A stretch of 58,700 bases of DNA. It comes from Gemmatimonadota bacterium. GTDB lineage: Bacteria; Gemmatimonadota; Gemmatimonadetes; Gemmatimonadales; Gemmatimonadaceae. This document shows positions 1 through 58,700 of this stretch, piece by piece. Made by a program: the position numbers and the translations under genes. The notes under the pieces were generated by a model. That model was given only the letters and a program-made list of their open reading frames with translations. It did not search any database and was not told the origin of the DNA. Where the stretch lies: NCBI GenBank assembly GCA_002737115.1, contig NSHR01000012.1:1-58700 (forward strand). Direction: 5' to 3'. Within the stretch, counting starts at the first letter, position 1. The number at the start of each line of letters is the position of its first letter.

Positions 1-2
1 CG

Positions 3-110
3 AAGACGCCGAGCGAGCGACGCTATGTGGAGTGGTTCATGGCGGGGACGGAACCAGGAGCGCCGGTATGGCCGTGGAGCTTGTTTCGGTTGGGACCGAT
101 CGGGTACTGA
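3..110 (+). CDS. C-terminal end of a probable class A penicillin-binding protein (partial)
   Basis: Only the last 35 codons are in the window; the reading frame enters from the left edge and stops with TGA at 108-110. The peptide contains YVEWFMAGTEP, which resembles the C-terminal (E)YFxPGTEP motif found near the end of many PBP1A-type transglycosylase/transpeptidases. The frame is chosen on this motif alone; the other two forward frames give no recognisable peptide. If right, this is the end of a peptidoglycan synthase convergent with lon, leaving a 57-nt gap. The short fragment makes the call tentative. Confidence 0.4.
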   Translation, partial: KTPSERRYVEWFMAGTEPGAPVWPWSLFRLGPIGY

Positions 111-167
111 ACACTGATTCAGTGGATGAGTGGTCAGTGGTCAGAATTCTGACATCCTACTCCGCCG
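111..167. repeat. Convergent gap with palindromic CAGTGGTCAG / GTCAGAATTCTGAC motifs
   Basis: This 57-nt gap between the upstream gene and lon holds CACTGATTCAGTG (inverted repeat around a central T), two GTGGTCA units and a perfect 14-bp palindrome GTCAGAATTCTGAC. Similar strings recur in the gap at 7358-7575. It may act as a bidirectional terminator or be a remnant of a small repeat family. Confidence 0.4.
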
Positions 168-2660
168 TCATACTCCAATCAGCTCGTCCACCTCAATCGG
201 CGCGGCGCGCCCCTGATCCACGAGGGCGATCGCCAGCACTTCGCGCATCGTCTCCACCGGGTGGAAGATCAGCTGCTCGCGCACTTCGTCCGGCACATCC
301 TCGAGGTCCGCTTCATTGGCCTTCGGGATGATCACTTCCTTGATGCCGGCCCGATGCGCACCGAGCACCTTCTCCTTCACGCCGCCGATCGGCAAAACGC
401 GGCCACGCAGCGTGATCTCGCCCGTCATCGATACGTCGCGTCGCACCTTACGGTTTGACATCTCGCTCACGAGCGCCAACGCAATCGCGATGCCGGCGCT
501 GGGGCCGTCCTTCGGAATGGCACCCGCCGGCACGTGAATGTGTGCCTCACTGGCCGACGCTACCCGATCGGCCGGGATGCCCAGCAGTGCGGCGTTGTTC
601 GTGGCGTAGGTGAGTGCCGCCCGCGCACTCTCCTTCATCACGTCGCCCAACTGTCCCGTCAGGATCAGTGAGATCGGTCCCACGCGCACCACGTCGGCCC
701 CGTCGTCGTGCTTGAGCGGAGCGGACGACCCACGGCGAATGCTCGCTTCCACGAACATGATGTCGCCGCCCATCGGCGTGTAGTACATGCCCGTGCTAAT
801 GCCCACCTCATCGTGCTCGGCCAGGCGCTCCGGATGCACCTTCGGACGCCCAAGCAGTTCACGCACTTCATCGCTGCTGATCACCTTGTCGTCGATCGTG
901 GCTGTGTCACCCATCGCGACCCGTCGCGCGACCTTGCGCGCCACGGCCCCGAGCTGTCGCTCCAGCTGACGCACGCCGCTTTCACGCGTGTACTCGCTGA
1001 TCACCTTCATGACCGCGTCGTCGGTGAACGCAATATCGCGCTGGCCAAGTCCCGATTCCTCGAGCTGACGGGGAATGAGATACGTCTTCGCGATCTCCGA
1101 TTTCTCACGCTCGGTGTAGCCGCTGAAATCCACCACTTCCATACGGTCCAGCAACGGACCGGGGATGTTCTGGATGAAATTCGACGTCGCGATGAACAGC
1201 ACTTCGCTCAGGTCGAACGGCACGCCGAGATAGTGATCGGTGAACGAATCGTTCTGCGCGGGATCGAGTACTTCCAGCAGGGCACTGGACGGATCGCCCT
1301 GATACGACGTGCCCAGCTTGTCCACTTCGTCGAGCAGGAACACCGGGTTCTTGCTGCCCGCCTGCTTCATGCCCTGGATGATACGACCGGGCATGGCGCC
1401 CACATACGTCCGGCGATGACCGCGGATGTCCGCTTCGTCGCGCGCACCACCGAGGGCGACGCGCACGTACTCGCGACCGAGCGCACGCGCGATCGACTTC
1501 GCGATACTGGTCTTGCCGACACCCGGCGGTCCGTTAAAGAGCAGGATCGGGCCCTTCGCCATGGCGCGGGCCTTCGCTTCCGTCGCGTCCGCTTTTTGGC
1601 CGTCGGCCGAGGGAACGACCTCGGCGGCGATCTGCTGCGCCCGCAGCTGTCGCACGGCCAGGAACTCCAGCACGCGATCCTTCACGTCCTTGAGACCGTA
1701 GTGATCCTCCTCGAGGATCTCGCCGGCACGGACAAGTTCGAGGTGATCATCCGAGCGCGTGCTCCACGGCAACTCGGCAATCCACTCGAGATACGTGCGG
1801 ATCACCTGCGCTTCCATGGATTCGCGACCGGCGCGCTCGAGGCGGCCGAGCTCACGCTCCGCTTCCGAACGCGCATCCTTGGGGAGCTCGAGCTTGGTGA
1901 GCTTTTCGCGGAGCTCGGTGATCTCCTTCGACTGGTCGTCGTCGCCGAGCTCTTTCTGAATGGCCTTCAGCTGCTCGCGCAGGAACATCTCGCGCTGTCG
2001 TTCGCCCAGCTCTTCCTGGACCTGCGACTTGATGTCTTCCTGCGCTTCGAGCAAGCCGATCTGGCGCTGCACGTGCACGAGCACGCGGCGCAGGCGCTCT
2101 TCCACCGAGAGCGTCTCGAGCAGCCCCTGCTTTTCTGGGACGGTGAGTTCGATGTAGCCGGCCACGAGGTCGGAGAACTTGCCGGCATCGTCGACCGAGT
2201 CGAGCACCTGGTGCACCACTTCCTCGGGCAGTCCGCGCTTCTCGCCCAGCTCGGCGGCACGCTCGCGCGCCTCCTTATGGAGCGCCTCGAACGCCGCGTT
2301 TTTGAGGTCGAGGGGCATCATCTCTTCGGCGGGCACGATCACCGCCTGGAGGTATCCGTCGACTTCGGCGTACTGCAGCGCCGTGGCGCGCTGCTCGCCT
2401 TGCAGTAGCAGCTGCACACCGCCCAGTCCGCGCTGGATCTGGCCGATGCGGGCGATAACGCCCGTCGTGAAGAGAATGTCCGACGTCGGCTCTTCGGTGT
2501 TGTCGCGCTGAGCGACGGCAAAAACGAGCCGATCGCCCTTGAGTGCCGTTTCGATGGCTCTCAGGGTGCCGGGGCGGCCCGCCGCAATCGGTGCGGTGAT
2601 GCCGGGGAACATGACCGTCCCGCGAAGCGGCAGGACGGGAAGCGTTTGGCGCTGGCCCAT
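168..2660 (-). CDS. lon: Lon protease, ATP-dependent serine protease La
   Basis: Cytosolic AAA+ protease that degrades misfolded and regulatory proteins. The N-terminal LON substrate-binding domain begins at LPVLPLRGTVMFPG (residues 7-20), followed by a charged coiled-coil region and the AAA+ module with Walker A GPPGVGKTS, Walker B FLLDEVDK and sensor region. The C-terminal S16 protease domain has the catalytic serine in PKDGPSAG and a downstream lysine, in VKEKVLGAHRAG. At about 830 aa it has normal family length. An ATG 39 nt further upstream is also in frame, but the start at 2660 has AGGA about 9 nt upstream and puts the family motif near the N-terminus. It is transcribed away from the kinase pair. 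Function is confident. Confidence 0.97.
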   Translation of the reverse strand: MGQRQTLPVLPLRGTVMFPGITAPIAAGRPGTLRAIETALKGDRLVFAVAQRDNTEEPTSDILFTTGVIARIGQIQRGLGGVQLLLQGEQRATALQYAEVDGYLQAVIVPAEEMMPLDLKNAAFEALHKEARERAAELGEKRGLPEEVVHQVLDSVDDAGKFSDLVAGYIELTVPEKQGLLETLSVEERLRRVLVHVQRQIGLLEAQEDIKSQVQEELGERQREMFLREQLKAIQKELGDDDQSKEITELREKLTKLELPKDARSEAERELGRLERAGRESMEAQVIRTYLEWIAELPWSTRSDDHLELVRAGEILEEDHYGLKDVKDRVLEFLAVRQLRAQQIAAEVVPSADGQKADATEAKARAMAKGPILLFNGPPGVGKTSIAKSIARALGREYVRVALGGARDEADIRGHRRTYVGAMPGRIIQGMKQAGSKNPVFLLDEVDKLGTSYQGDPSSALLEVLDPAQNDSFTDHYLGVPFDLSEVLFIATSNFIQNIPGPLLDRMEVVDFSGYTEREKSEIAKTYLIPRQLEESGLGQRDIAFTDDAVMKVISEYTRESGVRQLERQLGAVARKVARRVAMGDTATIDDKVISSDEVRELLGRPKVHPERLAEHDEVGISTGMYYTPMGGDIMFVEASIRRGSSAPLKHDDGADVVRVGPISLILTGQLGDVMKESARAALTYATNNAALLGIPADRVASASEAHIHVPAGAIPKDGPSAGIAIALALVSEMSNRKVRRDVSMTGEITLRGRVLPIGGVKEKVLGAHRAGIKEVIIPKANEADLEDVPDEVREQLIFHPVETMREVLAIALVDQGRAAPIEVDELIGV

Positions 2661-3007
2661 GACGTACGATCCTTTAGGAAGAGGAATACCGCCAGCCATA
2701 GGGCAGGTTTCGCACCGCCTGGATTACGCCATCGCGGCAGGGTTCGCAAGCAGACTCGGGTACCCGTGCCGAGATGACGGTACCCGCCACGCGGAAACAT
2801 GCCGAATTGTCGGTCCCCGGATCCGAACGCGACCTACGGTCAGGGTGACCGATAGGCCGCGTCACAGGGACGGCCTAGGGTCCAGTTGCAACTCCCGGCG
2901 CACTCGGGCCGTACGGCGGGTACTGCAGCGAAGTCAGGATGCTGTTGCCGGTTTCTCTCCGGTGCTACACTAGACGGCGCGCCCGACTCTCCCCCATTCC
3001 AACGCGA
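2661..3007. promoter_or_regulatory. Divergent lon / kinase intergenic region with a possible kinase promoter
   Basis: About 350 nt separate the chosen start of lon (-) and the kinase gene (+); 2661-2699 may instead be lon coding sequence. Upstream of the kinase, TTGCCG at 2945-2950 and TACACT at 2966-2971 resemble -35/-10 boxes, but the 15-nt spacing is short. GGGTACCC with a nearby GGTACCC at about 2758-2788 forms a small inverted repeat. No HrcA CIRCE-type repeat or clear heat-shock element for lon was seen, and no small gene. Confidence 0.35.
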
Positions 3008-5113
3008 GTGCCCGATTTCGTAGCCCCATCCACCGAAGATGCTGAGCTGCGCGCCCATGTGGAGCAGGCGCTCAGCGCCACCTATGAACTGGATCGGGAA
3101 ATCGGTCGTGGTGGCATGGGCATCGTGTATCGGGCCAAGGACAAGCGCCTCAAACGGTTCGTGGCGATCAAGCTGCTGCCGCCGGAGCTATCCTTCCGGC
3201 GTGACATCCGCACGCGTTTTCTGCGCGAGGCGGAGACGGCCGCCCAGCTGAGTCATCCGAACATCGTCCCGATTTATTCGGTCGACGAAGTCGGGAATCT
3301 GGTGTTCTTCGTGATGGCCTGCATCGACGGGGACAACCTCGCCACGAAGTTGCAGAAGCGTGGACCGCTCCCCGTCGATGACGTACGCCGCTGGCTGCTT
3401 GAAGTGGCCGATGCGCTGGCGTTTGCCCACGCGCGCGGGGTCATCCATCGCGATATCAAGCCCGACAACATTCTCCTAGATAGCATCGACGGGCGGGCGC
3501 TGGTCACCGACTTCGGTATTGCCCGTGCCGCGAGCGACAGCGGCGAGGCGTCGCGTCTGACCGCCACGGGTATGGCCATCGGCACGCCTGCGTACATGTC
3601 TCCGGAGCAGGCGTCCGGCGATCGCGATCTCGACGCCCGCAGCGATCTCTATTCGTTGGGCATCGTGGCCTATCAGATGCTGGCGGGCGAGCCTCCGTTC
3701 ACCGGTGGCACCACACCGGCGTTGTTGGTGAAGCATCTCGCCGAAGTACCGGTGCCGGTGTCGTTACGTCGCCCGGATACGCCCGACGATCTTTCGCAGA
3801 TCGTGATGCGGTGTTTGGAAAAGAGCCCCGAACACCGCTTTCAGAGCGCCGGTGAGATGGTCACGGCTCTGAAAACCGGCGTTGTACCGCCGCCCACCAA
3901 TCCGGCGACGACGCAGCAAGCGAATGGCGCGCCGGTCCGCGTGAACGGCGCGCCGATTGGTGGGATGCCGATCGGCGGCATGGGATCGCCGAGTCCGTCC
4001 GCGCCGTCGGTGCCGTACACCCCCGCGCCGTACACGCCGCCGGCCTATCAGCCGCCCACATACCAGACACGGACGGCGATGACGCCGTCCGCTGCTCCAT
4101 ATCCGTTGTACCAGCAGCCGTCGTCGGGCGACGACGTGTACGTCGCGACCGCAGAGGATGAGGCGCGCTGGTTCGCTCCGCCGGTCGTCGCGTTCCGCCG
4201 CAAGCTGGCCCCGTACCTGTTCGTGAACGGCGCGATCCTCGTGATCAGCATCTTCACGGGCGGCGACATGCTGGGGCTCACGACGCTCTGGACGGTCTAC
4301 ATCGCGTGGAAGTACGCGAAGCTGTGGGCCGACGGCTTCGACTGGACGGACGTGCTGAAGCAGCCGAAGCATCGCATGCTCGGCGAGGTGCTGTCCGATC
4401 TCGGCGACAAGTTCATGGCCACAGTCAGCCGGAAGAAGCGCGAAGAGCTACGGGCGCAGGGACGTTTGCGCAATCGGCTTGATGGCGTGTTGTCGTCGAC
4501 GCCCTCCGCGCCGATGACGCGGCGCACGGCGGCCGCGATGCCGAATGCGCCCGCTCGCGATGACGAGCTCGGTGAGTTCATCGCGCTCGTCCGTGCAGCC
4601 CGCGCCGATCGTGAAGAGATCGGCCGACTGCTCGGCACGCTGCCGGCCGACGAGCGCGGGCGGATTCCCGACGTTGCACGCACGGCGGTGGATCTGGTGA
4701 ACAAGGTCGAGATCATCGCCCGCGATATCGCGCGGGCGGATCGCGAGCAGGGGCCCGACGCCGCCCGTCGCATCGATGCCGAGATCGGCGCGCTCGAGTC
4801 CGAGGCGAATCCTCTCGATACGCAGGGGAGCGAAGGGCGCGTGCGGCGCTTGGCGCAGCTTCGTCGTGATCGTCGGGCCGTGGCGGACATGCTTGGCAAA
4901 CGTGAACTACGTCACGCACAGCTCGAGAGCTGCCGCATTGCGCTCGAGAACGTCCGCCTCGATCTTGTACGGCTGCGCACCGGCAACAGCACGGTACAGA
5001 GCGTCACGCTGGTCGCCGAGCAGGCTATGCAGCTGGCGCGTGATGTCGATATCGCGGTGCAGGCGGCCAACGAAGTGCGCGAAGCAACATCGTCGCGCTC
5101 CGGTTCGGCGTAA
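3008..5113 (+). CDS. Membrane-anchored Ser/Thr protein kinase (first of tandem pair)
   Basis: Hanks-type kinase. The kinase domain spans roughly residues 26-285, with glycine loop GRGGMGIVY, catalytic lysine in VAIKLLPPE, HRDIKPDN, DFG and SPE of the activation segment. A proline/glycine-rich linker (about 300-380) follows, then a hydrophobic hairpin (about 400-435) resembling the 2TM domain, then about 250 residues of charged, probably helical sequence. The GTG at 3008 is chosen because an ATG in frame at 2939 would overlap the putative promoter and add a basic tail absent from the paralogue. The stop is 12 nt before the next kinase gene, which shares the same architecture, so the pair is probably co-transcribed. 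No PASTA or sensor domain was recognised; the substrate is unknown. Confidence 0.9.
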   Translation: MPDFVAPSTEDAELRAHVEQALSATYELDREIGRGGMGIVYRAKDKRLKRFVAIKLLPPELSFRRDIRTRFLREAETAAQLSHPNIVPIYSVDEVGNLVFFVMACIDGDNLATKLQKRGPLPVDDVRRWLLEVADALAFAHARGVIHRDIKPDNILLDSIDGRALVTDFGIARAASDSGEASRLTATGMAIGTPAYMSPEQASGDRDLDARSDLYSLGIVAYQMLAGEPPFTGGTTPALLVKHLAEVPVPVSLRRPDTPDDLSQIVMRCLEKSPEHRFQSAGEMVTALKTGVVPPPTNPATTQQANGAPVRVNGAPIGGMPIGGMGSPSPSAPSVPYTPAPYTPPAYQPPTYQTRTAMTPSAAPYPLYQQPSSGDDVYVATAEDEARWFAPPVVAFRRKLAPYLFVNGAILVISIFTGGDMLGLTTLWTVYIAWKYAKLWADGFDWTDVLKQPKHRMLGEVLSDLGDKFMATVSRKKREELRAQGRLRNRLDGVLSSTPSAPMTRRTAAAMPNAPARDDELGEFIALVRAARADREEIGRLLGTLPADERGRIPDVARTAVDLVNKVEIIARDIARADREQGPDAARRIDAEIGALESEANPLDTQGSEGRVRRLAQLRRDRRAVADMLGKRELRHAQLESCRIALENVRLDLVRLRTGNSTVQSVTLVAEQAMQLARDVDIAVQAANEVREATSSRSGSA

Positions 5114-5125
5114 CGCGAGCGCACG

Positions 5126-7357
5126 ATGCCTGACGGTCAGCGCGCGGCGATAAAGGCGGCAGAAATACAGGCCGAGTCGAATGTGCTGCGCGACCGCGTC
5201 ACGGCAGCCGTCGGCGACCTGTACCTCATCGCACAGGAAGTCGGTCGCGGCGGCATGGCGGTGGTGTACGCCGCCGAGGATGTGCGGTTACAGCGACCGG
5301 TGGCGCTCAAGGTGCTACCGCCCGAGCTCGCGTTCCGCGGCGACGTGCGTGAGCGCTTCGTGCGCGAAGCACAGACGGCAGCGCGGCTTAATCATCCGCA
5401 CATCGTGCCCATCTATGCGGTGCACGAGGAAGGCGGACTGGTCTGCTTCGCGATGGCGCTGGTGAAGGGTGAGAGCCTCGCGGCGCGCATCGTGCGCGAA
5501 CCGCGCCCGACGTTCGAGTACATCGCGCACCTGCTCGAGCAGGTGGCCGACGCCTTGGCGTACGCCCATGCGTGCGGCGTCGTGCATCGCGATGTCAAGC
5601 CGGACAACGTGCTGATCGACACCGAGTCCGGACGCTCGATGGTGACCGATTTCGGCATTGCCCGCGCCGCCGAGAGCGGGTCACGCCTCACGCAGACCGG
5701 CATCGCCGTGGGTACCCCGGCGTTCATGAGTCCCGAACAGGCCACCGGCGAGCGCGAGATCGACGGTCGCAGCGACATCTATTCGCTGGGGGTCGTGGGC
5801 TATCTCATGCTGACCGGCCGACTGCCCTTCGAGGCGACGTCCACGCCGGCGATGCTCATGAAGCATGTGAGTGAAACGCCGATGCCGATTCGCGCGGTGC
5901 GTCCCGATGCGCCACACACGCTCGTGGAAATCCTCGAGCGGTGCCTGGCCAAGCAGCCTCAGGATCGGTGGGACAACGCGCTGCAGCTGCGCGATGTGCT
6001 GCGCTCAGTGCAACGTGATGGCTCGTTGCTCACGGGCGCGCACCGCGCGCCCGCGCCGGTACAGCACGAGACCGCACGCTACGGGCATCGATCGGAAGAC
6101 TGGGCGCCGCGCAACGTATTGGCGTCAGCGCCAGCGCCGCGCGAGCAGGTGCGCGAGTGGCACGGCGCGTCGCAGGAAGCGAAGGAGGACTGGCGCGTCG
6201 CGGTGCGGCAGCGGCGTCGTGATGTGCAGACGCCCTGGAACGATCAGTACGGCGATGCGACCAGTGCGTGGCGCAGCGACGAGGACGTGATCGAGCGCTT
6301 CAAGGGGCAGCTGCTCTCGACGGCGGGCATGATCGTCTTCCTCGGCGTCATCAACGCGACGACAAGTCCCGGATTTCCCTGGGCGATCTTCCCGGCAATG
6401 GGCATGGGCATGGGCGTGCTCGGTCGCTACATCCGGCTGCGTCGGCGTGGCATCACGCTGGCGCGCATTTTCGGGGGCGAGTTGGCCGCGAAGGCGGACG
6501 CCGATCCGCGCAGCAAGCCGGCGCGCATCGCCGAGGCGTCACGGGCGTTCGTGACGCACGCCAAGTGGTGCATGGGCTCGGCCGCGGTGGCGATTGCCAG
6601 TCTCGTGATCGGCGCCTCGTTGGAGCTCACGCCAATGATCATTCCGATGCTCGCGGCGGGATTCGCGGCGTTGGCGAGTGCGCAAATGCTGGCGCGCGAT
6701 TTCATGCGCCTGCGTCGACTCGGCGTGTCGGCTGGCCACGCGTGGAACGGTTCATGGGAGGCGATCGCGGCGTCCTCAGACGACCGCCCGTATGAGGTGA
6801 AGATGCGCGAGCAACTCGCGCTGATCGCTGGCGATCAACTGCTGGCGTCGGCGTACGGAGACCTGCTGCGCAACGCCGTCGACGACCGGCTCACGATTAA
6901 GGATGTTACGGCGAAGTTGTCCGACGCCGACAAGACGCTCGTGCCGGAGGTAGAGCCCACGGCTGATGCGCTGCTGGAACGGATCAGTGCGCTCGCCAAT
7001 GGCCTGGAGCGATTGCAGCGCGATCTGCCCACGGATGCTCTGTCGCAACTCGAGTCACGCGTGGACTCGGTGCAGGCCGAGCCGGAGCAGGCGCCCGACC
7101 GTGAGCGTCGTCTCACGCTGCTCACGCGACAGTTGTCCTCGTTGCAGGAGCTTGTCGCGCGTCGTGAAACGATGCAGCGTCAACTCGAGAGCGCGTCGAT
7201 GGCGCTGCGCTCGTTGCGTCTCGACATCGTGAAGCTCCGCACAATGGGCGTCGGGGCGGCGATCAGCGATGTCACGAACGCGACGCAGGAAGCGCGCGCA
7301 TTGTCGAAAGACTTGGGATACGTGATCAGCGCGGCGGACGAGCTGCGGAAACTCTGA
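5126..7357 (+). CDS. Membrane-anchored Ser/Thr protein kinase (second of tandem pair)
   Basis: Paralogue of the preceding kinase, same strand, 12-nt gap. The kinase domain covers residues about 33-300, with GRGGMAVVY, the lysine in VALKVLPPE, HRDVKPDN, DFG and SPEQAT. Downstream there are two hydrophobic hairpins (about 398-425 and 485-520) instead of one, so up to four membrane passes are predicted, and then a long charged helical C-terminus. Its last part (LRLDIVKLRT, followed by an alanine-rich helix) aligns with the end of the first kinase (VRLDLVRLRT). Together they look like a tandem duplication whose membrane region has diverged. The regulatory input and targets are not evident from the sequence. 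Confidence 0.9.
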   Translation: MPDGQRAAIKAAEIQAESNVLRDRVTAAVGDLYLIAQEVGRGGMAVVYAAEDVRLQRPVALKVLPPELAFRGDVRERFVREAQTAARLNHPHIVPIYAVHEEGGLVCFAMALVKGESLAARIVREPRPTFEYIAHLLEQVADALAYAHACGVVHRDVKPDNVLIDTESGRSMVTDFGIARAAESGSRLTQTGIAVGTPAFMSPEQATGEREIDGRSDIYSLGVVGYLMLTGRLPFEATSTPAMLMKHVSETPMPIRAVRPDAPHTLVEILERCLAKQPQDRWDNALQLRDVLRSVQRDGSLLTGAHRAPAPVQHETARYGHRSEDWAPRNVLASAPAPREQVREWHGASQEAKEDWRVAVRQRRRDVQTPWNDQYGDATSAWRSDEDVIERFKGQLLSTAGMIVFLGVINATTSPGFPWAIFPAMGMGMGVLGRYIRLRRRGITLARIFGGELAAKADADPRSKPARIAEASRAFVTHAKWCMGSAAVAIASLVIGASLELTPMIIPMLAAGFAALASAQMLARDFMRLRRLGVSAGHAWNGSWEAIAASSDDRPYEVKMREQLALIAGDQLLASAYGDLLRNAVDDRLTIKDVTAKLSDADKTLVPEVEPTADALLERISALANGLERLQRDLPTDALSQLESRVDSVQAEPEQAPDRERRLTLLTRQLSSLQELVARRETMQRQLESASMALRSLRLDIVKLRTMGVGAAISDVTNATQEARALSKDLGYVISAADELRKL

Positions 7358-7575
7358 ACTGCCCAGTGGTCAGTGGTCTGAGCACTGGCGTCAGACTGCT
7401 TATAGTGTTCAGAATTGAGCAACTATAGTCCGCAGTCGCGAGGCGTTTGGTTCAGTTTGGATTGGCGCGATGCTACTAACGGCACTCCATCAAACGCCTC
7501 GGCACTGTGCACTGTCGTTGCTGAATTCTGACCGCTATACAAAGGCTGACGCCAGAATTCTGACCGTCTGCGTAC
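7358..7575. repeat. Convergent gap with several inverted repeats
   Basis: No gene is evident in these 218 nt between the kinase (+) and the TPR gene (-). An 11-bp perfect inverted repeat, CGAGGCGTTTG at 7439-7449 and CAAACGCCTCG at 7491-7501, can form a stem. CAGTGGTCAGTGGTC near 7366 and CAGAATTCTGAC near 7553 match motifs in the gap at 111-167, and TGGCGTCAG / CTGACGCCA form a further distant inverted pair. It may supply transcription termination for both flanking genes. Confidence 0.45.
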
Positions 7576-7878
7576 TCAGTACTCTCTCTCTTCGAATTCC
7601 GAGACGAGTGTTGCGTGCCCGTACCGCGTGGCTGCGTCGACGCCTCTGTCGCACGCCGCGCGTGCCGCGTCCTGTTTGCCGAGTGCGTGCAGCGTATCGG
7701 CGTAGCGCAGCCAGCCATTGCCTTCGTCATCGTGTAGCGCGAGATACGCGGCCAGCTCTCGTTCGGCTTCGTCCAGCAGGCCAGCTTTGAGGAGCTCGTT
7801 GGCGAGACCGAAGCGGGCGAGCGGATTGGTCGGCTGCTTGGCCGCCATGGTGCGCATTGTGGCGAGGCGATCGGTCAT
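7576..7878 (-). CDS. Small TPR-repeat protein
   Basis: A 100-aa helical protein. Residues about 10-75 carry two tetratricopeptide-like units (NPLARFGLANELLKAGLLDE and the following GNGWLRYADTLHALGKQDAA), expected to mediate protein contacts. The ATG at 7878 is preferred over one 99 nt upstream because the extension looks unlike the TPR part. It has no signal peptide, so it is presumably cytosolic. No partner can be assigned from neighbours. Confidence 0.7.
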   Translation of the reverse strand: MTDRLATMRTMAAKQPTNPLARFGLANELLKAGLLDEAERELAAYLALHDDEGNGWLRYADTLHALGKQDAARAACDRGVDAATRYGHATLVSEFEEREY

Positions 7879-7976
7879 GAGAAACGGGCGGGTGGGAGGG
7901 GCGTGGCACGGAGCACTCTCTATGACAATGCAGGAAGTCAGGAGTTCCGCTACCAGGGCATCCAGTGTGACGACCA

Positions 7977-8008
7977 AAGCGGGGGGTGCCGATTGGCACC
8001 CCCCGCTT
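7977..8008 (-). terminator. Strong hairpin terminator after the Spy-like gene
   Basis: AAGCGGGGGGTGCC and its exact complement GGCACCCCCCGCTT flank a 4-nt loop (14-bp perfect stem). It lies 24 nt past the stop codon of the minus-strand gene at 8032 and is followed by TTTGG on that strand. Confidence 0.8.
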
Positions 8009-8031
8009 GGTCGCGCATCCTGCGACGTCGG

Positions 8032-8424
8032 TTAGAAACCGCCGCGACGACCCTGCGGCATGGCGGCGACGTTCTCGTCGAACTTCTTCTTCTGTTCGTC
8101 GGTTAACCCGGCCTTGAGCGCGTCGTTGCGCTCGGTGTTCATCTTCTGCATGGACTCGCGCATGGCGGCCATATCGCCACCGCCACTGCGGGCGGCGGCC
8201 ATCGATTCCTGCTGCTTGGCGGCGGCCTGCGTCATGATGGTGTCGATCTTCGCCGACTGGGCCGCCGTGAGCGTGATGTCCTTGAACAGCTGTTCCTTCT
8301 GGCGAGTCATGCGCTCGGCGGGCGACATCTGCTCGCCACCACGACCGCCGCCGCCCTGGGCGTACGCCGGCACAGCGATCGCGAGGACAGCCGCAGCCAC
8401 GAACATGCGGAGGGTGTTCTTCAT
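8032..8424 (-). CDS. Exported Spy/CpxP-like LTXXQ-type protein
   Basis: About 130 aa. An N-terminal signal peptide (MKNTLRMF followed by a hydrophobic stretch ending AYAQ) is followed by a Gly-rich linker and a helical region with LTAAQ and LTDEQ, the LTxxQ pattern of periplasmic Spy/CpxP-type chaperones and metal-resistance sensors. Many such short proteins with methionine-rich helices occur in Gemmatimonadota-like and delta-proteobacterial genomes; the exact role is inferred. The ATG at 8424 is chosen over one 30 nt upstream because it starts directly at the signal peptide. The gene is single and ends in a strong hairpin. Confidence 0.75.
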   Translation of the reverse strand: MKNTLRMFVAAAVLAIAVPAYAQGGGGRGGEQMSPAERMTRQKEQLFKDITLTAAQSAKIDTIMTQAAAKQQESMAAARSGGGDMAAMRESMQKMNTERNDALKAGLTDEQKKKFDENVAAMPQGRRGGF

Positions 8425-8706
8425 AAAAAGGGGTCTCGGTGGGTCGTTCGGCACGGTCTACGGCGCAGGCGCGTCGCTGACGTCCCTCACCATATAGACG
8501 GATAAGGGCGCAGAAGCGTTAAGGCGGTGGTAATAAATGCCCGAAACCGTGTCGAAAACGATGCCGTTCGTCCCATCCCCTCTGGCGGAACCTCGGTTGC
8601 GGCGTACAATTGCATAATTGTGACGCTTCCGCCCTCGATCTCGCCGATACCCGTGCCTGACTCGCCGCCGGTCTCTCCGGACGTGCGCCTCTCGCCGTCT
8701 CCGACC

Positions 8707-9810
8707 ATGTCGGCGCCACCGCCGCCGCCGGGACCCGTGACGGTCCCCATGAGTCGGCTGCTCCGCACGGCGTCAGCGTCGGTGCAGTTCCGCGCCACCA
8801 AGGCCTTTTGGCCGAAGGCTGCCGCGGAGCCGGGCTGGGCCACCGTTCCCTACGCCAGCCGACAGGGATTGCACCTGCTGCTGATGCAGGACGGGGACGG
8901 CCAGTGGCCTGGTGGCATGCTCACGGTGCCAGCGGGGCTGTCGCTCCAGGGCGTCGGTACGATTCCGGCCTACCGTCGGCTGCTGGAGCTTGGATGGGAC
9001 CCGGAGAGCCCCGCGCTCAGCGCGACCAAGCGGTTGTTGTTCCGGCTGCTCGCGGAAGACGATGACCCGTCGTTCCTGGCCGAGATGATGCCTGCGGAGT
9101 GGGACGAGGATCTGATCAAGCGCGGGCGGTTGTTGCTGCGCGAAGCGGCGGCGGCGGCACTGGCGCAGGCCGGATATGAGAGCGACCCGCGGCTCCGCGG
9201 CGCTGCCCGTCGGATGGTCGAGCGGGTGATGCCGTTCCTCAAGTCGCCGTTGGCGCAGAAGCCGTGGATTCGCTTGGGGAACCAGCACGTGCTAGCGGCC
9301 GACGTGATGGCGCCGTCGTTTCACCTGCTGGTCATGCTGGGCTACATGCCCCATTTCCGCAGCGAGCACTACGAGTTCATGGACCGGCTCTTTCCCTATC
9401 TGTCGCAGCCGTGGCCGCGCCAGCAGCCGGTGCAGCAGGTTGGTCCACATCTCCTCGAGCAGCCGCATCTGGTGCTGGGGGATCTGTTGCCGACCCGCAA
9501 TGCGATGGATGCCGATATGGCCTCGTCGCTGGCCTGGCTCGAGGTGATGGCACGGATCGGCTATCTGAAGAAGCACGATGGCTGGGGCAAGCTGCTCGAT
9601 CGGCTCCTCGACGACCGTGACCGCAAGCATGTGTGGACCCCGCCGCGCTCCGTCGTGATGCCGGAACGCGTGCCCGTCTGGTCGTGGCCGCTGCTTCCGC
9701 TCTCCGATCCGACCTTCGGCGAACCCACCAATTCGGCCTTTTCCGCCGACGTCACCTTCCGGCTCGCCCTGATCGCCCAGCTTTGCGGTCGAGAGATCGA
9801 GCTGGCCTAG
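8707..9810 (+). CDS. Conserved hypothetical protein with helical-repeat fold
   Basis: About 367 aa with no signal peptide. I do not recognise the family. The body from residue 15 is rich in regularly spaced helices and motifs such as YRRLLELGWD and MVERVMPFLKSPLAQKPWIR, ending in an aromatic segment VPVWSWPLLPLSDPTFGEPT. The pattern recalls alpha/alpha-toroid proteins such as prenyltransferase/cyclase-like folds, but no catalytic motif was identified. The start is uncertain: the frame is open upstream, with a proline-rich stretch, to an ATG at 8527 and a GTG at 8620. The GTG sits 9 nt after TACAAT, so it could be a leaderless start. An ATG at 8749 begins the compact part. Confidence 0.55.
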   Translation: MSAPPPPPGPVTVPMSRLLRTASASVQFRATKAFWPKAAAEPGWATVPYASRQGLHLLLMQDGDGQWPGGMLTVPAGLSLQGVGTIPAYRRLLELGWDPESPALSATKRLLFRLLAEDDDPSFLAEMMPAEWDEDLIKRGRLLLREAAAAALAQAGYESDPRLRGAARRMVERVMPFLKSPLAQKPWIRLGNQHVLAADVMAPSFHLLVMLGYMPHFRSEHYEFMDRLFPYLSQPWPRQQPVQQVGPHLLEQPHLVLGDLLPTRNAMDADMASSLAWLEVMARIGYLKKHDGWGKLLDRLLDDRDRKHVWTPPRSVVMPERVPVWSWPLLPLSDPTFGEPTNSAFSADVTFRLALIAQLCGREIELA

Positions 9811-9850
9811 GCTTCCCGATGGGCCTGACCGATTAGCTTTCGGTCAACAC

Positions 9851-11011
9851 ATGACTGCAATCGACCCTGACACGCTGATCGACGATACAACGTTCGCCGA
9901 TCTGGGCCTCGCCCAACCCTTGCTCGCCGCGCTTTCCGATGCCGGCTATGAGCGTCCCACGCCTATTCAGCGCGATGCGATTCCGCTTGCGCTAAAAGGT
10001 CGCGACCTGATCGGGCTCGCCCAGACGGGCACCGGCAAGACGGCCAGCTTCACGCTGCCGATGGTGCATCGACTGTTGGGCGGGCCGCGCCGGACGCGCG
10101 TCCTCGTCCTCACGCCCACGCGTGAGCTCTGTCTCCAGGTGGAGGAGAGCGTCCGCAAGTATTCCAAGTATGCGCCCGTCGACGTCATCCCGGTGTTCGG
10201 CGGTGTCGGCTACGAACCGCAGGAACGCGCGCTGCGCGCCGGGGTCGACGTGGTGGTCGCTACACCGGGCCGTCTCCTCGACCATCTCGAAAAACGGAAC
10301 GTCGACTTCTCGTATCTCGAGACGTTGGTGCTCGACGAAGCGGACCGCATGCTCGACATGGGCTTCGCGCCGCAGCTCAATCGCATCGTCGAACAAGTCC
10401 CGCGCTACCGGCAGACGTTGCTGTTCAGTGCTACGATGCCGCCCGAAGTCGAGGCGCTCGCGCGCAAGTATCTGCGCAAGCCCGTCGTGGTGCAGGTCGG
10501 TCGGCGCTCGTCGGCGGCGACCACGGTGACGCACGCGGTATACCCGGTGCCGCGTCACCTCAAGAATGACCTGCTCGTGCATCTGCTCACAAAGAAGGCC
10601 CATGATTCGGTGCTCGTGTTCACGCGGACCAAGAGCGGCGCCGATCGCGTCGTGCAGGATCTTGAGAAGGCCGGCGTGAAGGCGGGTGCTATGCACGCCG
10701 ACAAGTCGCAGCGCGAGCGCATGGCGGCGCTCGAGGACTTCAAGTCCGGCAAGCTGCGGGTGCTGGTGGCGACGGACATTGCGCAGCGCGGTCTCGATAT
10801 CTCCGGTATCACGCACGTGATCAACTACGACGTGCCGCAACAGCCGGAAGACTACGTGCACCGGATCGGCCGCACGGGTCGAGCCGCCAGCACGGGCGAC
10901 GCGTATACGTTCATGGCGGCCGAAGACATCGGGATGGTGCGCACGATCGAGCGTACCATCGGACAGGAAATTCCGCGCGTCAGCGTGCCGGGGTTCGACT
11001 TCGGCACCTGA
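9851..11011 (+). CDS. rhlE: DEAD-box ATP-dependent RNA helicase, RhlE type
   Basis: A 386-aa cytosolic RNA helicase. It has all the core motifs: Q-motif with PTPIQRDAIP, motif I AQTGTGKT, Ia PTRELCLQ, Ib TPGR, II DEAD, III SAT, V ATDIAQRGLD and VI HRIGRTGRA. It lacks a C-terminal RNA-binding extension and so matches the short RhlE/DeaD-core type, involved in mRNA decay or ribosome assembly in known relatives. Assignment to RhlE rather than another DEAD-box subgroup is inferred from the compact length. Only 21 nt separate its stop from the convergent pseudopilin gene. Confidence 0.9.
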   Translation: MTAIDPDTLIDDTTFADLGLAQPLLAALSDAGYERPTPIQRDAIPLALKGRDLIGLAQTGTGKTASFTLPMVHRLLGGPRRTRVLVLTPTRELCLQVEESVRKYSKYAPVDVIPVFGGVGYEPQERALRAGVDVVVATPGRLLDHLEKRNVDFSYLETLVLDEADRMLDMGFAPQLNRIVEQVPRYRQTLLFSATMPPEVEALARKYLRKPVVVQVGRRSSAATTVTHAVYPVPRHLKNDLLVHLLTKKAHDSVLVFTRTKSGADRVVQDLEKAGVKAGAMHADKSQRERMAALEDFKSGKLRVLVATDIAQRGLDISGITHVINYDVPQQPEDYVHRIGRTGRAASTGDAYTFMAAEDIGMVRTIERTIGQEIPRVSVPGFDFGT

Positions 11012-11032
11012 GCGTCGAGCTGCTCGTCGATG

Positions 11033-11512
11033 CTATCGGCGTTGCACGCGCCCGAGACGCGACACCGTAATGGTGTCGGCTCGGGCGCTTCGTGTGAGGG
11101 TGAGCCGCAGATTGGCCGCACCCACGCCAAGTCCCGACGGTGCGTAGCTGAGCGAATCGCGCGTGGCCGCGAGCGTGAGTCCGCTGCCGTGGAAGTCGCC
11201 GACGGCAATCGTGTCAGGGCCCACATGCACCACGACGCGCGTGCCTGCCACATCGAAGCGGACGGCGGTGCGGTCACCGGTCGCGATCGCATGATCGCGC
11301 GCCAGCGCGAGCAGGTCGACGGTTTCCTGGGCCGCCATCGCGACATCGAGCGCGGCAAACAACGCGCTGCCGGACGTCATCGTCAGCGCGGCCAGTGCGC
11401 CCATCAGCACGAGCAGCCACAGCAGTTCGATCAGGGTCGCGCCACGTCGGCGACCGCGCAGGCGACCGCGCAGGCGACCGCGCAGGGGCGTGGTCCGGTG
11501 CGAACGTGGCAT
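11033..11512 (-). CDS. Orphan type IV/type II secretion pseudopilin (GspH-like)
   Basis: About 159 aa. The prepilin cleavage site is visible as RRG|ATLIELLWLLVLMG, with the conserved Glu at position +5 of the mature protein, followed by a hydrophobic helix and a beta-rich region typical of GspH/FimT minor pseudopilins. The leader is unusually basic (RGRLRGRLRGRRR) and is encoded by 12-bp tandem repeats. No other pilin or secretion gene is adjacent, so it must join an assembly apparatus encoded elsewhere. An ATG 15 nt upstream (11527) is equally possible. Confidence 0.8.
   Translation of the reverse strand: MPRSHRTTPLRGRLRGRLRGRRRGATLIELLWLLVLMGALAALTMTSGSALFAALDVAMAAQETVDLLALARDHAIATGDRTAVRFDVAGTRVVVHVGPDTIAVGDFHGSGLTLAATRDSLSYAPSGLGVGAANLRLTLTRSARADTITVSRLGRVQRR
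11456..11487 (-). repeat. 12-bp tandem repeat inside the pseudopilin leader
   Basis: The plus-strand unit CGACCGCGCAGG is repeated nearly three times in tandem and encodes RGRL repeats in the basic leader. Such arrays can expand or contract in 4-codon steps without frameshift, changing leader length and charge. Confidence 0.7.
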
Positions 11513-11755
11513 CGAGGACGGGAGCAAAGGGTGTCGTGGAGGGGGCGTGGCGACTCTATCGGGAGAGATCTCGTCGCTCGCCGCGTTGGATCACACGATC
11601 AGTCCGAGGTCGCTGAAGGGTGTCATCCGAACTCCGCCGTCATCATCCTTGCCACGCCGTCCAGTTGGCTCCGTGGCGTTCCCTATGCCATGAAGGCGTG
11701 ACGACGCGATAGATTACCGCCACCACTCCTAACCACTCGATCCATCTCTTCTGTT

Positions 11756-12835
11756 ATGCGGATTGCGATTTCCACCGGCGGCGGCGACGCCCCGGGACTC
11801 AACGCCGTCATTCGGGCGGCGGTGCTCTGCGCCCGTACCCGCGGCTGGGACGTGCTTGGGATCAAGCGCGGCTATGCTGGGCTCCTTGGCGAGGACGAAA
11901 TCGTCCCACTCACCGAGGACAGCGTCAGGGGCATCGCCAGTCAAGGCGGCACGATCATCAAGACGACCAATCGTGGCAGCCCGTTCGCGTATCCCATGCT
12001 CCAGCCCGATGGCACGTGGAAGAACGTCGATCGCTCTGACGAGCTCGTGGAAAATGCCCGCAATCTCGGCATCGAAGCGATCATCTCGATCGGCGGCGAC
12101 GGCTCGCTAAAGATTGCGTCGCAACTGGCTGCCAAAGGCATGCGGGTGATCAGTGTCCCCAAGACGATCGACAATGACGTCCCTGGCACCGTGACCACGT
12201 TCGGCTTCGACACCGCCGTCAACACGGCCATGGAAGCGATCGACAAATTGCACACGACGGCCGAGTCGCACGATCGCGTGATGGTGCTGGAAGTCATGGG
12301 GCGCGATGCCGGCTTCATTGCGTTGCATGCCGGTGTCGCGGGTACGGCCGACGTCATTCTGATTCCCGAAATCGAATGGGAGATGCAGAAGGTCTGTGAG
12401 AAGATCATGGATCGCGATGCGGCCGGCCGTCGCTTCAGTATCGTGGTGGTGGCCGAAGGATCGAAGCCCAAGGGCGGGATGGAGTCGATCATCGGCGAGT
12501 CGTTACCCGGACAGGATCGCCGTTTGGGCGGTATCGCCGAACGGATGGGCGACGACATTCAGCGCATCACCGGCAAGGAAACCCGCTTCATGGTGCTGGG
12601 ACACCTGCAGCGCGGCGGATCACCCACGGGCTATGACCGGCTGCTGGCCACGCGCTTCGGTGCGGCGGCCGTGCAGGCCGTGGCCGACAAGCGCTGGGGA
12701 CACATGGTGGCGTTGCAGTCGCCGCACCTCGTCACCATTCCCATCGACGAGGTGCTCAAGGAAACGAAGCGCGTCGACCCCGCGCACGACGTGGTCCAAG
12801 CCGCGCGGATGATGGGGATCTCGTTCGGGGATTAA
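11756..12835 (+). CDS. pfkA: 6-phosphofructokinase (ATP or PPi dependent)
   Basis: A 359-aa glycolytic enzyme forming fructose 1,6-bisphosphate. The N-terminal nucleotide-site motif is TGGGDAPGLNAVIR; GGDGS (about residue 119) has the Gly found in ATP-dependent enzymes (E. coli G104), while PKTIDND carries the Lys (E. coli position 124) found in PPi-dependent forms. Catalytic Asp residues in TIDND and substrate motif MGRDAGFIA are present, as is HLQRGGSPTGYDR for the sugar phosphate. The mixed signature fits the 'group III' clade, so the phosphoryl donor cannot be read from sequence. The gene stands alone and is followed by a terminator-like hairpin. Confidence 0.92.
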   Translation: MRIAISTGGGDAPGLNAVIRAAVLCARTRGWDVLGIKRGYAGLLGEDEIVPLTEDSVRGIASQGGTIIKTTNRGSPFAYPMLQPDGTWKNVDRSDELVENARNLGIEAIISIGGDGSLKIASQLAAKGMRVISVPKTIDNDVPGTVTTFGFDTAVNTAMEAIDKLHTTAESHDRVMVLEVMGRDAGFIALHAGVAGTADVILIPEIEWEMQKVCEKIMDRDAAGRRFSIVVVAEGSKPKGGMESIIGESLPGQDRRLGGIAERMGDDIQRITGKETRFMVLGHLQRGGSPTGYDRLLATRFGAAAVQAVADKRWGHMVALQSPHLVTIPIDEVLKETKRVDPAHDVVQAARMMGISFGD

Positions 12836-12857
12836 CGGCGAAGTCCGGGAACGGGGG

Positions 12858-12885
12858 TACGGGGTAGGGCGTACACGACCCCGTA
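12858..12885 (+). terminator. Hairpin after pfkA
   Basis: TACGGGGT and ACCCCGTA form a perfect 8-bp stem around a 12-nt loop, 22 nt after the pfkA stop, followed shortly by a T-rich stretch (CTGTTATTT). The rest of the gap to 13111 holds no gene; a second inverted repeat GACGGAC/GTCCGTC at 13009-13024 lies in the leader of the next gene. Confidence 0.6.
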
Positions 12886-13111
12886 TCCAATCTGTTATTT
12901 CGACCGCCTGTGTCCTTTGTGACGGACGCGGTCTGTGACCCAGTGAACCCTCCCCCTGTCCGTAGGGTACCGTGGTGCCGATACTTACACCGCAGCAGTG
13001 CGCCAGCCGACGGACGGGTCCGTCTTGGCATGGACTCTGCCCTCGAACGCGTTCGGGACGTCCGTATGCTCTCCGTGGTGGACGGCGCGCGACGTTCTGC
13101 AGGAGAAAGGC

Positions 13112-13480
13112 ATGTTCCCGATGAAGTGGCGAATCCTTGCGACGACAGCCGTGCTGAGCCTTTCGCTCAGTGCGGGGCGCGCCTACGCGCAGGGTCGAAG
13201 CGAGAAGAACGAGAAGAACGACATTCCGAAAGACTATCGTCCGCCCGCCGGTATGTGCCGCGTGTGGGTGGACGGGGTACCGGCCGCGCAGCAGCCGGCC
13301 CCAACCGATTGCGCCAGCGCGGTGCGTAACAAGCCCGCCAACGGCCGTGTGATCTACGGTGACGACCCGGCGAAGGGGAAGAAGCCAGACGTGCCGATCA
13401 AGGGCTTCGCCAAGCCAACGGACAAGAAGGGCGCCCCGCTGATTCCGCCCGCTTTGTCGTATCCGGGCGGAGCGGTGTAA
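13112..13480 (+). CDS. Small exported protein of unknown function
   Basis: 122 aa, start decided by AGGAG at 13101-13105, six nt before the ATG. A signal peptide (MFPMKWRILATTAVLSLSLS, cleavage after AYA) leads into a charged, proline-rich chain with one recognisable segment, PPAGMCRVWVDGVPAAQQPAPTDC, holding two cysteines that could form a disulphide. Similar small 'CRVW.DG.P...QPAPTDC' proteins occur in Gemmatimonadota from memory, with no assigned role; I infer a periplasmic or surface location. It is separated by 28 nt from the helicase gene. Confidence 0.65.
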   Translation: MFPMKWRILATTAVLSLSLSAGRAYAQGRSEKNEKNDIPKDYRPPAGMCRVWVDGVPAAQQPAPTDCASAVRNKPANGRVIYGDDPAKGKKPDVPIKGFAKPTDKKGAPLIPPALSYPGGAV

Positions 13481-13508
13481 TCGCCCGCAGGCGCAGTAGA
13501 TTTCGTGG

Positions 13509-16196
13509 GTGCGCACTCCACGTGATCGTTACCTCCCCCCCGACCGCGACGCCTTTGTTGCGGCCAAACCGCCCACTGGGCGCGTCATCGTCATCGCGCC
13601 GACGCGCGCGGCGTGCGAGACGATCGAACTTGCGGTCGGCCTGCACCTCGACACGTTCCTCGAACGCACACGCGGCGACGATCTGCGACGCCTCGCGTCG
13701 AGTGGACAGGGCTTCGGCATCGTAGCGGGCACGGGTACCGGCAAGACCCTGGCGATTCGTCCCATCGCCGAAACGATTCTCGGGACGACCGAGCTGAAGG
13801 CCGGTGTCGTGAACCGGGAGCGTGAAGCGACGCCGGAGACGCCGTCGTGGAACGTCGTGGTCATCACGACCGGCATCGCCCGACGCTGGTTTCAGGACGG
13901 CGACATTCAGCCGTCGGACACGCTGGTCGTCGATGAGATCCACCAGACGAGCGCGGAGCTCGAACTGTGTCTCGCGCTCGGCAAGCGCGTGGGGTGTCGC
14001 TTCATCTGGTTGTCGGCCACGGTCGATCCCACGTTCTATGCGCGCTATCTCGACAGCGCCGATGTGCTGCAGGTGTCGGCGTTCGATGCGACCAAGGCCG
14101 CGAAGGTCGAAGTCGAGCGCAAGCAGCCACTGAATTTTCTCGACGACAAGTTCCTGCAGAAAGTGTCACGCTCGGAGCGCGGGGTTGCGATTTTCCTGCC
14201 CACGCGCGCGTCGGTTGAAGAAGCGGCGGAGTGGGTACGGCTGCGCTATCCGCGTATCACGGCCGCGCACTATCATGGCGGCGAGCCGATTCGCGTGATT
14301 CGTCCCTTCCTCGAGGGCGTGGTGCCGAAGCCGTTCTTTCTCGCAATGACGGCGGCCGGGCAGAGTGCGTTGAATGTGCCGGGGCTCGACACCGTCATCA
14401 TCGACGATACGCGCTTCACCAACGTGATCGACCGCGGACGCAACGTGCTCACACGCGTGCATCTGGGCTCGAACGAGATTCTGCAGATGGCGGGGCGCGT
14501 GCACGGCCGCGTCGAGCATGGCCGTGTGTTCATTCTCAGCGATCGTGACATTCGCTTCGAATCACTGAAACCCACGGCGCCCGACTTTCAGTTGGCAGGC
14601 GAATCCGAGCGCGTCGCGCTCACCTGCGCTGATCTGGGCGTGCAGGCGGATGCGCTCGATCTGCCGGTGCCCCTCGACCGCGTGGCGTATCGCAAGGCGA
14701 TCGCGCATCTCGAATCGCGTGGCCTTATCGAGCATGGCCGACTGACCACGTACGGGAAGGCCGTGGAAGCGTTGCCGGTGGAGCGGGCATGGGGTGAGCT
14801 CATCGTGAACGGCGATGACGAACTGCTGCCGATGCTGGCGGTCATGAGCGGGATCGATTCGCTGCATCGGATGACGCGCGAAGGGCGTGACCTGGAAGGG
14901 TTAGTGGTGCGCGGCAGCGATCATCTCACCGCGTACAACGTGTACGCCGATGGCTTCCGTGCCGCCGGCTACATCGGGGAGGTGTATGGGCTGTCGCGGC
15001 ATATGTTCGACGCCGAGCGTATCGCGCACTGGGCGGAGCAGCGCGGGGTGCTGGTAAAGTCTCTCGAAGATGCGGCGCTCGCGATGGCCAGCGTGTACCG
15101 CTCGGTGGGCGTGCCGTTGCCGATCACGCTCCCGCTGGCGCGCCCTGAGCTGCACAAGCGCTTCTGTGATCTACTGGCCCGCTTTATGCCGTTCGATCTC
15201 GTGATCGAGGAGCAGACGCCCGAGGGTCACGAAGCGCGTGTCTCGAAAACCAGCGTGTGCGGCAGTTGGGGCGCGGTGGCGGGATCGTTGCGCTACTTCG
15301 CCGATCGGTTCGGCGTCCCGCGGGCGAGCATCGAAGGCACGCAGCTGTCGATCGACGTGATCAAACAGTACGCGCAGCGTCATCCGCCGGAGTTGGCCTT
15401 CGATTCTGAGCGGAAGCAGTCGCCGGTCCTGTTGCGTCGACGGCTCACGTACTTTGGGTTCGAGCTCGCTCGCGAGAGCGAAGGCCTCGACGAATTTCCG
15501 CCGGAGCACGCACCGGCGGCGCGGCATCTGCTGGCCGACGCGGCGGCGCGCAACGCCTTGCGGCACGCGTCGGTGCGGCGCAATCAGCCCGTCGTCGAAG
15601 AGATCCGTGAAGTGTGGCGTCGCTTGGGCGGGCGCACGCCGCGTCTCGGGCAGGCGGAGCTTACGGCGTGGTACGAAGCGCAGATGGGGGCGGCCACGAA
15701 CTGGGAGACGATCCGGAACAGCCCGATGCTGCTCGATCGACGGGATTTTGCCAGCCACGAACAGGTGGCCGAGGCGCGCGCGATGCCGGGCGCGGTCGAG
15801 ATTCGCGATCGCACGGTGCTAATGGACTACGACGTGGAGGAGCACGACGGGCGTCTGGTGCCGGTGGTGCGGCTGCGGGTGCCGGAGAAGCTGGCACGCA
15901 CGATGGTACAGGAGGAGGTGCCCTCGCTCGACCGCCCGGTGCGCTTTGTCGTTCCGCGCGGACAGCGCGGATCAGTACGGGCCGATACACTCGACGATCT
16001 GCAGCACAAGCTCGACCTGCCGTTCACGGACGACGAGCGCGCGCGCAGCGCCGACGCCAAGGAGACGCAGCAGGGCGGCGATCGGGCGGGGCCGTCCCGA
16101 AAGGGTGCCGATCGCGGACGTGGCGGCGACCGCAGTGGCGGATCACGTGGCCCAGGCGGCCACCGTCACCCCGGGAAGGGGCGACGTCGACGCTGA
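13509..16196 (+). CDS. DEIH-box helicase, HrpA-like
   Basis: An 895-aa superfamily 2 helicase starting at GTG 13509. Walker A is AGTGTGKT (about residues 78-85), motif II is DEIH, motif III is SAT, and motif VI is close to QMAGRVHGR, where the family usually has Q..GRAGR. The C-terminal third has helical HA2-like sequence and then a low-complexity Gly/Arg/Lys tail (last about 50 residues) likely to bind RNA. DEAH/DEIH proteins of the HrpA group unwind RNA or ribosomal complexes; the exact substrate is inferred. It converges on the cyclic-di-GMP gene with only 9 nt between stops. Confidence 0.8.
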   Translation: MRTPRDRYLPPDRDAFVAAKPPTGRVIVIAPTRAACETIELAVGLHLDTFLERTRGDDLRRLASSGQGFGIVAGTGTGKTLAIRPIAETILGTTELKAGVVNREREATPETPSWNVVVITTGIARRWFQDGDIQPSDTLVVDEIHQTSAELELCLALGKRVGCRFIWLSATVDPTFYARYLDSADVLQVSAFDATKAAKVEVERKQPLNFLDDKFLQKVSRSERGVAIFLPTRASVEEAAEWVRLRYPRITAAHYHGGEPIRVIRPFLEGVVPKPFFLAMTAAGQSALNVPGLDTVIIDDTRFTNVIDRGRNVLTRVHLGSNEILQMAGRVHGRVEHGRVFILSDRDIRFESLKPTAPDFQLAGESERVALTCADLGVQADALDLPVPLDRVAYRKAIAHLESRGLIEHGRLTTYGKAVEALPVERAWGELIVNGDDELLPMLAVMSGIDSLHRMTREGRDLEGLVVRGSDHLTAYNVYADGFRAAGYIGEVYGLSRHMFDAERIAHWAEQRGVLVKSLEDAALAMASVYRSVGVPLPITLPLARPELHKRFCDLLARFMPFDLVIEEQTPEGHEARVSKTSVCGSWGAVAGSLRYFADRFGVPRASIEGTQLSIDVIKQYAQRHPPELAFDSERKQSPVLLRRRLTYFGFELARESEGLDEFPPEHAPAARHLLADAAARNALRHASVRRNQPVVEEIREVWRRLGGRTPRLGQAELTAWYEAQMGAATNWETIRNSPMLLDRRDFASHEQVAEARAMPGAVEIRDRTVLMDYDVEEHDGRLVPVVRLRVPEKLARTMVQEEVPSLDRPVRFVVPRGQRGSVRADTLDDLQHKLDLPFTDDERARSADAKETQQGGDRAGPSRKGADRGRGGDRSGGSRGPGGHRHPGKGRRRR

Positions 16197-16205
16197 CCGT
16201 TGGCC

Positions 16206-18482
16206 TTACGCGAACTCGTCCCGCGACAGCGATAGGTGTGGCAGCACCGGCGTGGAATACTTCACGAAGTCCTCGACCGCGTTCGCCGGCAGGGAGCGGC
16301 TGTACAGGTAGCCCTGCCCGAAATCGCAGCCGACCGAATGCAGGAACTGATGCTGAAACGGCTCTTCAATGCCTTCCGCGACGACCTCGATGTTCATGGA
16401 CTTGGCGAGCACGATGATCGTCCGGACAAAGGTGGCCGCGCGTTCGCCTTCGGCGATGCGGGACACGAAGGACCGATCGATCTTCAGTTCGTCCACTGGG
16501 AAGTAATTCAGGTGGCTCAGCGACGAGTAGCCGATGCCGAAGTCGTCGATCCCCAGCTTGACGCCAAGCGACTTGAGCGCCGTCAGTTTCGCCAACGCGA
16601 GTTCCGGCGTGCGCATCACGTTGCTCTCGGTGATCTCGAGAATCAGGCGACGTGGGTCCAGCCCGGAGGCTTGGAGCGCGGCGTGGACGTCCTCGATCAG
16701 CGTGTCGCTATCGAGCTGCTTGGCGGCCACGTTTACGCTGATCGATGGCGGTTCGGGCGCGTAGTGCGTCCACCGTGCCGCCTGCATGCAGGCTTCCATC
16801 AGCACCCATCGTCCGATCGGCACGATCAAGCCCGTCTCTTCGGCCATTGGCATGAACACATCGGGTACGACATGGCCGCGCGTGGGGTGCAGCCAGCGGA
16901 TCAAGGCTTCAAAGCCTTTCACGCACCCGTTATCGATGCGCATGAGCGGCTGGAACTCGAGGAAGAGCTCGTGGTGCTCCACGCCCATGCGCAGGTCGGA
17001 CTCGAGTTCGAGCCACTCCATGGCGTCGCGGTGCATCGAGCGATCGAATCGGCGCACACAGGCCTTGCCGGACGCCTTCGCGACGTACATCGCGGTGTCG
17101 GCATTCCGCAGCACGGCTTCCTCGTCGTCGTCGGGGTCGGCAATGGCAATGCCGATGCTGACGCCGACGACCACTTCCCGTCCACTGATGCGCATGGGCA
17201 TGTTCAGCAACGTGAGCAGGCGCTCAGCGAGCACATCGGGATCCTCGCCCATTTCGATCGATTCGATGACGACGCAGAATTCGTCGTCGCCAATCCGCGC
17301 AACGGTTTCACCGGTCCGTACGGCGCCGCTAATGCGACGTCCCACGATTTGCAGCAGTTCGTCGCCGGCGGCATGGCCAAGCGAGTCGTTCACACGCTTG
17401 AATCCGTCAAGGTCGAGCAGGAGCACGGCCACGCGACCGTCGCCAAGGTTGCGTCGGGCGAGGGCGTGATGGAGGCGGTCCCGGAAGAGCACGCGATTGG
17501 CCAGACCGGTGAGGTCGTCCTGGAACGCCTGCTTGAGCAGCTGGCCCTCCATGTGCTTCCGCTCCGTGATGTCCTGAATCATGCCGATCATGCGCGTTTC
17601 GCCTCCGAGGGTGACGCGGGAGACGGTGAGCTGTCCCCACACGATGTGCCCCTCCTTGTGGAAGAAGCGGCGCTCGATGGTGGCGGAGTCGCGTTGGCCG
17701 GCACGGAGCTCGCGGTCGAGTTGGCGGCCGGCGTCCACGTCTTCGTCGGGCGAGAGTGACTCTGCCGTTCGGCCAACGACTTCCGCCGGCGAGAAGCCAA
17801 GGAGTTCTTGTAAGGCTGGGTTGGCCTCGAGAATGACGCCGTCGAACGACAGCACGTGAATCGCGATGCCGGCGTAGTCGAAGAACGCCCGAAAATGGGC
17901 CTCGCTTTCGGTACGGGCACGGATCGACACGTGCTCCACCGTGACATCGCGCACATGCACGATTACCGCTTCCTGCTCCTGCAGCACGACGGCGTGGAAC
18001 ATGATCTCGCCTTTGAGCACGCGTCCGTCGCGCGTCTGCATCATCGCCTCGATCGGCCCGCCCGCCCCGGGGAGCGGGACGTTCGGGGCGAGCATCAGCG
18101 AGAGCCAGCACGCCTCGTTGCCGGAGAGCTTGAGGCTCTCGAGGGGTTGACGGAGCGCGTCCTGTTCGGTGTGCCCGAAGGTCGTCTCGGCGGCGCGGTT
18201 CCAAGCGATAATGCAGCGGTCGTCGCGGGTCACGGCGAACATCGCCATCGGGCTCTCGGCAAAGAGCAACCGATCCCGTTGTTCACTTTGCTGCATGCGC
18301 TCGAAGCGCAGCTCGAGTTCGCGCGACAGCTCCTGCCTCGCGACCGCACTCAGCTCGCGCTCGCGGTCGACCTCGTCGAGTAGCGCACTGACCGACTGGA
18401 GGATCGGCTGCATCGTCTCCGGCACCCCGTCGATCCCATGTCGTCGGAGCTCGCGCAGCAGGTGCGGGTGCATCATGTGCAC
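16206..18482 (-). CDS. PAS-PAS-GGDEF-EAL cyclic-di-GMP signalling protein
   Basis: 758 aa with no transmembrane segment, so probably cytosolic. An N-terminal helical region is followed by two PAS domains (about 68-185 and 190-312, the second ending DITERKHMEG), a GGDEF domain (about 318-480) and an EAL domain (about 490-745). The GGDEF signature reads RIGDDEF, with the second Gly replaced by Asp, so diguanylate cyclase activity is doubtful. The EAL domain keeps GFEALIRW, ITESNV, DDFGIGYSS, KIDRSF and EGIE, so phosphodiesterase activity is likely. The GGDEF part may act as a GTP-sensing regulator. No motility or biofilm gene is nearby. Confidence 0.92.
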   Translation of the reverse strand: MHMMHPHLLRELRRHGIDGVPETMQPILQSVSALLDEVDRERELSAVARQELSRELELRFERMQQSEQRDRLLFAESPMAMFAVTRDDRCIIAWNRAAETTFGHTEQDALRQPLESLKLSGNEACWLSLMLAPNVPLPGAGGPIEAMMQTRDGRVLKGEIMFHAVVLQEQEAVIVHVRDVTVEHVSIRARTESEAHFRAFFDYAGIAIHVLSFDGVILEANPALQELLGFSPAEVVGRTAESLSPDEDVDAGRQLDRELRAGQRDSATIERRFFHKEGHIVWGQLTVSRVTLGGETRMIGMIQDITERKHMEGQLLKQAFQDDLTGLANRVLFRDRLHHALARRNLGDGRVAVLLLDLDGFKRVNDSLGHAAGDELLQIVGRRISGAVRTGETVARIGDDEFCVVIESIEMGEDPDVLAERLLTLLNMPMRISGREVVVGVSIGIAIADPDDDEEAVLRNADTAMYVAKASGKACVRRFDRSMHRDAMEWLELESDLRMGVEHHELFLEFQPLMRIDNGCVKGFEALIRWLHPTRGHVVPDVFMPMAEETGLIVPIGRWVLMEACMQAARWTHYAPEPPSISVNVAAKQLDSDTLIEDVHAALQASGLDPRRLILEITESNVMRTPELALAKLTALKSLGVKLGIDDFGIGYSSLSHLNYFPVDELKIDRSFVSRIAEGERAATFVRTIIVLAKSMNIEVVAEGIEEPFQHQFLHSVGCDFGQGYLYSRSLPANAVEDFVKYSTPVLPHLSLSRDEFA

Positions 18483-18591
18483 TCCAACACTCTTGTCACG
18501 GTCATCGTGAGCGATGTGCGTACGCGAATGGCAGGAGTCCTGAGGCGCCAGCCGCGTCGTTCGCCTCGGAGTGTGGCGACCTCGTCGTGGC

Positions 18592-19203
18592 CTATGAGTT
18601 CAACGACACCGTTCGGTGGTACGACTCGACGCGCGTCACTGAAAACCCACGCGCGAGATAGTTCGGTAATGCCGCCGGAGCGTCAAGCGAACAGGTATGC
18701 AGCCACACCCGCACGGCGCCCCACGCAAAGGCCGTCTGCACGGCTTTCGAGACGAGCCATCCGCCGAGACGTTGCCCAAGGACTCGTTGATCCAGGCCGA
18801 TGTACGCGATCTCGATCGACCCATCGCTGTGTCGTTCCAACTCGAGAAAGCCGACGTCGTCGGTCCATACTTGACCGAGCTCGGCCTTTACACGATAGAC
18901 TCGGACTTCGGGTCGCTCAAGATGAGCGGCCATCGCCCTTTGGTCCCATGCATCGCGGTCGTGCCAATGCCATGGCGCGCCGATTTGCCGATACAGCGCC
19001 CGCCAGGTGTCGACTGTGCAGGGGTCGATCCGCTGGAGCGTTGCCGACACGCTGGGCGGCTGCCCTGGCACCAGCTGCGTGAGGGACGATATCTCGAGAT
19101 AGGTGCGCGTCACCTCACTGTGGGTTGACGCGGGCTCGGCTTGCCCCGCACTCGGACTAGTCGGTCCGAATTTTTCGGGATTTTTGCGATCGGATTCGCT
19201 CAT
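18592..19203 (-). CDS. GNAT family N-acetyltransferase
   Basis: About 203 aa. The acetyl-CoA-binding region is visible as LDQRVLGQRLGGWLVSKAVQTAF (Q/R-x-x-G-x-G/A-like loop) preceded by the beta strand FLELERHSDGSIEIAYIGLD. The N-terminal about 45 residues are hydrophilic and look disordered. The C-terminus ends in a beta-rich ARGFSVTRVESYHRTVSL typical of GNATs. The substrate is unknown. It is divergent from the tetR gene, and the 105-nt shared region contains a palindromic operator, so it may be co-regulated by that repressor. Confidence 0.82.
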   Translation of the reverse strand: MSESDRKNPEKFGPTSPSAGQAEPASTHSEVTRTYLEISSLTQLVPGQPPSVSATLQRIDPCTVDTWRALYRQIGAPWHWHDRDAWDQRAMAAHLERPEVRVYRVKAELGQVWTDDVGFLELERHSDGSIEIAYIGLDQRVLGQRLGGWLVSKAVQTAFAWGAVRVWLHTCSLDAPAALPNYLARGFSVTRVESYHRTVSLNS

Positions 19204-19231
19204 GGGATGAATTCGCAAGTTCTGTAAGTCT

Positions 19232-19299
19232 TTGTCAAGTAGGTATTTAAGACTACTCTAATGGCGAGGCTTGTGTATTGGACCGTACGGTCCTAATTT
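19232..19299 (+). promoter_or_regulatory. tetR promoter and 14-bp palindromic operator
   Basis: A perfect palindrome GGACCGTACGGTCC occupies 19280-19293. It lies exactly in the 17-nt spacer between TTGTGT (19271-19276) and TAATTT (19294-19299), where a bound TetR dimer would block RNA polymerase. The -10-like box ends about 9 nt before the ATG of tetR, implying a very short or absent leader. A second possible -35, TTGTCA at 19232-19237, lies upstream. TetR regulators usually autoregulate, so this is the likely self-operator. Confidence 0.65.
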
Positions 19300-19308
19300 T
19301 ACGACATC

Positions 19309-19986
19309 ATGTCAGACCGCCGAACACAAATTCTGGACGCTGCCGCGACGTTGATCTCCGAGCGAGGGTTCACCTCGACTTCGGTGGACGACGTCATCAA
19401 AGGCGCAAAACTGAGTGGCAAAAGCCACTTTTATCACTACTTCAAGTCGAAAGAAGAGCTCGGCTACGAAGTGCTCAATCGGCAGTTCGAGCGATTCGCC
19501 GAGCGCGGTCTCGCTATTCTCCGCGAGCCAATGATCGACCCACTTGAGCGGCTGAACCTGTTCATTGACGCGGTGGTGGCCCTGCAGTCCGAGAGCGGTG
19601 GCCGCCGTGGCTCGCCCTTCGGCAATCTGGCGGCCGAGCTGGCCGATGCCCACGAAGGGTTCCGGGTTCGGATCGAAGCCGTGTTTGAACGCTGGGCCAG
19701 CCAGATCCGATCGCTGCTGTGGGAAGCCCGTCCGCAGCTGCATGACGACGTCGACGCCGTCCGGTTGTCCCGCTTCATCATCGCCGCGCTGGAAGGCGCC
19801 GTGCTGATGACGCGCGTCAAGCGCGACCTCTCGGTGCTCGAAGGCATCGCCGCCGATCTAAAGCGGTTCATCGCGATGCATGTGCGCGACAGTGCCGCGA
19901 TGCAGCTGCACCGCAATGTCGAGGACGCAGGATCCCTACCGCACGGCATCGCGAGACACCTGTCGGTTTCTTCGGTGGCAGTATGA
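19309..19986 (+). CDS. TetR/AcrR family transcriptional regulator
   Basis: 225 aa. The N-terminal helix-turn-helix (residues about 5-50) reads TQILDAAATLISERGFTSTS, with recognition helix SGKSHFYHYFKSKEEL, then a ligand-binding helical domain with the usual low conservation. It probably binds the palindrome directly upstream. An ECF sigma gene follows 43 nt downstream on the same strand, so the two may be one unit in which a small molecule sets sigma production; this is inference. The divergent acetyltransferase could be another target. Confidence 0.92.
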   Translation: MSDRRTQILDAAATLISERGFTSTSVDDVIKGAKLSGKSHFYHYFKSKEELGYEVLNRQFERFAERGLAILREPMIDPLERLNLFIDAVVALQSESGGRRGSPFGNLAAELADAHEGFRVRIEAVFERWASQIRSLLWEARPQLHDDVDAVRLSRFIIAALEGAVLMTRVKRDLSVLEGIAADLKRFIAMHVRDSAAMQLHRNVEDAGSLPHGIARHLSVSSVAV

Positions 19987-20029
19987 CGGTGACTGCTGCG
20001 CACGGCGCAGACCTACTGAGGGCAGGATC

Positions 20030-20695
20030 ATGGTGAGTATGGACAACGAGGTCGTGTCGCTGGCAACCGTTCCGAGTGACGCGGTCGATCGGAGCGGTGA
20101 TCGCGTGGCCCGTCGTGCGCAGTTCGAGCGCGAAGCGCTGGTGCATCTCGATGCGCTGTACTCGTTCGCACTGAAGCTGGCGCGCTCACGCGACGACGCC
20201 GAGGATCTGGTGTCGGACACCCTGCTGCGTGCGATCGAGCGGTGGGAGCAGTACCATCTCGGGACGAACATTCGCGCGTGGCTGTTCACGATTCTGTATC
20301 ACGTGTTCGTGAGCCGGAAACGGCGGATCGACGCGCGCGAAGTGCAGCAGCCGGAAGACACCGAGGGCTGGGCGCTGTTCGAGGCGGTCGGCGAGGCGGA
20401 TCCCGAAGGTCGCTTTTACGACTCGTTCCTGGATGACGAGATCACGCGCGCGATCCGGACGCTGCCCGAGGAGTATCGGGCGGCCGTCGTGTTGAGCGAT
20501 CTGCAAGGCCTTCGCTACGCCGAGATTGCCACGGCGCTCGGCGTACCCGAAGGCACGGTGAAGTCGCGCTTGTTCCGGGGACGTCGCCTGCTGCAGCGGA
20601 AGCTGGCCAACTACGCCGTTGAAATGGGCTATCTGAAGGAGTCGGTCGTGCGCGCCGTGGTGACGCCCAGCGTGACGGCCGTCGTCGGCGCGTAA
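20030..20695 (+). CDS. ECF sigma-70 factor (SigR/RpoE-like)
   Basis: About 221 aa. Region 2 reads LDALYSFALKLARSRDDAEDLVSDT and NIRAWLFTILYHVFVSRKRR; region 4 reads LPEEYRAAVVLSDLQGLRY and GVPEGTVKSRLFRGRRLLQ. The SigR/ECF12-like match of the N-terminal part is by eye. The ATG at 20030 is used because upstream codons overlap the end of tetR with no sigma similarity. No anti-sigma gene (no HxxxCxxC zinc motif) is adjacent, unlike most SigR systems; control may instead come from the linked TetR gene. Confidence 0.85.
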   Translation: MVSMDNEVVSLATVPSDAVDRSGDRVARRAQFEREALVHLDALYSFALKLARSRDDAEDLVSDTLLRAIERWEQYHLGTNIRAWLFTILYHVFVSRKRRIDAREVQQPEDTEGWALFEAVGEADPEGRFYDSFLDDEITRAIRTLPEEYRAAVVLSDLQGLRYAEIATALGVPEGTVKSRLFRGRRLLQRKLANYAVEMGYLKESVVRAVVTPSVTAVVGA

Positions 20696-20718
20696 AGGCG
20701 CCGACGGAGGGGTTTAGC

Positions 20719-21372
20719 TCACCGACGCGGCACCGTGCGGGCTCGATGACGGGCGGCTTTGGCGCGATTGCCACAGGTGCCCATATCGCACCAGCGTCGC
20801 AGTCCGTTCTTGGTGGCGTCGAGAAACACGCGATGGCATCGCGGATCGGCACAGCGGCGCACGCGCAACAGCTCCACCGCCACGAGTGAGTCGGCCGCCG
20901 ACTCGACGATCGGAATCATCAGACCGGCGAACGCATCGCCCGTGGGCACAAACGTCCGTGTGTACCCACCCTCTTCGCGCGGATCGAGGCGACGCGTGCC
21001 CGCGCTCCGGCCGAGCACGCGGTTGATTTCCAGCACGGCATCGTCGCGCACCCGCTCGGTGCCATGCCCCTTTTCGGCCAGCACGCGAAGCGCGGCGCGC
21101 ACCCGTCGGGCATCGACCAGCGTGGCCGCGGCGGCCGCCGGCTGCAGCACCACTCGTCGGCGAATGCCGGCGGCGCGCTCGTCGTCGACCGCTCCGTGCT
21201 CCTGAAACCAGGACAGGAGCGCGTCGAAGTCGCGCAACAAGTCGCCCCCGGGCGATTGCGCGGCGGCGTCGGTGTTGACGAAGTCGAGCCAGAGTCTCGT
21301 GCGAGAGGGCACGGGCGTGGGTAGGCGATCGCGCGAGTCGGCCCGTCTCGTGCCGGAGAGGCGGACGGGCAT
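20719..21372 (-). CDS. CGNR zinc-finger / ABATE-domain protein
   Basis: 217 aa. The N-terminal ABATE-like domain (LWLDFVNTDAAAQSPGGDLL to about residue 165) is followed by a CGNR-type zinc finger, RRCADPRCHRVFLDATKNG and then RRWCDMGTCGNRAKAARHR, with four cysteines. CGNR proteins are thought to be stress-response transcription regulators binding nucleotide-like ligands. It converges on the sigma gene (23-nt gap) and diverges from the NTP phosphatase gene. No promoter elements were distinguished. Confidence 0.85.
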   Translation of the reverse strand: MPVRLSGTRRADSRDRLPTPVPSRTRLWLDFVNTDAAAQSPGGDLLRDFDALLSWFQEHGAVDDERAAGIRRRVVLQPAAAAATLVDARRVRAALRVLAEKGHGTERVRDDAVLEINRVLGRSAGTRRLDPREEGGYTRTFVPTGDAFAGLMIPIVESAADSLVAVELLRVRRCADPRCHRVFLDATKNGLRRWCDMGTCGNRAKAARHRARTVPRR

Positions 21373-21466
21373 ATCGTGCGTCAGAGGAGCTAGGTTACTT
21401 GCCTACGTGGCTGCGAGCAAGCACCGCGCCTCGACCTCGGCTTTTTTCACAGCGATTCGATTGACT

Positions 21467-22039
21467 ATGAGCTTTCCGTTCGCGCGCGTTGCTGTCGGTT
21501 CGCGCAATCCCGTGAAACTCGCCGCCGTGCGCGCCGTCCTCGAGCGCGTCCAGCCCTCCCTGCACCTCGAGGGTGTTGAGGTCGAGAGCGGCGTGCCCGA
21601 GCAGCCGGTGGGCGATGAGCAAACACAGCGCGGGGCTCGGAATCGTGCCATCGCCGCGCTCAGGGTGACCGGCGCTGAGCTGGCGGTGGGCCTCGAGGGC
21701 GGCGTCGTGGTGCTCGACGACGGCCGGATGCGCAGTTGCGCGTGGGCCGTCGTGGTCGATCGCAATGGCCGGGAGGGCATGGGCGGTTCGCTGTCGATGC
21801 CGCTTCCGGAGCTCGTCGCGGCGCGTATCCGTGCCGGCGAGGAGCTGGGTCACGCGATGGACGCGATTGCCAACGTGGTGGGGACGAAGCATGGCCGCGG
21901 TGCCGTCGGTATCCTCACGGCCGGGCTGATCGACCGGCAGGGGGCCTACGAGCCGATGGTTGCCTACGCTTTGGCGCCGTGGTTGGCGCCAGCGTTCTTC
22001 GCGCCGGCCGAGGTCGTTGACGTTCAGGACGGTCGGTAA
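21467..22039 (+). CDS. Non-canonical purine NTP phosphatase (YjjX family)
   Basis: 190 aa. This family hydrolyses ITP and XTP to prevent their incorporation into nucleic acid. The N-terminal VAVGSRNPVKLAAVRAV is the family's first motif (VGTxNPxKxxAV), and QPVGDEQTQRGARNRA and VGLEGGV are the next. The ATG at 21467 begins directly at this motif, and an upstream in-frame ATG would extend antisense to the CGNR gene. The 3' end overlaps the convergent universal-stress remnant by 16 nt. Confidence 0.85.
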   Translation: MSFPFARVAVGSRNPVKLAAVRAVLERVQPSLHLEGVEVESGVPEQPVGDEQTQRGARNRAIAALRVTGAELAVGLEGGVVVLDDGRMRSCAWAVVVDRNGREGMGGSLSMPLPELVAARIRAGEELGHAMDAIANVVGTKHGRGAVGILTAGLIDRQGAYEPMVAYALAPWLAPAFFAPAEVVDVQDGR

Positions 22040-22210
22040 ACCAGCACCGGGGTGTGCGTGTGGCGAATCACTTCGTCGATCACGCTTCCCGGTGCCATTG
22101 GCTTGAGCCCGGCGGCTGTGGCGAGGGCTACGGCGACGGGGGCGGCGCGACCGCTCAGCGCGACCGCTCAGCGCGGAGCCGTCAAACGGTACGAGCATGG
22201 TCTTGTACAT
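22024..22210 (-). pseudogene. Universal stress protein remnant with internal deletion and 13-bp duplication
   Basis: The start is a typical UspA N-terminus, MYKTMLVPFDGSALSGRA. After a 13-bp tandem duplication (22146-22171) the frame shifts; in the restored frame the sequence is AAPVAVALATAAG followed at once by LKPMAPGSVIDEVIRHTHTP and VLVYRPS, the C-terminal strand and helix of UspA ending in a stop. About 90 residues of the ATP-binding middle, including the G-2x-G-9x-G part, are missing. Without the duplication it would be a 55-60 aa fusion. A start and stop survive, yet no complete Usp fold can form. Confidence 0.85.
22146..22171 (-). repeat. 13-bp tandem duplication inside the Usp remnant
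   Basis: The unit CGCGACCGCTCAG (plus strand) occurs twice directly adjacent. Because 13 is not a multiple of 3, this duplication shifts the reading frame of the remnant between SGRA and APVAVALATAAG. Confidence 0.9.
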
Positions 22211-22289
22211 TGCAAGAAGATGTACGCCCGAGCGCCTTTCGGCTGTAGGGAATCTCCCCACCGGTTGTCACCGTTTTGCTTCGGATCTC

Positions 22290-22751
22290 ATGACGGCACC
22301 GCGTCCCTTTGTTACGCATGAGCGCGTCCGCTGGGCGGATGTGGATCTCGTGTCGATCATGCGCTTTAGCGCTTTCACGCGCCTCATCGAGATCGCGGAG
22401 CAGGAGCTCTTGCGGGCGGCGGGCTTGCCCTATGCCGAGCTGTTCGACAATCCGCGCCTTTGGATGCCGCGGCGCCGCCTCGAAATCGACTACTTCACAC
22501 CGGCCCGCCTCGACGACGAACTGGCGCTCGTCACGTATGTGTCGCGGATGGGGGAGACGTCGCTCACGCTGCAGGTGGACGTCCGTGACGCCACCCGCCA
22601 CACCCTGGTCGCGGCCGCGACCATGGTGGTTGTGTGCGTGACGGTGGCGGGGTTTACGAAGCGCCCGTTACCACGGAGCACCCGCGAATCGCTGGCGCCG
22701 TTTGTGATGACGGTGGACGAGGCCCGGGCCGGCGCGCCCGAAATCCGCTAG
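22290..22751 (+). CDS. Acyl-CoA thioesterase, 4HBT hot-dog fold
   Basis: 153 aa from ATG 22290. The pattern VRWADVDLVSIMRFSAFTRLIEIAEQELL is the hot-dog helix region of YbgC/FadM-like 4-hydroxybenzoyl-CoA thioesterases (catalytic Asp in WADVD), and RRRLEIDYFTPARLDDELAL is the following strand pair. It hydrolyses acyl-CoA thioesters. An ATG at 22197 in frame is rejected because it would extend into the antisense of the Usp remnant. It lies 9 nt before ispH on the same strand, with a possible shared transcript. Confidence 0.88.
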   Translation: MTAPRPFVTHERVRWADVDLVSIMRFSAFTRLIEIAEQELLRAAGLPYAELFDNPRLWMPRRRLEIDYFTPARLDDELALVTYVSRMGETSLTLQVDVRDATRHTLVAAATMVVVCVTVAGFTKRPLPRSTRESLAPFVMTVDEARAGAPEIR

Positions 22752-22760
22752 ATTCCCGAT

Positions 22761-23996
22761 ATGTCAGACCTGACGTACGTACGCAAAGGCTTCGGCCTGA
22801 AGGCCGAGGTACAAGACACCCTCGCGGCCGACTATACCGGTCAGCTGGTGGACATGCTGCGCGCGCGTGATTACACGCTGCATGCGGGCCAAACCACCGT
22901 GCGCCTCGCCAAGGAATTCGGTTTCTGTTACGGCGTCGAGCGCGCGGTCGACTACGCGTATCAGACGCGCCGGAAGTTTCCCGACAAGCGCATTTTTCTG
23001 GCGGGCGAAATCATCCACAATCCTCATGTCAACGCGAAGTTGCGCGAGATGGGTGTGATGTTTCTGGCGGCGAGCGGCAAAGGATTCGATTACACGTCGG
23101 TGGAGCCGGCCGATGTGGTCATCCTGCCCGCGTTTGGCGTCACGATTCAGGATTTCCAGACGCTGCGCGAACGCGGGTGCGTGGTCGTCGACACCACCTG
23201 CGGATCGGTGCTGAATGTGTGGAAGCGTGTCGAGGTGTATGCGCGCGACGGCTTCACCTCGCTGATTCACGGCAAATTCTACCACGAAGAAACGCGCGCG
23301 ACGGCGTCGCAGGTGGAGAAGTATCCTGGCGGGCAGTACATCGTGGTGCGCAACATGCTGGAAGCGGATCTGGTGATGGACTACCTCGAAGCCAAGGCGG
23401 GCAAGCCGACGCCGCGCCCACCGTTAAGTCGGGCGGCATTCCTCGACACGTTCGCGAAGGCCGCGTCGGATCACTTCGATCCCGATCTGCATCTCGATCG
23501 CATCGGCGTCGCCAACCAGACCACGATGCTGGCGCGCGAATCGCTGGCGATCGGTGCGGCGGTGGGTGATGCGATGGCGCGCGCCCATGGCGATGCGCAT
23601 CGCTCGGAACACTTTCGCACCTTCGATACCATCTGTAGTGCGACGCAGGATCGGCAGGACGCGGTGGTCGAACTGCTGGCCGAGCCGCTCGACCTCATGG
23701 TGGTCGTGGGCGGCTACAACTCCAGCAACACGATTTCGTTGGCGGCCCTCTGCGCCGAGCAAGTCACGACGTACCACATTGCCGATCCTGACGAAATCGA
23801 TGTCGAGGGCAATGCGGTGCGCATCCGACGCGTGGGCCCGCATCATCATGAAGACGAAGTGACGAACTGGCTGCCCACCACCGGGCCGTTGCGCGTCGGC
23901 ATTACGGCGGGCGCCAGCACGCCAAACAACAAGATCGGCCAGGCCGTGGCGCGTGTCTTCGCCATTCGCGGCGAGCACGTCGATACGACCGTCTAA
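22761..23996 (+). CDS. ispH: 4-hydroxy-3-methylbut-2-enyl diphosphate reductase
   Basis: 411 aa, the last enzyme of the MEP isoprenoid pathway; it reduces HMBPP to IPP and DMAPP using a [4Fe-4S] cluster. The three cluster cysteines are visible in GFCYGVERAVDYAY, DTTCGSVLNVWKR and TICSATQDRQ; the conserved EIIHNPHVN and the acidic TTGPLRVGITAGASTPNN segments are also present. The length exceeds the about 310-aa E. coli type and resembles the cyanobacterial/plant-like form. The stop codon sits within a small hairpin (23995-24011). Confidence 0.95.
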   Translation: MSDLTYVRKGFGLKAEVQDTLAADYTGQLVDMLRARDYTLHAGQTTVRLAKEFGFCYGVERAVDYAYQTRRKFPDKRIFLAGEIIHNPHVNAKLREMGVMFLAASGKGFDYTSVEPADVVILPAFGVTIQDFQTLRERGCVVVDTTCGSVLNVWKRVEVYARDGFTSLIHGKFYHEETRATASQVEKYPGGQYIVVRNMLEADLVMDYLEAKAGKPTPRPPLSRAAFLDTFAKAASDHFDPDLHLDRIGVANQTTMLARESLAIGAAVGDAMARAHGDAHRSEHFRTFDTICSATQDRQDAVVELLAEPLDLMVVVGGYNSSNTISLAALCAEQVTTYHIADPDEIDVEGNAVRIRRVGPHHHEDEVTNWLPTTGPLRVGITAGASTPNNKIGQAVARVFAIRGEHVDTTV

Positions 23997-24011
23997 GGGC
24001 GTCGCGCCCTT
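23995..24011 (+). terminator. Hairpin at the ispH stop codon
   Basis: AAGGGCG-TCG-CGCCCTT is a perfect 7-bp stem that includes the TAA stop. It lacks a following T tract, so termination is plausible but weak. Confidence 0.45.
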
Positions 24012-24100
24012 CACGTAATTGGTGCTGCAGGAGTGGTGGGGCTTGGTGGGCCACATCAAGGTGCTCAATTCCCCGATTCCCTTCCACGAAGCCTATTGCG

Positions 24101-24217
24101 ATGCACGAGCCCGTTACCCCGCGCACTGCTGACGTGATGTCGCGTGTGCGCCTCGATGGTAAAGTCGCGATCGTCACCGGCGGTGTGTGTATGGTCGATG
24201 GCGGGTACCTCACATGA
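24101..24217 (+). pseudogene. Short-chain dehydrogenase remnant reduced to its two ends
   Basis: In one frame the sequence reads MSRVRLDGKVAIVTGG (SDR N-terminus up to the start of the NAD-binding TGxxxGIG motif) and then directly VCMVDGGYLT and stop, the classic SDR C-terminus (xxVDGGxxx). About 200 residues between, including the YxxxK catalytic site, are absent. The frame is open, with the junction near repeated ACCGGCG-like bases, so the loss could be a recombination between short direct repeats. The stop overlaps the ATG of the acyl-CoA dehydrogenase gene, keeping the upstream part of an operon. Confidence 0.85.
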
Positions 24218-25440
24218 GGCACGCGGGAACCGCGCCGACTACGGCCGAACTGGAGGCGTTGCTCGCGACCGCCCGCACCTTCGTGCGCGAAGCGCTCGTG
24301 CCGCTCGAGTCACAACTGTTACACGGTGCCTGGGCCCAGAACGAACCTGTGCTCGAACAGCTCCGGCAGCAGGCCCGCGCCCTCGGTTTGTGGGCGCCGT
24401 TCCTGCCGGCCTCGCTCGGAGGCCGCGATCTCCCGCTCGACGCGTATGCGCGCCTGAGCGAAGTGCTCGGATGGACACCGTTCGGCCACTACGTCTGTAA
24501 TTGTCAGGCGCCGGACGTCGGCAACATGGAGCTGCTGTTGCAGTTCGGGACGGACGAACAGAAAACGCAGTTTCTCGAGCCATTGGCGCGCGGCGAAATC
24601 CGCAGCTGCTTCGCGATGACGGAGCCGGAGCACGCCGGGTCGAATCCGGTGGTGATGTCCACGCGGGCCGAACGCGAGGGCAACGAGTTCGTGATCACCG
24701 GACACAAGTGGTTCACGAGCAGTGCCGATGGGGCATCGTTCGCCGTGGTGATGGCGGTGACCGATCCGGATGAAGCGCGCACGCACGTCCGTGCCAGTCA
24801 GATTCTGGTGCCACTGCCCGCGCCGGGATACACCCTGGTGCGCAACATCGCCGTTATGGGCGAGCGTGGCGGCGGCTGGGCGAGCCACGCCGAAGTGCGT
24901 TTCGATGCCGTGCGCGTGCCGGTCACGAACGTGCTCGGATTACAGGGGCACGGGTTCGCCTTGGCGCAGGAGCGCCTTGGACCGGGACGTATTCATCACT
25001 GTATGCGCTGGATCGGGATCTGCGAGCGCGCCTTCGACCTGATGTGTCGGCGCGCGGTGGAGCGCGAACTGGCGCCGGGCGACATGCTGGCCAACCGGCA
25101 GCAGGTGCAGTTCTGGATTGCGGATTCGCGCATCGAGATTCATGCGGCGCGACTGATGGTGATGGATGCTGCCACGCGCATGGCGCGGGACGGACAGCAG
25201 GCGGCCCGCGAAGAGATCGCGTACATCAAGGTGTTCGTGGCGAATACGCTGCAGCGGGTCCTCGATCGCGCCATTCAGGCGCACGGCGCGTTGGGGATGA
25301 CCGACGATACGCCGCTGGCCTGGTGGTATCGGCACGAGCGGGCGGCACGCATTTATGACGGGGCCGACGAAGTGCATCGCACGGTGATCGCCCGTCGCGC
25401 CCTGAAACCATATTTGCCACCACGCGCGCCGAGTGAGTGA
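24214..25440 (+). CDS. Acyl-CoA dehydrogenase family protein (ACAD10/11-like)
   Basis: 408 aa. FAD-linked dehydrogenase signatures are visible: CFAMTEPEHAGSNP for acyl-CoA and flavin binding, GHKWFTSSADGA, and the C-terminal QAHGALGMTDDTPLAWWYRHERAARIYDGADEVH with the family's usual R..R..DG..E. The start overlaps the SDR-remnant stop (ATGA), and the next gene follows after 6 nt, so it is in an operon with an APH-like kinase. That pair is the layout of ACAD10/11 and of the bacterial lva 4-hydroxyacid pathway, where the dehydrogenase-like enzyme eliminates phosphate from a 4-phosphoryloxy-acyl-CoA. The catalytic type here is not proven. Confidence 0.88.
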   Translation: MRHAGTAPTTAELEALLATARTFVREALVPLESQLLHGAWAQNEPVLEQLRQQARALGLWAPFLPASLGGRDLPLDAYARLSEVLGWTPFGHYVCNCQAPDVGNMELLLQFGTDEQKTQFLEPLARGEIRSCFAMTEPEHAGSNPVVMSTRAEREGNEFVITGHKWFTSSADGASFAVVMAVTDPDEARTHVRASQILVPLPAPGYTLVRNIAVMGERGGGWASHAEVRFDAVRVPVTNVLGLQGHGFALAQERLGPGRIHHCMRWIGICERAFDLMCRRAVERELAPGDMLANRQQVQFWIADSRIEIHAARLMVMDAATRMARDGQQAAREEIAYIKVFVANTLQRVLDRAIQAHGALGMTDDTPLAWWYRHERAARIYDGADEVHRTVIARRALKPYLPPRAPSE

Positions 25441-25446
25441 TGGCGC

Positions 25447-26571
25447 GTGATTGACGGAACGATCGCGCTGCGTGAGGGCGAACAGGTTGATGCCGGCGCG
25501 CTGCTAGCGTGGCTTGCTCGGGCACTACCGGAGCTGGTGCCGGCGGGGGCTCGTCTGCTCATCCGGCAATTCCCCGCCGGGTTTTCGAATCTCACGTATC
25601 TGGTCACGATCGAGCGCGAGCACGAGCGCGAGCACGAGCGCGAGCACGAGCGCGAGCACGGCCGGCGCGCGCTGGTACTGCGTCGGCCACCGCGTGGCGT
25701 GAAGACGGGCGTGGCGCACGATATGGGTCGGGAGCACGGCATCCTGACCGCGCTGCATCCCAGCGGCGTGCCGGTGCCGAAGCCGCTGGCCCGATGCGAT
25801 GACGCCGCGGTGATCGGTGCGCCGTTCTACCTCATGGAGCACGTTGACGGCGTGATCCTGCGTGGCACGCTCCCCGCGTCGTTCACCGAGAATGCGGCGG
25901 CCGTGCCGGGAACGCTCGCGGCGCTCTCGCAGACGTTTGTGCATACACTCGCGCAGTTGCATGCGGTCGATGTTGCAACAGAGCCGCTGGCCTCGTTGGG
26001 GCGCCCCGAGGGCTACGTACAACGGCAGGTGCAGGGATGGTCGAAGCGATGGATTGCCGCACGTACGGAGGAGGTGCCTGCGCTCGACGGGATGGCGGCG
26101 TGGCTCGAGGCGCATCGTCCGCCGGATCGCGCCGCGACGCTGGTGCACAACGACTTCAAGCTCGACAATCTCGTGCTCGAGCCCGATCTGTCACGGGTGC
26201 GCGCGATTCTCGACTGGGAGATGGCGACGATCGGGGATCCGCTCATGGATCTGGGGACCAGCCTCGCCTATTGGGTGGAAGCCGGTGACGCGCCGATCTT
26301 TCGCGCACTGGGACTCGGCATCACGGCGTTGCCCGGCAACATGACCCGCGCCGAGCTGGTGCAGGCGTACGGTGCGCACCGTGGCATCGACGTAAGCGAT
26401 GCGCCGTTTTACTACACCTTCGGATTGTTCAAAGTGGCCGTGATCGCGCAGCAGATCTATGCGCGTCACGTGCAGGGGCTGACAAGCGATCCGCGCTTCG
26501 GGGTGTTGGGCGAGGTAGTAAAAGCGCTGGGGATGGCGGCGCAGCAGGCGGCGGAGCAGGGGAGGGTGTAA
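25447..26571 (+). CDS. APH-family phosphotransferase, likely acyl-CoA kinase
   Basis: 374 aa from GTG 25447, 6 nt after the dehydrogenase gene. The Brenner-type motif LVHNDFKLDNLVLE (HxDxxxxN) and the metal-binding ILDWEMATIGDPLMDLGTS are intact, so the fold is a working aminoglycoside-phosphotransferase-like kinase. With the neighbour it matches the LvaA/ACAD10-11 kinase that phosphorylates 4-hydroxyacyl-CoA, rather than antibiotic resistance; this is inference from context. Residues about 57-74 carry a tandem EREH repeat, encoded by GAGCGCGAGCAC units, inserted between two beta strands (YLVTI and ALVLRRP). Confidence 0.85.
   Translation: MIDGTIALREGEQVDAGALLAWLARALPELVPAGARLLIRQFPAGFSNLTYLVTIEREHEREHEREHEREHGRRALVLRRPPRGVKTGVAHDMGREHGILTALHPSGVPVPKPLARCDDAAVIGAPFYLMEHVDGVILRGTLPASFTENAAAVPGTLAALSQTFVHTLAQLHAVDVATEPLASLGRPEGYVQRQVQGWSKRWIAARTEEVPALDGMAAWLEAHRPPDRAATLVHNDFKLDNLVLEPDLSRVRAILDWEMATIGDPLMDLGTSLAYWVEAGDAPIFRALGLGITALPGNMTRAELVQAYGAHRGIDVSDAPFYYTFGLFKVAVIAQQIYARHVQGLTSDPRFGVLGEVVKALGMAAQQAAEQGRV
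25611..25662 (+). repeat. 12-bp tandem repeat encoding (EREH)n
   Basis: GAGCGCGAGCAC is repeated about four times in tandem, within the N-lobe of the phosphotransferase. The unit is four codons, so copy-number change keeps the frame. It would lengthen a charged loop between beta strands; the number of copies may vary among strains. Confidence 0.8.
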
Positions 26572-26618
26572 CGCGCGCGTTCAAGCTCATGGCGCATGGC
26601 CATGGGCCATGGATTCTT

Positions 26619-27785
26619 CTACGCGTATACCTCGAAGATCCCGGCGGCTCCCATCCCGCCACCGATACACATGGTGACCATACCGTAGCCACCGCCGCGC
26701 TGCCGGAGTTCATGCACGAGCTGCGTGGTGAGCTTAGCCCCGGTGGCGCCGAGGGGGTGTCCGAGTGCGATGGCGCCGCCGTTCACGTTGATGATGCTCG
26801 TGTCCATGCCGAGCTCCTTGATCACGGCCAGCGCCTGCGCCGAGAAGGCCTCGTTGAACTCGATGAGTTTGAGATCCGCGAGCGTGAGTCCCGCGCGCGT
26901 GAGGGCCTTGGGTACCGCTTTGATCGGTCCGACGCCCATGATGTCGGGATCGACGCCGGCCACCGCAAAGCTTACGAAGCGCGCCAACGGTGTGACACCG
27001 AGCGCTTTCGCTTTGGCCGCGCTCATGAGCAGCACGGCAGCCGCGCCGTCGGAGTACGGACTGGCATTGCCGGCCGTGACGGTACCCGTGGGTGAGAACG
27101 CCGGCCGCAGCTTGGCGAGGCCTTCCAGCGTCGTCTCGGCACGCGGGCATTCGTCGGTATCGAACACCACGTCGGTGACTGTTTTCTCGGCGCCCTTCCA
27201 CGTGTAGCGTTGCGTGTGGATCGGCACGATCTGTTCGGTGAACGCGCCACGCTGAATGGCCGACACCGCTTTCTGCTGACTGTGGTACGCATGCTGATCC
27301 TGCGCGGCGCGCGAGATCTCCCAGCGCTTGGCCACCCGTTCAGCGGTAGCGCCCATGCCGATATAGCTCTCGGTCATCGCCGGTGAGAGTCGCGCGTTGT
27401 AGCCCGACATCGGCACCTGCGACATCATTTCGATGCCGCCCGCCATCACGGCGTCGCCCTGTCCGGCGATAATGGCCTGCGACGCATAGGCCACCGATTG
27501 CAATCCTGACGAGCAGAACCGATTCACGGTGGCGGCCGATGTCTCCACCGGGAACCCGCCACGTAGCCACGCGAGTCGCGCATGATTGAGCCCCTGCGAG
27601 GCTTCGGGCATCGCACAGCCCCACTGCACGTCTTCGATGATCGCGGGGTCGATGCCTGCGCGATCGATGGCGGCCTTCATCACAGCGGACGACAGCTCCA
27701 CCGGATGCATGCCGGCCAGCGCACCATCCGCCTTCCCGCGCGCGACCGCGCTGCGGGCAGCGCTGACAATAACGACCTCGGTCAT
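26619..27785 (-). CDS. fadA: Acetyl-CoA acyltransferase (3-ketoacyl-CoA thiolase)
   Basis: About 388 aa. It catalyses the thiolytic last step of beta-oxidation. The active-site cysteine is in NRFCSSGLQS, the C-terminal GGAIALGHPLGATGA and the CIGGGMGAAG motif containing the second catalytic Cys are both present. The ATG at 27785 has AGGAG 8 nt upstream. It follows fadN after 22 nt on the same strand, as in fadNA operons, and is convergent with the APH-like kinase gene. Confidence 0.94.
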   Translation of the reverse strand: MTEVVIVSAARSAVARGKADGALAGMHPVELSSAVMKAAIDRAGIDPAIIEDVQWGCAMPEASQGLNHARLAWLRGGFPVETSAATVNRFCSSGLQSVAYASQAIIAGQGDAVMAGGIEMMSQVPMSGYNARLSPAMTESYIGMGATAERVAKRWEISRAAQDQHAYHSQQKAVSAIQRGAFTEQIVPIHTQRYTWKGAEKTVTDVVFDTDECPRAETTLEGLAKLRPAFSPTGTVTAGNASPYSDGAAAVLLMSAAKAKALGVTPLARFVSFAVAGVDPDIMGVGPIKAVPKALTRAGLTLADLKLIEFNEAFSAQALAVIKELGMDTSIINVNGGAIALGHPLGATGAKLTTQLVHELRQRGGGYGMVTMCIGGGMGAAGIFEVYA

Positions 27786-27807
27786 CTCTATCTCTCCTGC
27801 CGCGCGC

Positions 27808-30120
27808 TCAATTGCGCAGCGGCTTGCCGGTCTTGAGGGTGTACGCGATGCGCTCCTGCGTCTCCTTGGTGCCGAGAAGGCTGAGGAACTGTTCGCGCTC
27901 GAGGTCGAGAAGATCTTGCTCGGTGACGTCACGCGGGGTGCCGTCACCGCCGCACAGCACGTAGGCGATTGCTCGGCCCACGCGGACATCATGCGCCGAC
28001 GCCTGACCGGCTTCCTTCGCGGCCCAGAGGGCGTACTCGAGATTGCCGAGCCCCTCACGACCCAACGCGCGGACGGTGCGCTCGAGGGGTGGGAGATAGC
28101 CGCGCGCGAGATTGAGCACGCGCGCCTTCGCATCGGCGAGCTGATGATCGCGATTCATGCTGATGCGATCGCTGTCGCGCAGAAAGCCCAGGGCCTTTGC
28201 TTCGTACGCGGAGGTCGTGGTGGTTGCAAAGGCGATGAGTTTGAACGCCCGCTTTACGGCAGCGAACAGATCTACCTCTTCGTAGTGCTGCAATTCGGCG
28301 GTGAAGCGCATGAGCAACTCCTTCGTGCCGCCACCGCCCGGCAACAGGCCCACGCCGGCCTCCACGAGCCCCATGTAGGTCTCGGCGTGCGCCTGCACGG
28401 CATCGGCGTGCAGCGTGAACTCCGAGCCGCCACCGAGGGCCATGCCGGCCGGTGCGACGACCACGGGGAACGGCGCGCGACGGATCGACATCACGCTGTC
28501 CTGGAATGTCTTGCAGGAGAGCGCGATGTCGTCCCAGGCGCCGGCCGCAACGGCGAAGGACACCAGCGACAGATCGGCGCCGACGCTGAAGGCGCGCGGG
28601 TCGTCGTTGCCAATCACCAGACCGTTAAAGCCGAGCTTCTCGACTTTGTTGAGCGCGCTTTCAAGTCCCTTCAGCACGCCGTCGCCAAGGGTATTCATCT
28701 TCGAGCGGAACTCGAAGCAGGCCACACCGTCGCCAAGATCGATGAGACGCGAGAGGCCGTTATCGTCGAGAACGCGCCCATGCTTCGCGAGGCTCGCCAG
28801 CGACAGGCGACCGGGGATGCCGGGTATCGGCTCGTAGGTGCCGTCGAAGGTGAGATACTCGCCGTCCTTATAGAACGACTCTTGGGCCATCTCGAGCAGC
28901 GGCGGAATGCTCTTGCCCTGCGCGCGGAATTCGCTCCGCAGCCAGTCGATGCCGAGGGCGTCCATGGTCTGAAAGGGGCCGGCTTCCCAGCCGTAGCCCC
29001 ACTCCATGGCGCGGTCGATCGCCACGATGTCGTACGCGAGTTCGGAGGCAAGCGTGAGCGTGTAGTGTGCGGCATCGGCGAGATGATCGCGGAGGAACGC
29101 GCCCTGTGCGCCGCTCATGGTGATGGCGGCGGGCAAGCGCTGTGCAATCGGCATGCGGATCGCCTGACCGATCTCCCCGCCTTCGAGGCGCTGCTGCGGC
29201 CCGTAGCTCTTGGATTTCCAGTCGAAGGTGTGCGTTCCGTCTTTCGTTTTCGTGTAGAAACCGCCGCCCGTTTTGTCGCCGAGCTTTCCCTTGGCCACGA
29301 GTTCGTCGAGCATCCACGAGGGGAGCGCGAAGTCTTCGCCGGTGGCACCGCCGATGCCCTTGGTGACGTGTGCGAGCACGTCGAGGCCCGACAGATCGCC
29401 GGTGCGGAAGGTGGCGGTGCGGGCGCGACCAATGAGCGAGCCGGTGAGACCGTCCACTTCATCGATGGTGAGGCCATGTTGCTCCATGCGTCGCATGGTG
29501 CCGACCATGCCGTACACGCCAAGGCGATTGGCCACGAAGCCGGGCACGTCCTTCGCGATCACGATACCCTTGCCCAACGTGCGCTCGGCGAACTCGCGCG
29601 TGGCGCCGATCACCGCCGGATCCGTTTCCGGAGTGGGGATGATCTCGAGCAGGTGCATGTAGCGGGGCGGATTGAAGAAGTGCGTACCGAGAAAGCGGCG
29701 CCGGAACTTCTCGCCGCGTCCTTCGAGCAGCACCGACATCGGAATGCCCGACGTGTTCGACGAGATAATCGCCGTGGGCTTCATCAGCGCTTCAATGCGC
29801 GCGAACAGCTGCTGTTTGGGTTCGGCGAGTTCGATGATCGCTTCGCAGATCCAGTCGCACTCGGCCAGGAGCTGCAGATGATCCTCGGTGTTGCCGGTGC
29901 GTACACGGGCCGCGGCCGCCGCCTCCATGAACGAGGCTGGCTTGGACTTGATCGCCTTCTGCAACCCGTTCTTGGCGGGGGCACTGCGGTTCGGCGACTT
30001 CGGGTCGCTATCGCCGGGAATATCGAGCAATACGACACGGCAGCCCGCCGAGGCCGCGAGGGCAGCAATGCCGCTTCCCATGGCTCCGGCGCCCACCACG
30101 CCGACAGTCGTCATGCGCAT
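27808..30120 (-). CDS. fadN: 3-hydroxyacyl-CoA dehydrogenase / enoyl-CoA hydratase fusion
   Basis: 770 aa. The NAD-binding domain comes first (GVVGAGAMGSGIAALAASAG), followed by 3HCDH C-terminal domains, and the hydratase/isomerase domain last (ALGGGSEFTLHADAV). This order is that of B. subtilis FadN, opposite to E. coli FadB. It catalyses two successive beta-oxidation steps, and with fadA forms the core degradation operon. A second in-frame ATG lies 6 nt further on. The gene sits opposite the lva-like module, so the two fatty- and hydroxyacid units converge. Confidence 0.93.
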   Translation of the reverse strand: MRMTTVGVVGAGAMGSGIAALAASAGCRVVLLDIPGDSDPKSPNRSAPAKNGLQKAIKSKPASFMEAAAAARVRTGNTEDHLQLLAECDWICEAIIELAEPKQQLFARIEALMKPTAIISSNTSGIPMSVLLEGRGEKFRRRFLGTHFFNPPRYMHLLEIIPTPETDPAVIGATREFAERTLGKGIVIAKDVPGFVANRLGVYGMVGTMRRMEQHGLTIDEVDGLTGSLIGRARTATFRTGDLSGLDVLAHVTKGIGGATGEDFALPSWMLDELVAKGKLGDKTGGGFYTKTKDGTHTFDWKSKSYGPQQRLEGGEIGQAIRMPIAQRLPAAITMSGAQGAFLRDHLADAAHYTLTLASELAYDIVAIDRAMEWGYGWEAGPFQTMDALGIDWLRSEFRAQGKSIPPLLEMAQESFYKDGEYLTFDGTYEPIPGIPGRLSLASLAKHGRVLDDNGLSRLIDLGDGVACFEFRSKMNTLGDGVLKGLESALNKVEKLGFNGLVIGNDDPRAFSVGADLSLVSFAVAAGAWDDIALSCKTFQDSVMSIRRAPFPVVVAPAGMALGGGSEFTLHADAVQAHAETYMGLVEAGVGLLPGGGGTKELLMRFTAELQHYEEVDLFAAVKRAFKLIAFATTTTSAYEAKALGFLRDSDRISMNRDHQLADAKARVLNLARGYLPPLERTVRALGREGLGNLEYALWAAKEAGQASAHDVRVGRAIAYVLCGGDGTPRDVTEQDLLDLEREQFLSLLGTKETQERIAYTLKTGKPLRN

Positions 30121-30265
30121 TCAGGACTCTCTTCGTAAGGGACCCGTTCAAGTTCCGCTATCGATCGGCTGGACGGAAGGGGTCGGGGCGAAAAACACGA
30201 CGTTGCCGTCATGTTCTGCGTCTCAGCGAAGCGCCTGGCGTTACCGGGTGCCACCGAGGAACGTG

Positions 30266-30895
30266 TCAGGGCTGTTGCGAGGGGTCGTGTCCGGCCACGT
30301 CCGCGTAGTACGTCCGGATACGGGCGATCCCCGCGGCGGGATCCTCTTCGACGGGCATGGTGGTTGGCCCGAGGCGCACGATTCGACGCCGGTAATCAAG
30401 GGCGACGCAGCAGATCGGCACATTGGCGCCCTTGGCCACGTGCCAAAAGCCGGAGCGCCACGCCGTCACCTTTTTGCGGGTGCCTTCAGGAGCGAGGGCG
30501 AGGGCGAATCGCTCATGCGACCGGAACGCCTCGATCGTGCGCTCCACGGCATTGTGGGAGTTCTTGCGATCGATCGGAATACCGCCGTTGGCCCGCATGA
30601 ACCAGCCGAGCGGCGGCACGAACAGGGTGTGCTTGCCCCACCAGTGGGCGTCGAAGCCCAGGGCCCACTTGGCGGCGAGACCGATTGGGAAATCCCAGTT
30701 CGAGGTGTGCGGGGCGACGATGGCCACGAAGCGCGGCACATTCGGCATCTGCCCTTCGAAGCGCCACCCGGCGCGAAAGAGGAGGGTGCGGCCCAGCGCG
30801 CGAAGCCAGCCGCGGTGCGATTGCGGCGCGGCGGGGCCGAGGTGCCAGTCTTCCAGCGCCTTGGCGCTAGCGAGTGGGTGCGTCATGCCGTTCAT
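30266..30895 (-). CDS. 1-acyl-glycerol-phosphate acyltransferase-like protein
   Basis: About 209 aa. The PlsC-type catalytic motif H(x4)D appears as PHTSNWDFPIG, and the phosphate-binding EGTR as APEGTRKK. No transmembrane helix precedes these motifs, apart from a short hydrophobic stretch, unlike full PlsC, so it may be a short soluble relative. The start at 30895 leaves 7 nt to the divergent msrB ATG; an alternative ATG at 30886 exists. Longer starts would translate the antisense of msrB. Confidence 0.82.
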   Translation of the reverse strand: MNGMTHPLASAKALEDWHLGPAAPQSHRGWLRALGRTLLFRAGWRFEGQMPNVPRFVAIVAPHTSNWDFPIGLAAKWALGFDAHWWGKHTLFVPPLGWFMRANGGIPIDRKNSHNAVERTIEAFRSHERFALALAPEGTRKKVTAWRSGFWHVAKGANVPICCVALDYRRRIVRLGPTTMPVEEDPAAGIARIRTYYADVAGHDPSQQP

Positions 30896-30902
30896 TTGAC
30901 AG

Positions 30903-31304
30903 ATGGCCGACAAGATCCGCAAGAGTGAGATGGAATGGCGGACGATTCTTTCGGTCGAACAGTATCGGGTCATGCGCTCGCACGGCACCGAACGGGCCTT
31001 TAGCGGCTGCTATTGGGATCACCACGATGACGGCCTCTACCTTTGCGCCGGCTGCGGTCAGTCCCTGTTCTCGTCGCGTGCGAAGTTCGACTCCGGCACG
31101 GGCTGGCCGAGCTTTTTCGAGCCGCTGACCGACGGCGCCATCGAGACCAACACCGATCGGCAGTGGTTTATGGTGCGCGTCGAGGTGCACTGCGCCGGCT
31201 GCGATGGGCACCTGGGGCATGTCTTCGATGACGGCCCGGTGCCGAGCGGCCTGCGCTACTGCATCAATTCCGCGTCGCTCGATTTCAGCGGGTTTGAGGA
31301 CTGA
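30903..31304 (+). CDS. msrB: Peptide methionine-(R)-S-oxide reductase
   Basis: 133 aa. Repairs oxidised methionine in proteins. Zinc-binding CAGCGQ and CAGCDGH pairs (four Cys), and the catalytic Cys in GLRYCINSASLDF, are all present. The N-terminus MADKIRKSEMEW is close to the usual one, so the ATG at 30903 is well supported. No Shine-Dalgarno site is visible, and only 7 nt separate it from the oppositely oriented acyltransferase start, so the promoter lies within the neighbour's coding region or both mRNAs lack leaders. Confidence 0.95.
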   Translation: MADKIRKSEMEWRTILSVEQYRVMRSHGTERAFSGCYWDHHDDGLYLCAGCGQSLFSSRAKFDSGTGWPSFFEPLTDGAIETNTDRQWFMVRVEVHCAGCDGHLGHVFDDGPVPSGLRYCINSASLDFSGFED

Positions 31305-31468
31305 GTCGTTGGGTGCCGTATTGAACAGCAATCAGCACACAGCGAACAGCTGATGGTAACAGCCAGAACACGGATGACACCGATGTCACCGAACCAACAC
31401 GGATAAGCTTTAAAAGCGCATTTGGACAATCGGTGTCGTTTCCGTCCATCGGTGTCATCCGTGTTCTG

Positions 31469-31540
31469 GCTGTTGCGGTTGCCGTTGCCGTTGCCGTTCG
31501 CTGTTGCGGTTGCCGTTGCCGTTGCCGTTCGCTGTTGCGG
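31469..31540 (+). repeat. 31-bp tandem array of GTTGCC units
   Basis: Two complete 31-bp copies plus a 10-nt partial copy. Each consists of GCTGTTGCGG followed by three GTTGCC-like hexamers and a C. The start overlaps the right arm of the 28-bp inverted repeat, so the array may have grown from one element end. Confidence 0.85.
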
Positions 31541-31564
31541 TGCGCCCCAACCGAATGCGAAGAA

Positions 31565-31598
31565 CCCCGACACCGGATCATTTGATCCGGTATCGGGG
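31565..31598. terminator. Long hairpin, probable bidirectional terminator
   Basis: CCCCGACACCGGATCA and TGATCCGGTATCGGGG pair with one mismatch around a 2-nt loop. It lies between the msrB stop and the end of the minus-strand lipoprotein gene, within the convergent gap, so it may serve both strands. Confidence 0.65.
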
Positions 31599-31689
31599 CT
31601 CTCCCCCCCCCACCGCCTTCCCGCGGTGGACATGCCAGAGTGTCAGTCGCGGATGATCGCGCCATTCACTCCGTCCATCGGGCCTTCGA

Positions 31690-32604
31690 TTACGAGCAGT
31701 TCGGGCGACCGCGCGGAAGCGGGACGGTGCAGTTCTTTGTGGCGCCGTTTTCCGTGATCTGCAGCTTGGCGGTCGCCGAGCCGTTGTACGTGAGCACTTC
31801 GCGACGGTCCTTGGTGGAGCTCGAGCCGTCGATCGTCATGATCACCTTCATGCGGCGAATCACGGTGCCGGCGGTCGGGTAGGTTTGCGCGGTGGCCGAC
31901 ACCGGGATCACGAGACCGGTCGTGGTGTCGGCGGCGGTGCGTACGGAGGAGAAGGTCTTGCCGTCGCGGTTGGTGCCGGTGGCGGTCTCGTTGCCCCGTG
32001 ACGTGCCATTGACGGTGCGCTGCGCGCTGCCGGCGGCCAGTCCCGTGACTGTCCGATCACCGCTGTTGTTGACCGTCGCCGTGACGCTGCCATCGCGGCT
32101 GCGGGTGGCCGTACCGGTCACCGTGGTGCGGACGCGAATCGAATTCGTAGTGACACTGTCGATCGCCGACTGCGCCGTGCCGGCCGCGTTCTTGATCGTG
32201 TAGATCGACGTGACCGTGAGGCCGTTCTTGACCGTCGGGCCACAGGTCAGATCTCCGGTGCCGGCCGCGAACAGGCAGCTGGCGTCAATGCGGATGCCGA
32301 ACGGCCCGCCGTGCGGCCCACGTCCCGGTGCGGCATTGCCGATGAAGGCGTCGCCCAATCCGCCGCCCATGAAGCCACCCATGCCGGGGCCGCCACCCGG
32401 TCCGCGTCCCGGGCCACCCCAGGGCATACCGTTATCGCTGGACGTTGCGTAGCTGCTGGAGACGAGGTCCAGTCCGGCCGGTGCCGTACTGAACGCCAAA
32501 TCGGACAGGTAGCCGTTCGGGCCGGTGCTGTTGTCGAGGCTGCAGGCCGTCGCGCCCAGCAAGGTCGTGGTCGCAGCCAGCGTCAGCAAACGGGATCGTA
32601 GCAT
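31690..32604 (-). CDS. Exported lipoprotein with Gly/Pro-rich segment
   Basis: About 304 aa, family not recognised. The ATG at 32604 is preceded by AGAGG on its strand. A hydrophobic leader ends in the lipobox LGATAC (Cys about 20), so it should be lipid-anchored. Residues about 62-90 are a glycine-rich stretch containing PGRGPGGGPG; the remainder is Ser/Thr-rich beta sequence with two widely spaced cysteines (CLFAAGTGDLTC and near the C-terminus NCTVPLP...NCS). It follows the sigma gene on the same strand, 105 nt away, and could be a member of its regulon; no direct evidence. Confidence 0.7.
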   Translation of the reverse strand: MLRSRLLTLAATTTLLGATACSLDNSTGPNGYLSDLAFSTAPAGLDLVSSSYATSSDNGMPWGGPGRGPGGGPGMGGFMGGGLGDAFIGNAAPGRGPHGGPFGIRIDASCLFAAGTGDLTCGPTVKNGLTVTSIYTIKNAAGTAQSAIDSVTTNSIRVRTTVTGTATRSRDGSVTATVNNSGDRTVTGLAAGSAQRTVNGTSRGNETATGTNRDGKTFSSVRTAADTTTGLVIPVSATAQTYPTAGTVIRRMKVIMTIDGSSSTKDRREVLTYNGSATAKLQITENGATKNCTVPLPRGRPNCS

Positions 32605-32709
32605 GGGTGACCTCTCGGAGGGGCGTTCGGTTGAGCCCCGCAGTCGTCGCGAGGGCATCGGCACAGCGTTCGAAACAGACAACACGTGGTCGCGAACGGA
32701 CCCTACGTG

Positions 32710-33258
32710 CTACTCTGCGGCACTCGGCAAAAATGGGGACAGCTTTTCGCGCAGCTGCCGCAACGCGCGGCTCATGTTGGCTTCCACCGCCTTGACGGAA
32801 ACGCCGAGCGCTTCGGCGATTTCACTGTACCGCAGGTTGCGTTCGCGGCTCATGAGGAACACTTCCCGCGCGCGCGGCGGGAGGGCCGCGATGGCGTCAC
32901 GAATCGCGTCTTGCAGCTCGCCCGCCTGTGTCTCGGCGTCGGCCTGTTCGGCGGGCTCGCTGAGCGCCTCGACATAGACGGCCGACTTCCGCTGCACCTG
33001 CAGATGCCGCAGATGATTGAGCGCGCGGTTGCGCGCCGCCTGCATGAGGTAGCCGGCCACGCTGCTGTCGGGCGCGAGGGAATCGCGACGGCGCCAGAGC
33101 TCGAGGAAGACATCCTGCGACAGCTCTTCCGCCACGCCCGGATCGTGCAGCACGCGGTTGGCGGCGCGTACGACGGGCTCATACCACTGCCGGAAGATCG
33201 CCTCGAACGCTGCGTGATCCCCGCCGCGAAGGCGGGCCAGCAAGTCAGCGTCGGACAC
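32710..33258 (-). CDS. FecI-type ECF sigma factor
   Basis: About 182 aa from GTG 33258. Region 2 is LLARLRGGDHAAFEAIFRQW with VFLELWRRR; region 4 shows LPPRAREVFLMSRERNLRYS and ALGVSVKAVEANMSRALRQL, the Bacteroidetes-expansion type of ECF sigma that is normally paired with FecR anti-sigma factors. Here it is divergent from fecR instead of directly upstream. A TATAGT -10-like box (33344-33349 on the plus strand) lies about 80 nt upstream of the GTG, and no ATG occurs between. A 7-bp hairpin (33305-33320) falls in the predicted leader. Confidence 0.85.
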   Translation of the reverse strand: MSDADLLARLRGGDHAAFEAIFRQWYEPVVRAANRVLHDPGVAEELSQDVFLELWRRRDSLAPDSSVAGYLMQAARNRALNHLRHLQVQRKSAVYVEALSEPAEQADAETQAGELQDAIRDAIAALPPRAREVFLMSRERNLRYSEIAEALGVSVKAVEANMSRALRQLREKLSPFLPSAAE

Positions 33259-33430
33259 GAGGGGCGTGGGGTCGGGAAATGTCTGGGGCAGGATACGGTC
33301 GACGGGACTCCTCGGAGTCCGGTTGGCCTCGGTGGCAGCGTATACTATATCGGATCGTGGCGCTTTTGCGCTGCGACCCGCTGGAAAATCGGGGACGTAG
33401 GGTATCACCATCCACTCGTGTCTCTTGGGC
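33259..33430. promoter_or_regulatory. Divergent sigma / FecR promoter region with leader hairpin
   Basis: This 172-nt region holds a TATAGT-like -10 for the sigma gene (minus strand of 33344-33349) and a perfect inverted repeat GGACTCC-TC-GGAGTCC (33305-33320). No second ECF-type -35 was identified for the FecR side. The hairpin could be an operator or attenuator. Confidence 0.45.
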
Positions 33431-34498
33431 ATGTCCGACGAAATCCGTCCATCCGATGCCGCCGCTGCCGACTGGGACGCGATCTCCCGCGTCGTCGCGG
33501 GGGAAAGCGATGCTGTCGAGTCGGCCGCTGTCGCCCAATGGTTCGCGACCCATCCGGAAGACGCGGCGTTGGCGGCCATTGTTAAGGCGCAGGCCGATCG
33601 GGCGGCGACGGGGTCGATGCTATCCGTCGACACCGAGCGGGCGTTGTCGGCCGTCCGGCGTCGGATGACGGAGCGTCCGTCGTTGACGGTCCATCGTGGC
33701 GGTGCGGCTCAGTCCTCGGTGGCGAAGCCGGCAGCCGCGACGCGTCGCTGGCGCGGGCCCGTGTTGGCGGCGGCGGCGGCACTGACGGCCATAGTCGGTC
33801 TCGCGCAGTGGCGCGGCAGTACGACGGCCACGGAGCAGGTGTACGCCACGCCGGTGGGGCAGCGTGACTCGGTGATGCTGCCCGACGGCAGTACGATCGT
33901 GCTGGCGCCTGGCAGCCGCCTCACCGTGGCCTCGGGATTCAACAACGGTAATCGGGCGGTCACGCTGGAAGGCGCCGCGTTCTTTGATGTCAAGCACGAC
34001 GGGGCTCACCCCTTCGTGGTGCATTCGCGCGGGGCGGAGATTCGCGACATCGGCACGGCCTTCTCGGTGAAGACGGATGCCAACGGTCGCGTGTCGGTGG
34101 CGGTGACGCACGGGATCGTCGCGCTCCGCGATACGACCGCCGGGAGCGCCGGGCCGGTGGAGCTGCGCGCGGGAGACCGCGGTGTGCTGCAGGCCGGAAC
34201 GGTGGCCGTGACGCGCGGTACGGTCACGGACGAAGACATGGCGTGGACGCGTGGGCAGCTGGCGTATCGGGATGCGCCGCTGGCCGAAGTACAGGCCGAT
34301 TTGCGTCGCTGGTACGGCATCGAACTGCAGGTGACGGATGCGGTGCTGGCGCAACGCACCCTGACGGCGTCGTTTCGCGGTGATTCGGCGGCGCAGGTGA
34401 TTCAGGTGATTGCGCTGGCCTTGGGCGCCGACGTGGTGCAGCGTGGCGATACGATCCTTCTTCAGCCGCAGGGCCCGGGTTCCACGCCGAATCCGTAA
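33431..34498 (+). CDS. FecR-family anti-sigma regulator
   Basis: About 355 aa. A cytosolic N-terminus (residues 1-90) is followed by one transmembrane helix (GPVLAAAAALTAIVGLAQW) and the periplasmic FecR domain with VYATPVGQRDSVMLPDGSTI and VTLEGAAFFDVKHDG. It is thought to sense receptor occupancy through the STN domain of the TonB receptor encoded next (20-nt gap) and to control the divergent sigma factor. The ATG at 33431 is preferred; GTG 33419 is possible. Confidence 0.9.
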   Translation: MSDEIRPSDAAAADWDAISRVVAGESDAVESAAVAQWFATHPEDAALAAIVKAQADRAATGSMLSVDTERALSAVRRRMTERPSLTVHRGGAAQSSVAKPAAATRRWRGPVLAAAAALTAIVGLAQWRGSTTATEQVYATPVGQRDSVMLPDGSTIVLAPGSRLTVASGFNNGNRAVTLEGAAFFDVKHDGAHPFVVHSRGAEIRDIGTAFSVKTDANGRVSVAVTHGIVALRDTTAGSAGPVELRAGDRGVLQAGTVAVTRGTVTDEDMAWTRGQLAYRDAPLAEVQADLRRWYGIELQVTDAVLAQRTLTASFRGDSAAQVIQVIALALGADVVQRGDTILLQPQGPGSTPNP

Positions 34499-34518
34499 AC
34501 GGGGCAATCGACGCGTAT

Positions 34519-37179
34519 ATGTGGTGGTGGCAGGTGGGACGACGCGGGGTGACCGTGGGCGCGATTGCAGTCTTGATCGCGCCCCTCTCGGTCGTTCGCG
34601 CCGAGCGGGCATCGGTGCTGGCCACGCGCCCGTCGGATCCGGTGTGTGCGGCGCGCCTTGGCGCGCAGGAACGATCGTCGCTGTGGGCACCGCCGCTCGA
34701 CCGCATTGTGAATCTGCATGTGCCGGAGGTCTCGATTCGCGAGGCGCTCGATCGGTTGGCCGTGGTCGCGAAGATCGAACTGTCGTACAGTGCGGAGCTG
34801 CTGCCCGTTGGCAAGCGCGTTTGCCTCGCCCTCGATCGCGTGCCGGTGGGTGCCGTGTTGGAGTCGCTGCTGTCCGGCACCGCGTTGCGATCGATCGTGC
34901 TGGGCACCACGCAGGTGGTGCTGGCGCCATCGCGCGCGGGGGTCGTGGCCGACGGCGGGAGCAGTGCTGGGGTCGCGCCGTCGGCGAGTGTGTTGGCGAG
35001 TGTGTTGTCGAGTGCGCCGATGGCACGACGGGCCAGCGTGCTCGATCGTGTGGTGGTCACGGGATCACCCGATGGTGCGCCTCAACGTGGCTCGCCCTTT
35101 GCGCTCGACGTGATCGATGGCGCCACGCTCGCCCGTCATGGCGTCGGCACCCTTGGAGAAGCGCTGGACCTGGCCGTGCCTGGTGTGTGGTCGTGGACGG
35201 CGAGCGCTGGCACGCTGTCGGCACGATACGGCAGCATTCGCGGCGCGAGCTCGTTCGGCGTCAGCGCGCTGAAGATCTATCTCGATGGCATCGAGGTCGC
35301 GAACCCATTACTCGTCACGCAGCTCGACCCGGCGCGCGTGGATCGCGTGGAAGTGATTCGCGGACCACAGGGGGCGGCGTTGTACGGTGCCGACGCGATC
35401 AGCGGCGTCGTGAATATTTTGACGCGACATGATGGGACACCCACCGGCGCGCCCGTCGTACAGCTGTCGACGACGGCGGGATTGTCGGCGACGGCGTACG
35501 CCCCGCGTGATGCCTTCGTGCAGGATCATGCGCTGTCGTTTCGCCGCGGTAGCAGTTCGCGCAGCCTCGGCCTCGGTCTCAACGTCGGCACGGTCGGGGC
35601 CTACGTGCCCGGCGCATCGGAGCAGCGTCTGCTGGCCGACGCCGATGTGCGCGTGGTTCGCTCGAACGCCGTGTTCACCGGCACGGCGCGGTTTTCGGCA
35701 CAACGCGCGAATGCCAGCACCAGTTTGATTTTCGGTGGCGCGACGTCGGATGCATTCGCTGATCGGCCACCCTTTGATCGGCCACCCGTGGATCCCGCGG
35801 GCCGCGTGCCCTTTGCCGGTGACAGCGCCACCGGCCAAGCGCTGTCGCAGTACACGGTGGGCGGCACGTTGGCCGTGATGCCCGATCTGCGTTGGACGCA
35901 CACGGTCATTGCGGGCGTCGATGGCTATCGGCTGCGAGGCCTCTCGGCGGCCTCGCTGCCGACGCCGGTGTCGTCGACGAGTGCGCTCGGAGACGGGCAG
36001 GGGGCGGCCGACCGCGGGACGCTGCGGTTACGCAGTGTGGGCCGTTTCGACGTGGCCGAGGGCACGTTGTTGGCGGTGACCTTCGCCGCCGAGCAAGCGC
36101 TGACGCGCGACGTGGCCTCCGAGGTGGTGAACGGCCCAGGCTCTCGACCCAGCGGCGGCGCGTTGACGCCGGCCATCGCGTCGTTGTCGGCGCCGTTGCG
36201 TCTCACCCAGAGTTTAATCAACAATGCGGGCGTCTCGGCGCAGGCCATGTTGTCCTGGCAGGACCGGTGGTACCTCTCGGCGGGTGGCCGTGCCGAGCGC
36301 ACGAGTGGCGCCACGGCCGACGTGCAGTACGCGCTGTTGCCCATGGTGGGCGCGGCCTATGTGCGCGACTTCGGGCCGGCGGTGATGAAGCTCCGCAGCG
36401 CCTACGGCACTGGCATTCGGCCGGCGCGCACGCTGGCGCGTGGCACCTCGTGGATGGGGCGTGGCGCGGCGTCGGCTACCGAGGGGCTGCAGCCCGAGCG
36501 GCAGACCGGCCTCGAGGCTGGGGCCGATGTGGTGTTCGCGCACGGCGTGTCGTTGCATGTCACGCGTTTCGATCAGGAAGCGTCGGGGCTCATCCAACCG
36601 GTTGGATCGATGTCCAACGCGGTCGGCCCCAATGGCCGCATCGTGCGCAACCTGTCGTACACGCTGCAGAATGTGGGTGCGATCACGAACCGGGGATGGG
36701 AGCTGCAGGCCACGGCGCGTCGGAGCCGTCTGCAGTTGGCGAGCACGCTGTCGCTGGTGGATAGCCGGGTGGCGCGCACGGCCACTGGTTATCGTGGTGA
36801 GTTGCGCGTGGGCGATCGCATGCTCGATGTCCCGGCGTCCACGGTGAGCCTCTCGGCCACGTGGGCGGCGCGCCGCTGGAGCGTGAGCTCAACGGCTACA
36901 CGGGCTGCCGACTGGATTGGCTACGATCGGACCGCCATCGGTGAAGCGGTGGCGGACACCGCGCACGAGTACGACTTCGGTGGCCCCCTCCTGCGGCGGT
37001 ATTGGCTGCAGTACGGTGGCGTGACGCGCTGGCGAGCCAATGTGAGTTACCGGTTGCGGGGTGACCTGTCGGTGCTGCTTGGCGGCGAGAACCTGCTGAA
37101 CGTGCAGCGCGGCGCGCCGGACAACGCCACCGTCACGGCGGGCCGCACGCTGAGCTTCGGACTCCGCTCGATGTTCTAG
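34519..37179 (+). CDS. TonB-dependent receptor with N-terminal STN signalling domain
   Basis: 886 aa, outer membrane. A signal peptide is followed by an STN domain (about 58-135: LHVPEVSIREALDRLAVVAK) used by receptors that signal to a FecR, then a plug domain with VVVTGS and VEVIRGPQGAALYGADAISG (about 165-300), and a beta-barrel ending in an aromatic-type C-terminus LRSMF. The STN domain, the upstream fecR and the divergent sigma factor form a complete cell-surface signalling circuit. The ligand is not readable from sequence; siderophores or cobalamin-like compounds are the usual kinds. Confidence 0.92.
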   Translation: MWWWQVGRRGVTVGAIAVLIAPLSVVRAERASVLATRPSDPVCAARLGAQERSSLWAPPLDRIVNLHVPEVSIREALDRLAVVAKIELSYSAELLPVGKRVCLALDRVPVGAVLESLLSGTALRSIVLGTTQVVLAPSRAGVVADGGSSAGVAPSASVLASVLSSAPMARRASVLDRVVVTGSPDGAPQRGSPFALDVIDGATLARHGVGTLGEALDLAVPGVWSWTASAGTLSARYGSIRGASSFGVSALKIYLDGIEVANPLLVTQLDPARVDRVEVIRGPQGAALYGADAISGVVNILTRHDGTPTGAPVVQLSTTAGLSATAYAPRDAFVQDHALSFRRGSSSRSLGLGLNVGTVGAYVPGASEQRLLADADVRVVRSNAVFTGTARFSAQRANASTSLIFGGATSDAFADRPPFDRPPVDPAGRVPFAGDSATGQALSQYTVGGTLAVMPDLRWTHTVIAGVDGYRLRGLSAASLPTPVSSTSALGDGQGAADRGTLRLRSVGRFDVAEGTLLAVTFAAEQALTRDVASEVVNGPGSRPSGGALTPAIASLSAPLRLTQSLINNAGVSAQAMLSWQDRWYLSAGGRAERTSGATADVQYALLPMVGAAYVRDFGPAVMKLRSAYGTGIRPARTLARGTSWMGRGAASATEGLQPERQTGLEAGADVVFAHGVSLHVTRFDQEASGLIQPVGSMSNAVGPNGRIVRNLSYTLQNVGAITNRGWELQATARRSRLQLASTLSLVDSRVARTATGYRGELRVGDRMLDVPASTVSLSATWAARRWSVSSTATRAADWIGYDRTAIGEAVADTAHEYDFGGPLLRRYWLQYGGVTRWRANVSYRLRGDLSVLLGGENLLNVQRGAPDNATVTAGRTLSFGLRSMF

Positions 37180-37251
37180 GGGAGCCCCCCCCCCGCCGGG
37201 CCGCGAGAAACCATCACTCGCGTCCCACGGATTCTGGTTGCATGTTCCGGA

Positions 37252-38616
37252 ATGGACCGTCGACTCTTTGTTTCCGCCGTGGCCGGGGCGACCGCCCTGC
37301 CCAGTCTCGCCGCCGCGCTGTCGCCGCGCTTTTCGCCGCACGCGATCCGGCGCCTGCTCGATGCCGCCGAGGTCGCGAAGGATCGCGGCGTCGCCCTCTT
37401 CGACCCATCCGCGCCGGCCTGGCGAGGCGATGCGGCGCAAGCCGACGCGTTCGCGGCTGACGAGGATTTCTGGGAGCCGATCCAACGGGCGTTCGATCTC
37501 GATCGCACGTGGATCAACCTGAACAACGGTGGCTGTTCGCCGGCCCCTTCGCATGTGATGGCCCAGCTGGAGCGCGACCTGCGCTTCTCGAACGAGCTGC
37601 CGGTGATTCAGATGTGGCAGACGCTGGAGCCTCGCATCGAGATCGTCCGACGCGAGCTTGCGATGGAGTTCGGCTGCGACACGGAAGAAATGGCGATCAC
37701 CCGCAATGCGTCGGAATCGATGGAGACGCTGATCTTCGGCATCGATCTCAAGCGCGGTGATGAAGTGGTGGTCAGCAACCAGAACTACGGGCGCATGATC
37801 AATGCGTGGAAGCAGCGCGCGCGCCGCGAAGGCATCGTGCTGAAGGAAGTGTCGTTCCCCGTGCCGTGCACGGAGCCGCAGCAGATCGTGGACGCGTTTG
37901 CGGCGGCGATCACGCCGCGTACGCGCGTGATGGAGATCACGCACATCACCAACCTGACCGGCCAGATTCTGCCGGTGAAAGAGTTGATCGCGATGGCGCG
38001 CGCGAAGGGCGTGGTAACGTTTGTTGATGGTGCGCATGCGTTCGCGCAGTTCCCGTTCACGCGCGATGAGCTCGATGTGGACTACTACGGTACCAGCCTG
38101 CACAAATGGCTGTTGGCGCCGATCGGCACGGGCTTCCTGTACGTGCGCAAGAATAAGATCGAGTCGATGTGGCCGCTGATGGCGGGCAACCCGGGGCAGG
38201 AAGCCGACATTCGCAAGTACGAAGAGATCGGCACGCATCCGGCGGCGAATCACAACGCGATTTCAGTGTCGCTGGCGTTTCATCGGGCGATCGGCGCGGC
38301 GCGCAAACAGGCGCGTCTCAAGTTTCTGCGTGATCGGTGGGCCAAGCGATTGCTGGCCGAGGGCAAGGGGCGCGTAAAGGTGCTGACGCCGCTCGATTCG
38401 AAGTGGGGCGGTGGTATCGGCTTCTTCAACGTGGACGGTCTCGATCCGGTCAAACTCGGCAGCTGGCTCGTGTCTCAGCACCGCGTCGTGCAAACGCCGA
38501 TCGTGCATACGGAGTTCAGCGGGATCCGCGTGACGCCTAACGTGTATACTACGTTAGACGAGATCGACCGGTTCTCCGAACTCGTGCTCCGGGCGATGCG
38601 CAACGGTATCGCCTGA
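37252..38616 (+). CDS. Exported class V PLP-dependent aminotransferase-like enzyme
   Basis: 454 aa. The N-terminus MDRRLFVSAVAGATALPSLA is twin-arginine-like, suggesting Tat export with its cofactor. The PLP-lysine is in YGTSLHKWLLAPIGTGF, with the aspartate/histidine motif VDGAHAFAQFPF upstream; this resembles isopenicillin-N-epimerase- and cysteine-desulphurase-type fold I enzymes. The substrate is unknown. It lies 72 nt downstream of the TonB receptor and 22 nt upstream of the DUF4412 gene on the same strand, so periplasmic modification of an imported amino-compound is a reasonable guess, not proven. Confidence 0.82.
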   Translation: MDRRLFVSAVAGATALPSLAAALSPRFSPHAIRRLLDAAEVAKDRGVALFDPSAPAWRGDAAQADAFAADEDFWEPIQRAFDLDRTWINLNNGGCSPAPSHVMAQLERDLRFSNELPVIQMWQTLEPRIEIVRRELAMEFGCDTEEMAITRNASESMETLIFGIDLKRGDEVVVSNQNYGRMINAWKQRARREGIVLKEVSFPVPCTEPQQIVDAFAAAITPRTRVMEITHITNLTGQILPVKELIAMARAKGVVTFVDGAHAFAQFPFTRDELDVDYYGTSLHKWLLAPIGTGFLYVRKNKIESMWPLMAGNPGQEADIRKYEEIGTHPAANHNAISVSLAFHRAIGAARKQARLKFLRDRWAKRLLAEGKGRVKVLTPLDSKWGGGIGFFNVDGLDPVKLGSWLVSQHRVVQTPIVHTEFSGIRVTPNVYTTLDEIDRFSELVLRAMRNGIA

Positions 38617-38638
38617 CCTCTTCAGCAAGCGAGTCGTG

Positions 38639-39298
38639 ATGTCACGCGTGTGTCCGTTCACTATCGCCGCGGCGACGGTCTCGATGGTTGTCGTGTTGGT
38701 GCCGCAGGTGGTCGTGGCACAGCCGTTCGAAGGCGCGCTTACGATGCGCTTGTCGGCGAAGGGCGCGAACGGTTTGCCGGTGCAGGAGGTGGAGTACCTC
38801 GTGCGCGGCGGTAAGGTACGCGTGTCGATGAATGGGCCGGTCGGTGCGATGTCGCTGTTGTCGGTGCCGCAGGAGCAGAAAGTGTACGTGCTGATGGCGT
38901 CGCAGAATGCCTACATGGAGATGCCGATCGCCGAGGCGTCGTCGAGTGTCGCGGCCGCGACGCCGGCTGACGCAAAGGTGGTCCTCACTGGCCGGATGGA
39001 CATGGTCGCCGGCTATGCGTGCGAACACGTGACGGTGGCCAGTGCCGCACAGACCGTCGACATCTGCCTGGCGAAGGGGCTCGGCGGGTACGTGAATCCG
39101 CTGGCATCGATGCAGCGGGGCAGCGAGCCGGCGTGGCAGCGGATGCTTACGGCCGATGGCGGCTTCCCCCTCAAGGTCACGATGCAAGACGGGACTATCC
39201 CCATCGAAGTGGTGAAGATCGAGAAGAAGAAGCTGGCCAGCGATCTGTTCTCGGTGCCGCTCACGTACACCAAGATGGCGATGCCCGGGCGTCGTTGA
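38639..39298 (+). CDS. DUF4412-like periplasmic protein
   Basis: About 219 aa. A signal peptide ends near VVVAQP; the rest is beta-rich with FEGALTMRL, EYLVRGGKVRVSM, a segment MDMVAGYACEHVTV and the end TKMAMPGRR, the pattern of DUF4412-type proteins. Two cysteines (YACEHV and VDICLAKG) may pair. The ATG at 38639 is preferred over GTG 38636. It follows the aminotransferase gene closely and may share its transcript. Function is unknown. Confidence 0.75.
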   Translation: MSRVCPFTIAAATVSMVVVLVPQVVVAQPFEGALTMRLSAKGANGLPVQEVEYLVRGGKVRVSMNGPVGAMSLLSVPQEQKVYVLMASQNAYMEMPIAEASSSVAAATPADAKVVLTGRMDMVAGYACEHVTVASAAQTVDICLAKGLGGYVNPLASMQRGSEPAWQRMLTADGGFPLKVTMQDGTIPIEVVKIEKKKLASDLFSVPLTYTKMAMPGRR

Positions 39299-39409
39299 GT
39301 TGGCTGAAACCTCCGTCGCGTCGTCGCGGTAGGGAGAGGAGCGGGTAGCGGTGGCATGACGCCACGGGCTCTGTGCCGTGCCCCGTTCCCGAATACTCAG
39401 GAGGTTTTC

Positions 39410-39700
39410 GTGTTCTTTCTCATCTCGGTGGCGATCGCCGTCATCTTGGCCATCGTGCTCCATGGCACCACGCGCCGTTTCGTCCGCAACCGGCTGCGGT
39501 ATGTCGATACGGTGCAGAAGAGCATCGCGCCGTGGGCGGCCGGTGGTGCGGCGTTCCTGATCGGTGCCGTCCTCGCGCCGTTTCTACCGCTCGTCGGGCT
39601 CGGCACCGCGCTGACGGCGGGATTGGCGGTCGGCTCCGGTGTGGCGGCCGGCGCCCGTGACATTCAGCAGGGTACGTTGCCCATCGTGTACGGGTCGTGA
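39410..39700 (+). CDS. Small two-helix membrane protein
   Basis: 96 aa from GTG 39410. AGGAGG at 39399-39404 lies about 6 nt upstream and decides the start, one of the clearest ribosome sites in the window. Two hydrophobic segments (VFFLISVAIAVILAIVLHG and AAFLIGAVLAPFLPLVG) flank a basic loop, RRFVRNRLRYVDTVQKSIA; the C-terminal third is Gly/Ala-rich (LTAGLAVGSGVAAGARD). I do not recognise the family. A terminator-like hairpin follows at once. Confidence 0.7.
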   Translation: MFFLISVAIAVILAIVLHGTTRRFVRNRLRYVDTVQKSIAPWAAGGAAFLIGAVLAPFLPLVGLGTALTAGLAVGSGVAAGARDIQQGTLPIVYGS

Positions 39701-39705
39701 CGGTC

Positions 39706-39724
39706 GGGGGCCATGATGGCCCCC
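39706..39724. terminator. Hairpin between convergent genes
   Basis: GGGGGCCA-TGA-TGGCCCCC is a perfect 8-bp stem with a 3-nt loop, directly after the two-helix membrane protein gene and before the end of the minus-strand gene. No T tract follows, so termination is likely but unproven. Confidence 0.6.
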
Positions 39725-39780
39725 GCGGCGAGACAATTTGGGGCATCTCAGAACAGTCATTGGCAATACGCCTCCTGGAT

Positions 39781-40089
39781 CTAGCGCTCGGGGGGCGCGA
39801 CTTCACGCACCAGCATGGCCTGGGCGCCGCCGAAGTCGAGGAGCAGCACGTCGCCGGCTCCGTGCTCGAGGCGCACGCTCATGCTGTGCGGGGCCTCAAG
39901 GTTTTCGGTGTGTAGCAGGTTGCCGTCCACGCGGTATACGAGGTCGACGACCTGATCCTGTCCACCCACGTCGACGTGGTAACGGAGCACGCCACCGCTG
40001 AGAAATTCCATGCGCACACCCGGGGCAAAGTCGAGTGACGCGTCGGCGCGCATGAGGCGCCAGATGCCTAACAGCCAGTTCGTGCTCAT
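39781..40089 (-). CDS. Conserved hypothetical protein
   Basis: About 102 aa with no signal peptide. Sequence such as MEFLSGGVLRYHVDVGGQDQ and VLLLDFGGAQAMLVREVAP suggests a small beta-rich protein. The ATG at 40089 is preceded by TATAGT (minus strand of 40096-40101), whose end is 6 nt before the ATG, so translation is predicted to start from a leaderless mRNA. It is divergent from the DUF547 gene, 16 nt away. I do not recognise the family. Confidence 0.6.
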   Translation of the reverse strand: MSTNWLLGIWRLMRADASLDFAPGVRMEFLSGGVLRYHVDVGGQDQVVDLVYRVDGNLLHTENLEAPHSMSVRLEHGAGDVLLLDFGGAQAMLVREVAPPER

Positions 40090-40095
40090 CGCCAT

Positions 40096-40101
40096 ACTAT
40101 A
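40096..40101. promoter_or_regulatory. Overlapping -10 elements in a 16-nt divergent gap
   Basis: The short gap 40090-40105 holds ATACTATA. Read on the minus strand it gives TATAGT 6 nt before the 40089 ATG; on the plus strand TACTAT ends 5 nt before the ATG at 40106. Both would place transcription start at or near the start codon. No good -35 box was seen on either side. Confidence 0.35.
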
Positions 40102-40105
40102 CACG

Positions 40106-40933
40106 ATGACATTCTTGATGCGCAGGGCCTCGATGGCCGCATATGGCTGGGCGCTGGCGACGCTGCTCGCGACGGCGCCGCTGCGGGTGGCATCGCTGTC
40201 AGCCCAGCCGGTGTCGGCTCCGGCGGCCGCTCGGGTCACGGTCAACCACGCGGCCTTCGACAGCCTGCTCCGCGCCCACGTCACCGACGGGCTCGTGGAC
40301 TACGACGCCTTCCGTGATGCCGCCGCCTTTCGTCGCTATCTGGCGTCGCTCGCGCGTACGTCGCTGGCTGGTGCCGACGACGAGGAGCAGCTGGCATTCT
40401 GGATCAATGTCTACAACGCGTACACGATCCAGCTGATCGTCGCTCACGGGGAGCGCGAAAGCATTCGGAACGTGAATCGCACGCTCGGGGTGCTGCGATT
40501 GAAGGGGCCGTGGAGCGAGCCGATCGTGCGGGCCGCGGGGCGCACGTTGACACTCGACGACGTGCAGCATCGCATCATCCGCAAGGATTTCCACGATCCG
40601 CGCATTCACTTCGCGATCGTGTCGGCGGCAAAAGGTAGCCCGCCGTTGCGGTCGGAGGCGTATACCGGCGCCGCACTTGATGCACAACTCTTCGATCAGG
40701 GCCGGCGGTTCCTGACGGACACCACCAAGAATCGGATCGAGACGCAGTACCCGCGCCTCAGTCCCGTCTTCACGTACTACAAGTCCGACTTCGGCAATTC
40801 ACGCTCGGAGCTGGGCAGCTATCTGGCCACGTGGTTCGACGGCGACACCAAGAAAAAGCTCGAATCCGGCCGCTTCGGGATGCGGGAACTGCCCTTCGAC
40901 TGGTCGTTGAACGCGACGGCGATTACGCGCTGA
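40106..40933 (+). CDS. DUF547-domain exported protein
   Basis: About 275 aa. A signal peptide (MRRASMAAYGWALATLLATA) is followed by the DUF547 region with LLRAHVTDGLVDYDAF, the histidine/cysteine-poor EQLAFWINVYNAYTIQLI, and IHFAIVSAAKGSPPLRSEAY. The family is widespread and exported; no enzyme activity is established to my knowledge. Alternative starts are ATG 40118 or 40010; the last would overlap the divergent gene. It is convergent with the small lipoprotein gene (24-nt gap). Confidence 0.8.
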   Translation: MTFLMRRASMAAYGWALATLLATAPLRVASLSAQPVSAPAAARVTVNHAAFDSLLRAHVTDGLVDYDAFRDAAAFRRYLASLARTSLAGADDEEQLAFWINVYNAYTIQLIVAHGERESIRNVNRTLGVLRLKGPWSEPIVRAAGRTLTLDDVQHRIIRKDFHDPRIHFAIVSAAKGSPPLRSEAYTGAALDAQLFDQGRRFLTDTTKNRIETQYPRLSPVFTYYKSDFGNSRSELGSYLATWFDGDTKKKLESGRFGMRELPFDWSLNATAITR

Positions 40934-40957
40934 TCTCGCTGCGGTTGCCGGTCATCG

Positions 40958-41512
40958 TCAGCGGTCGGTGCGAGGAGCGGCGTAGGTGGTGGACACGCGG
41001 GCGAAGATCTCGCGCTCGTGCCGGCGCAGATTGTCGATCTCGTATGGCTGTACGGTTTTCACGACGTGGTCGACCGTCTTGCCGGAGGAATCGACCTGGT
41101 CTCCCGTCAAGTAGACGTCGAGCCGCGCGCGCACCGTGGTCGGCGAGCTGTTACCTGATGCCGCCGTGAGGGTGCGCTCGTCGACGATGCGGGTGGGCGC
41201 GGAGCGGTCGCCGTAGAAGTAGGTGCGTGATGAGCGCAGCCCATCGGGGAACACCATCTGCTCCTCAATGACGACGAGCTGGCTGTTGACGTACGCGGCC
41301 GTGTAGTCGGATTGTGCGGTGAGGCTGTCCGACCAGCTTCCTTGGCGCTTGACCGTGTCGGTGGCCACCGAGACGGGTGCACCGGCGGTGCTATTGGCGG
41401 TGCTGTCGGCGCGTGTGGCCGCACGCTTGTCTCCGCACGCAGCTGTGCTGGCCGCTGCGCTTGCGGCCGCGACGGCGAGCATGACGACGGACAGGGATTT
41501 CGAGGGAGTCAC
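40958..41512 (-). CDS. Small lipoprotein of unknown function
   Basis: 184 aa. The leader MTPSKSLSVVMLAVAAASAA ends with a lipobox-like STAAC (Cys about 26), so lipid anchoring is likely. The mature part is Ser/Thr- and Asp-rich with QLVVIEEQMVFPDG, TYFYGDRSAPTRIVDERTL and a C-terminal EREIFARVSTTYAAPR. No cysteine other than the anchor was seen. I do not recognise the family, and it may interact with the neighbouring exported DUF547 protein only by guess. Confidence 0.7.
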   Translation of the reverse strand: MTPSKSLSVVMLAVAAASAAASTAACGDKRAATRADSTANSTAGAPVSVATDTVKRQGSWSDSLTAQSDYTAAYVNSQLVVIEEQMVFPDGLRSSRTYFYGDRSAPTRIVDERTLTAASGNSSPTTVRARLDVYLTGDQVDSSGKTVDHVVKTVQPYEIDNLRRHEREIFARVSTTYAAPRTDR

Positions 41513-41591
41513 ACCAGATCGGGTTCGGGAAGGCCGGGCGGCGCGAGGGCCACATGACCGGCGATCTCACAGCTGCGTCGGCACCATCGCG

Positions 41592-41771
41592 CTAGAACTC
41601 TCGGCGCTTCATTTCCTTAAAAATGTCTTCGGCCTCAGAGCCCTCGAGCGGTTCGGTTTTGCCGCGGGTTGCTTCGAGCGTGGGGTCGAACAGGCTGCGG
41701 GAGGGCTTCTTCTGCTGCGACGCCTTGGCGGCCGTCTTCTTGAGTAAGGCCTTGAGCTGCGAATCCTTCAT
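41592..41771 (-). CDS. Short basic/acidic protein (59 aa)
   Basis: MKDSQLKALLKKTAAKASQ begins a lysine-rich helix, followed by a proline-containing linker and an acidic-basic end EGSEAEDIFKEMKRREF. GGAG is visible upstream of the ATG at 41771. Codon use fits the region. Its small, highly charged composition suggests a nucleic-acid-binding or regulatory role, but no family is recognised. Confidence 0.5.
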   Translation of the reverse strand: MKDSQLKALLKKTAAKASQQKKPSRSLFDPTLEATRGKTEPLEGSEAEDIFKEMKRREF

Positions 41772-41860
41772 GAGCACTCCGGTTGGGGGCTCCTTGATGT
41801 TGCCGGTGCCGACGTCCCCTGTAAAGGCCGCGCCGCAGACTCAGGCAACGTCCGCGTCGG

Positions 41861-42886
41861 TTACGGTGTGGAGGGCGGGAGGTCAAGCAGGCCGCGAATC
41901 GCGTCGATCACGGCGCGACCGGCGGCTTTGTACGGCGTCATCGCTTCGAAGTGTCCGTCGCCGACAATCGTGACAACGCGCGCCTTGTCGCCGCGGGCGG
42001 TGGCGGCGGTCACGTAGGCCTCGCGCACGGCGACGGGCGCGATGAAATCGCGATCGCCGGCGATGTGCACGGACGGCACGCCCAGCGGCAGTCGCTCGAT
42101 CGGCGACGCGTCGCGGAGACGCGCGGGCACGCTGTCGGGAAGGCCGCCCAGTAATGATTCCACGGCGGGATTGCCGCAGGTGTTGCGCTCGCGGCCGTAG
42201 AATTCGCGAAGATCCGCGATGCCCCCCACGGACACCACGCCGCGCACGGGCATCGGTGTGCCGCCGAAGAGCGGGCTGGCACGATCGAGCGAGTGGCGCG
42301 ATGCGAGCCACAGCGCGAGCTGTCCACCGGCCGAATGGCCGGCGAGCACGATGCGGGCGGTGTCGATGGGATAGAGCGCGGCGAGCGTGCGGACGTAGTC
42401 GGCCCCGTCGGCGACGTCGCGGAACGTGCCGGTCCAGCCGCCGCCGGGATTATTGTAGCGCCGGTACTCGACGTTCCAGGTGGCGACCCCCGACAGCGCG
42501 AGGGCGTCGGCCAACGGCGCGCTGTTTCGAATCGAGGCATATGGCGAGTACCAGCAGCCGCCATGAATAATGATGGCGATCGGGGCGCGGTTGCTGTTCG
42601 ACGCGCCGGCGGGGAGCCGGAGCTCGCCGAACTGCAGTGAGTCCCGTCCGTAGGCAATGCGCACGCCGGCATCGCGCAGCGTGACCGTGTCCACATCGCC
42701 GGCCCGCATCAGGCGCGGTGCGGGCGTCCCCGGCGCCGCACCACCCTGCGCGGCGGCGGTTCCCGGGGCGAGGGACGCCGACGCCGTGAGCATCACGACG
42801 GTCGCGTGTAGGAATGCAGGGCGTAGGAAGGCAGCGCGCAGGAATGCAGCGCGTCGGGGCGTGCAAAAAGGCGTGGGAGTCGGCAT
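41861..42886 (-). CDS. Exported alpha/beta hydrolase (esterase/acylamidase type)
   Basis: 341 aa. A signal peptide is preceded by a short tandem repeat in the leader (RAAFLRPAFL, encoded by near-identical 15-nt units). The oxyanion-hole HGGCW and the nucleophile elbow GHSAGG, with HIAGDRDFIAPV (acid) and VGDGHFE (His) near the end, are all present, so it is a catalytically complete hydrolase of the BD-FAE/kynurenine-formamidase-like group. The substrate is probably an ester or small amide. Confidence 0.85.
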   Translation of the reverse strand: MPTPTPFCTPRRAAFLRAAFLRPAFLHATVVMLTASASLAPGTAAAQGGAAPGTPAPRLMRAGDVDTVTLRDAGVRIAYGRDSLQFGELRLPAGASNSNRAPIAIIIHGGCWYSPYASIRNSAPLADALALSGVATWNVEYRRYNNPGGGWTGTFRDVADGADYVRTLAALYPIDTARIVLAGHSAGGQLALWLASRHSLDRASPLFGGTPMPVRGVVSVGGIADLREFYGRERNTCGNPAVESLLGGLPDSVPARLRDASPIERLPLGVPSVHIAGDRDFIAPVAVREAYVTAATARGDKARVVTIVGDGHFEAMTPYKAAGRAVIDAIRGLLDLPPSTP

Positions 42887-42932
42887 GACGTGAAGCTGGG
42901 GGGCTGAGCGACGGGCGTCCAGTCGACCCGCG

Positions 42933-42977
42933 AACGACGAAGGGCCACCAGCGTCGCGCCGGTGGCCCTTCGTCGTT
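42933..42977 (-). terminator. Long hairpin after the S9 peptidase gene
   Basis: AACGACGAAGGGCCACC and GGTGGCCCTTCGTCGTT form a perfect 17-bp stem around an 11-nt loop, 14 nt past the stop of the minus-strand peptidase gene and before the start of the esterase gene. This is one of the strongest stems in the window. Confidence 0.8.
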
Positions 42978-42991
42978 CTGGCGCGGATCGG

Positions 42992-45622
42992 TTACTTGAT
43001 CTCGCCGTTGCCGCGGTAGTAATCGCCCAGTAGGTGCTCGGCGAAATACTCCATGAGCATGCGCTGATTGTACGGGCCGGTGCCGCGATAGCCGTGCGGC
43101 TCACCGGGGTAGATAAAGAAGTCAAAGCGCTTGTTGGCCTTGATCAGCGCGTTCGCGAGCCGGACAGTGCCGCCCGGATGCACGTTGTTGTCGAGATCAC
43201 CGGTCGCGAGGGCGAGGTTGCCCTTGAGATTGCCGGCCAGATCGTCGTTGGTGGGCACGCGGATGTCGAACTTGATCTTGTCGGCGTTCGTGGAATCCTG
43301 CACCACTTCACGCGCGTTCGCGGCGGCGTTCGCGCCCGGTCCGCCACGACGCGCCGCACCGGTGCCACCGGCCCGCACCGCACCGGCAGCGCTATCGGCC
43401 TTGGCGACGACCTTCACGCCGTGGTTCCACTCGCTCCAGTTCTGGTTGTAGATGTTGTTGTCGTGATTGCCCGATTCCGACCAGCCCACCTTGAAGAAAT
43501 CGTTGTACGGCGGCAACAGCATGGCGGCGGCGGTCATGAAGCCACCACCCGAGTGGCCGAAGATGCCGACCTTGTCGAGATCGATGAACTTGTGGCGCGC
43601 GCCAAGCTGCTCGATCGCGTACTTCTTATCGGCCAGCGCATAGTCGCGCATGTTGCCGTAGCCGTAGCGATGGTACGCGAGCGAGCGGAGGGGGCTGCCG
43701 CCACGATGGCCGACTTCGATCACGATGAAGCCGAGCTGCGCGAGCTGCATGAGCGGGCCGCGCACACTGAAGCCGGTGGTCGTGCCTTCGGTCTGCGGGC
43801 CGGGATACACGTACGTGATGATCGGATACTTCTTCGTGCTGTCGAAGTCGAACGGCTTCCACATGTTGCCGTACAGCTCCGTAACGCCGTCGGCGGCCTT
43901 CACCGAGAACGTCTCGGCGTTCTTGAAGCCGAGTTCTTTCAGCTTGGACAGGTCCATGTCCTCGAGCGTGCTGAGGATGCGGCCCGTGGCGCCGTCACGC
44001 AGCACCGACTTGAAGGGCAGATCCATGCGCGAGAACGAGTCGTAGATGTAGCGCTTGGTGGGCGAGACGATGCTTGGCGTGCCGTTCTCGCCGAGCGTCG
44101 ATGCGTGATGCGCGTTGCCGGCGTCGAGCAAGGTGAAGCCGCTGCCATCGCCATTCACGCGATACAGGTGCGTCTGGTAGAGCTGTTCACCGGCCTCACG
44201 GCCCTGACCCGACACCCACACCTGCTGCGTCGTGGAATCGATCGTGACGATGCTGTTGGCGTTCCACTGTCCGGTGGTGAGCGGACGCTTTTCGCCGCCG
44301 TCGAAGCCGTACACGTAGAACATGCCCCAGCCGGTCTTCTGCGACCACCAGAGGAAATCGCCACCCTGCTTGAGGTACGCGACGTTCTTCGGCTCGAGCG
44401 CGGCGCCTTCGATGGCATCGGTGAGCAGCGTCTTGATGGCGCCGGTGGCCACGTCCACTTCGATGAAGTCGACGGCGCGCTGCGGACGATCGCGACGCAT
44501 CACGCGCACTTTGTCACCGTTCACGGGCCAGTGCACATTCATCAGCGACTGGTCCTTCCACTTGGCCACGTTGATCTGCTTCACCGCCTTCTCGCCGCGA
44601 CGGAAGGTCCACAGTTCGCTGCGCGTGACGTCTTCTTCGCCGGGCATCGTGTACTTGTAGTGGATCAGCACGGGGCGCGGCTGGGCGAGCACGTTCACGA
44701 GGAACAGATCCTTCACCTTGCGTTGGTCGCGGCGCACGAACGAGAACGACTTGCCGTCGGGTGACCACGTCACGTTCGGGCGGATGCGCTGATCGCGGTT
44801 GCTCGCGTCGTCGCTGTCATCCTGGTCACCGTCGGTCTGCTGTCCGCCCCCGGAGAGCGCGGCGAGCTGGCGCGCGTTCTCCGTGGTGTCACGGTAGCCG
44901 AAGGAGTAGTCGATGGCGCCGTCGGTGCTGATCTGCACCGTGTCGTTGCTGCTCTTCTCCACGAGGTAGAGATTGTGCATGCGGGCGAACACGAACGCCG
45001 AGCTGTCCTTGTTGTAGTTGCGGAACTCGCCGCGGGCACCGCCGCCGCCCTGTCCGCCACCACCACCGCCCTGCGTGTTGAGCTCTTCGTCGACTGGCGG
45101 GGGCGCGTTGCGCACCACGCGGCCGTTCGACTTCAGCGTTTCCGTGGCCAGCGTCCATTCGTACCGCACGGTGTCCACGGTGAAGCGGAACGCCTTGTGG
45201 CTCTTGAGGAACGTGATGGCCTGGAAGGGCAGGTTGGTGGCGTCGTACGGCTTCTTGCTGAGCAACGTAAGCTGCTCGGCGAGCTTGGCCGGATCGAACA
45301 GCAACCGCTTGGTGCCGCCGGTGGGTGAGGGCACGAACAGCATGAAGCGATTGCCGTTGCGATCCTTCCAGTTGTAGTACATCGAGTCCGTCTTCCCGAG
45401 AAAGCGGGGCTGCACGGCCTGCGTGTAGGTGATGGCGCGGAGCGCGGTGGTGCTGAAGCGATTGGCGAGCGTCCAGTTGCCCTTGTTGGCGCGACCTTCG
45501 TCGGCTTGGGTGGCCTGGGGGCCAAGCTGCGCCTGCGCGGTGCTCCCGCTGGCGGCGCTACTGGCGGCCAGCAACACGAGCGTGCTGGCCCATCGTCCGA
45601 AACGGCGCATTTGGTGAACCAT
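42992..45622 (-). CDS. Exported prolyl oligopeptidase / dipeptidyl peptidase IV-like S9 protease
   Basis: 876 aa. A signal peptide precedes a beta-propeller region (about 60-560) and an S9 catalytic domain with nucleophile GHSGGG, Asp in the TGDLDNNVHPG segment and His in YPGEPHGYRG. Such enzymes remove dipeptides from peptides at the cell surface. A glycine-rich insert (GGGGGGQGGGGARG, about residue 190) and a low-complexity stretch before the catalytic domain (AAGAVRAGGTGAARRGGPG) are unusual. Its neighbours, an exported esterase and a PHP hydrolase, suggest a general nutrient-scavenging role. Confidence 0.9.
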   Translation of the reverse strand: MVHQMRRFGRWASTLVLLAASSAASGSTAQAQLGPQATQADEGRANKGNWTLANRFSTTALRAITYTQAVQPRFLGKTDSMYYNWKDRNGNRFMLFVPSPTGGTKRLLFDPAKLAEQLTLLSKKPYDATNLPFQAITFLKSHKAFRFTVDTVRYEWTLATETLKSNGRVVRNAPPPVDEELNTQGGGGGGQGGGGARGEFRNYNKDSSAFVFARMHNLYLVEKSSNDTVQISTDGAIDYSFGYRDTTENARQLAALSGGGQQTDGDQDDSDDASNRDQRIRPNVTWSPDGKSFSFVRRDQRKVKDLFLVNVLAQPRPVLIHYKYTMPGEEDVTRSELWTFRRGEKAVKQINVAKWKDQSLMNVHWPVNGDKVRVMRRDRPQRAVDFIEVDVATGAIKTLLTDAIEGAALEPKNVAYLKQGGDFLWWSQKTGWGMFYVYGFDGGEKRPLTTGQWNANSIVTIDSTTQQVWVSGQGREAGEQLYQTHLYRVNGDGSGFTLLDAGNAHHASTLGENGTPSIVSPTKRYIYDSFSRMDLPFKSVLRDGATGRILSTLEDMDLSKLKELGFKNAETFSVKAADGVTELYGNMWKPFDFDSTKKYPIITYVYPGPQTEGTTTGFSVRGPLMQLAQLGFIVIEVGHRGGSPLRSLAYHRYGYGNMRDYALADKKYAIEQLGARHKFIDLDKVGIFGHSGGGFMTAAAMLLPPYNDFFKVGWSESGNHDNNIYNQNWSEWNHGVKVVAKADSAAGAVRAGGTGAARRGGPGANAAANAREVVQDSTNADKIKFDIRVPTNDDLAGNLKGNLALATGDLDNNVHPGGTVRLANALIKANKRFDFFIYPGEPHGYRGTGPYNQRMLMEYFAEHLLGDYYRGNGEIK

Positions 45623-45765
45623 GTCCTTCTCCCTCCGGAGGGCGAGAATGGCGGCGCCACGAGACGGGCCGCCAACGAGAGATTTACTCTCCGGAGCCGA
45701 CCGCCGTTGAGCCCGCAGCCGGAAAATCGTGGAGGGAGGGCGCTTGGGCTGGGGCGAAGGCCGGG

Positions 45766-46806
45766 TTAGGGCGCGGCGAGCTCCCGGTACCGGGTGGTGA
45801 AGACCGGCTGAAGCCAGGCCGTGGCGCCGCTGGAATCGACCACACGCACCCGCACGTACGTCTCGGTGCCACGGAGGCGATAGGACGGCGTGAGCGTGTG
45901 GTCGGTGGCGAGGAGCTTGCCGTTGGCGCCGACGAATTGCGTGGTGTACTTGAAGTCACCGGTCCGCGTGATCGTGAGCGAGACGGCGGTTGGTGTGACG
46001 GCGATCTCGGCGACCACCGGGCCGGTGCTGGCGTAAAAACGGCCCTCGTCGAGCGCGGTGACGATCTCCCGCGCGTCGCGCGAGCGGGCCCGCACCACCA
46101 CCCACCCGCGTCCCGGGTTGGCGCGGCCCTTGGCGAACTCGCCCTGGAAGTGGTGCGCGTCATCGACGGCGATGCCGTAGATCTTCTTGCCGCGCGTGAG
46201 GATGGCGTCCCAGGCGTCTTCCATACCGGGCCAGTCGCCGCCGCCGATGTTGTGCACCGTGGGATGCCCGTTAAAGATCTCGAGCAGCCGGTCATTCTTC
46301 ACGCGGAAGAGCGTGGCCGTGTCGATGCTCCAGAGAAAATTCGGATGGTTGATGTGCGGGACCGCGCGTTCGGCGCGAATGGCATCGACGGTTTTCTGCA
46401 CTGTGCCCAACAGGCTCGTGTCGCGCGGCGCGGCAATGACGCGGGTGATGCCCAACGCGTTTACGTGGACCGCTGCCTTCTGAAAGCCGGTCGTGACTTC
46501 TTCACCGGGTATCAGCAGAAAGGACGAGTCCATCAACGACGCTAGGGTGGCCGGATCGGTGAAGACGTTGTGATCGGAGAGCACCAGAAAGTCGTACTTC
46601 CGGCGCTTGTACCAGCGCACCACCTCGTCAGGGGCGGTGTCGCCGTCGGAGTTAGTGGTGTGGGTGTGCGTGTTGCCCTTCAGCCACTGGGCGCCCGGAG
46701 TGGCGGCCGGCACGAGGAAGCGCGCGGGCTGGGCACCGGCCAGGCGGGTCAGTCCGGACAGCACGAGGGCCAACGCGATCGCGCGCGGCATGGTGAGGAG
46801 AGTCAT
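45766..46806 (-). CDS. PHP-domain (CehA/McbA-type) metallohydrolase, exported
   Basis: About 346 aa from ATG 46806. A signal peptide is followed by the PHP metal ligands: NTHTHTTNSDG (HxH), FLVLSDHNVF, the HPNF and GIAVDDAHHF segments. These bind two or three metals and hydrolyse phospho- or carboxyl esters. The C-terminal part is beta-rich. Longer in-frame starts lie far upstream, antisense to the LTD lipoprotein gene, and are rejected. It is divergent from that lipoprotein gene; no clear promoter was resolved in the 135-nt gap. Confidence 0.85.
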   Translation of the reverse strand: MTLLTMPRAIALALVLSGLTRLAGAQPARFLVPAATPGAQWLKGNTHTHTTNSDGDTAPDEVVRWYKRRKYDFLVLSDHNVFTDPATLASLMDSSFLLIPGEEVTTGFQKAAVHVNALGITRVIAAPRDTSLLGTVQKTVDAIRAERAVPHINHPNFLWSIDTATLFRVKNDRLLEIFNGHPTVHNIGGGDWPGMEDAWDAILTRGKKIYGIAVDDAHHFQGEFAKGRANPGRGWVVVRARSRDAREIVTALDEGRFYASTGPVVAEIAVTPTAVSLTITRTGDFKYTTQFVGANGKLLATDHTLTPSYRLRGTETYVRVRVVDSSGATAWLQPVFTTRYRELAAP

Positions 46807-46941
46807 GCGGCGAATAGTGCCACGCAGGGCGCGCGCCCACGCGCCGGTTACGTCTTCGTGACGACGACGAGAGGAAACGGTGACGCGGCCGTCGGACGTT
46901 TGGAAAATTGATTGTAATACTCCCTTTTCGAGCCCGTCTCT

Positions 46942-49686
46942 ATGTCCGTTCCGCATCGCATCCGTTGCCTCATCGCGCCGCTGATGATCGTGCTTGGCGT
47001 TGCCGCCTGTACGGATTCCAGTGAGCCGCCGCAGCTCACGCAGCTGACGCTGTCGGTTCCCTCCACGACGGTGGTGACGGGACAAACGGTGGCGGTGACG
47101 CCGTTGCCGATCGATCAGTTCGGCGTCAGCATGCCTCCGGCGACGATCGAATGGCGTTCGACCGCCACGTCGATTGCGACGGTGTCGGCGAGTGGGATGC
47201 TCACGGGCATTGCCCCCGGAACGGTCTCGATCGTGGCAACGTCGGGTGCACTCACCAGTCAGCTGCCGATCACGGTGGTGGCCGCGACGCTGACGTCGAT
47301 CACCGTCACCATCGCCACACCAACCCTCCTGCCGGGGCAAGCGGTGCTCGCCACCGCGAGTGGCCTCGATCAGTTGGGTCGTGCGCTGGCAAGCGGTCGG
47401 GTAGCGTGGGTGAGTTCATCGCCCGCCGTCGCCACCGTGGACAGCCTCGGCACTGTGCGCGCCATTGCGCCTGGCACGTCGACGCTGACGGCGTCGGTCG
47501 GCACCATTTCGGCGCAGCGCACCATCACCGTGACGGCACCGCCGGCGCTTCGTATTACGGAAGTCGAATCGAACGGCGGCACGCCCGGCGATTGGGCGGA
47601 GCTCTACAACCCCACGACCGCGGCGGTGGACATCGCTGGCTGGAGCTTCAAGGACAACGACAACACGCGGACCTTCGCCTTTCCGGCCGGTACTGTGATT
47701 CCGGCCGGCGGATACCACGTCGTAGAGGAAGCGGCCTTCGGTTTCGGACTGGGCGCGGCGGACGAAGCACGGCTGTTCACCCCGTTCGGCGTCTTGGTGG
47801 ACAGCTATGCATGGACCGCGCACGCCGCCACGACGTACGGTCGATGCCCGACGCCAACGGGTGCGTTCGTCACGACGGCGGCGTCCACCAAGGGTGCCGC
47901 GAACGACTGCCGCGTGCTGGTGGTCGTGAATGAAGTCGAGTCGAATGGTGGCGTGCCGGGCGATTGGATCGAGTTGTACAACCGCGGTACGACCATCGTG
48001 AATCTTTCGGGGTTCGTGGTCAAGGACAACGACGATACGCGCACCACAACACTCCCTGCCGGCACCACCATCGTGGCGGGCGGATTTCTGGTGATCGAGG
48101 AAGCCCAGCTAGGTTTCGGGCTCGGAGCGGCCGACGCCGCGCGACTGTTTGATCCGTCCGGTGCGCTGGTGGACTCGTACACGTGGACGGCGCATGCCAC
48201 GACCACGTACGGGCGCTGCCCAGATGGAACCGGCCCCTTCTCAACGACAGCGTTCGCGACGAAGGCCGCGGCGAATGATTGCCGGTCGGCCATTCGCATC
48301 AACGAAGTGGAATCGAACGGTGGCACGCCGGGCGATTGGATTGAGTTGTACAACGCCGGTTCCACCGTGGTGGACCTGTCGAACTTCCTCGTGAAGGACA
48401 ACGACGACACGCGCACCACGCGCTTGCCGGCTGGCACGACAATCGCGCCGGGCGGGTACTACGTGATCGAGGAAGATGTGCTCGGCTTCGGGCTTGGCGC
48501 GGGCGACGCGGCGCGCGTGTACGATGCGAACGGCACGCTGCTCGATGCGTACACCTGGACGGCGCACGCGGCCATCACCTACGCCCGCTGCCCGAACGGC
48601 ACCGGCGACTTTGCCGACGCGACAACCTCAACCAAAGGCGCGGCGAACAGCTGTGCGCCGGTGTCGGGGCCGACCACCTCGCCGTGGCCCGGCAGTGATG
48701 ACGTGCAGACGGTAGACGGCACGGCGGTGTTCGGCGGCAACTTGAGCGGCCTCACCTACGAGGTGGCCGGCAGCGGTCAGCCCGCCGTGCTCTGGGCCGC
48801 ACGCAACGGACCCGGAGCGATGTTCCGCCTCGTGTTTAGTGGCGGAATCTGGACGCCCGATGCCACGAACGGGTGGAGCGCGGGCAAGCTGCTGCGCTTT
48901 CCGGACGGACTCGGGGAGCCCGACGCCGAGGGGATCACGATCGTGGCGGGTGCCTCGAGTGGCGGCGTGTACGTAGCGTCCGAACGCAACAACAGTGCGA
49001 ACTCGGTGAGCCGGAACAGCATTCTGCGCTTCGACGCGTCCGCCGCGGGCAGCACGCTCACGGCAACGCACGAATGGAACCTCACGGCCGATCTTCCGGC
49101 CGTCGGTGCCAACCTCGGTATCGAAGCGATCACCTGGATACCGGACAGCATGCTGGTGGCGAACGGCTTCTACGACGAATCGAAAGCGCGCGCCTACGCG
49201 CCGGCTGACTATGCGAGTCACGGCACCGGCATCTTCTTCGTGGGGGTCGAGGCCAACGGCATCATCTACGCCTACGCGCTGAACCATGCTACGAACAGTG
49301 CGACGCGCGTGGCGACGATCGTGACCGGCTTCCCGGGCGTCATGGGCATGGAGTATGATCGCGACACCGGCTATCTGTGGGCGACGTGCGATGACGGCTG
49401 TGGTAACACCACGGGCGTGCTGCAGATCGACGTCAGCGTCGGCTCCCTCACGCGCGGTCGCTTTCTCGCCCCGCGGCGCTATGCCCGTCCCTCTACGCTG
49501 CCGAATATCAACAATGAAGGCTTCGCCTTTGCGCCGCAGTCAGCCTGTATGGCCGGGCGGAAGTCGGTGTTCTGGGCCGACGACAGTGAAACCGCCGGGC
49601 ACTCCATTCGCAGCGCGACGATCCCCTGCGCAACGTTCTCTCGCGCGCCGATCAACTTCCAACGCGCGGGTGGTTCGCTGCCCTGA
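46942..49686 (+). CDS. Lipoprotein with BIG2-like domains, three lamin-tail repeats and a beta-propeller
   Basis: 914 aa. The lipobox LGVAAC places Cys 23 as anchor. Two BIG2-like Ig domains (about 30-200) are followed by three lamin-tail domains with an exact 124-residue period (ESNGG motifs near residues 208, 332 and 456), each with (V/I)NEVESNGG, KDNDxTRT and FGLGAxDxAR. The C-terminal third (about 580-905) looks like a beta-propeller or esterase-like domain: GLGEPDAEGITIVAG, GIEAITWIP and GFPGVMGMEYDRDTGYLWA. Lamin-tail domains in bacteria are thought to tether nucleases or phosphoesterases; here the catalytic part is inferred only. Confidence 0.88.
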   Translation: MSVPHRIRCLIAPLMIVLGVAACTDSSEPPQLTQLTLSVPSTTVVTGQTVAVTPLPIDQFGVSMPPATIEWRSTATSIATVSASGMLTGIAPGTVSIVATSGALTSQLPITVVAATLTSITVTIATPTLLPGQAVLATASGLDQLGRALASGRVAWVSSSPAVATVDSLGTVRAIAPGTSTLTASVGTISAQRTITVTAPPALRITEVESNGGTPGDWAELYNPTTAAVDIAGWSFKDNDNTRTFAFPAGTVIPAGGYHVVEEAAFGFGLGAADEARLFTPFGVLVDSYAWTAHAATTYGRCPTPTGAFVTTAASTKGAANDCRVLVVVNEVESNGGVPGDWIELYNRGTTIVNLSGFVVKDNDDTRTTTLPAGTTIVAGGFLVIEEAQLGFGLGAADAARLFDPSGALVDSYTWTAHATTTYGRCPDGTGPFSTTAFATKAAANDCRSAIRINEVESNGGTPGDWIELYNAGSTVVDLSNFLVKDNDDTRTTRLPAGTTIAPGGYYVIEEDVLGFGLGAGDAARVYDANGTLLDAYTWTAHAAITYARCPNGTGDFADATTSTKGAANSCAPVSGPTTSPWPGSDDVQTVDGTAVFGGNLSGLTYEVAGSGQPAVLWAARNGPGAMFRLVFSGGIWTPDATNGWSAGKLLRFPDGLGEPDAEGITIVAGASSGGVYVASERNNSANSVSRNSILRFDASAAGSTLTATHEWNLTADLPAVGANLGIEAITWIPDSMLVANGFYDESKARAYAPADYASHGTGIFFVGVEANGIIYAYALNHATNSATRVATIVTGFPGVMGMEYDRDTGYLWATCDDGCGNTTGVLQIDVSVGSLTRGRFLAPRRYARPSTLPNINNEGFAFAPQSACMAGRKSVFWADDSETAGHSIRSATIPCATFSRAPINFQRAGGSLP
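47551..48666 (+). repeat. Three tandem 372-bp LTD units
   Basis: The lamin-tail repeat starts recur at 47551, 47923 and 48295 in the same frame, i.e. every 372 nt. Protein and DNA are highly similar (ESNGGxPGD, KDNDDTRTT, GFGLGA). Equal length without indels points to recent duplication or gene conversion. Confidence 0.85.
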
Positions 49687-49771
49687 CCTCGACGACGGCT
49701 GTGGCGCATGCCCGAGCGCGGAGGTAGTGGCGAACGTCACCGCGAGCACGTGCGCGCCGGACGCTACGTTG

Positions 49772-49810
49772 TTGACATTTTCTTGATTTATGGTCATAGT
49801 CATGACTATG
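49772..49810 (+). promoter_or_regulatory. Toxin-antitoxin promoter and operator palindrome
   Basis: TTGACA (49772-49777) and CATAGT (49795-49800) are separated by exactly 17 nt. The latter is the left half of a perfect 16-bp palindrome, CATAGTCATGACTATG (49795-49810). The predicted transcription start falls on the antitoxin ATG at 49808, so the mRNA would have no leader. The antitoxin or complex probably binds the palindrome to autorepress, as in other type II modules. Confidence 0.75.
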
Positions 49811-50038
49811 GTCACTGTATCGAAAAGCGCCCTGAAAGCCCGTATGCTCGAGTTCTTCCGTGAAGTCGAGCGGACGGGTGAGGAGCTGGTGGTTACCAGC
49901 GACGGCGTGCCCGTGCTGAAGGTGGTGCCATTCAGCCAGACCCGCTCGGTCGAGGACGCGTTCGCTGACGTGCGTGGTCAGCTCGCGTGGACGGGTGATA
50001 TCGACGCCCCGACCGATGCCGAGTGGCCCGCGCTGTGA
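49808..50038 (+). CDS. Phd/YefM-type antitoxin
   Basis: 76 aa. The start MVTVSKSALKARMLEFFREV is the usual Phd/YefM N-terminal DNA-binding domain, followed by EELVVTSDGVPVLKVVP and an acidic toxin-binding tail (DAFADVRGQLAWTGDIDAP). The ATG at 49808 fits the family length; ATGs in frame at 49802 and 49790 would overlap the operator and add nothing recognisable. The toxin gene follows after 7 nt. Confidence 0.92.
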   Translation: MVTVSKSALKARMLEFFREVERTGEELVVTSDGVPVLKVVPFSQTRSVEDAFADVRGQLAWTGDIDAPTDAEWPAL

Positions 50039-50045
50039 GCGGCAC

Positions 50046-50438
50046 GTGAGTCGCGTGGTGCTCGACACCTCGGCGCTGCTGTTCTGGACGCTCGCGCCAG
50101 AGCGGCTGTCGGAGCGGGCACGGGTGGCGATCGACGGGGCCACACCGTTCGGCTGGCTGGCGAGCGCGATCTCGCTGTGGGAGATCGGCCTCAAGGTACA
50201 GCGCAACCAACTCTCGCTCGGCGTGACGTTCGCCGAATACGTGCAACGTCTGCAACTCGTGGACGGCTTGGTGTTGGCACCGGTGGATGTGCGCACGTGG
50301 CTGCGCACCCTCGAGTTGGACTGGGCGCATCGCGATCCGGCCGACCGTGTGATCGTGGCGACGGCGGAGTTGCAGTCGTTGCCGTTGGTCACGTCGGATG
50401 CGGAGATGGGTCGATATTACGCGGATGTGGTGTGGTGA
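50046..50438 (+). CDS. PIN-domain RNase toxin (VapC-like)
   Basis: About 130 aa from GTG 50046. Metal-binding acidic residues are present in LDTSALLFW (first Asp), ISLWEIGLK (Glu) and HRDPADRVIVATA (Asp), with a further Asp in VTSDAEMG. This is a PIN RNase; the Phd-type partner is a common alternative to VapB. Likely substrate is a tRNA or rRNA, unknown here. The pair could be a plasmid- or chromosome-maintenance module or a stress element. Confidence 0.92.
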   Translation: MSRVVLDTSALLFWTLAPERLSERARVAIDGATPFGWLASAISLWEIGLKVQRNQLSLGVTFAEYVQRLQLVDGLVLAPVDVRTWLRTLELDWAHRDPADRVIVATAELQSLPLVTSDAEMGRYYADVVW

Positions 50439-50463
50439 TTGCTGTATCGCGTGGAGCGCGTCG

Positions 50464-53400
50464 CTACCGATAGTTGTGTCCCTTTACATGCTGTTCGCCA
50501 CCACCCAGCTCCAGCGCCTTGAACTGTTTGGCGCGCACGTTCACCACCTGCTGTTCCACCTGCAGCGTGCCGCGAATGAGCAGCATCGGTGACCGGGAAA
50601 TGAGCTGGGCCTGTGCTTCGTAGCGATCGGGGGTGATCACGATGTTGATCATCCCCGTTTCGTCTTCGAGGGTGAGAAAGACGAATCCTTTGGCGGTGCC
50701 CGGGCGCTGGCGGCAGATCACCAGTCCGGCCACGGCCACGCGCTGTCCATCCTTGCCCAGTTCGTGCGCGTCACGGGCCGACAGCACGCCGTTGGGCGCG
50801 AGAATGGGGCGCACATGCTTCATGGGATGCCCGGCCAACGACAGCCCCGTCATGCGATAGTCGGCTTCGGTGAGTTCGATGGGCGTGTGTGAGGGCAGCT
50901 GCGTGGGAACGGGGTGCGCCTGAAAGGGCGCCAGCGGCAACTCGGGACCACGGGTGGATGCCATCACTTCCCACAGCGCCACGCGCCGCCGCCGTTCGGC
51001 CGGTTCGTGCGCGAACATACTGTCGAACGCACCGGCTTCGGCCAGTCGTCGCCATGACGTTTTATCAAGCGACACGCGACGCACGGCGTCGTTGACGCTG
51101 GTGAACGGCCCATGCACCAACGCCGCTTCGAGGGCGCGACGGGCCTTGGCGCCCAGTCCACGCACGAGTCGCACACCCAAGCGCACCGCCACCACATCGC
51201 GCATGGGTTGCGGGCCGACGTGCCGCCCCCAGCGCACCACGCCATCGTTGGGCACGAGCACGCGTCCATCGGCCATTTCCAGCGCGTGATCCCACGTGCT
51301 GCGCGTAAGATCAACCGGGTGCACCTCCACACCGTGTCGCTTGGCGTCTTCGATGAGCGTGCTCGGCGCGTAGAAGCCCATCGGTTGCGCGTTAAGAATG
51401 GCGGCGGTGTACTCCGGCGCGTAGTAGTGCCGCAGCCAGGCGGTGGCGTACACGATGAGCGCGAAACTGGCCGCATGACTTTCGGGAAAGCCGTAATCGG
51501 CGAAGGCGTTGATCTGGTTGTAAATGCGGCGGCCGGTTTCTTCAGGGATGCCGTTCTTGGCCATGCCCGCAATCAGTTCTTCACAGATCTGCGCCATGCG
51601 TTCGCGCGACCGCTTATGCCCCATGGCGCGCCGCAACTGATCGGCTTGCGTGGGCGTGAAGCCAGCAGCCACGATCGCCACCTGCATGCCCTGCTCCTGA
51701 AAGAGCGGCACGCCGAGCGTGCGTTTGAGCACCTTCTCGAGCATGGGGTGTGGATACGTGACCGGTTCCAAGCCCGCGCGCCGTCGCAGATACGGATGCA
51801 CCATCTCGCCCTGAATAGGCCCCGGGCGGATGAGCGCGACTTCCACCACGAGATCGTAAAAACAGCGCGGCTTCAAACGCGGCAGCGTATTCATCTGGGC
51901 GCGACTTTCGATCTGGAAGAGTCCCACGGTATCGGCGCGGCACATCACGTCGTACACGGCCTGGTCGCTCATGTCGAGCTGCCCAAGATCGATCGTGGTG
52001 CCGCGTGTGTGCCGGATGTACAGCAGGCAATCCTGCACCACGGTGAGCATGCCGAGCCCCAGCAGGTCGATCTTGACCAAGCCTACGGGATCGAGGTCGT
52101 CTTTCTCCCACTGGATCACGGTGCGCCCCGGCATGGAGGCGGGCTCGATGGGCACGATGGAGCCGAGTGGTTCTTCGGTGAGAATGAACCCGCCCACGTG
52201 AATGGAGCGATGACGCGGCAGTTGGTGCAGGCCGGCGACGACATCGGCCAAGCGACGTACGCGTTCGTCGTTGGGATCGAGACCGGCGCGGGTGAGCAGA
52301 TCACTACTCGTGATTGGCTCAGGTTGCGCCCGCGCATCGGCCGCGATCTTTCGCTCGGCCTGCATGTCGATGACCTGCGCCCACGTGCTGTCGCGGTCGG
52401 CGTCGGTGGTGTGTGGTACGGTGGGTGGTGTCGTTGTTGCACCGTCCGCCAATGGTGTGTCGACCCGCAACGCCTCGGCGGTACTCCGCGCACTGAACCG
52501 ATCACTCAGCGATGCCAGCATATCCCCCTGCTGCACCGAGAAGCCCAGCACGCGCGCCGCGTCGCGCACGGCGCTGCGTCCGCGCCAGGTGATCTGCTCG
52601 CACACCATGGCGGCGTGTTCGCGCCCGTAGCGATTATACACATACTGTAGCACGCGCTCGCGATCGCGGTGGGCGAAGTCGATATCGATATCGGGTGGCT
52701 CTTTGCGTCCTTCGCTTAAAAACCGCTCGAACAGCAGCTCCATGCGAATGGGATCGACCGCCGTGATGCCCAGGCAGTAGCACACCGCCGAATTGGCGGC
52801 GGAGCCACGACCCTGACAGAGAATCCCTTCGCGTCGTGCGAAGCGCACGATGTCCCACACGGTGAGAAAGAAGCCGGCGAGATCGAGCTTGCCGATCATC
52901 GCCAGTTCGTGGGCGAGTTGGGTGTCGTGCTTTGGCGTGCGCGACGTGTCCCACCGCTCGTAGGCGCCCTGTTCCACCAGGCGCGTGAGATACTCCTGCG
53001 CGCTGATGCCCGGCGGCAGTGGAAACGCCGGCATGGATGGCTTGAGCTGCTCGAGCCGGAACGTGCATCGCTCGGCGATGGCGAGCGTGGCCTTCACCCC
53101 TTCCTCCGCGCCACGCCACCGCTGATAGATGAGCGACGGCTTCTTGAGCGCCCACTCGGCGTTGGGACGCAGGCGCGTGCCCATGGTGTCGAGTGTGCGC
53201 TCGTGACGCAGCGTGTTCAGCACATCGTGCACGATGCGCTGTGCGGGGGTGGCGTAGTGCACGTTGTTGGTGACCACCCATGGCACGCCGAGCTTGGCCG
53301 CCAGTGGACGCAACTGCTGCACCAGCGCGCGCTCTTCCGGCAACCGATGATCCCAGCATTCCACCGCGAGATGCTCACCGAACACATCGCGCAATTCACC

Positions 53401-53871
53401 GGCGGCGGTGTAGGCGTCGCTGGCGCGGCCCTCGGCCAGCAATTGCGGCACCCAGCCGCGCGGACAGCCGGTGAGGGCCATCACGCCCTCTACATGGCGC
53501 GTAACAAGCGCCCAGGGCACACTGGGGGTGCCACGTTCGCTGTCCATGCGCGCCCGCGTGACCAGCGAGGCGATGTTGCGATAGCCGTCGCGCGTTTCGG
53601 CGAGGAGCACCATGTGGGTGCGTCGTTCGGCGCCGGGGTTACCGATGTCGGGCATCCGCACGGTAAGCTCGACGCCCAGAATGCCGCCGATGCCGAGCGC
53701 GGCGCAGGCCGTGCCGAAGCGGACCACGCCCCCCATTTCATCGTGGTCGGTGATGGCCAGGGCGGGGTATCCCAGCTCAGCGGCGCGCTCGGCCAGTGAC
53801 TCGGGGAGCGAGGCCCCGTCGAGGAGGGAGAGGGCCGAATGGCAATGGAGTTCGACGTACTGGTTCGGCAT
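50464..53871 (-). CDS. dnaE2: Error-prone DNA polymerase DnaE2
   Basis: About 1135 aa. An N-terminal PHP domain (ELHCHSALSLLDGAS and ITDHDEMGG), the polymerase catalytic PDIDIDFAHRDRERV, the helix-hairpin-helix region and a C-terminal OB fold are present. DnaE2 (ImuC) makes translesion and mutagenic synthesis, usually with ImuA and ImuB; neither was found in this window. The start MPNQYVELHCHS is chosen at 53871; an upstream ATG at 53889 is possible. A LexA-like GTTC-N7-ATTC direct repeat lies directly before the start, and the gene diverges from the photoactive yellow protein. Confidence 0.93.
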   Translation of the reverse strand: MPNQYVELHCHSALSLLDGASLPESLAERAAELGYPALAITDHDEMGGVVRFGTACAALGIGGILGVELTVRMPDIGNPGAERRTHMVLLAETRDGYRNIASLVTRARMDSERGTPSVPWALVTRHVEGVMALTGCPRGWVPQLLAEGRASDAYTAAGELRDVFGEHLAVECWDHRLPEERALVQQLRPLAAKLGVPWVVTNNVHYATPAQRIVHDVLNTLRHERTLDTMGTRLRPNAEWALKKPSLIYQRWRGAEEGVKATLAIAERCTFRLEQLKPSMPAFPLPPGISAQEYLTRLVEQGAYERWDTSRTPKHDTQLAHELAMIGKLDLAGFFLTVWDIVRFARREGILCQGRGSAANSAVCYCLGITAVDPIRMELLFERFLSEGRKEPPDIDIDFAHRDRERVLQYVYNRYGREHAAMVCEQITWRGRSAVRDAARVLGFSVQQGDMLASLSDRFSARSTAEALRVDTPLADGATTTPPTVPHTTDADRDSTWAQVIDMQAERKIAADARAQPEPITSSDLLTRAGLDPNDERVRRLADVVAGLHQLPRHRSIHVGGFILTEEPLGSIVPIEPASMPGRTVIQWEKDDLDPVGLVKIDLLGLGMLTVVQDCLLYIRHTRGTTIDLGQLDMSDQAVYDVMCRADTVGLFQIESRAQMNTLPRLKPRCFYDLVVEVALIRPGPIQGEMVHPYLRRRAGLEPVTYPHPMLEKVLKRTLGVPLFQEQGMQVAIVAAGFTPTQADQLRRAMGHKRSRERMAQICEELIAGMAKNGIPEETGRRIYNQINAFADYGFPESHAASFALIVYATAWLRHYYAPEYTAAILNAQPMGFYAPSTLIEDAKRHGVEVHPVDLTRSTWDHALEMADGRVLVPNDGVVRWGRHVGPQPMRDVVAVRLGVRLVRGLGAKARRALEAALVHGPFTSVNDAVRRVSLDKTSWRRLAEAGAFDSMFAHEPAERRRRVALWEVMASTRGPELPLAPFQAHPVPTQLPSHTPIELTEADYRMTGLSLAGHPMKHVRPILAPNGVLSARDAHELGKDGQRVAVAGLVICRQRPGTAKGFVFLTLEDETGMINIVITPDRYEAQAQLISRSPMLLIRGTLQVEQQVVNVRAKQFKALELGGGEQHVKGHNYR

Positions 53872-53879
53872 GGGATACC

Positions 53880-53894
53880 GAATATACACCGAAC
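53880..53894 (-). promoter_or_regulatory. Putative LexA box before dnaE2
   Basis: Read on the minus strand the sequence is GTTC-GGTGTAT-ATTC, a direct repeat with one mismatch to the alphaproteobacterial SOS box GTTC-N7-GTTC, ending 8 nt before the dnaE2 start. DnaE2 is often SOS-regulated. Whether this phylum's LexA uses the same box is unknown. Confidence 0.4.
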
Positions 53895-54001
53895 ATCGTG
53901 GATTTGACGAGGCTGGATGGCGGGCACTTCCGCCGCGGTACCGCCGTTAGCTTGCCGAAATGTCTCATTCCAACCGCCCCTCCCGTCGTCCCGAGCACAC
54001 G

Positions 54002-54382
54002 ATGAACAACGTGCTCGAGCATGCCGATACGATGTCCACCGAGGAGTTGGACAAACTGCCATACGGCATGATCCAGCTGGACGCGACGGGGCGGATTCTG
54101 AACTACAACGCGGTGGAGTCGAAGCTGGCGTCGTTGAAGAAGGAAGACGCTATCGGCAAGCAGTTCTTCACCGAGATCGCGCCGTGCACGAAGGTGCAGG
54201 ACTTCTACGGACGCTTCAAGGAAGGGGTGATCCGTGAATCACTCGATACCAGCTTTCGCTTTCATTTTGCGTTCAAGCAGAACCCGCGTGACGTGACCGT
54301 GCGGCTGCTGTATTCGCGCCGGACACGTACGGTGTGGGTGTTGATTTCGGATCATGACGGGAAGCCGCTGGAAGGCATGTGA
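54002..54382 (+). CDS. pyp: Photoactive yellow protein (PAS-fold blue-light photoreceptor)
   Basis: 126 aa from ATG 54002, matching the 125-aa length of classic PYP. Without any gap, Tyr42, Glu46, Pro68 and Cys69 of the Halorhodospira protein map to Tyr35, Glu39, Pro61 and Cys62 here; the cysteine sits in TEIAPCTK, the site of the covalent p-coumaric acid. FYGRFKEGV and the downstream beta strands also fit. Thr50 and Arg52 equivalents are replaced by Ala and Leu, so the absorption and photocycle may differ. No tyrosine ammonia lyase or coumarate ligase is nearby. An ATG at 53960 is also in frame. Divergent from dnaE2, convergent with susD. Confidence 0.85.
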   Translation: MNNVLEHADTMSTEELDKLPYGMIQLDATGRILNYNAVESKLASLKKEDAIGKQFFTEIAPCTKVQDFYGRFKEGVIRESLDTSFRFHFAFKQNPRDVTVRLLYSRRTRTVWVLISDHDGKPLEGM

Positions 54383-54551
54383 ACGGCCAAATGCTTAGGA
54401 GGCACTAGAACTGCCAAATGCTTAGGAGGCAGGGGGGAGGGTGTCAGGAAGGAGGGGGCAGGACTGCACGCCGTTGCTGCTTCCTCCTTCCTGACCCCCT
54501 CCTCCCTGCCTCCTAGGCAGTTGGCAGTCAGTTCAGCCCATCAGCCCACGC
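54383..54551. repeat. Convergent gap with 46-bp near-perfect inverted repeat and 19-bp direct repeat
   Basis: GCCAAATGCTTAGGAGGCA occurs at 54386-54404 and again at 54413-54431 (27-nt period). The second copy is the start of a long hairpin: a purine-rich left arm 54410-54455 pairs with 54483-54528 with few mismatches, around a 27-nt loop. The arms are G/A-biased with runs such as GGGGGG. It may form a strong bidirectional terminator or a triplex structure; no gene is present. Confidence 0.8.
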
Positions 54552-55940
54552 CTATCCCCCCAGCACGTTCACGCACCCCTTGGGCGGAGCGGCCAAGCGC
54601 TGGTTGCATTCGTCCACCGGGATCGGCACCAACGGGAAGACGCGGTGGCTGGGCAACTGCTTCCTGAGGTCACCGAGCCGGTTGTAGCGGCGCGAATCGA
54701 CCCAGCGATGCCCGTACTCGAAGAACAACGAGTAGCGGCGATCGTACAGCATTTCGGTGACGAGATCACCCGAGAAGTCGGCCGCTAGGGCCGGCAGGCC
54801 ACCGGCGTTGGTGCGCACGAAGTTCAGATCGGCGATCGCGGCGGCTCGATTGCCGAGTCCGATGTTGGCTTCGGCGCGAAGGAGGATGAGCTCTTCGTTC
54901 CGGATGATCGGGATCGACGTAACGTTCGTGGGATACACGATGGGACGCACGTTCGAGCTAATGCCCTGCGTGGCGAGGTTCACCGTGCCCACCACGGCTT
55001 TAGTCGTGGCCCGCAGATCACGCGAACCATCCATGCGTAGGCGCGCCTCGGTGAGGAACTCCGGTACCGCCACGATGGCGCGCGGTGCCGGATCGAACAG
55101 CGGGTTGGTCGCGTCGCCCGATGCCGTGCTGTACACATGGTACACACCGGTGGCGAAGCCGGCGGTGGTGCCGCCGGCGGTGCTGACGAACGACTCATTC
55201 AGCGCCGTCAGGGCGTCGGCCCAGCGACCGCGGTACACCTCGAGGCGCGCCTTGAGGCCGCGGTTCACGCGCACGAAGTTGGCCGGCGTATTGAAGCCGG
55301 TAAATCCCGTGGTCAGCGTGAACGGGAACGCCGCGCCCGCTGCGGCGAGATCGGTGCGCGCTTCGTCGAAGAGCGCCGCCGTCTTCGTGTACGCTTCCTC
55401 GCGCGTGATGAACGCCCCCTGCACGGTGGGATCCTTCGGCACGTCGAACACGAGGCCGAAGGTATCACGCACGCGCAGCTGATTCATGTACTCGAGCGCC
55501 ATGAACGTTTTCACAAATCCTTTTACACCGCTCTTCTGGGCGGCCGTGTAATCGGGGACGGCGTCGACCACGTTGAGGATGGTGTACGCGTTGCGAAGAT
55601 TACGGTACGAGTTGGACCAGCCGGCGTCGGTGCCGAAGCCACCCGGCTCCAGCGGTCCGATGAGCAGCGCGAGCACGTTGCGCGGCTCGGCGCCGTCGAG
55701 ATTCATGATCTCGCGGCCGAAGATGCCGAGCGTGCTGGCCCAGGTGCCGGCGCCGGAGCGCGAGCCAGCGAGGACGCCGGCCACGGTGGTGTTCACCGTC
55801 GCGGCGTTGGGCGAGCCTTCCAGCTGCGAGGTGTTGGGGCTGTTGAAATTCGCGATGTCAGCCGACTGACAGGCGACGATGCTGGCACAGGCGGCTACGA
55901 ACAACAAGGTGCGCGCCTGGCGATGACGGAATGTGGTCAT
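54552..55940 (-). CDS. susD: SusD/RagB-family outer-membrane lipoprotein
   Basis: 462 aa. A leader with lipobox SIVAC precedes SusD-type TPR-rich sequence: NAYTILNVVDAVPDYTAAQK, EELILLRAEANIGLGNRAAAIADLNFVRTNAGG and the C-terminal MLYDRRYSLFFEYGHRWVDSRRYNRLGDL with KQLPSHRVFPLVPIP, a family hallmark. It binds a glycan or peptide for its partner TonB receptor, whose stop codon lies 2 nt before this start. The substrate is unknown; no glycosidase is in the window. Confidence 0.93.
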   Translation of the reverse strand: MTTFRHRQARTLLFVAACASIVACQSADIANFNSPNTSQLEGSPNAATVNTTVAGVLAGSRSGAGTWASTLGIFGREIMNLDGAEPRNVLALLIGPLEPGGFGTDAGWSNSYRNLRNAYTILNVVDAVPDYTAAQKSGVKGFVKTFMALEYMNQLRVRDTFGLVFDVPKDPTVQGAFITREEAYTKTAALFDEARTDLAAAGAAFPFTLTTGFTGFNTPANFVRVNRGLKARLEVYRGRWADALTALNESFVSTAGGTTAGFATGVYHVYSTASGDATNPLFDPAPRAIVAVPEFLTEARLRMDGSRDLRATTKAVVGTVNLATQGISSNVRPIVYPTNVTSIPIIRNEELILLRAEANIGLGNRAAAIADLNFVRTNAGGLPALAADFSGDLVTEMLYDRRYSLFFEYGHRWVDSRRYNRLGDLRKQLPSHRVFPLVPIPVDECNQRLAAPPKGCVNVLGG

Positions 55941-55942
55941 GG

Positions 55943-58700
55943 TCAGAAGTCCAGGCTGAAGTTGAGCCAGTAGCTACGGCTGGCGGGATACGCCGCGAGT
56001 TCGCGGTTACGCTGAATGGCGTCGGGCACACCGCCCGCGCCGAAGTTCTGCGCTTCCGGATCGCCACCGCGGAACTTGGTCCACCAGTACAGATTGCGTC
56101 CGCTCAGCGAGAGCTTGGCCCCGCTGGCGCCGGCCCACGTCTTGGCCACCCACTTCTGCGGGATGTCCCAGGTGAGCGTGACTTCACGCAGCTTCACGTA
56201 CGACGCGTCCTGATAAAAGATGCGCGTGACCTGCAGGTAGTTGGTGCGCCGCACTTCGCCGAGCTTTCGGCCCAAGGCGTCGAGCTCTTCGTAGTCGCGC
56301 GAGTTCTGGCCGAGGTCGTAGTGACGCCACGTGCCGTTGGCGAGCATGCCGCCCTTCTGCTGGTCGAGCAGGGCGTACAGCGAGAGGCTCTTGAAGCGCA
56401 CTTCATTGCTGAGACCCGCACTCCATAGCGGATTGCCATCGCCCATCAGCACCGGCACCACCACACGACCACCAGCCTGCGGCAGCGTGTCGTTGCCGTA
56501 GATCTGCGTGGCCGACTTGCCCTGTTCGATGCGCACGGCGCCTGTCTGCAGCGTGCCCAGCAGGAATGGCGCAACCGGAAGGTTCGTGACCTTGGACCGG
56601 CTCGTGCCCCAATTGAGGCGCGCATTCCAGCCCCACGTAGGCGTCTGAATCGGGAACGCATTGATCGAGACTTCCGCACCCGTGACCTGCATCTCGGCGC
56701 CGTTCGACGTTTCGCTGTTAAAGCCAGACGTGGGCGCGAGCGTGCGCGTGATGAGCAGGTCGGAGATGTTGCGACGGAAGCCCGTGACGGCGAAGGTGCC
56801 GCGATTGCGGAACACGTTCAGGTCGAGACCGGCTTCGATTTCACGCTGACGCTCGGGGCGCAGATCCGACGACGCGCGCACGCTGCCGACGCGGAAGGCG
56901 CCGAGTCCGCCCACGCTCGAGAGATCGAGGTTCGTGAACTTCTGGCCGTAGAGCGGCTGATTGCCCGTTTCGCCGTACGCTAGGCGGATCTTGGCTTCGT
57001 CTACCAGGCCGGGAGCGAGATCGGTGAAGCGGTACGACGTGGCGGCCTTCGGGAAGAGATAGAATTTCTCGACATCACCGTTATTGCTGCTGCGGTCGGC
57101 GCGGGCACCGGCCGTGAACAGCAGCTTGTCGCGCCAGAGCATTTCCGTCTGCGCGAAGACACCGAAGTCTTCCACTTCCAAGCGTGACTCGTCGACGTCG
57201 CGCACCGTGCCTGAGGTCACGACTTCGAGCCCACCCAGCAGGTTCTGCGCCGAGGCCCGCGTTTGATTCAGACTGCGCTGTTCGAACTGCGTGCCGAGCT
57301 GCGACGTGATCTTGAGCGACGACTGCGGGGTCCATCCGTGCACGAGATTCAGGTTCATATTGCGCTGAATATTCGTGCTCTTGGAATTGGCTGACGTTCC
57401 CGGCAGTCCGTCCACCGGCTCGTACTGCAGCGTGGGCGGCGAATAGATCAGATTCGACTGATTCAGCAGGTCGACGCCGCCGTAGGCGATGAACTGCAGC
57501 GTGTTCTTGTCGCTGGCGAGCAGGTCGGCCGTGAGGCGAGACGTAGTGATGTTGCGCCACACGTTCTCGCCGTTCTTGAACTGGTCGATCGTCTGCAGCG
57601 GGTTAGACGGGTAGAACTGGTTCACCGGCCACGTGCCGTCGGCGTTGCGCCGCAGATCCAGGAAGCTCGGGATCTTGGTGAGCGAGTAGGCGATCGAGTT
57701 ACCGGCGTTGTCGTTGCCGAACAGGCCGCGATCGTTCGCGTTGTTCAGGATCTCGTTGCCGACCTGCAGATTGAGCCGCTTGGAGATGCGCTGGTCGAGG
57801 TTGATGCGCGCGCTGGTTTTGCGGGCGAAGGTGTTCTCGACGATGCCTTCTTCGTTGCGACGGCTAATCGACATGAAGTACTTCGTGTCTTCACTGCCGC
57901 CGCTCACGTTGAGTGACACGTCCGAGTTCATCGGCGTGTTGCCGTAGGCCAGCGACTCGTAGTCGAGCACGCGGTTGGCATCGTAGAACGGCGTAATGCC
58001 GGCGCCGAACACAGCGACGGCATCGGCCACCGAGTTGAACTTGCGTGAGCCGTTGCGGTACGCGAGCTCCGAGGTGCCGCCGCCCAGGCGCAGCGAGAAC
58101 TTCGGCTTGCCGGCCTGGCCACGCTTGGTGGTGATGATGATGACACCGCCCGACGCCTTCGAGCCGTAGATAGCCGCCGCCGCCGATCCCTTCAGGATGT
58201 CGACGTTCTCGATGTCGTTCGGATTGAGGTCGGCGATGCGGTTGACCGGGTTCTCCTGGTTGCCCACGGAGATGCCGGTGCCTGCGGCGCGCGTGACCTT
58301 ATTTGTGCCGGAGCCGATGGATACGTCGGAGACGATGACACCATCAATGACGTACAGCGGCTGCGCGGATCCGAGAATAGAGGAGATGCCGCGGATGCGG
58401 ATGCGATTACCGCCACCGGGGGCGCCGGTGGATTGCGAGATCTGCGCACCGGCGATCTTGCCCTGGAACGCGTTCTCGATGGACTGCGACGACACCTTAT
58501 TCACGTCGGCGCCGCTCACGGTGGCGACGTCGTTGGCGAGGTTGCGGCGCGAGATGCCGGTGGCCTGACCCGTCACCACGACTTGATCGAGATTCAGCAC
58601 GTCCTTCTTGAGCACGATCTCGAGGCTGCTCTGCGAGACGCCGACGGTGATGCGCGTCATCGGGTAGCCGAGGCGACGCACCATGAGGACCACCTCGCGG
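55943..58700 (-). CDS. susC: SusC/RagA-family TonB-linked outer-membrane receptor (partial)
   Basis: More than 915 aa; the N-terminus continues beyond the right edge. Left of the truncation is a carboxypeptidase-regulatory-like end (ITVGVSQSSLEIVLKKDVLN), then the plug motif LDQVVVTGQATGISRRNL, IRIRGISSILGSAQPLYVID with DILKGSAAAAIYGSKASGGV, and a long beta-barrel. This is the TonB-dependent importer of the SusCD pair. It lies only 2 nt before susD, so they are co-transcribed. No regulatory gene is visible. Confidence 0.94.
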   Translation of the reverse strand, partial: REVVLMVRRLGYPMTRITVGVSQSSLEIVLKKDVLNLDQVVVTGQATGISRRNLANDVATVSGADVNKVSSQSIENAFQGKIAGAQISQSTGAPGGGNRIRIRGISSILGSAQPLYVIDGVIVSDVSIGSGTNKVTRAAGTGISVGNQENPVNRIADLNPNDIENVDILKGSAAAAIYGSKASGGVIIITTKRGQAGKPKFSLRLGGGTSELAYRNGSRKFNSVADAVAVFGAGITPFYDANRVLDYESLAYGNTPMNSDVSLNVSGGSEDTKYFMSISRRNEEGIVENTFARKTSARINLDQRISKRLNLQVGNEILNNANDRGLFGNDNAGNSIAYSLTKIPSFLDLRRNADGTWPVNQFYPSNPLQTIDQFKNGENVWRNITTSRLTADLLASDKNTLQFIAYGGVDLLNQSNLIYSPPTLQYEPVDGLPGTSANSKSTNIQRNMNLNLVHGWTPQSSLKITSQLGTQFEQRSLNQTRASAQNLLGGLEVVTSGTVRDVDESRLEVEDFGVFAQTEMLWRDKLLFTAGARADRSSNNGDVEKFYLFPKAATSYRFTDLAPGLVDEAKIRLAYGETGNQPLYGQKFTNLDLSSVGGLGAFRVGSVRASSDLRPERQREIEAGLDLNVFRNRGTFAVTGFRRNISDLLITRTLAPTSGFNSETSNGAEMQVTGAEVSINAFPIQTPTWGWNARLNWGTSRSKVTNLPVAPFLLGTLQTGAVRIEQGKSATQIYGNDTLPQAGGRVVVPVLMGDGNPLWSAGLSNEVRFKSLSLYALLDQQKGGMLANGTWRHYDLGQNSRDYEELDALGRKLGEVRRTNYLQVTRIFYQDASYVKLREVTLTWDIPQKWVAKTWAGASGAKLSLSGRNLYWWTKFRGGDPEAQNFGAGGVPDAIQRNRELAAYPASRSYWLNFSLDF

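Follow-up and report, generated by a model that had tools for sequence, protein, structure and literature searches.

In known photoactive yellow proteins (PYPs), Cys69 carries the chromophore, and Tyr42 and Glu46 form a hydrogen-bonding pair; a trans-cis photocycle is usual for these proteins, and blue light accompanies sunlight. Chromophore binding at Cys69 is given as the membership criterion for PYP in the text of PMC9664959. The survey PMC12826048 lists PYP in Gemmatimonadota, so its presence in the phylum is already known; the pyp neighbors listed there are histidine-kinase, GGDEF/EAL, or pCL genes, and the way in which PYP passes its signal on is stated as a gap. The other described systems closest to the present locus are the SOS mutagenesis cassette imuA-imuB-dnaE2, in which dnaE2 is also termed imuC, and the UV-damage endonuclease UvdE/UvsE (TIGR00629).

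Here, in contrast to the neighbors listed in PMC12826048, a pyp gene lies head-to-head with dnaE2. The locus is part of a 58,700-nucleotide contig of a Gemmatimonadaceae genome (NSHR01000012.1), which was analyzed at its full length and which we term the window; the phylum, Gemmatimonadota, had been named correctly in an initial annotation of this DNA. It is the placement beside dnaE2 for which no report was found: among the papers listed in the literature searches, no PYP-dnaE2 association is described (the text of PMC8508746 names both, in separate places), and the words DNA repair, photolyase, polymerase, endonuclease, and DNA damage are absent from the main texts of PMC9664959 and PMC12826048. 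Overall, the interpretation in the initial annotation is partly supported, and the dnaE2 adjacency, the most unusual feature, is absent from it. The explanation that best accommodates the whole, and for which we see even chances, is that a genuine PYP serves as a light input to UV-damage tolerance beside dnaE2.

Predicted fold, chromophore pocket, and chromophore supply

The pyp gene occupies positions 53960..54382 on the forward strand and would encode 140 amino acids from ATG 53960 or 126 from ATG 54002 (54002-54379), in agreement with the open reading frame and the length of 126 residues proposed initially. The two starts were compared in 12 loci whose products share 94% identity or more with the window protein. 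An in-frame ATG stands at the position equivalent to 53960 in eight of them (L031-L035, L084, L100, L103) and is missing from four (L036/L101 and L037/L102, two contigs); the position equivalent to 54002 is ATG in none of the 12, GTG in 11, and no start codon in L034. Both starts are possible, 53960 being at least as likely.

The product is a single-domain protein that Pfam labels as 'PAS fold' only. The profile search against the PYP family suggested in the initial annotation matches TIGR02373 (photo_yellow) over residues 6-115 with an E-value of 3.7e-31 and 107.8 bits, with Cys69 present; the curated equivalog cut-off of 143.05 is not reached. As this model finds only ~20% of PYP homologs according to the text of PMC9664959, the miss is not taken as exclusion from PYP. 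Solved PYP chains align without gaps to residues 11-115 (E 1e-23 to 1e-22), and 42 of 105 residues are identical to the Halorhodospira halophila PYP core, likewise ungapped. Moreover, the solved structures nearest to an AlphaFold2 model of the protein (mean pLDDT 90.5, pTM 0.85, from 52 aligned sequences) are PYPs at an rmsd of 1.2-1.5 Å, with TM 0.86-0.89 for the first 20, and PDB matches 1-41 are all PYP or PYP-derived (FAST). Profile match, alignment, and model all uphold the PYP identity claimed before: judged by these, 53960-54382 encodes a genuine PYP with a predicted PYP-type PAS fold. A generic PAS domain without photochemistry was considered and rejected in view of Cys69, Tyr42, and Glu46, the TIGR02373 match, and PYPs being the closest structures.

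Numbering in the window protein is offset by seven from that of H. halophila PYP (n here equals n+7 there). In the ungapped alignment Tyr35 (codon 54104..54106, forward strand), Glu39 (54116..54118), and Cys62 (54185..54187) coincide with Tyr42, Glu46, and Cys69, exactly as had been read from the sequence. Glu46 and Cys69 are kept in 41/41 aligned rows of the window's ortholog, and position 42 is Tyr in 38 and Phe in three (the rows include the window, and some genomes are represented by two records). At positions 47, 49, 50, and 52, the window protein has Ser, Leu, Ala, and Leu. The initial annotation had correctly named the replacements of Thr50 by Ala and Arg52 by Leu relative to H. halophila PYP, but its worry about function does not stand: Ser47, Leu49, Ala50, and Leu52 are the family consensus in a survey of 984 sequences, and four PYPs with Ala50 have a measured absorbance maximum, as given in the text of PMC12826048. 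Ala50 and Leu52 are rejected as a sign of lost function. The window protein thus resembles the PYP family (H. halophila PYP, TIGR02373, and PAS_PYP as described in the text of PMC9664959) in 105 ungapped residues, the three pocket residues, the predicted fold, a single domain of 126-140 residues, and the four consensus positions; it differs in the TIGR02373 score below cut-off and in having no TAL or pCL neighbor. From this pocket, we infer that the protein binds p-coumarate and photocycles, and we consider it likely that it would act as a blue-light sensor.

PYP homologs (E <= 1e-8, Cys69-less paralogs included) are found in 52 of 395 sampled genomes of the phylum. A tree of 130 columns, in which many forks are unsure, resolves them into group A, to which the window's protein belongs (one clade, SH-aLRT 80), group B, the Cys69-less proteins of the genus (one clade, 98), groups C and E, and others; groups A and E are separate. 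The host genome (2.05 Mb, 57% complete, with the window as contig C4) holds one PYP match. In group B, position 69 is Ser or Gly and Glu46 is kept in 14/14 loci (L116-L125, L127, L128, L130, L132). By these residues, the paralog is a PYP fold unable to hold the usual chromophore through Cys69. In 11 of the 14 loci, it lies head-to-head with a member of cluster c4, in L120 a sodium:solute symporter, and no PYP other than this paralog was found in G019.

The initial annotation was right that chromophore-making genes are not nearby, which is usual: TAL is part of 5% of predicted pyp operons and pCL of 32%, and uptake of p-coumarate is suggested for operons without TAL in the text of PMC12826048. 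Environmental uptake is our guess for the window PYP as well. The tyrosine ammonia-lyase search that had been proposed was run: a PF00221 lyase was not found in the 57%-complete host genome and is present in 29 of 30 genus genomes. An S-H motif, which we take to mark the histidine-lyase type as an H-L motif presumably marks the TAL type, occurs in 28/30 fetched lyase loci, a fragment in G172 being unclassifiable. A TAL-type lyase is recognized in one of the 30 genomes, G039, which is also the only such case among the 18 genus genomes with a group A pyp. This second lyase of G039 has the H-L motif and PDB 2o6y as its best match (presumably the Rhodobacter TAL, the record reading putative histidine ammonia-lyase), and it lies ~4 kb from a group C PYP on the same strand. 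Two further genomes (G373, G397) have a second lyase of the YHGCG type, which we assume might act on tyrosine.

These data bear on whether the chromophore has been lost or changed, leaving the protein without a chromophore (apo-PYP) or with a different ligand. Such a loss would fit a genus that usually lacks a recognized TAL, the one in G039 lying near a different PYP, and sister paralogs that show how the attachment residue is indeed lost in this lineage. We nevertheless regard it as unlikely: the constancy of Glu46, Cys69, and, with three exceptions, Tyr42 across the ortholog rows suggests that the pocket is used, the YHGCG-type lyases may supply tyrosine-acting enzymes in two genomes, and most published pyp operons also lack TAL (PMC12826048, as listed there).

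Two adjacent photosynthetic reaction-centre genes (PF00124) of the host genome are located at G000:C32:12783-14440, and because of them, the host is probably an anoxygenic phototroph that lives in light. PF00124 matches occur in 23 of 30 genus genomes. A strict link between pyp and photosynthesis was considered and rejected, as G332, G112, and G384 have a group A pyp without PF00124, and G181, G279, G303, and G172 have PF00124 without a group A pyp.

The head-to-head arrangement of pyp and dnaE2

dnaE2 (imuC), which encodes an error-prone DNA polymerase, lies at 50464..53889 on the reverse strand, head-to-head with pyp, and is identified by NF004225 (1237 bits against a cut-off of 939) and its Pfam domains. 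The open reading frame opens at GTG 53889; ATG 53871 is the likelier start, which leaves 53872..53959 as the intergenic region common to the two divergent genes. Among 32 Gemmatimonadaceae genomes with the window's pyp ortholog (group A; nine genera), the head-to-head arrangement, with the first dnaE2 match at most 220 bp from pyp, holds in 28 genomes from eight of the nine genera. In three others dnaE2 lies 3.6-4.4 kb from pyp on the same side, and in one (G245) it was not found within 6.9 kb. As 18 of the 32 genomes belong to the window's genus, the independent events are far fewer than 32.

The surroundings of the pair vary. Relatives' genes were called by a simple codon-position script, with which starts may be misplaced and false ORFs are possible; in these calls, the commonest gene cluster beyond dnaE2 recurs in just four of the 23 loci with a readable gene there, and the commonest neighbor 3′ of pyp, an ImuB-like cluster, is the nearest called gene in eight of 31 loci. 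The window's next gene after pyp (54552-55940; SusD-like, as judged by eye) has this position in none of the other 31 genomes. The pair itself persists in eight genera down to ~55% identity in the N-terminal part of dnaE2 and 58% in PYP. Further, pyp and dnaE2 distances agree across 28 genomes (Mantel r 0.82, with 0/2000 permutations as high), as expected from joint vertical descent.

The two genes also co-occur. At a threshold of E <= 1e-100, 115 of the 128 family genomes match the window dnaE2. In 77 the match is clear (E below 1e-180); the 38 weaker matches, with 44-46% identity among the matches listed, may be the replicative polymerase. A clear dnaE2 is present in 19 of the 20 group A pyp genomes of the family sample, G245 being the exception, and in 48 of the 90 genomes without group A pyp that were sampled in both searches (Fisher p 0.0003, kinship not corrected). 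pyp accompanies dnaE2, yet dnaE2 often occurs without pyp and does not need it.

An alternative is that the PYP serves a general light response, for example in motility, c-di-GMP signaling, or control of photosynthesis, and that the gene stands beside dnaE2 by an inherited accident that has no functional significance. Matching distances would likewise follow from plain vertical descent, pyp stands without a nearby or a clear dnaE2 in G245, and the two genes are kilobases apart in three genomes. Persistence of the pair across eight genera at such low identities, with outer neighbors that change, counts against an inherited accident. We see this alternative as a serious possibility that nonetheless falls well short of even chances; PYPs from other lineages, described below, bear on it in both directions.

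Three minor features of the sequences were seen in passing. Downstream of dnaE2, two small genes at 49790-50438 resemble a VapB/VapC-type toxin-antitoxin pair, as read by eye from their translations. Between pyp and the next gene, 54383-54540 forms a long hairpin with 52-nt arms that are 88% complementary; it is a dispersed repeat with 29 matches on 15 contigs of the host genome, the window's contig included, and looks like a small mobile inverted repeat. Finally, locus L042, on a contig labeled Candidatus Kuenenia, has a Gemmatimonas-type pyp and dnaE2 and is probably mislabeled or from a mixed bin.

The probable SOS box and imuB

The direct repeat TTCGGTGTATATTCGG at 53878..53893 on the reverse strand, 6 bases upstream of the dnaE2 ATG, is a probable LexA operator (SOS box). 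It is the sole occurrence of TTCGG-N6-TTCGG in the window, where mononucleotide shuffles give an expectation of 0.14. The same pattern stands upstream of lexA in 7/7 genus genomes in which lexA was found (eight searched), twice in six of them; in the host genome, at 57% completeness, lexA was not found. A tighter form of the repeat has 12 sites in eight genomes of a 10-genome scan, against none for the reversed control pattern. Five of these sites precede dnaE2, one precedes an ImuB-like gene (G203), and four are not tied to a repair gene; a RecA-like gene fitting ImuA in G055 is preceded by one tighter-repeat site. In G332, another of the 12 sites lies upstream of a uvrC-like gene with GIY-YIG and UVR domains (L219, ~783-2300), and with one mismatch allowed, the host genome has five repeat sites compared to one for the control. 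Since the repeat occurs before lexA, dnaE2, and other repair genes and the control pattern is rare or absent, TTCGG-N6-TTCGG is probably a LexA operator, if a putative one. It is an 11-base-period direct repeat like the Caulobacter operator GTTC-N7-GTTC reported in the text of PMC9578287, from which it differs in sequence. In the literature searched, no paper was found that names LexA, an SOS box, and Gemmatimonas together.

The organization of the known cassette in relatives without pyp was analyzed in 20 family genomes that lack group A pyp and were picked for a visible dnaE2 5′ end; three of them (G019, G068, G181) have a Cys69-less PYP paralog elsewhere. In 12 of the 20, dnaE2 is preceded within 240 bp by a co-oriented ImuB-like gene; in four such a gene lies farther upstream, and in the remaining four none was found within ~5 kb. 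Three ImuB-like proteins match IMS/Pol IV models weakly (E ~1e-5 in Pfam, to 3e-12 in NCBIfam), and that of L042 has no Pfam match; weak model matches are expected for a degenerate Y-family protein such as ImuB. The pyp-less relatives resemble the imuA-imuB-dnaE2 cassette, with dnaE2 adjoining an ImuB-like Y-family relative in these 12 genomes, and probable LexA operators are a further likeness.

In contrast to that cassette, the pyp genomes have either a reversed pyp between imuB and dnaE2 or an imuB that does not adjoin pyp. In nine of them, from six genera, an ImuB-like gene on the opposite strand ends at most 531 bp from the pyp 3′ end, giving the order imuB > < pyp < > dnaE2, with pyp reversed between both. 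The ImuB-like gene lies 2.5-7.0 kb from pyp in six further genomes, and the window, which extends to the contig end at 58,700, shows no imuB among the predicted genes beside pyp. pyp was probably first placed between imuB and dnaE2. On the simplest reading, it entered there in reverse orientation (alternatively, other lineages lost it), and in some lineages imuB was subsequently separated from it by rearrangement.

The repeat follows this organization. In 17 of the 32 genomes, the window included, it stands between pyp and dnaE2; in the other 15, no repeat was found in the 320 bp upstream of pyp, and two of these, G394 and G218, carry it before a dnaE2 that lies at a distance. With dnaE2 adjacent and no imuB seen next to pyp, 16 of 19 genomes have the repeat (the 19 include G337, whose contig is cut off before an imuB could be seen), compared to one of nine where imuB adjoins pyp. 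Analogously, the repeat precedes dnaE2 in 6/8 of the picked pyp-less genomes without an immediate imuB and in 0/12 with one. This distribution, in genomes with and without pyp, indicates a tendency for dnaE2 to carry a box of its own when separated from the imuB transcript. In loci of the order imuB > < pyp < > dnaE2, dnaE2 would either have another promoter or be reached by read-through across pyp, which is possible given that the repeat is mostly absent where imuB adjoins pyp.

A link through transcription only could also be envisaged: irrespective of what the protein senses, SOS gene levels would be set by divergent or antisense transcripts arising from the reversed pyp. Absence of the repeat in eight of the nine genomes with an adjoining ImuB-like gene and its presence in the 16 of 19 would suit such a role. 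Strong constraint on the ligand pocket of the protein argues against it, and we hold it to be quite improbable. As for signals of pyp itself, nothing constant beyond the dnaE2-side repeat was seen by eye in the part of the intergenic alignment viewed. In G112, a LexA-type repeat lies just behind the pyp 3′ end (G112:C50:168421-168436, the pyp match being 168046-168414) and not before dnaE2.

The uvdE-linked PYP clade and a proposed light input to UV-damage tolerance

A second PYP clade adjoins another UV-damage gene. Group E PYP is present in nine of 21 genomes of family f6, another Gemmatimonadota family of the same class, and in all nine, the genome's single uvdE match follows the group E PYP gene on the same strand. 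Seven of the nine were read as loci (L106-L110, L112, L113) and two from coordinates only (G422:C297, G423:C36). UvdE is identified by TIGR00629 above its cut-off and by a match to a UV endonuclease in the PDB (E 2e-38). Each uvdE-bearing f6 genome has a single match above the family cut-off; the preceding PYP gene is what differs from UvdE/UvsE as known, and no paper naming both PYP and uvdE was found in the literature searched. Group E PYP keeps Cys69 and Glu46, and position 42 is Phe in six of the seven loci read. Five f6 genomes have uvdE without group E PYP. The upstream neighbors of group E pyp, carbohydrate-kinase and PRC-barrel genes, are conserved too, and an SOS-type box was looked for before the uvdE-linked pyp genes and found in none of the seven loci. 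Consequently, the pyp-uvdE linkage is less specific and weaker evidence than the linkage with dnaE2. Several of the seven upstream regions share, by eye, a block like TTGACA-AAC-N-TTATACA.

For the inherited-accident alternative, these PYPs cut both ways. A separate PYP clade next to uvdE counts against it; two other Gemmatimonadota PYPs (L111 and L141) adjoin GGDEF proteins, one of them also with EAL, as a general light-response PYP might. Taken together, the pyp-dnaE2 adjacency, the co-occurrence, the probable SOS box, the uvdE-linked clade, and the phototrophy genes of the host lead us to a link of pyp with UV-damage repair or tolerance, whose prospects we put at about even or slightly better. 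A counterpoint is that adjacency is not function and that PYP has no output domain that would connect it with the polymerase.

In the preferred explanation, light input to UV-damage tolerance, the intact pocket would hold a 4-hydroxycinnamoyl (p-coumaroyl) chromophore on Cys69, and the PYP would switch in blue light by a trans-cis photocycle. Blue light would signal to the cell that UV lesions are coming. In its light-altered state, PYP might then target a partner involved in tuning translesion synthesis, either ImuB/DnaE2 or a regulator of theirs; both this partner and the direction of the effect are what we infer. More tentatively, and in our estimate rather doubtful, mutagenesis itself may be light-gated: the PYP photocycle would govern the ImuB-DnaE2 mutasome, either switching its action or setting its strength, and the f6 PYP would control UvdE. 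If so, blue light would be an early warning of UV damage, PYP would have an output in DNA repair, for which no report was found in the literature searched, and free-living bacteria, some of them phototrophic, would have a light-tunable mutation rate.

If the broader link is true, a bacterium couples a visible-light sensor to error-prone repair. Linkage to an SOS polymerase and a UV endonuclease offers a concrete, testable PYP output, namely UV survival and mutation frequency in light versus dark. G039 and G074, both single-contig genus genomes, carry group A pyp, which makes a functional test feasible if cultured strains exist.

In G039, genes for a TAL-like lyase and an HDOD protein lie downstream of a third PYP gene, that of the group C protein mentioned above, in the same orientation (L129, 4111-9997). 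Another gene between them has a marginal match to CheA.
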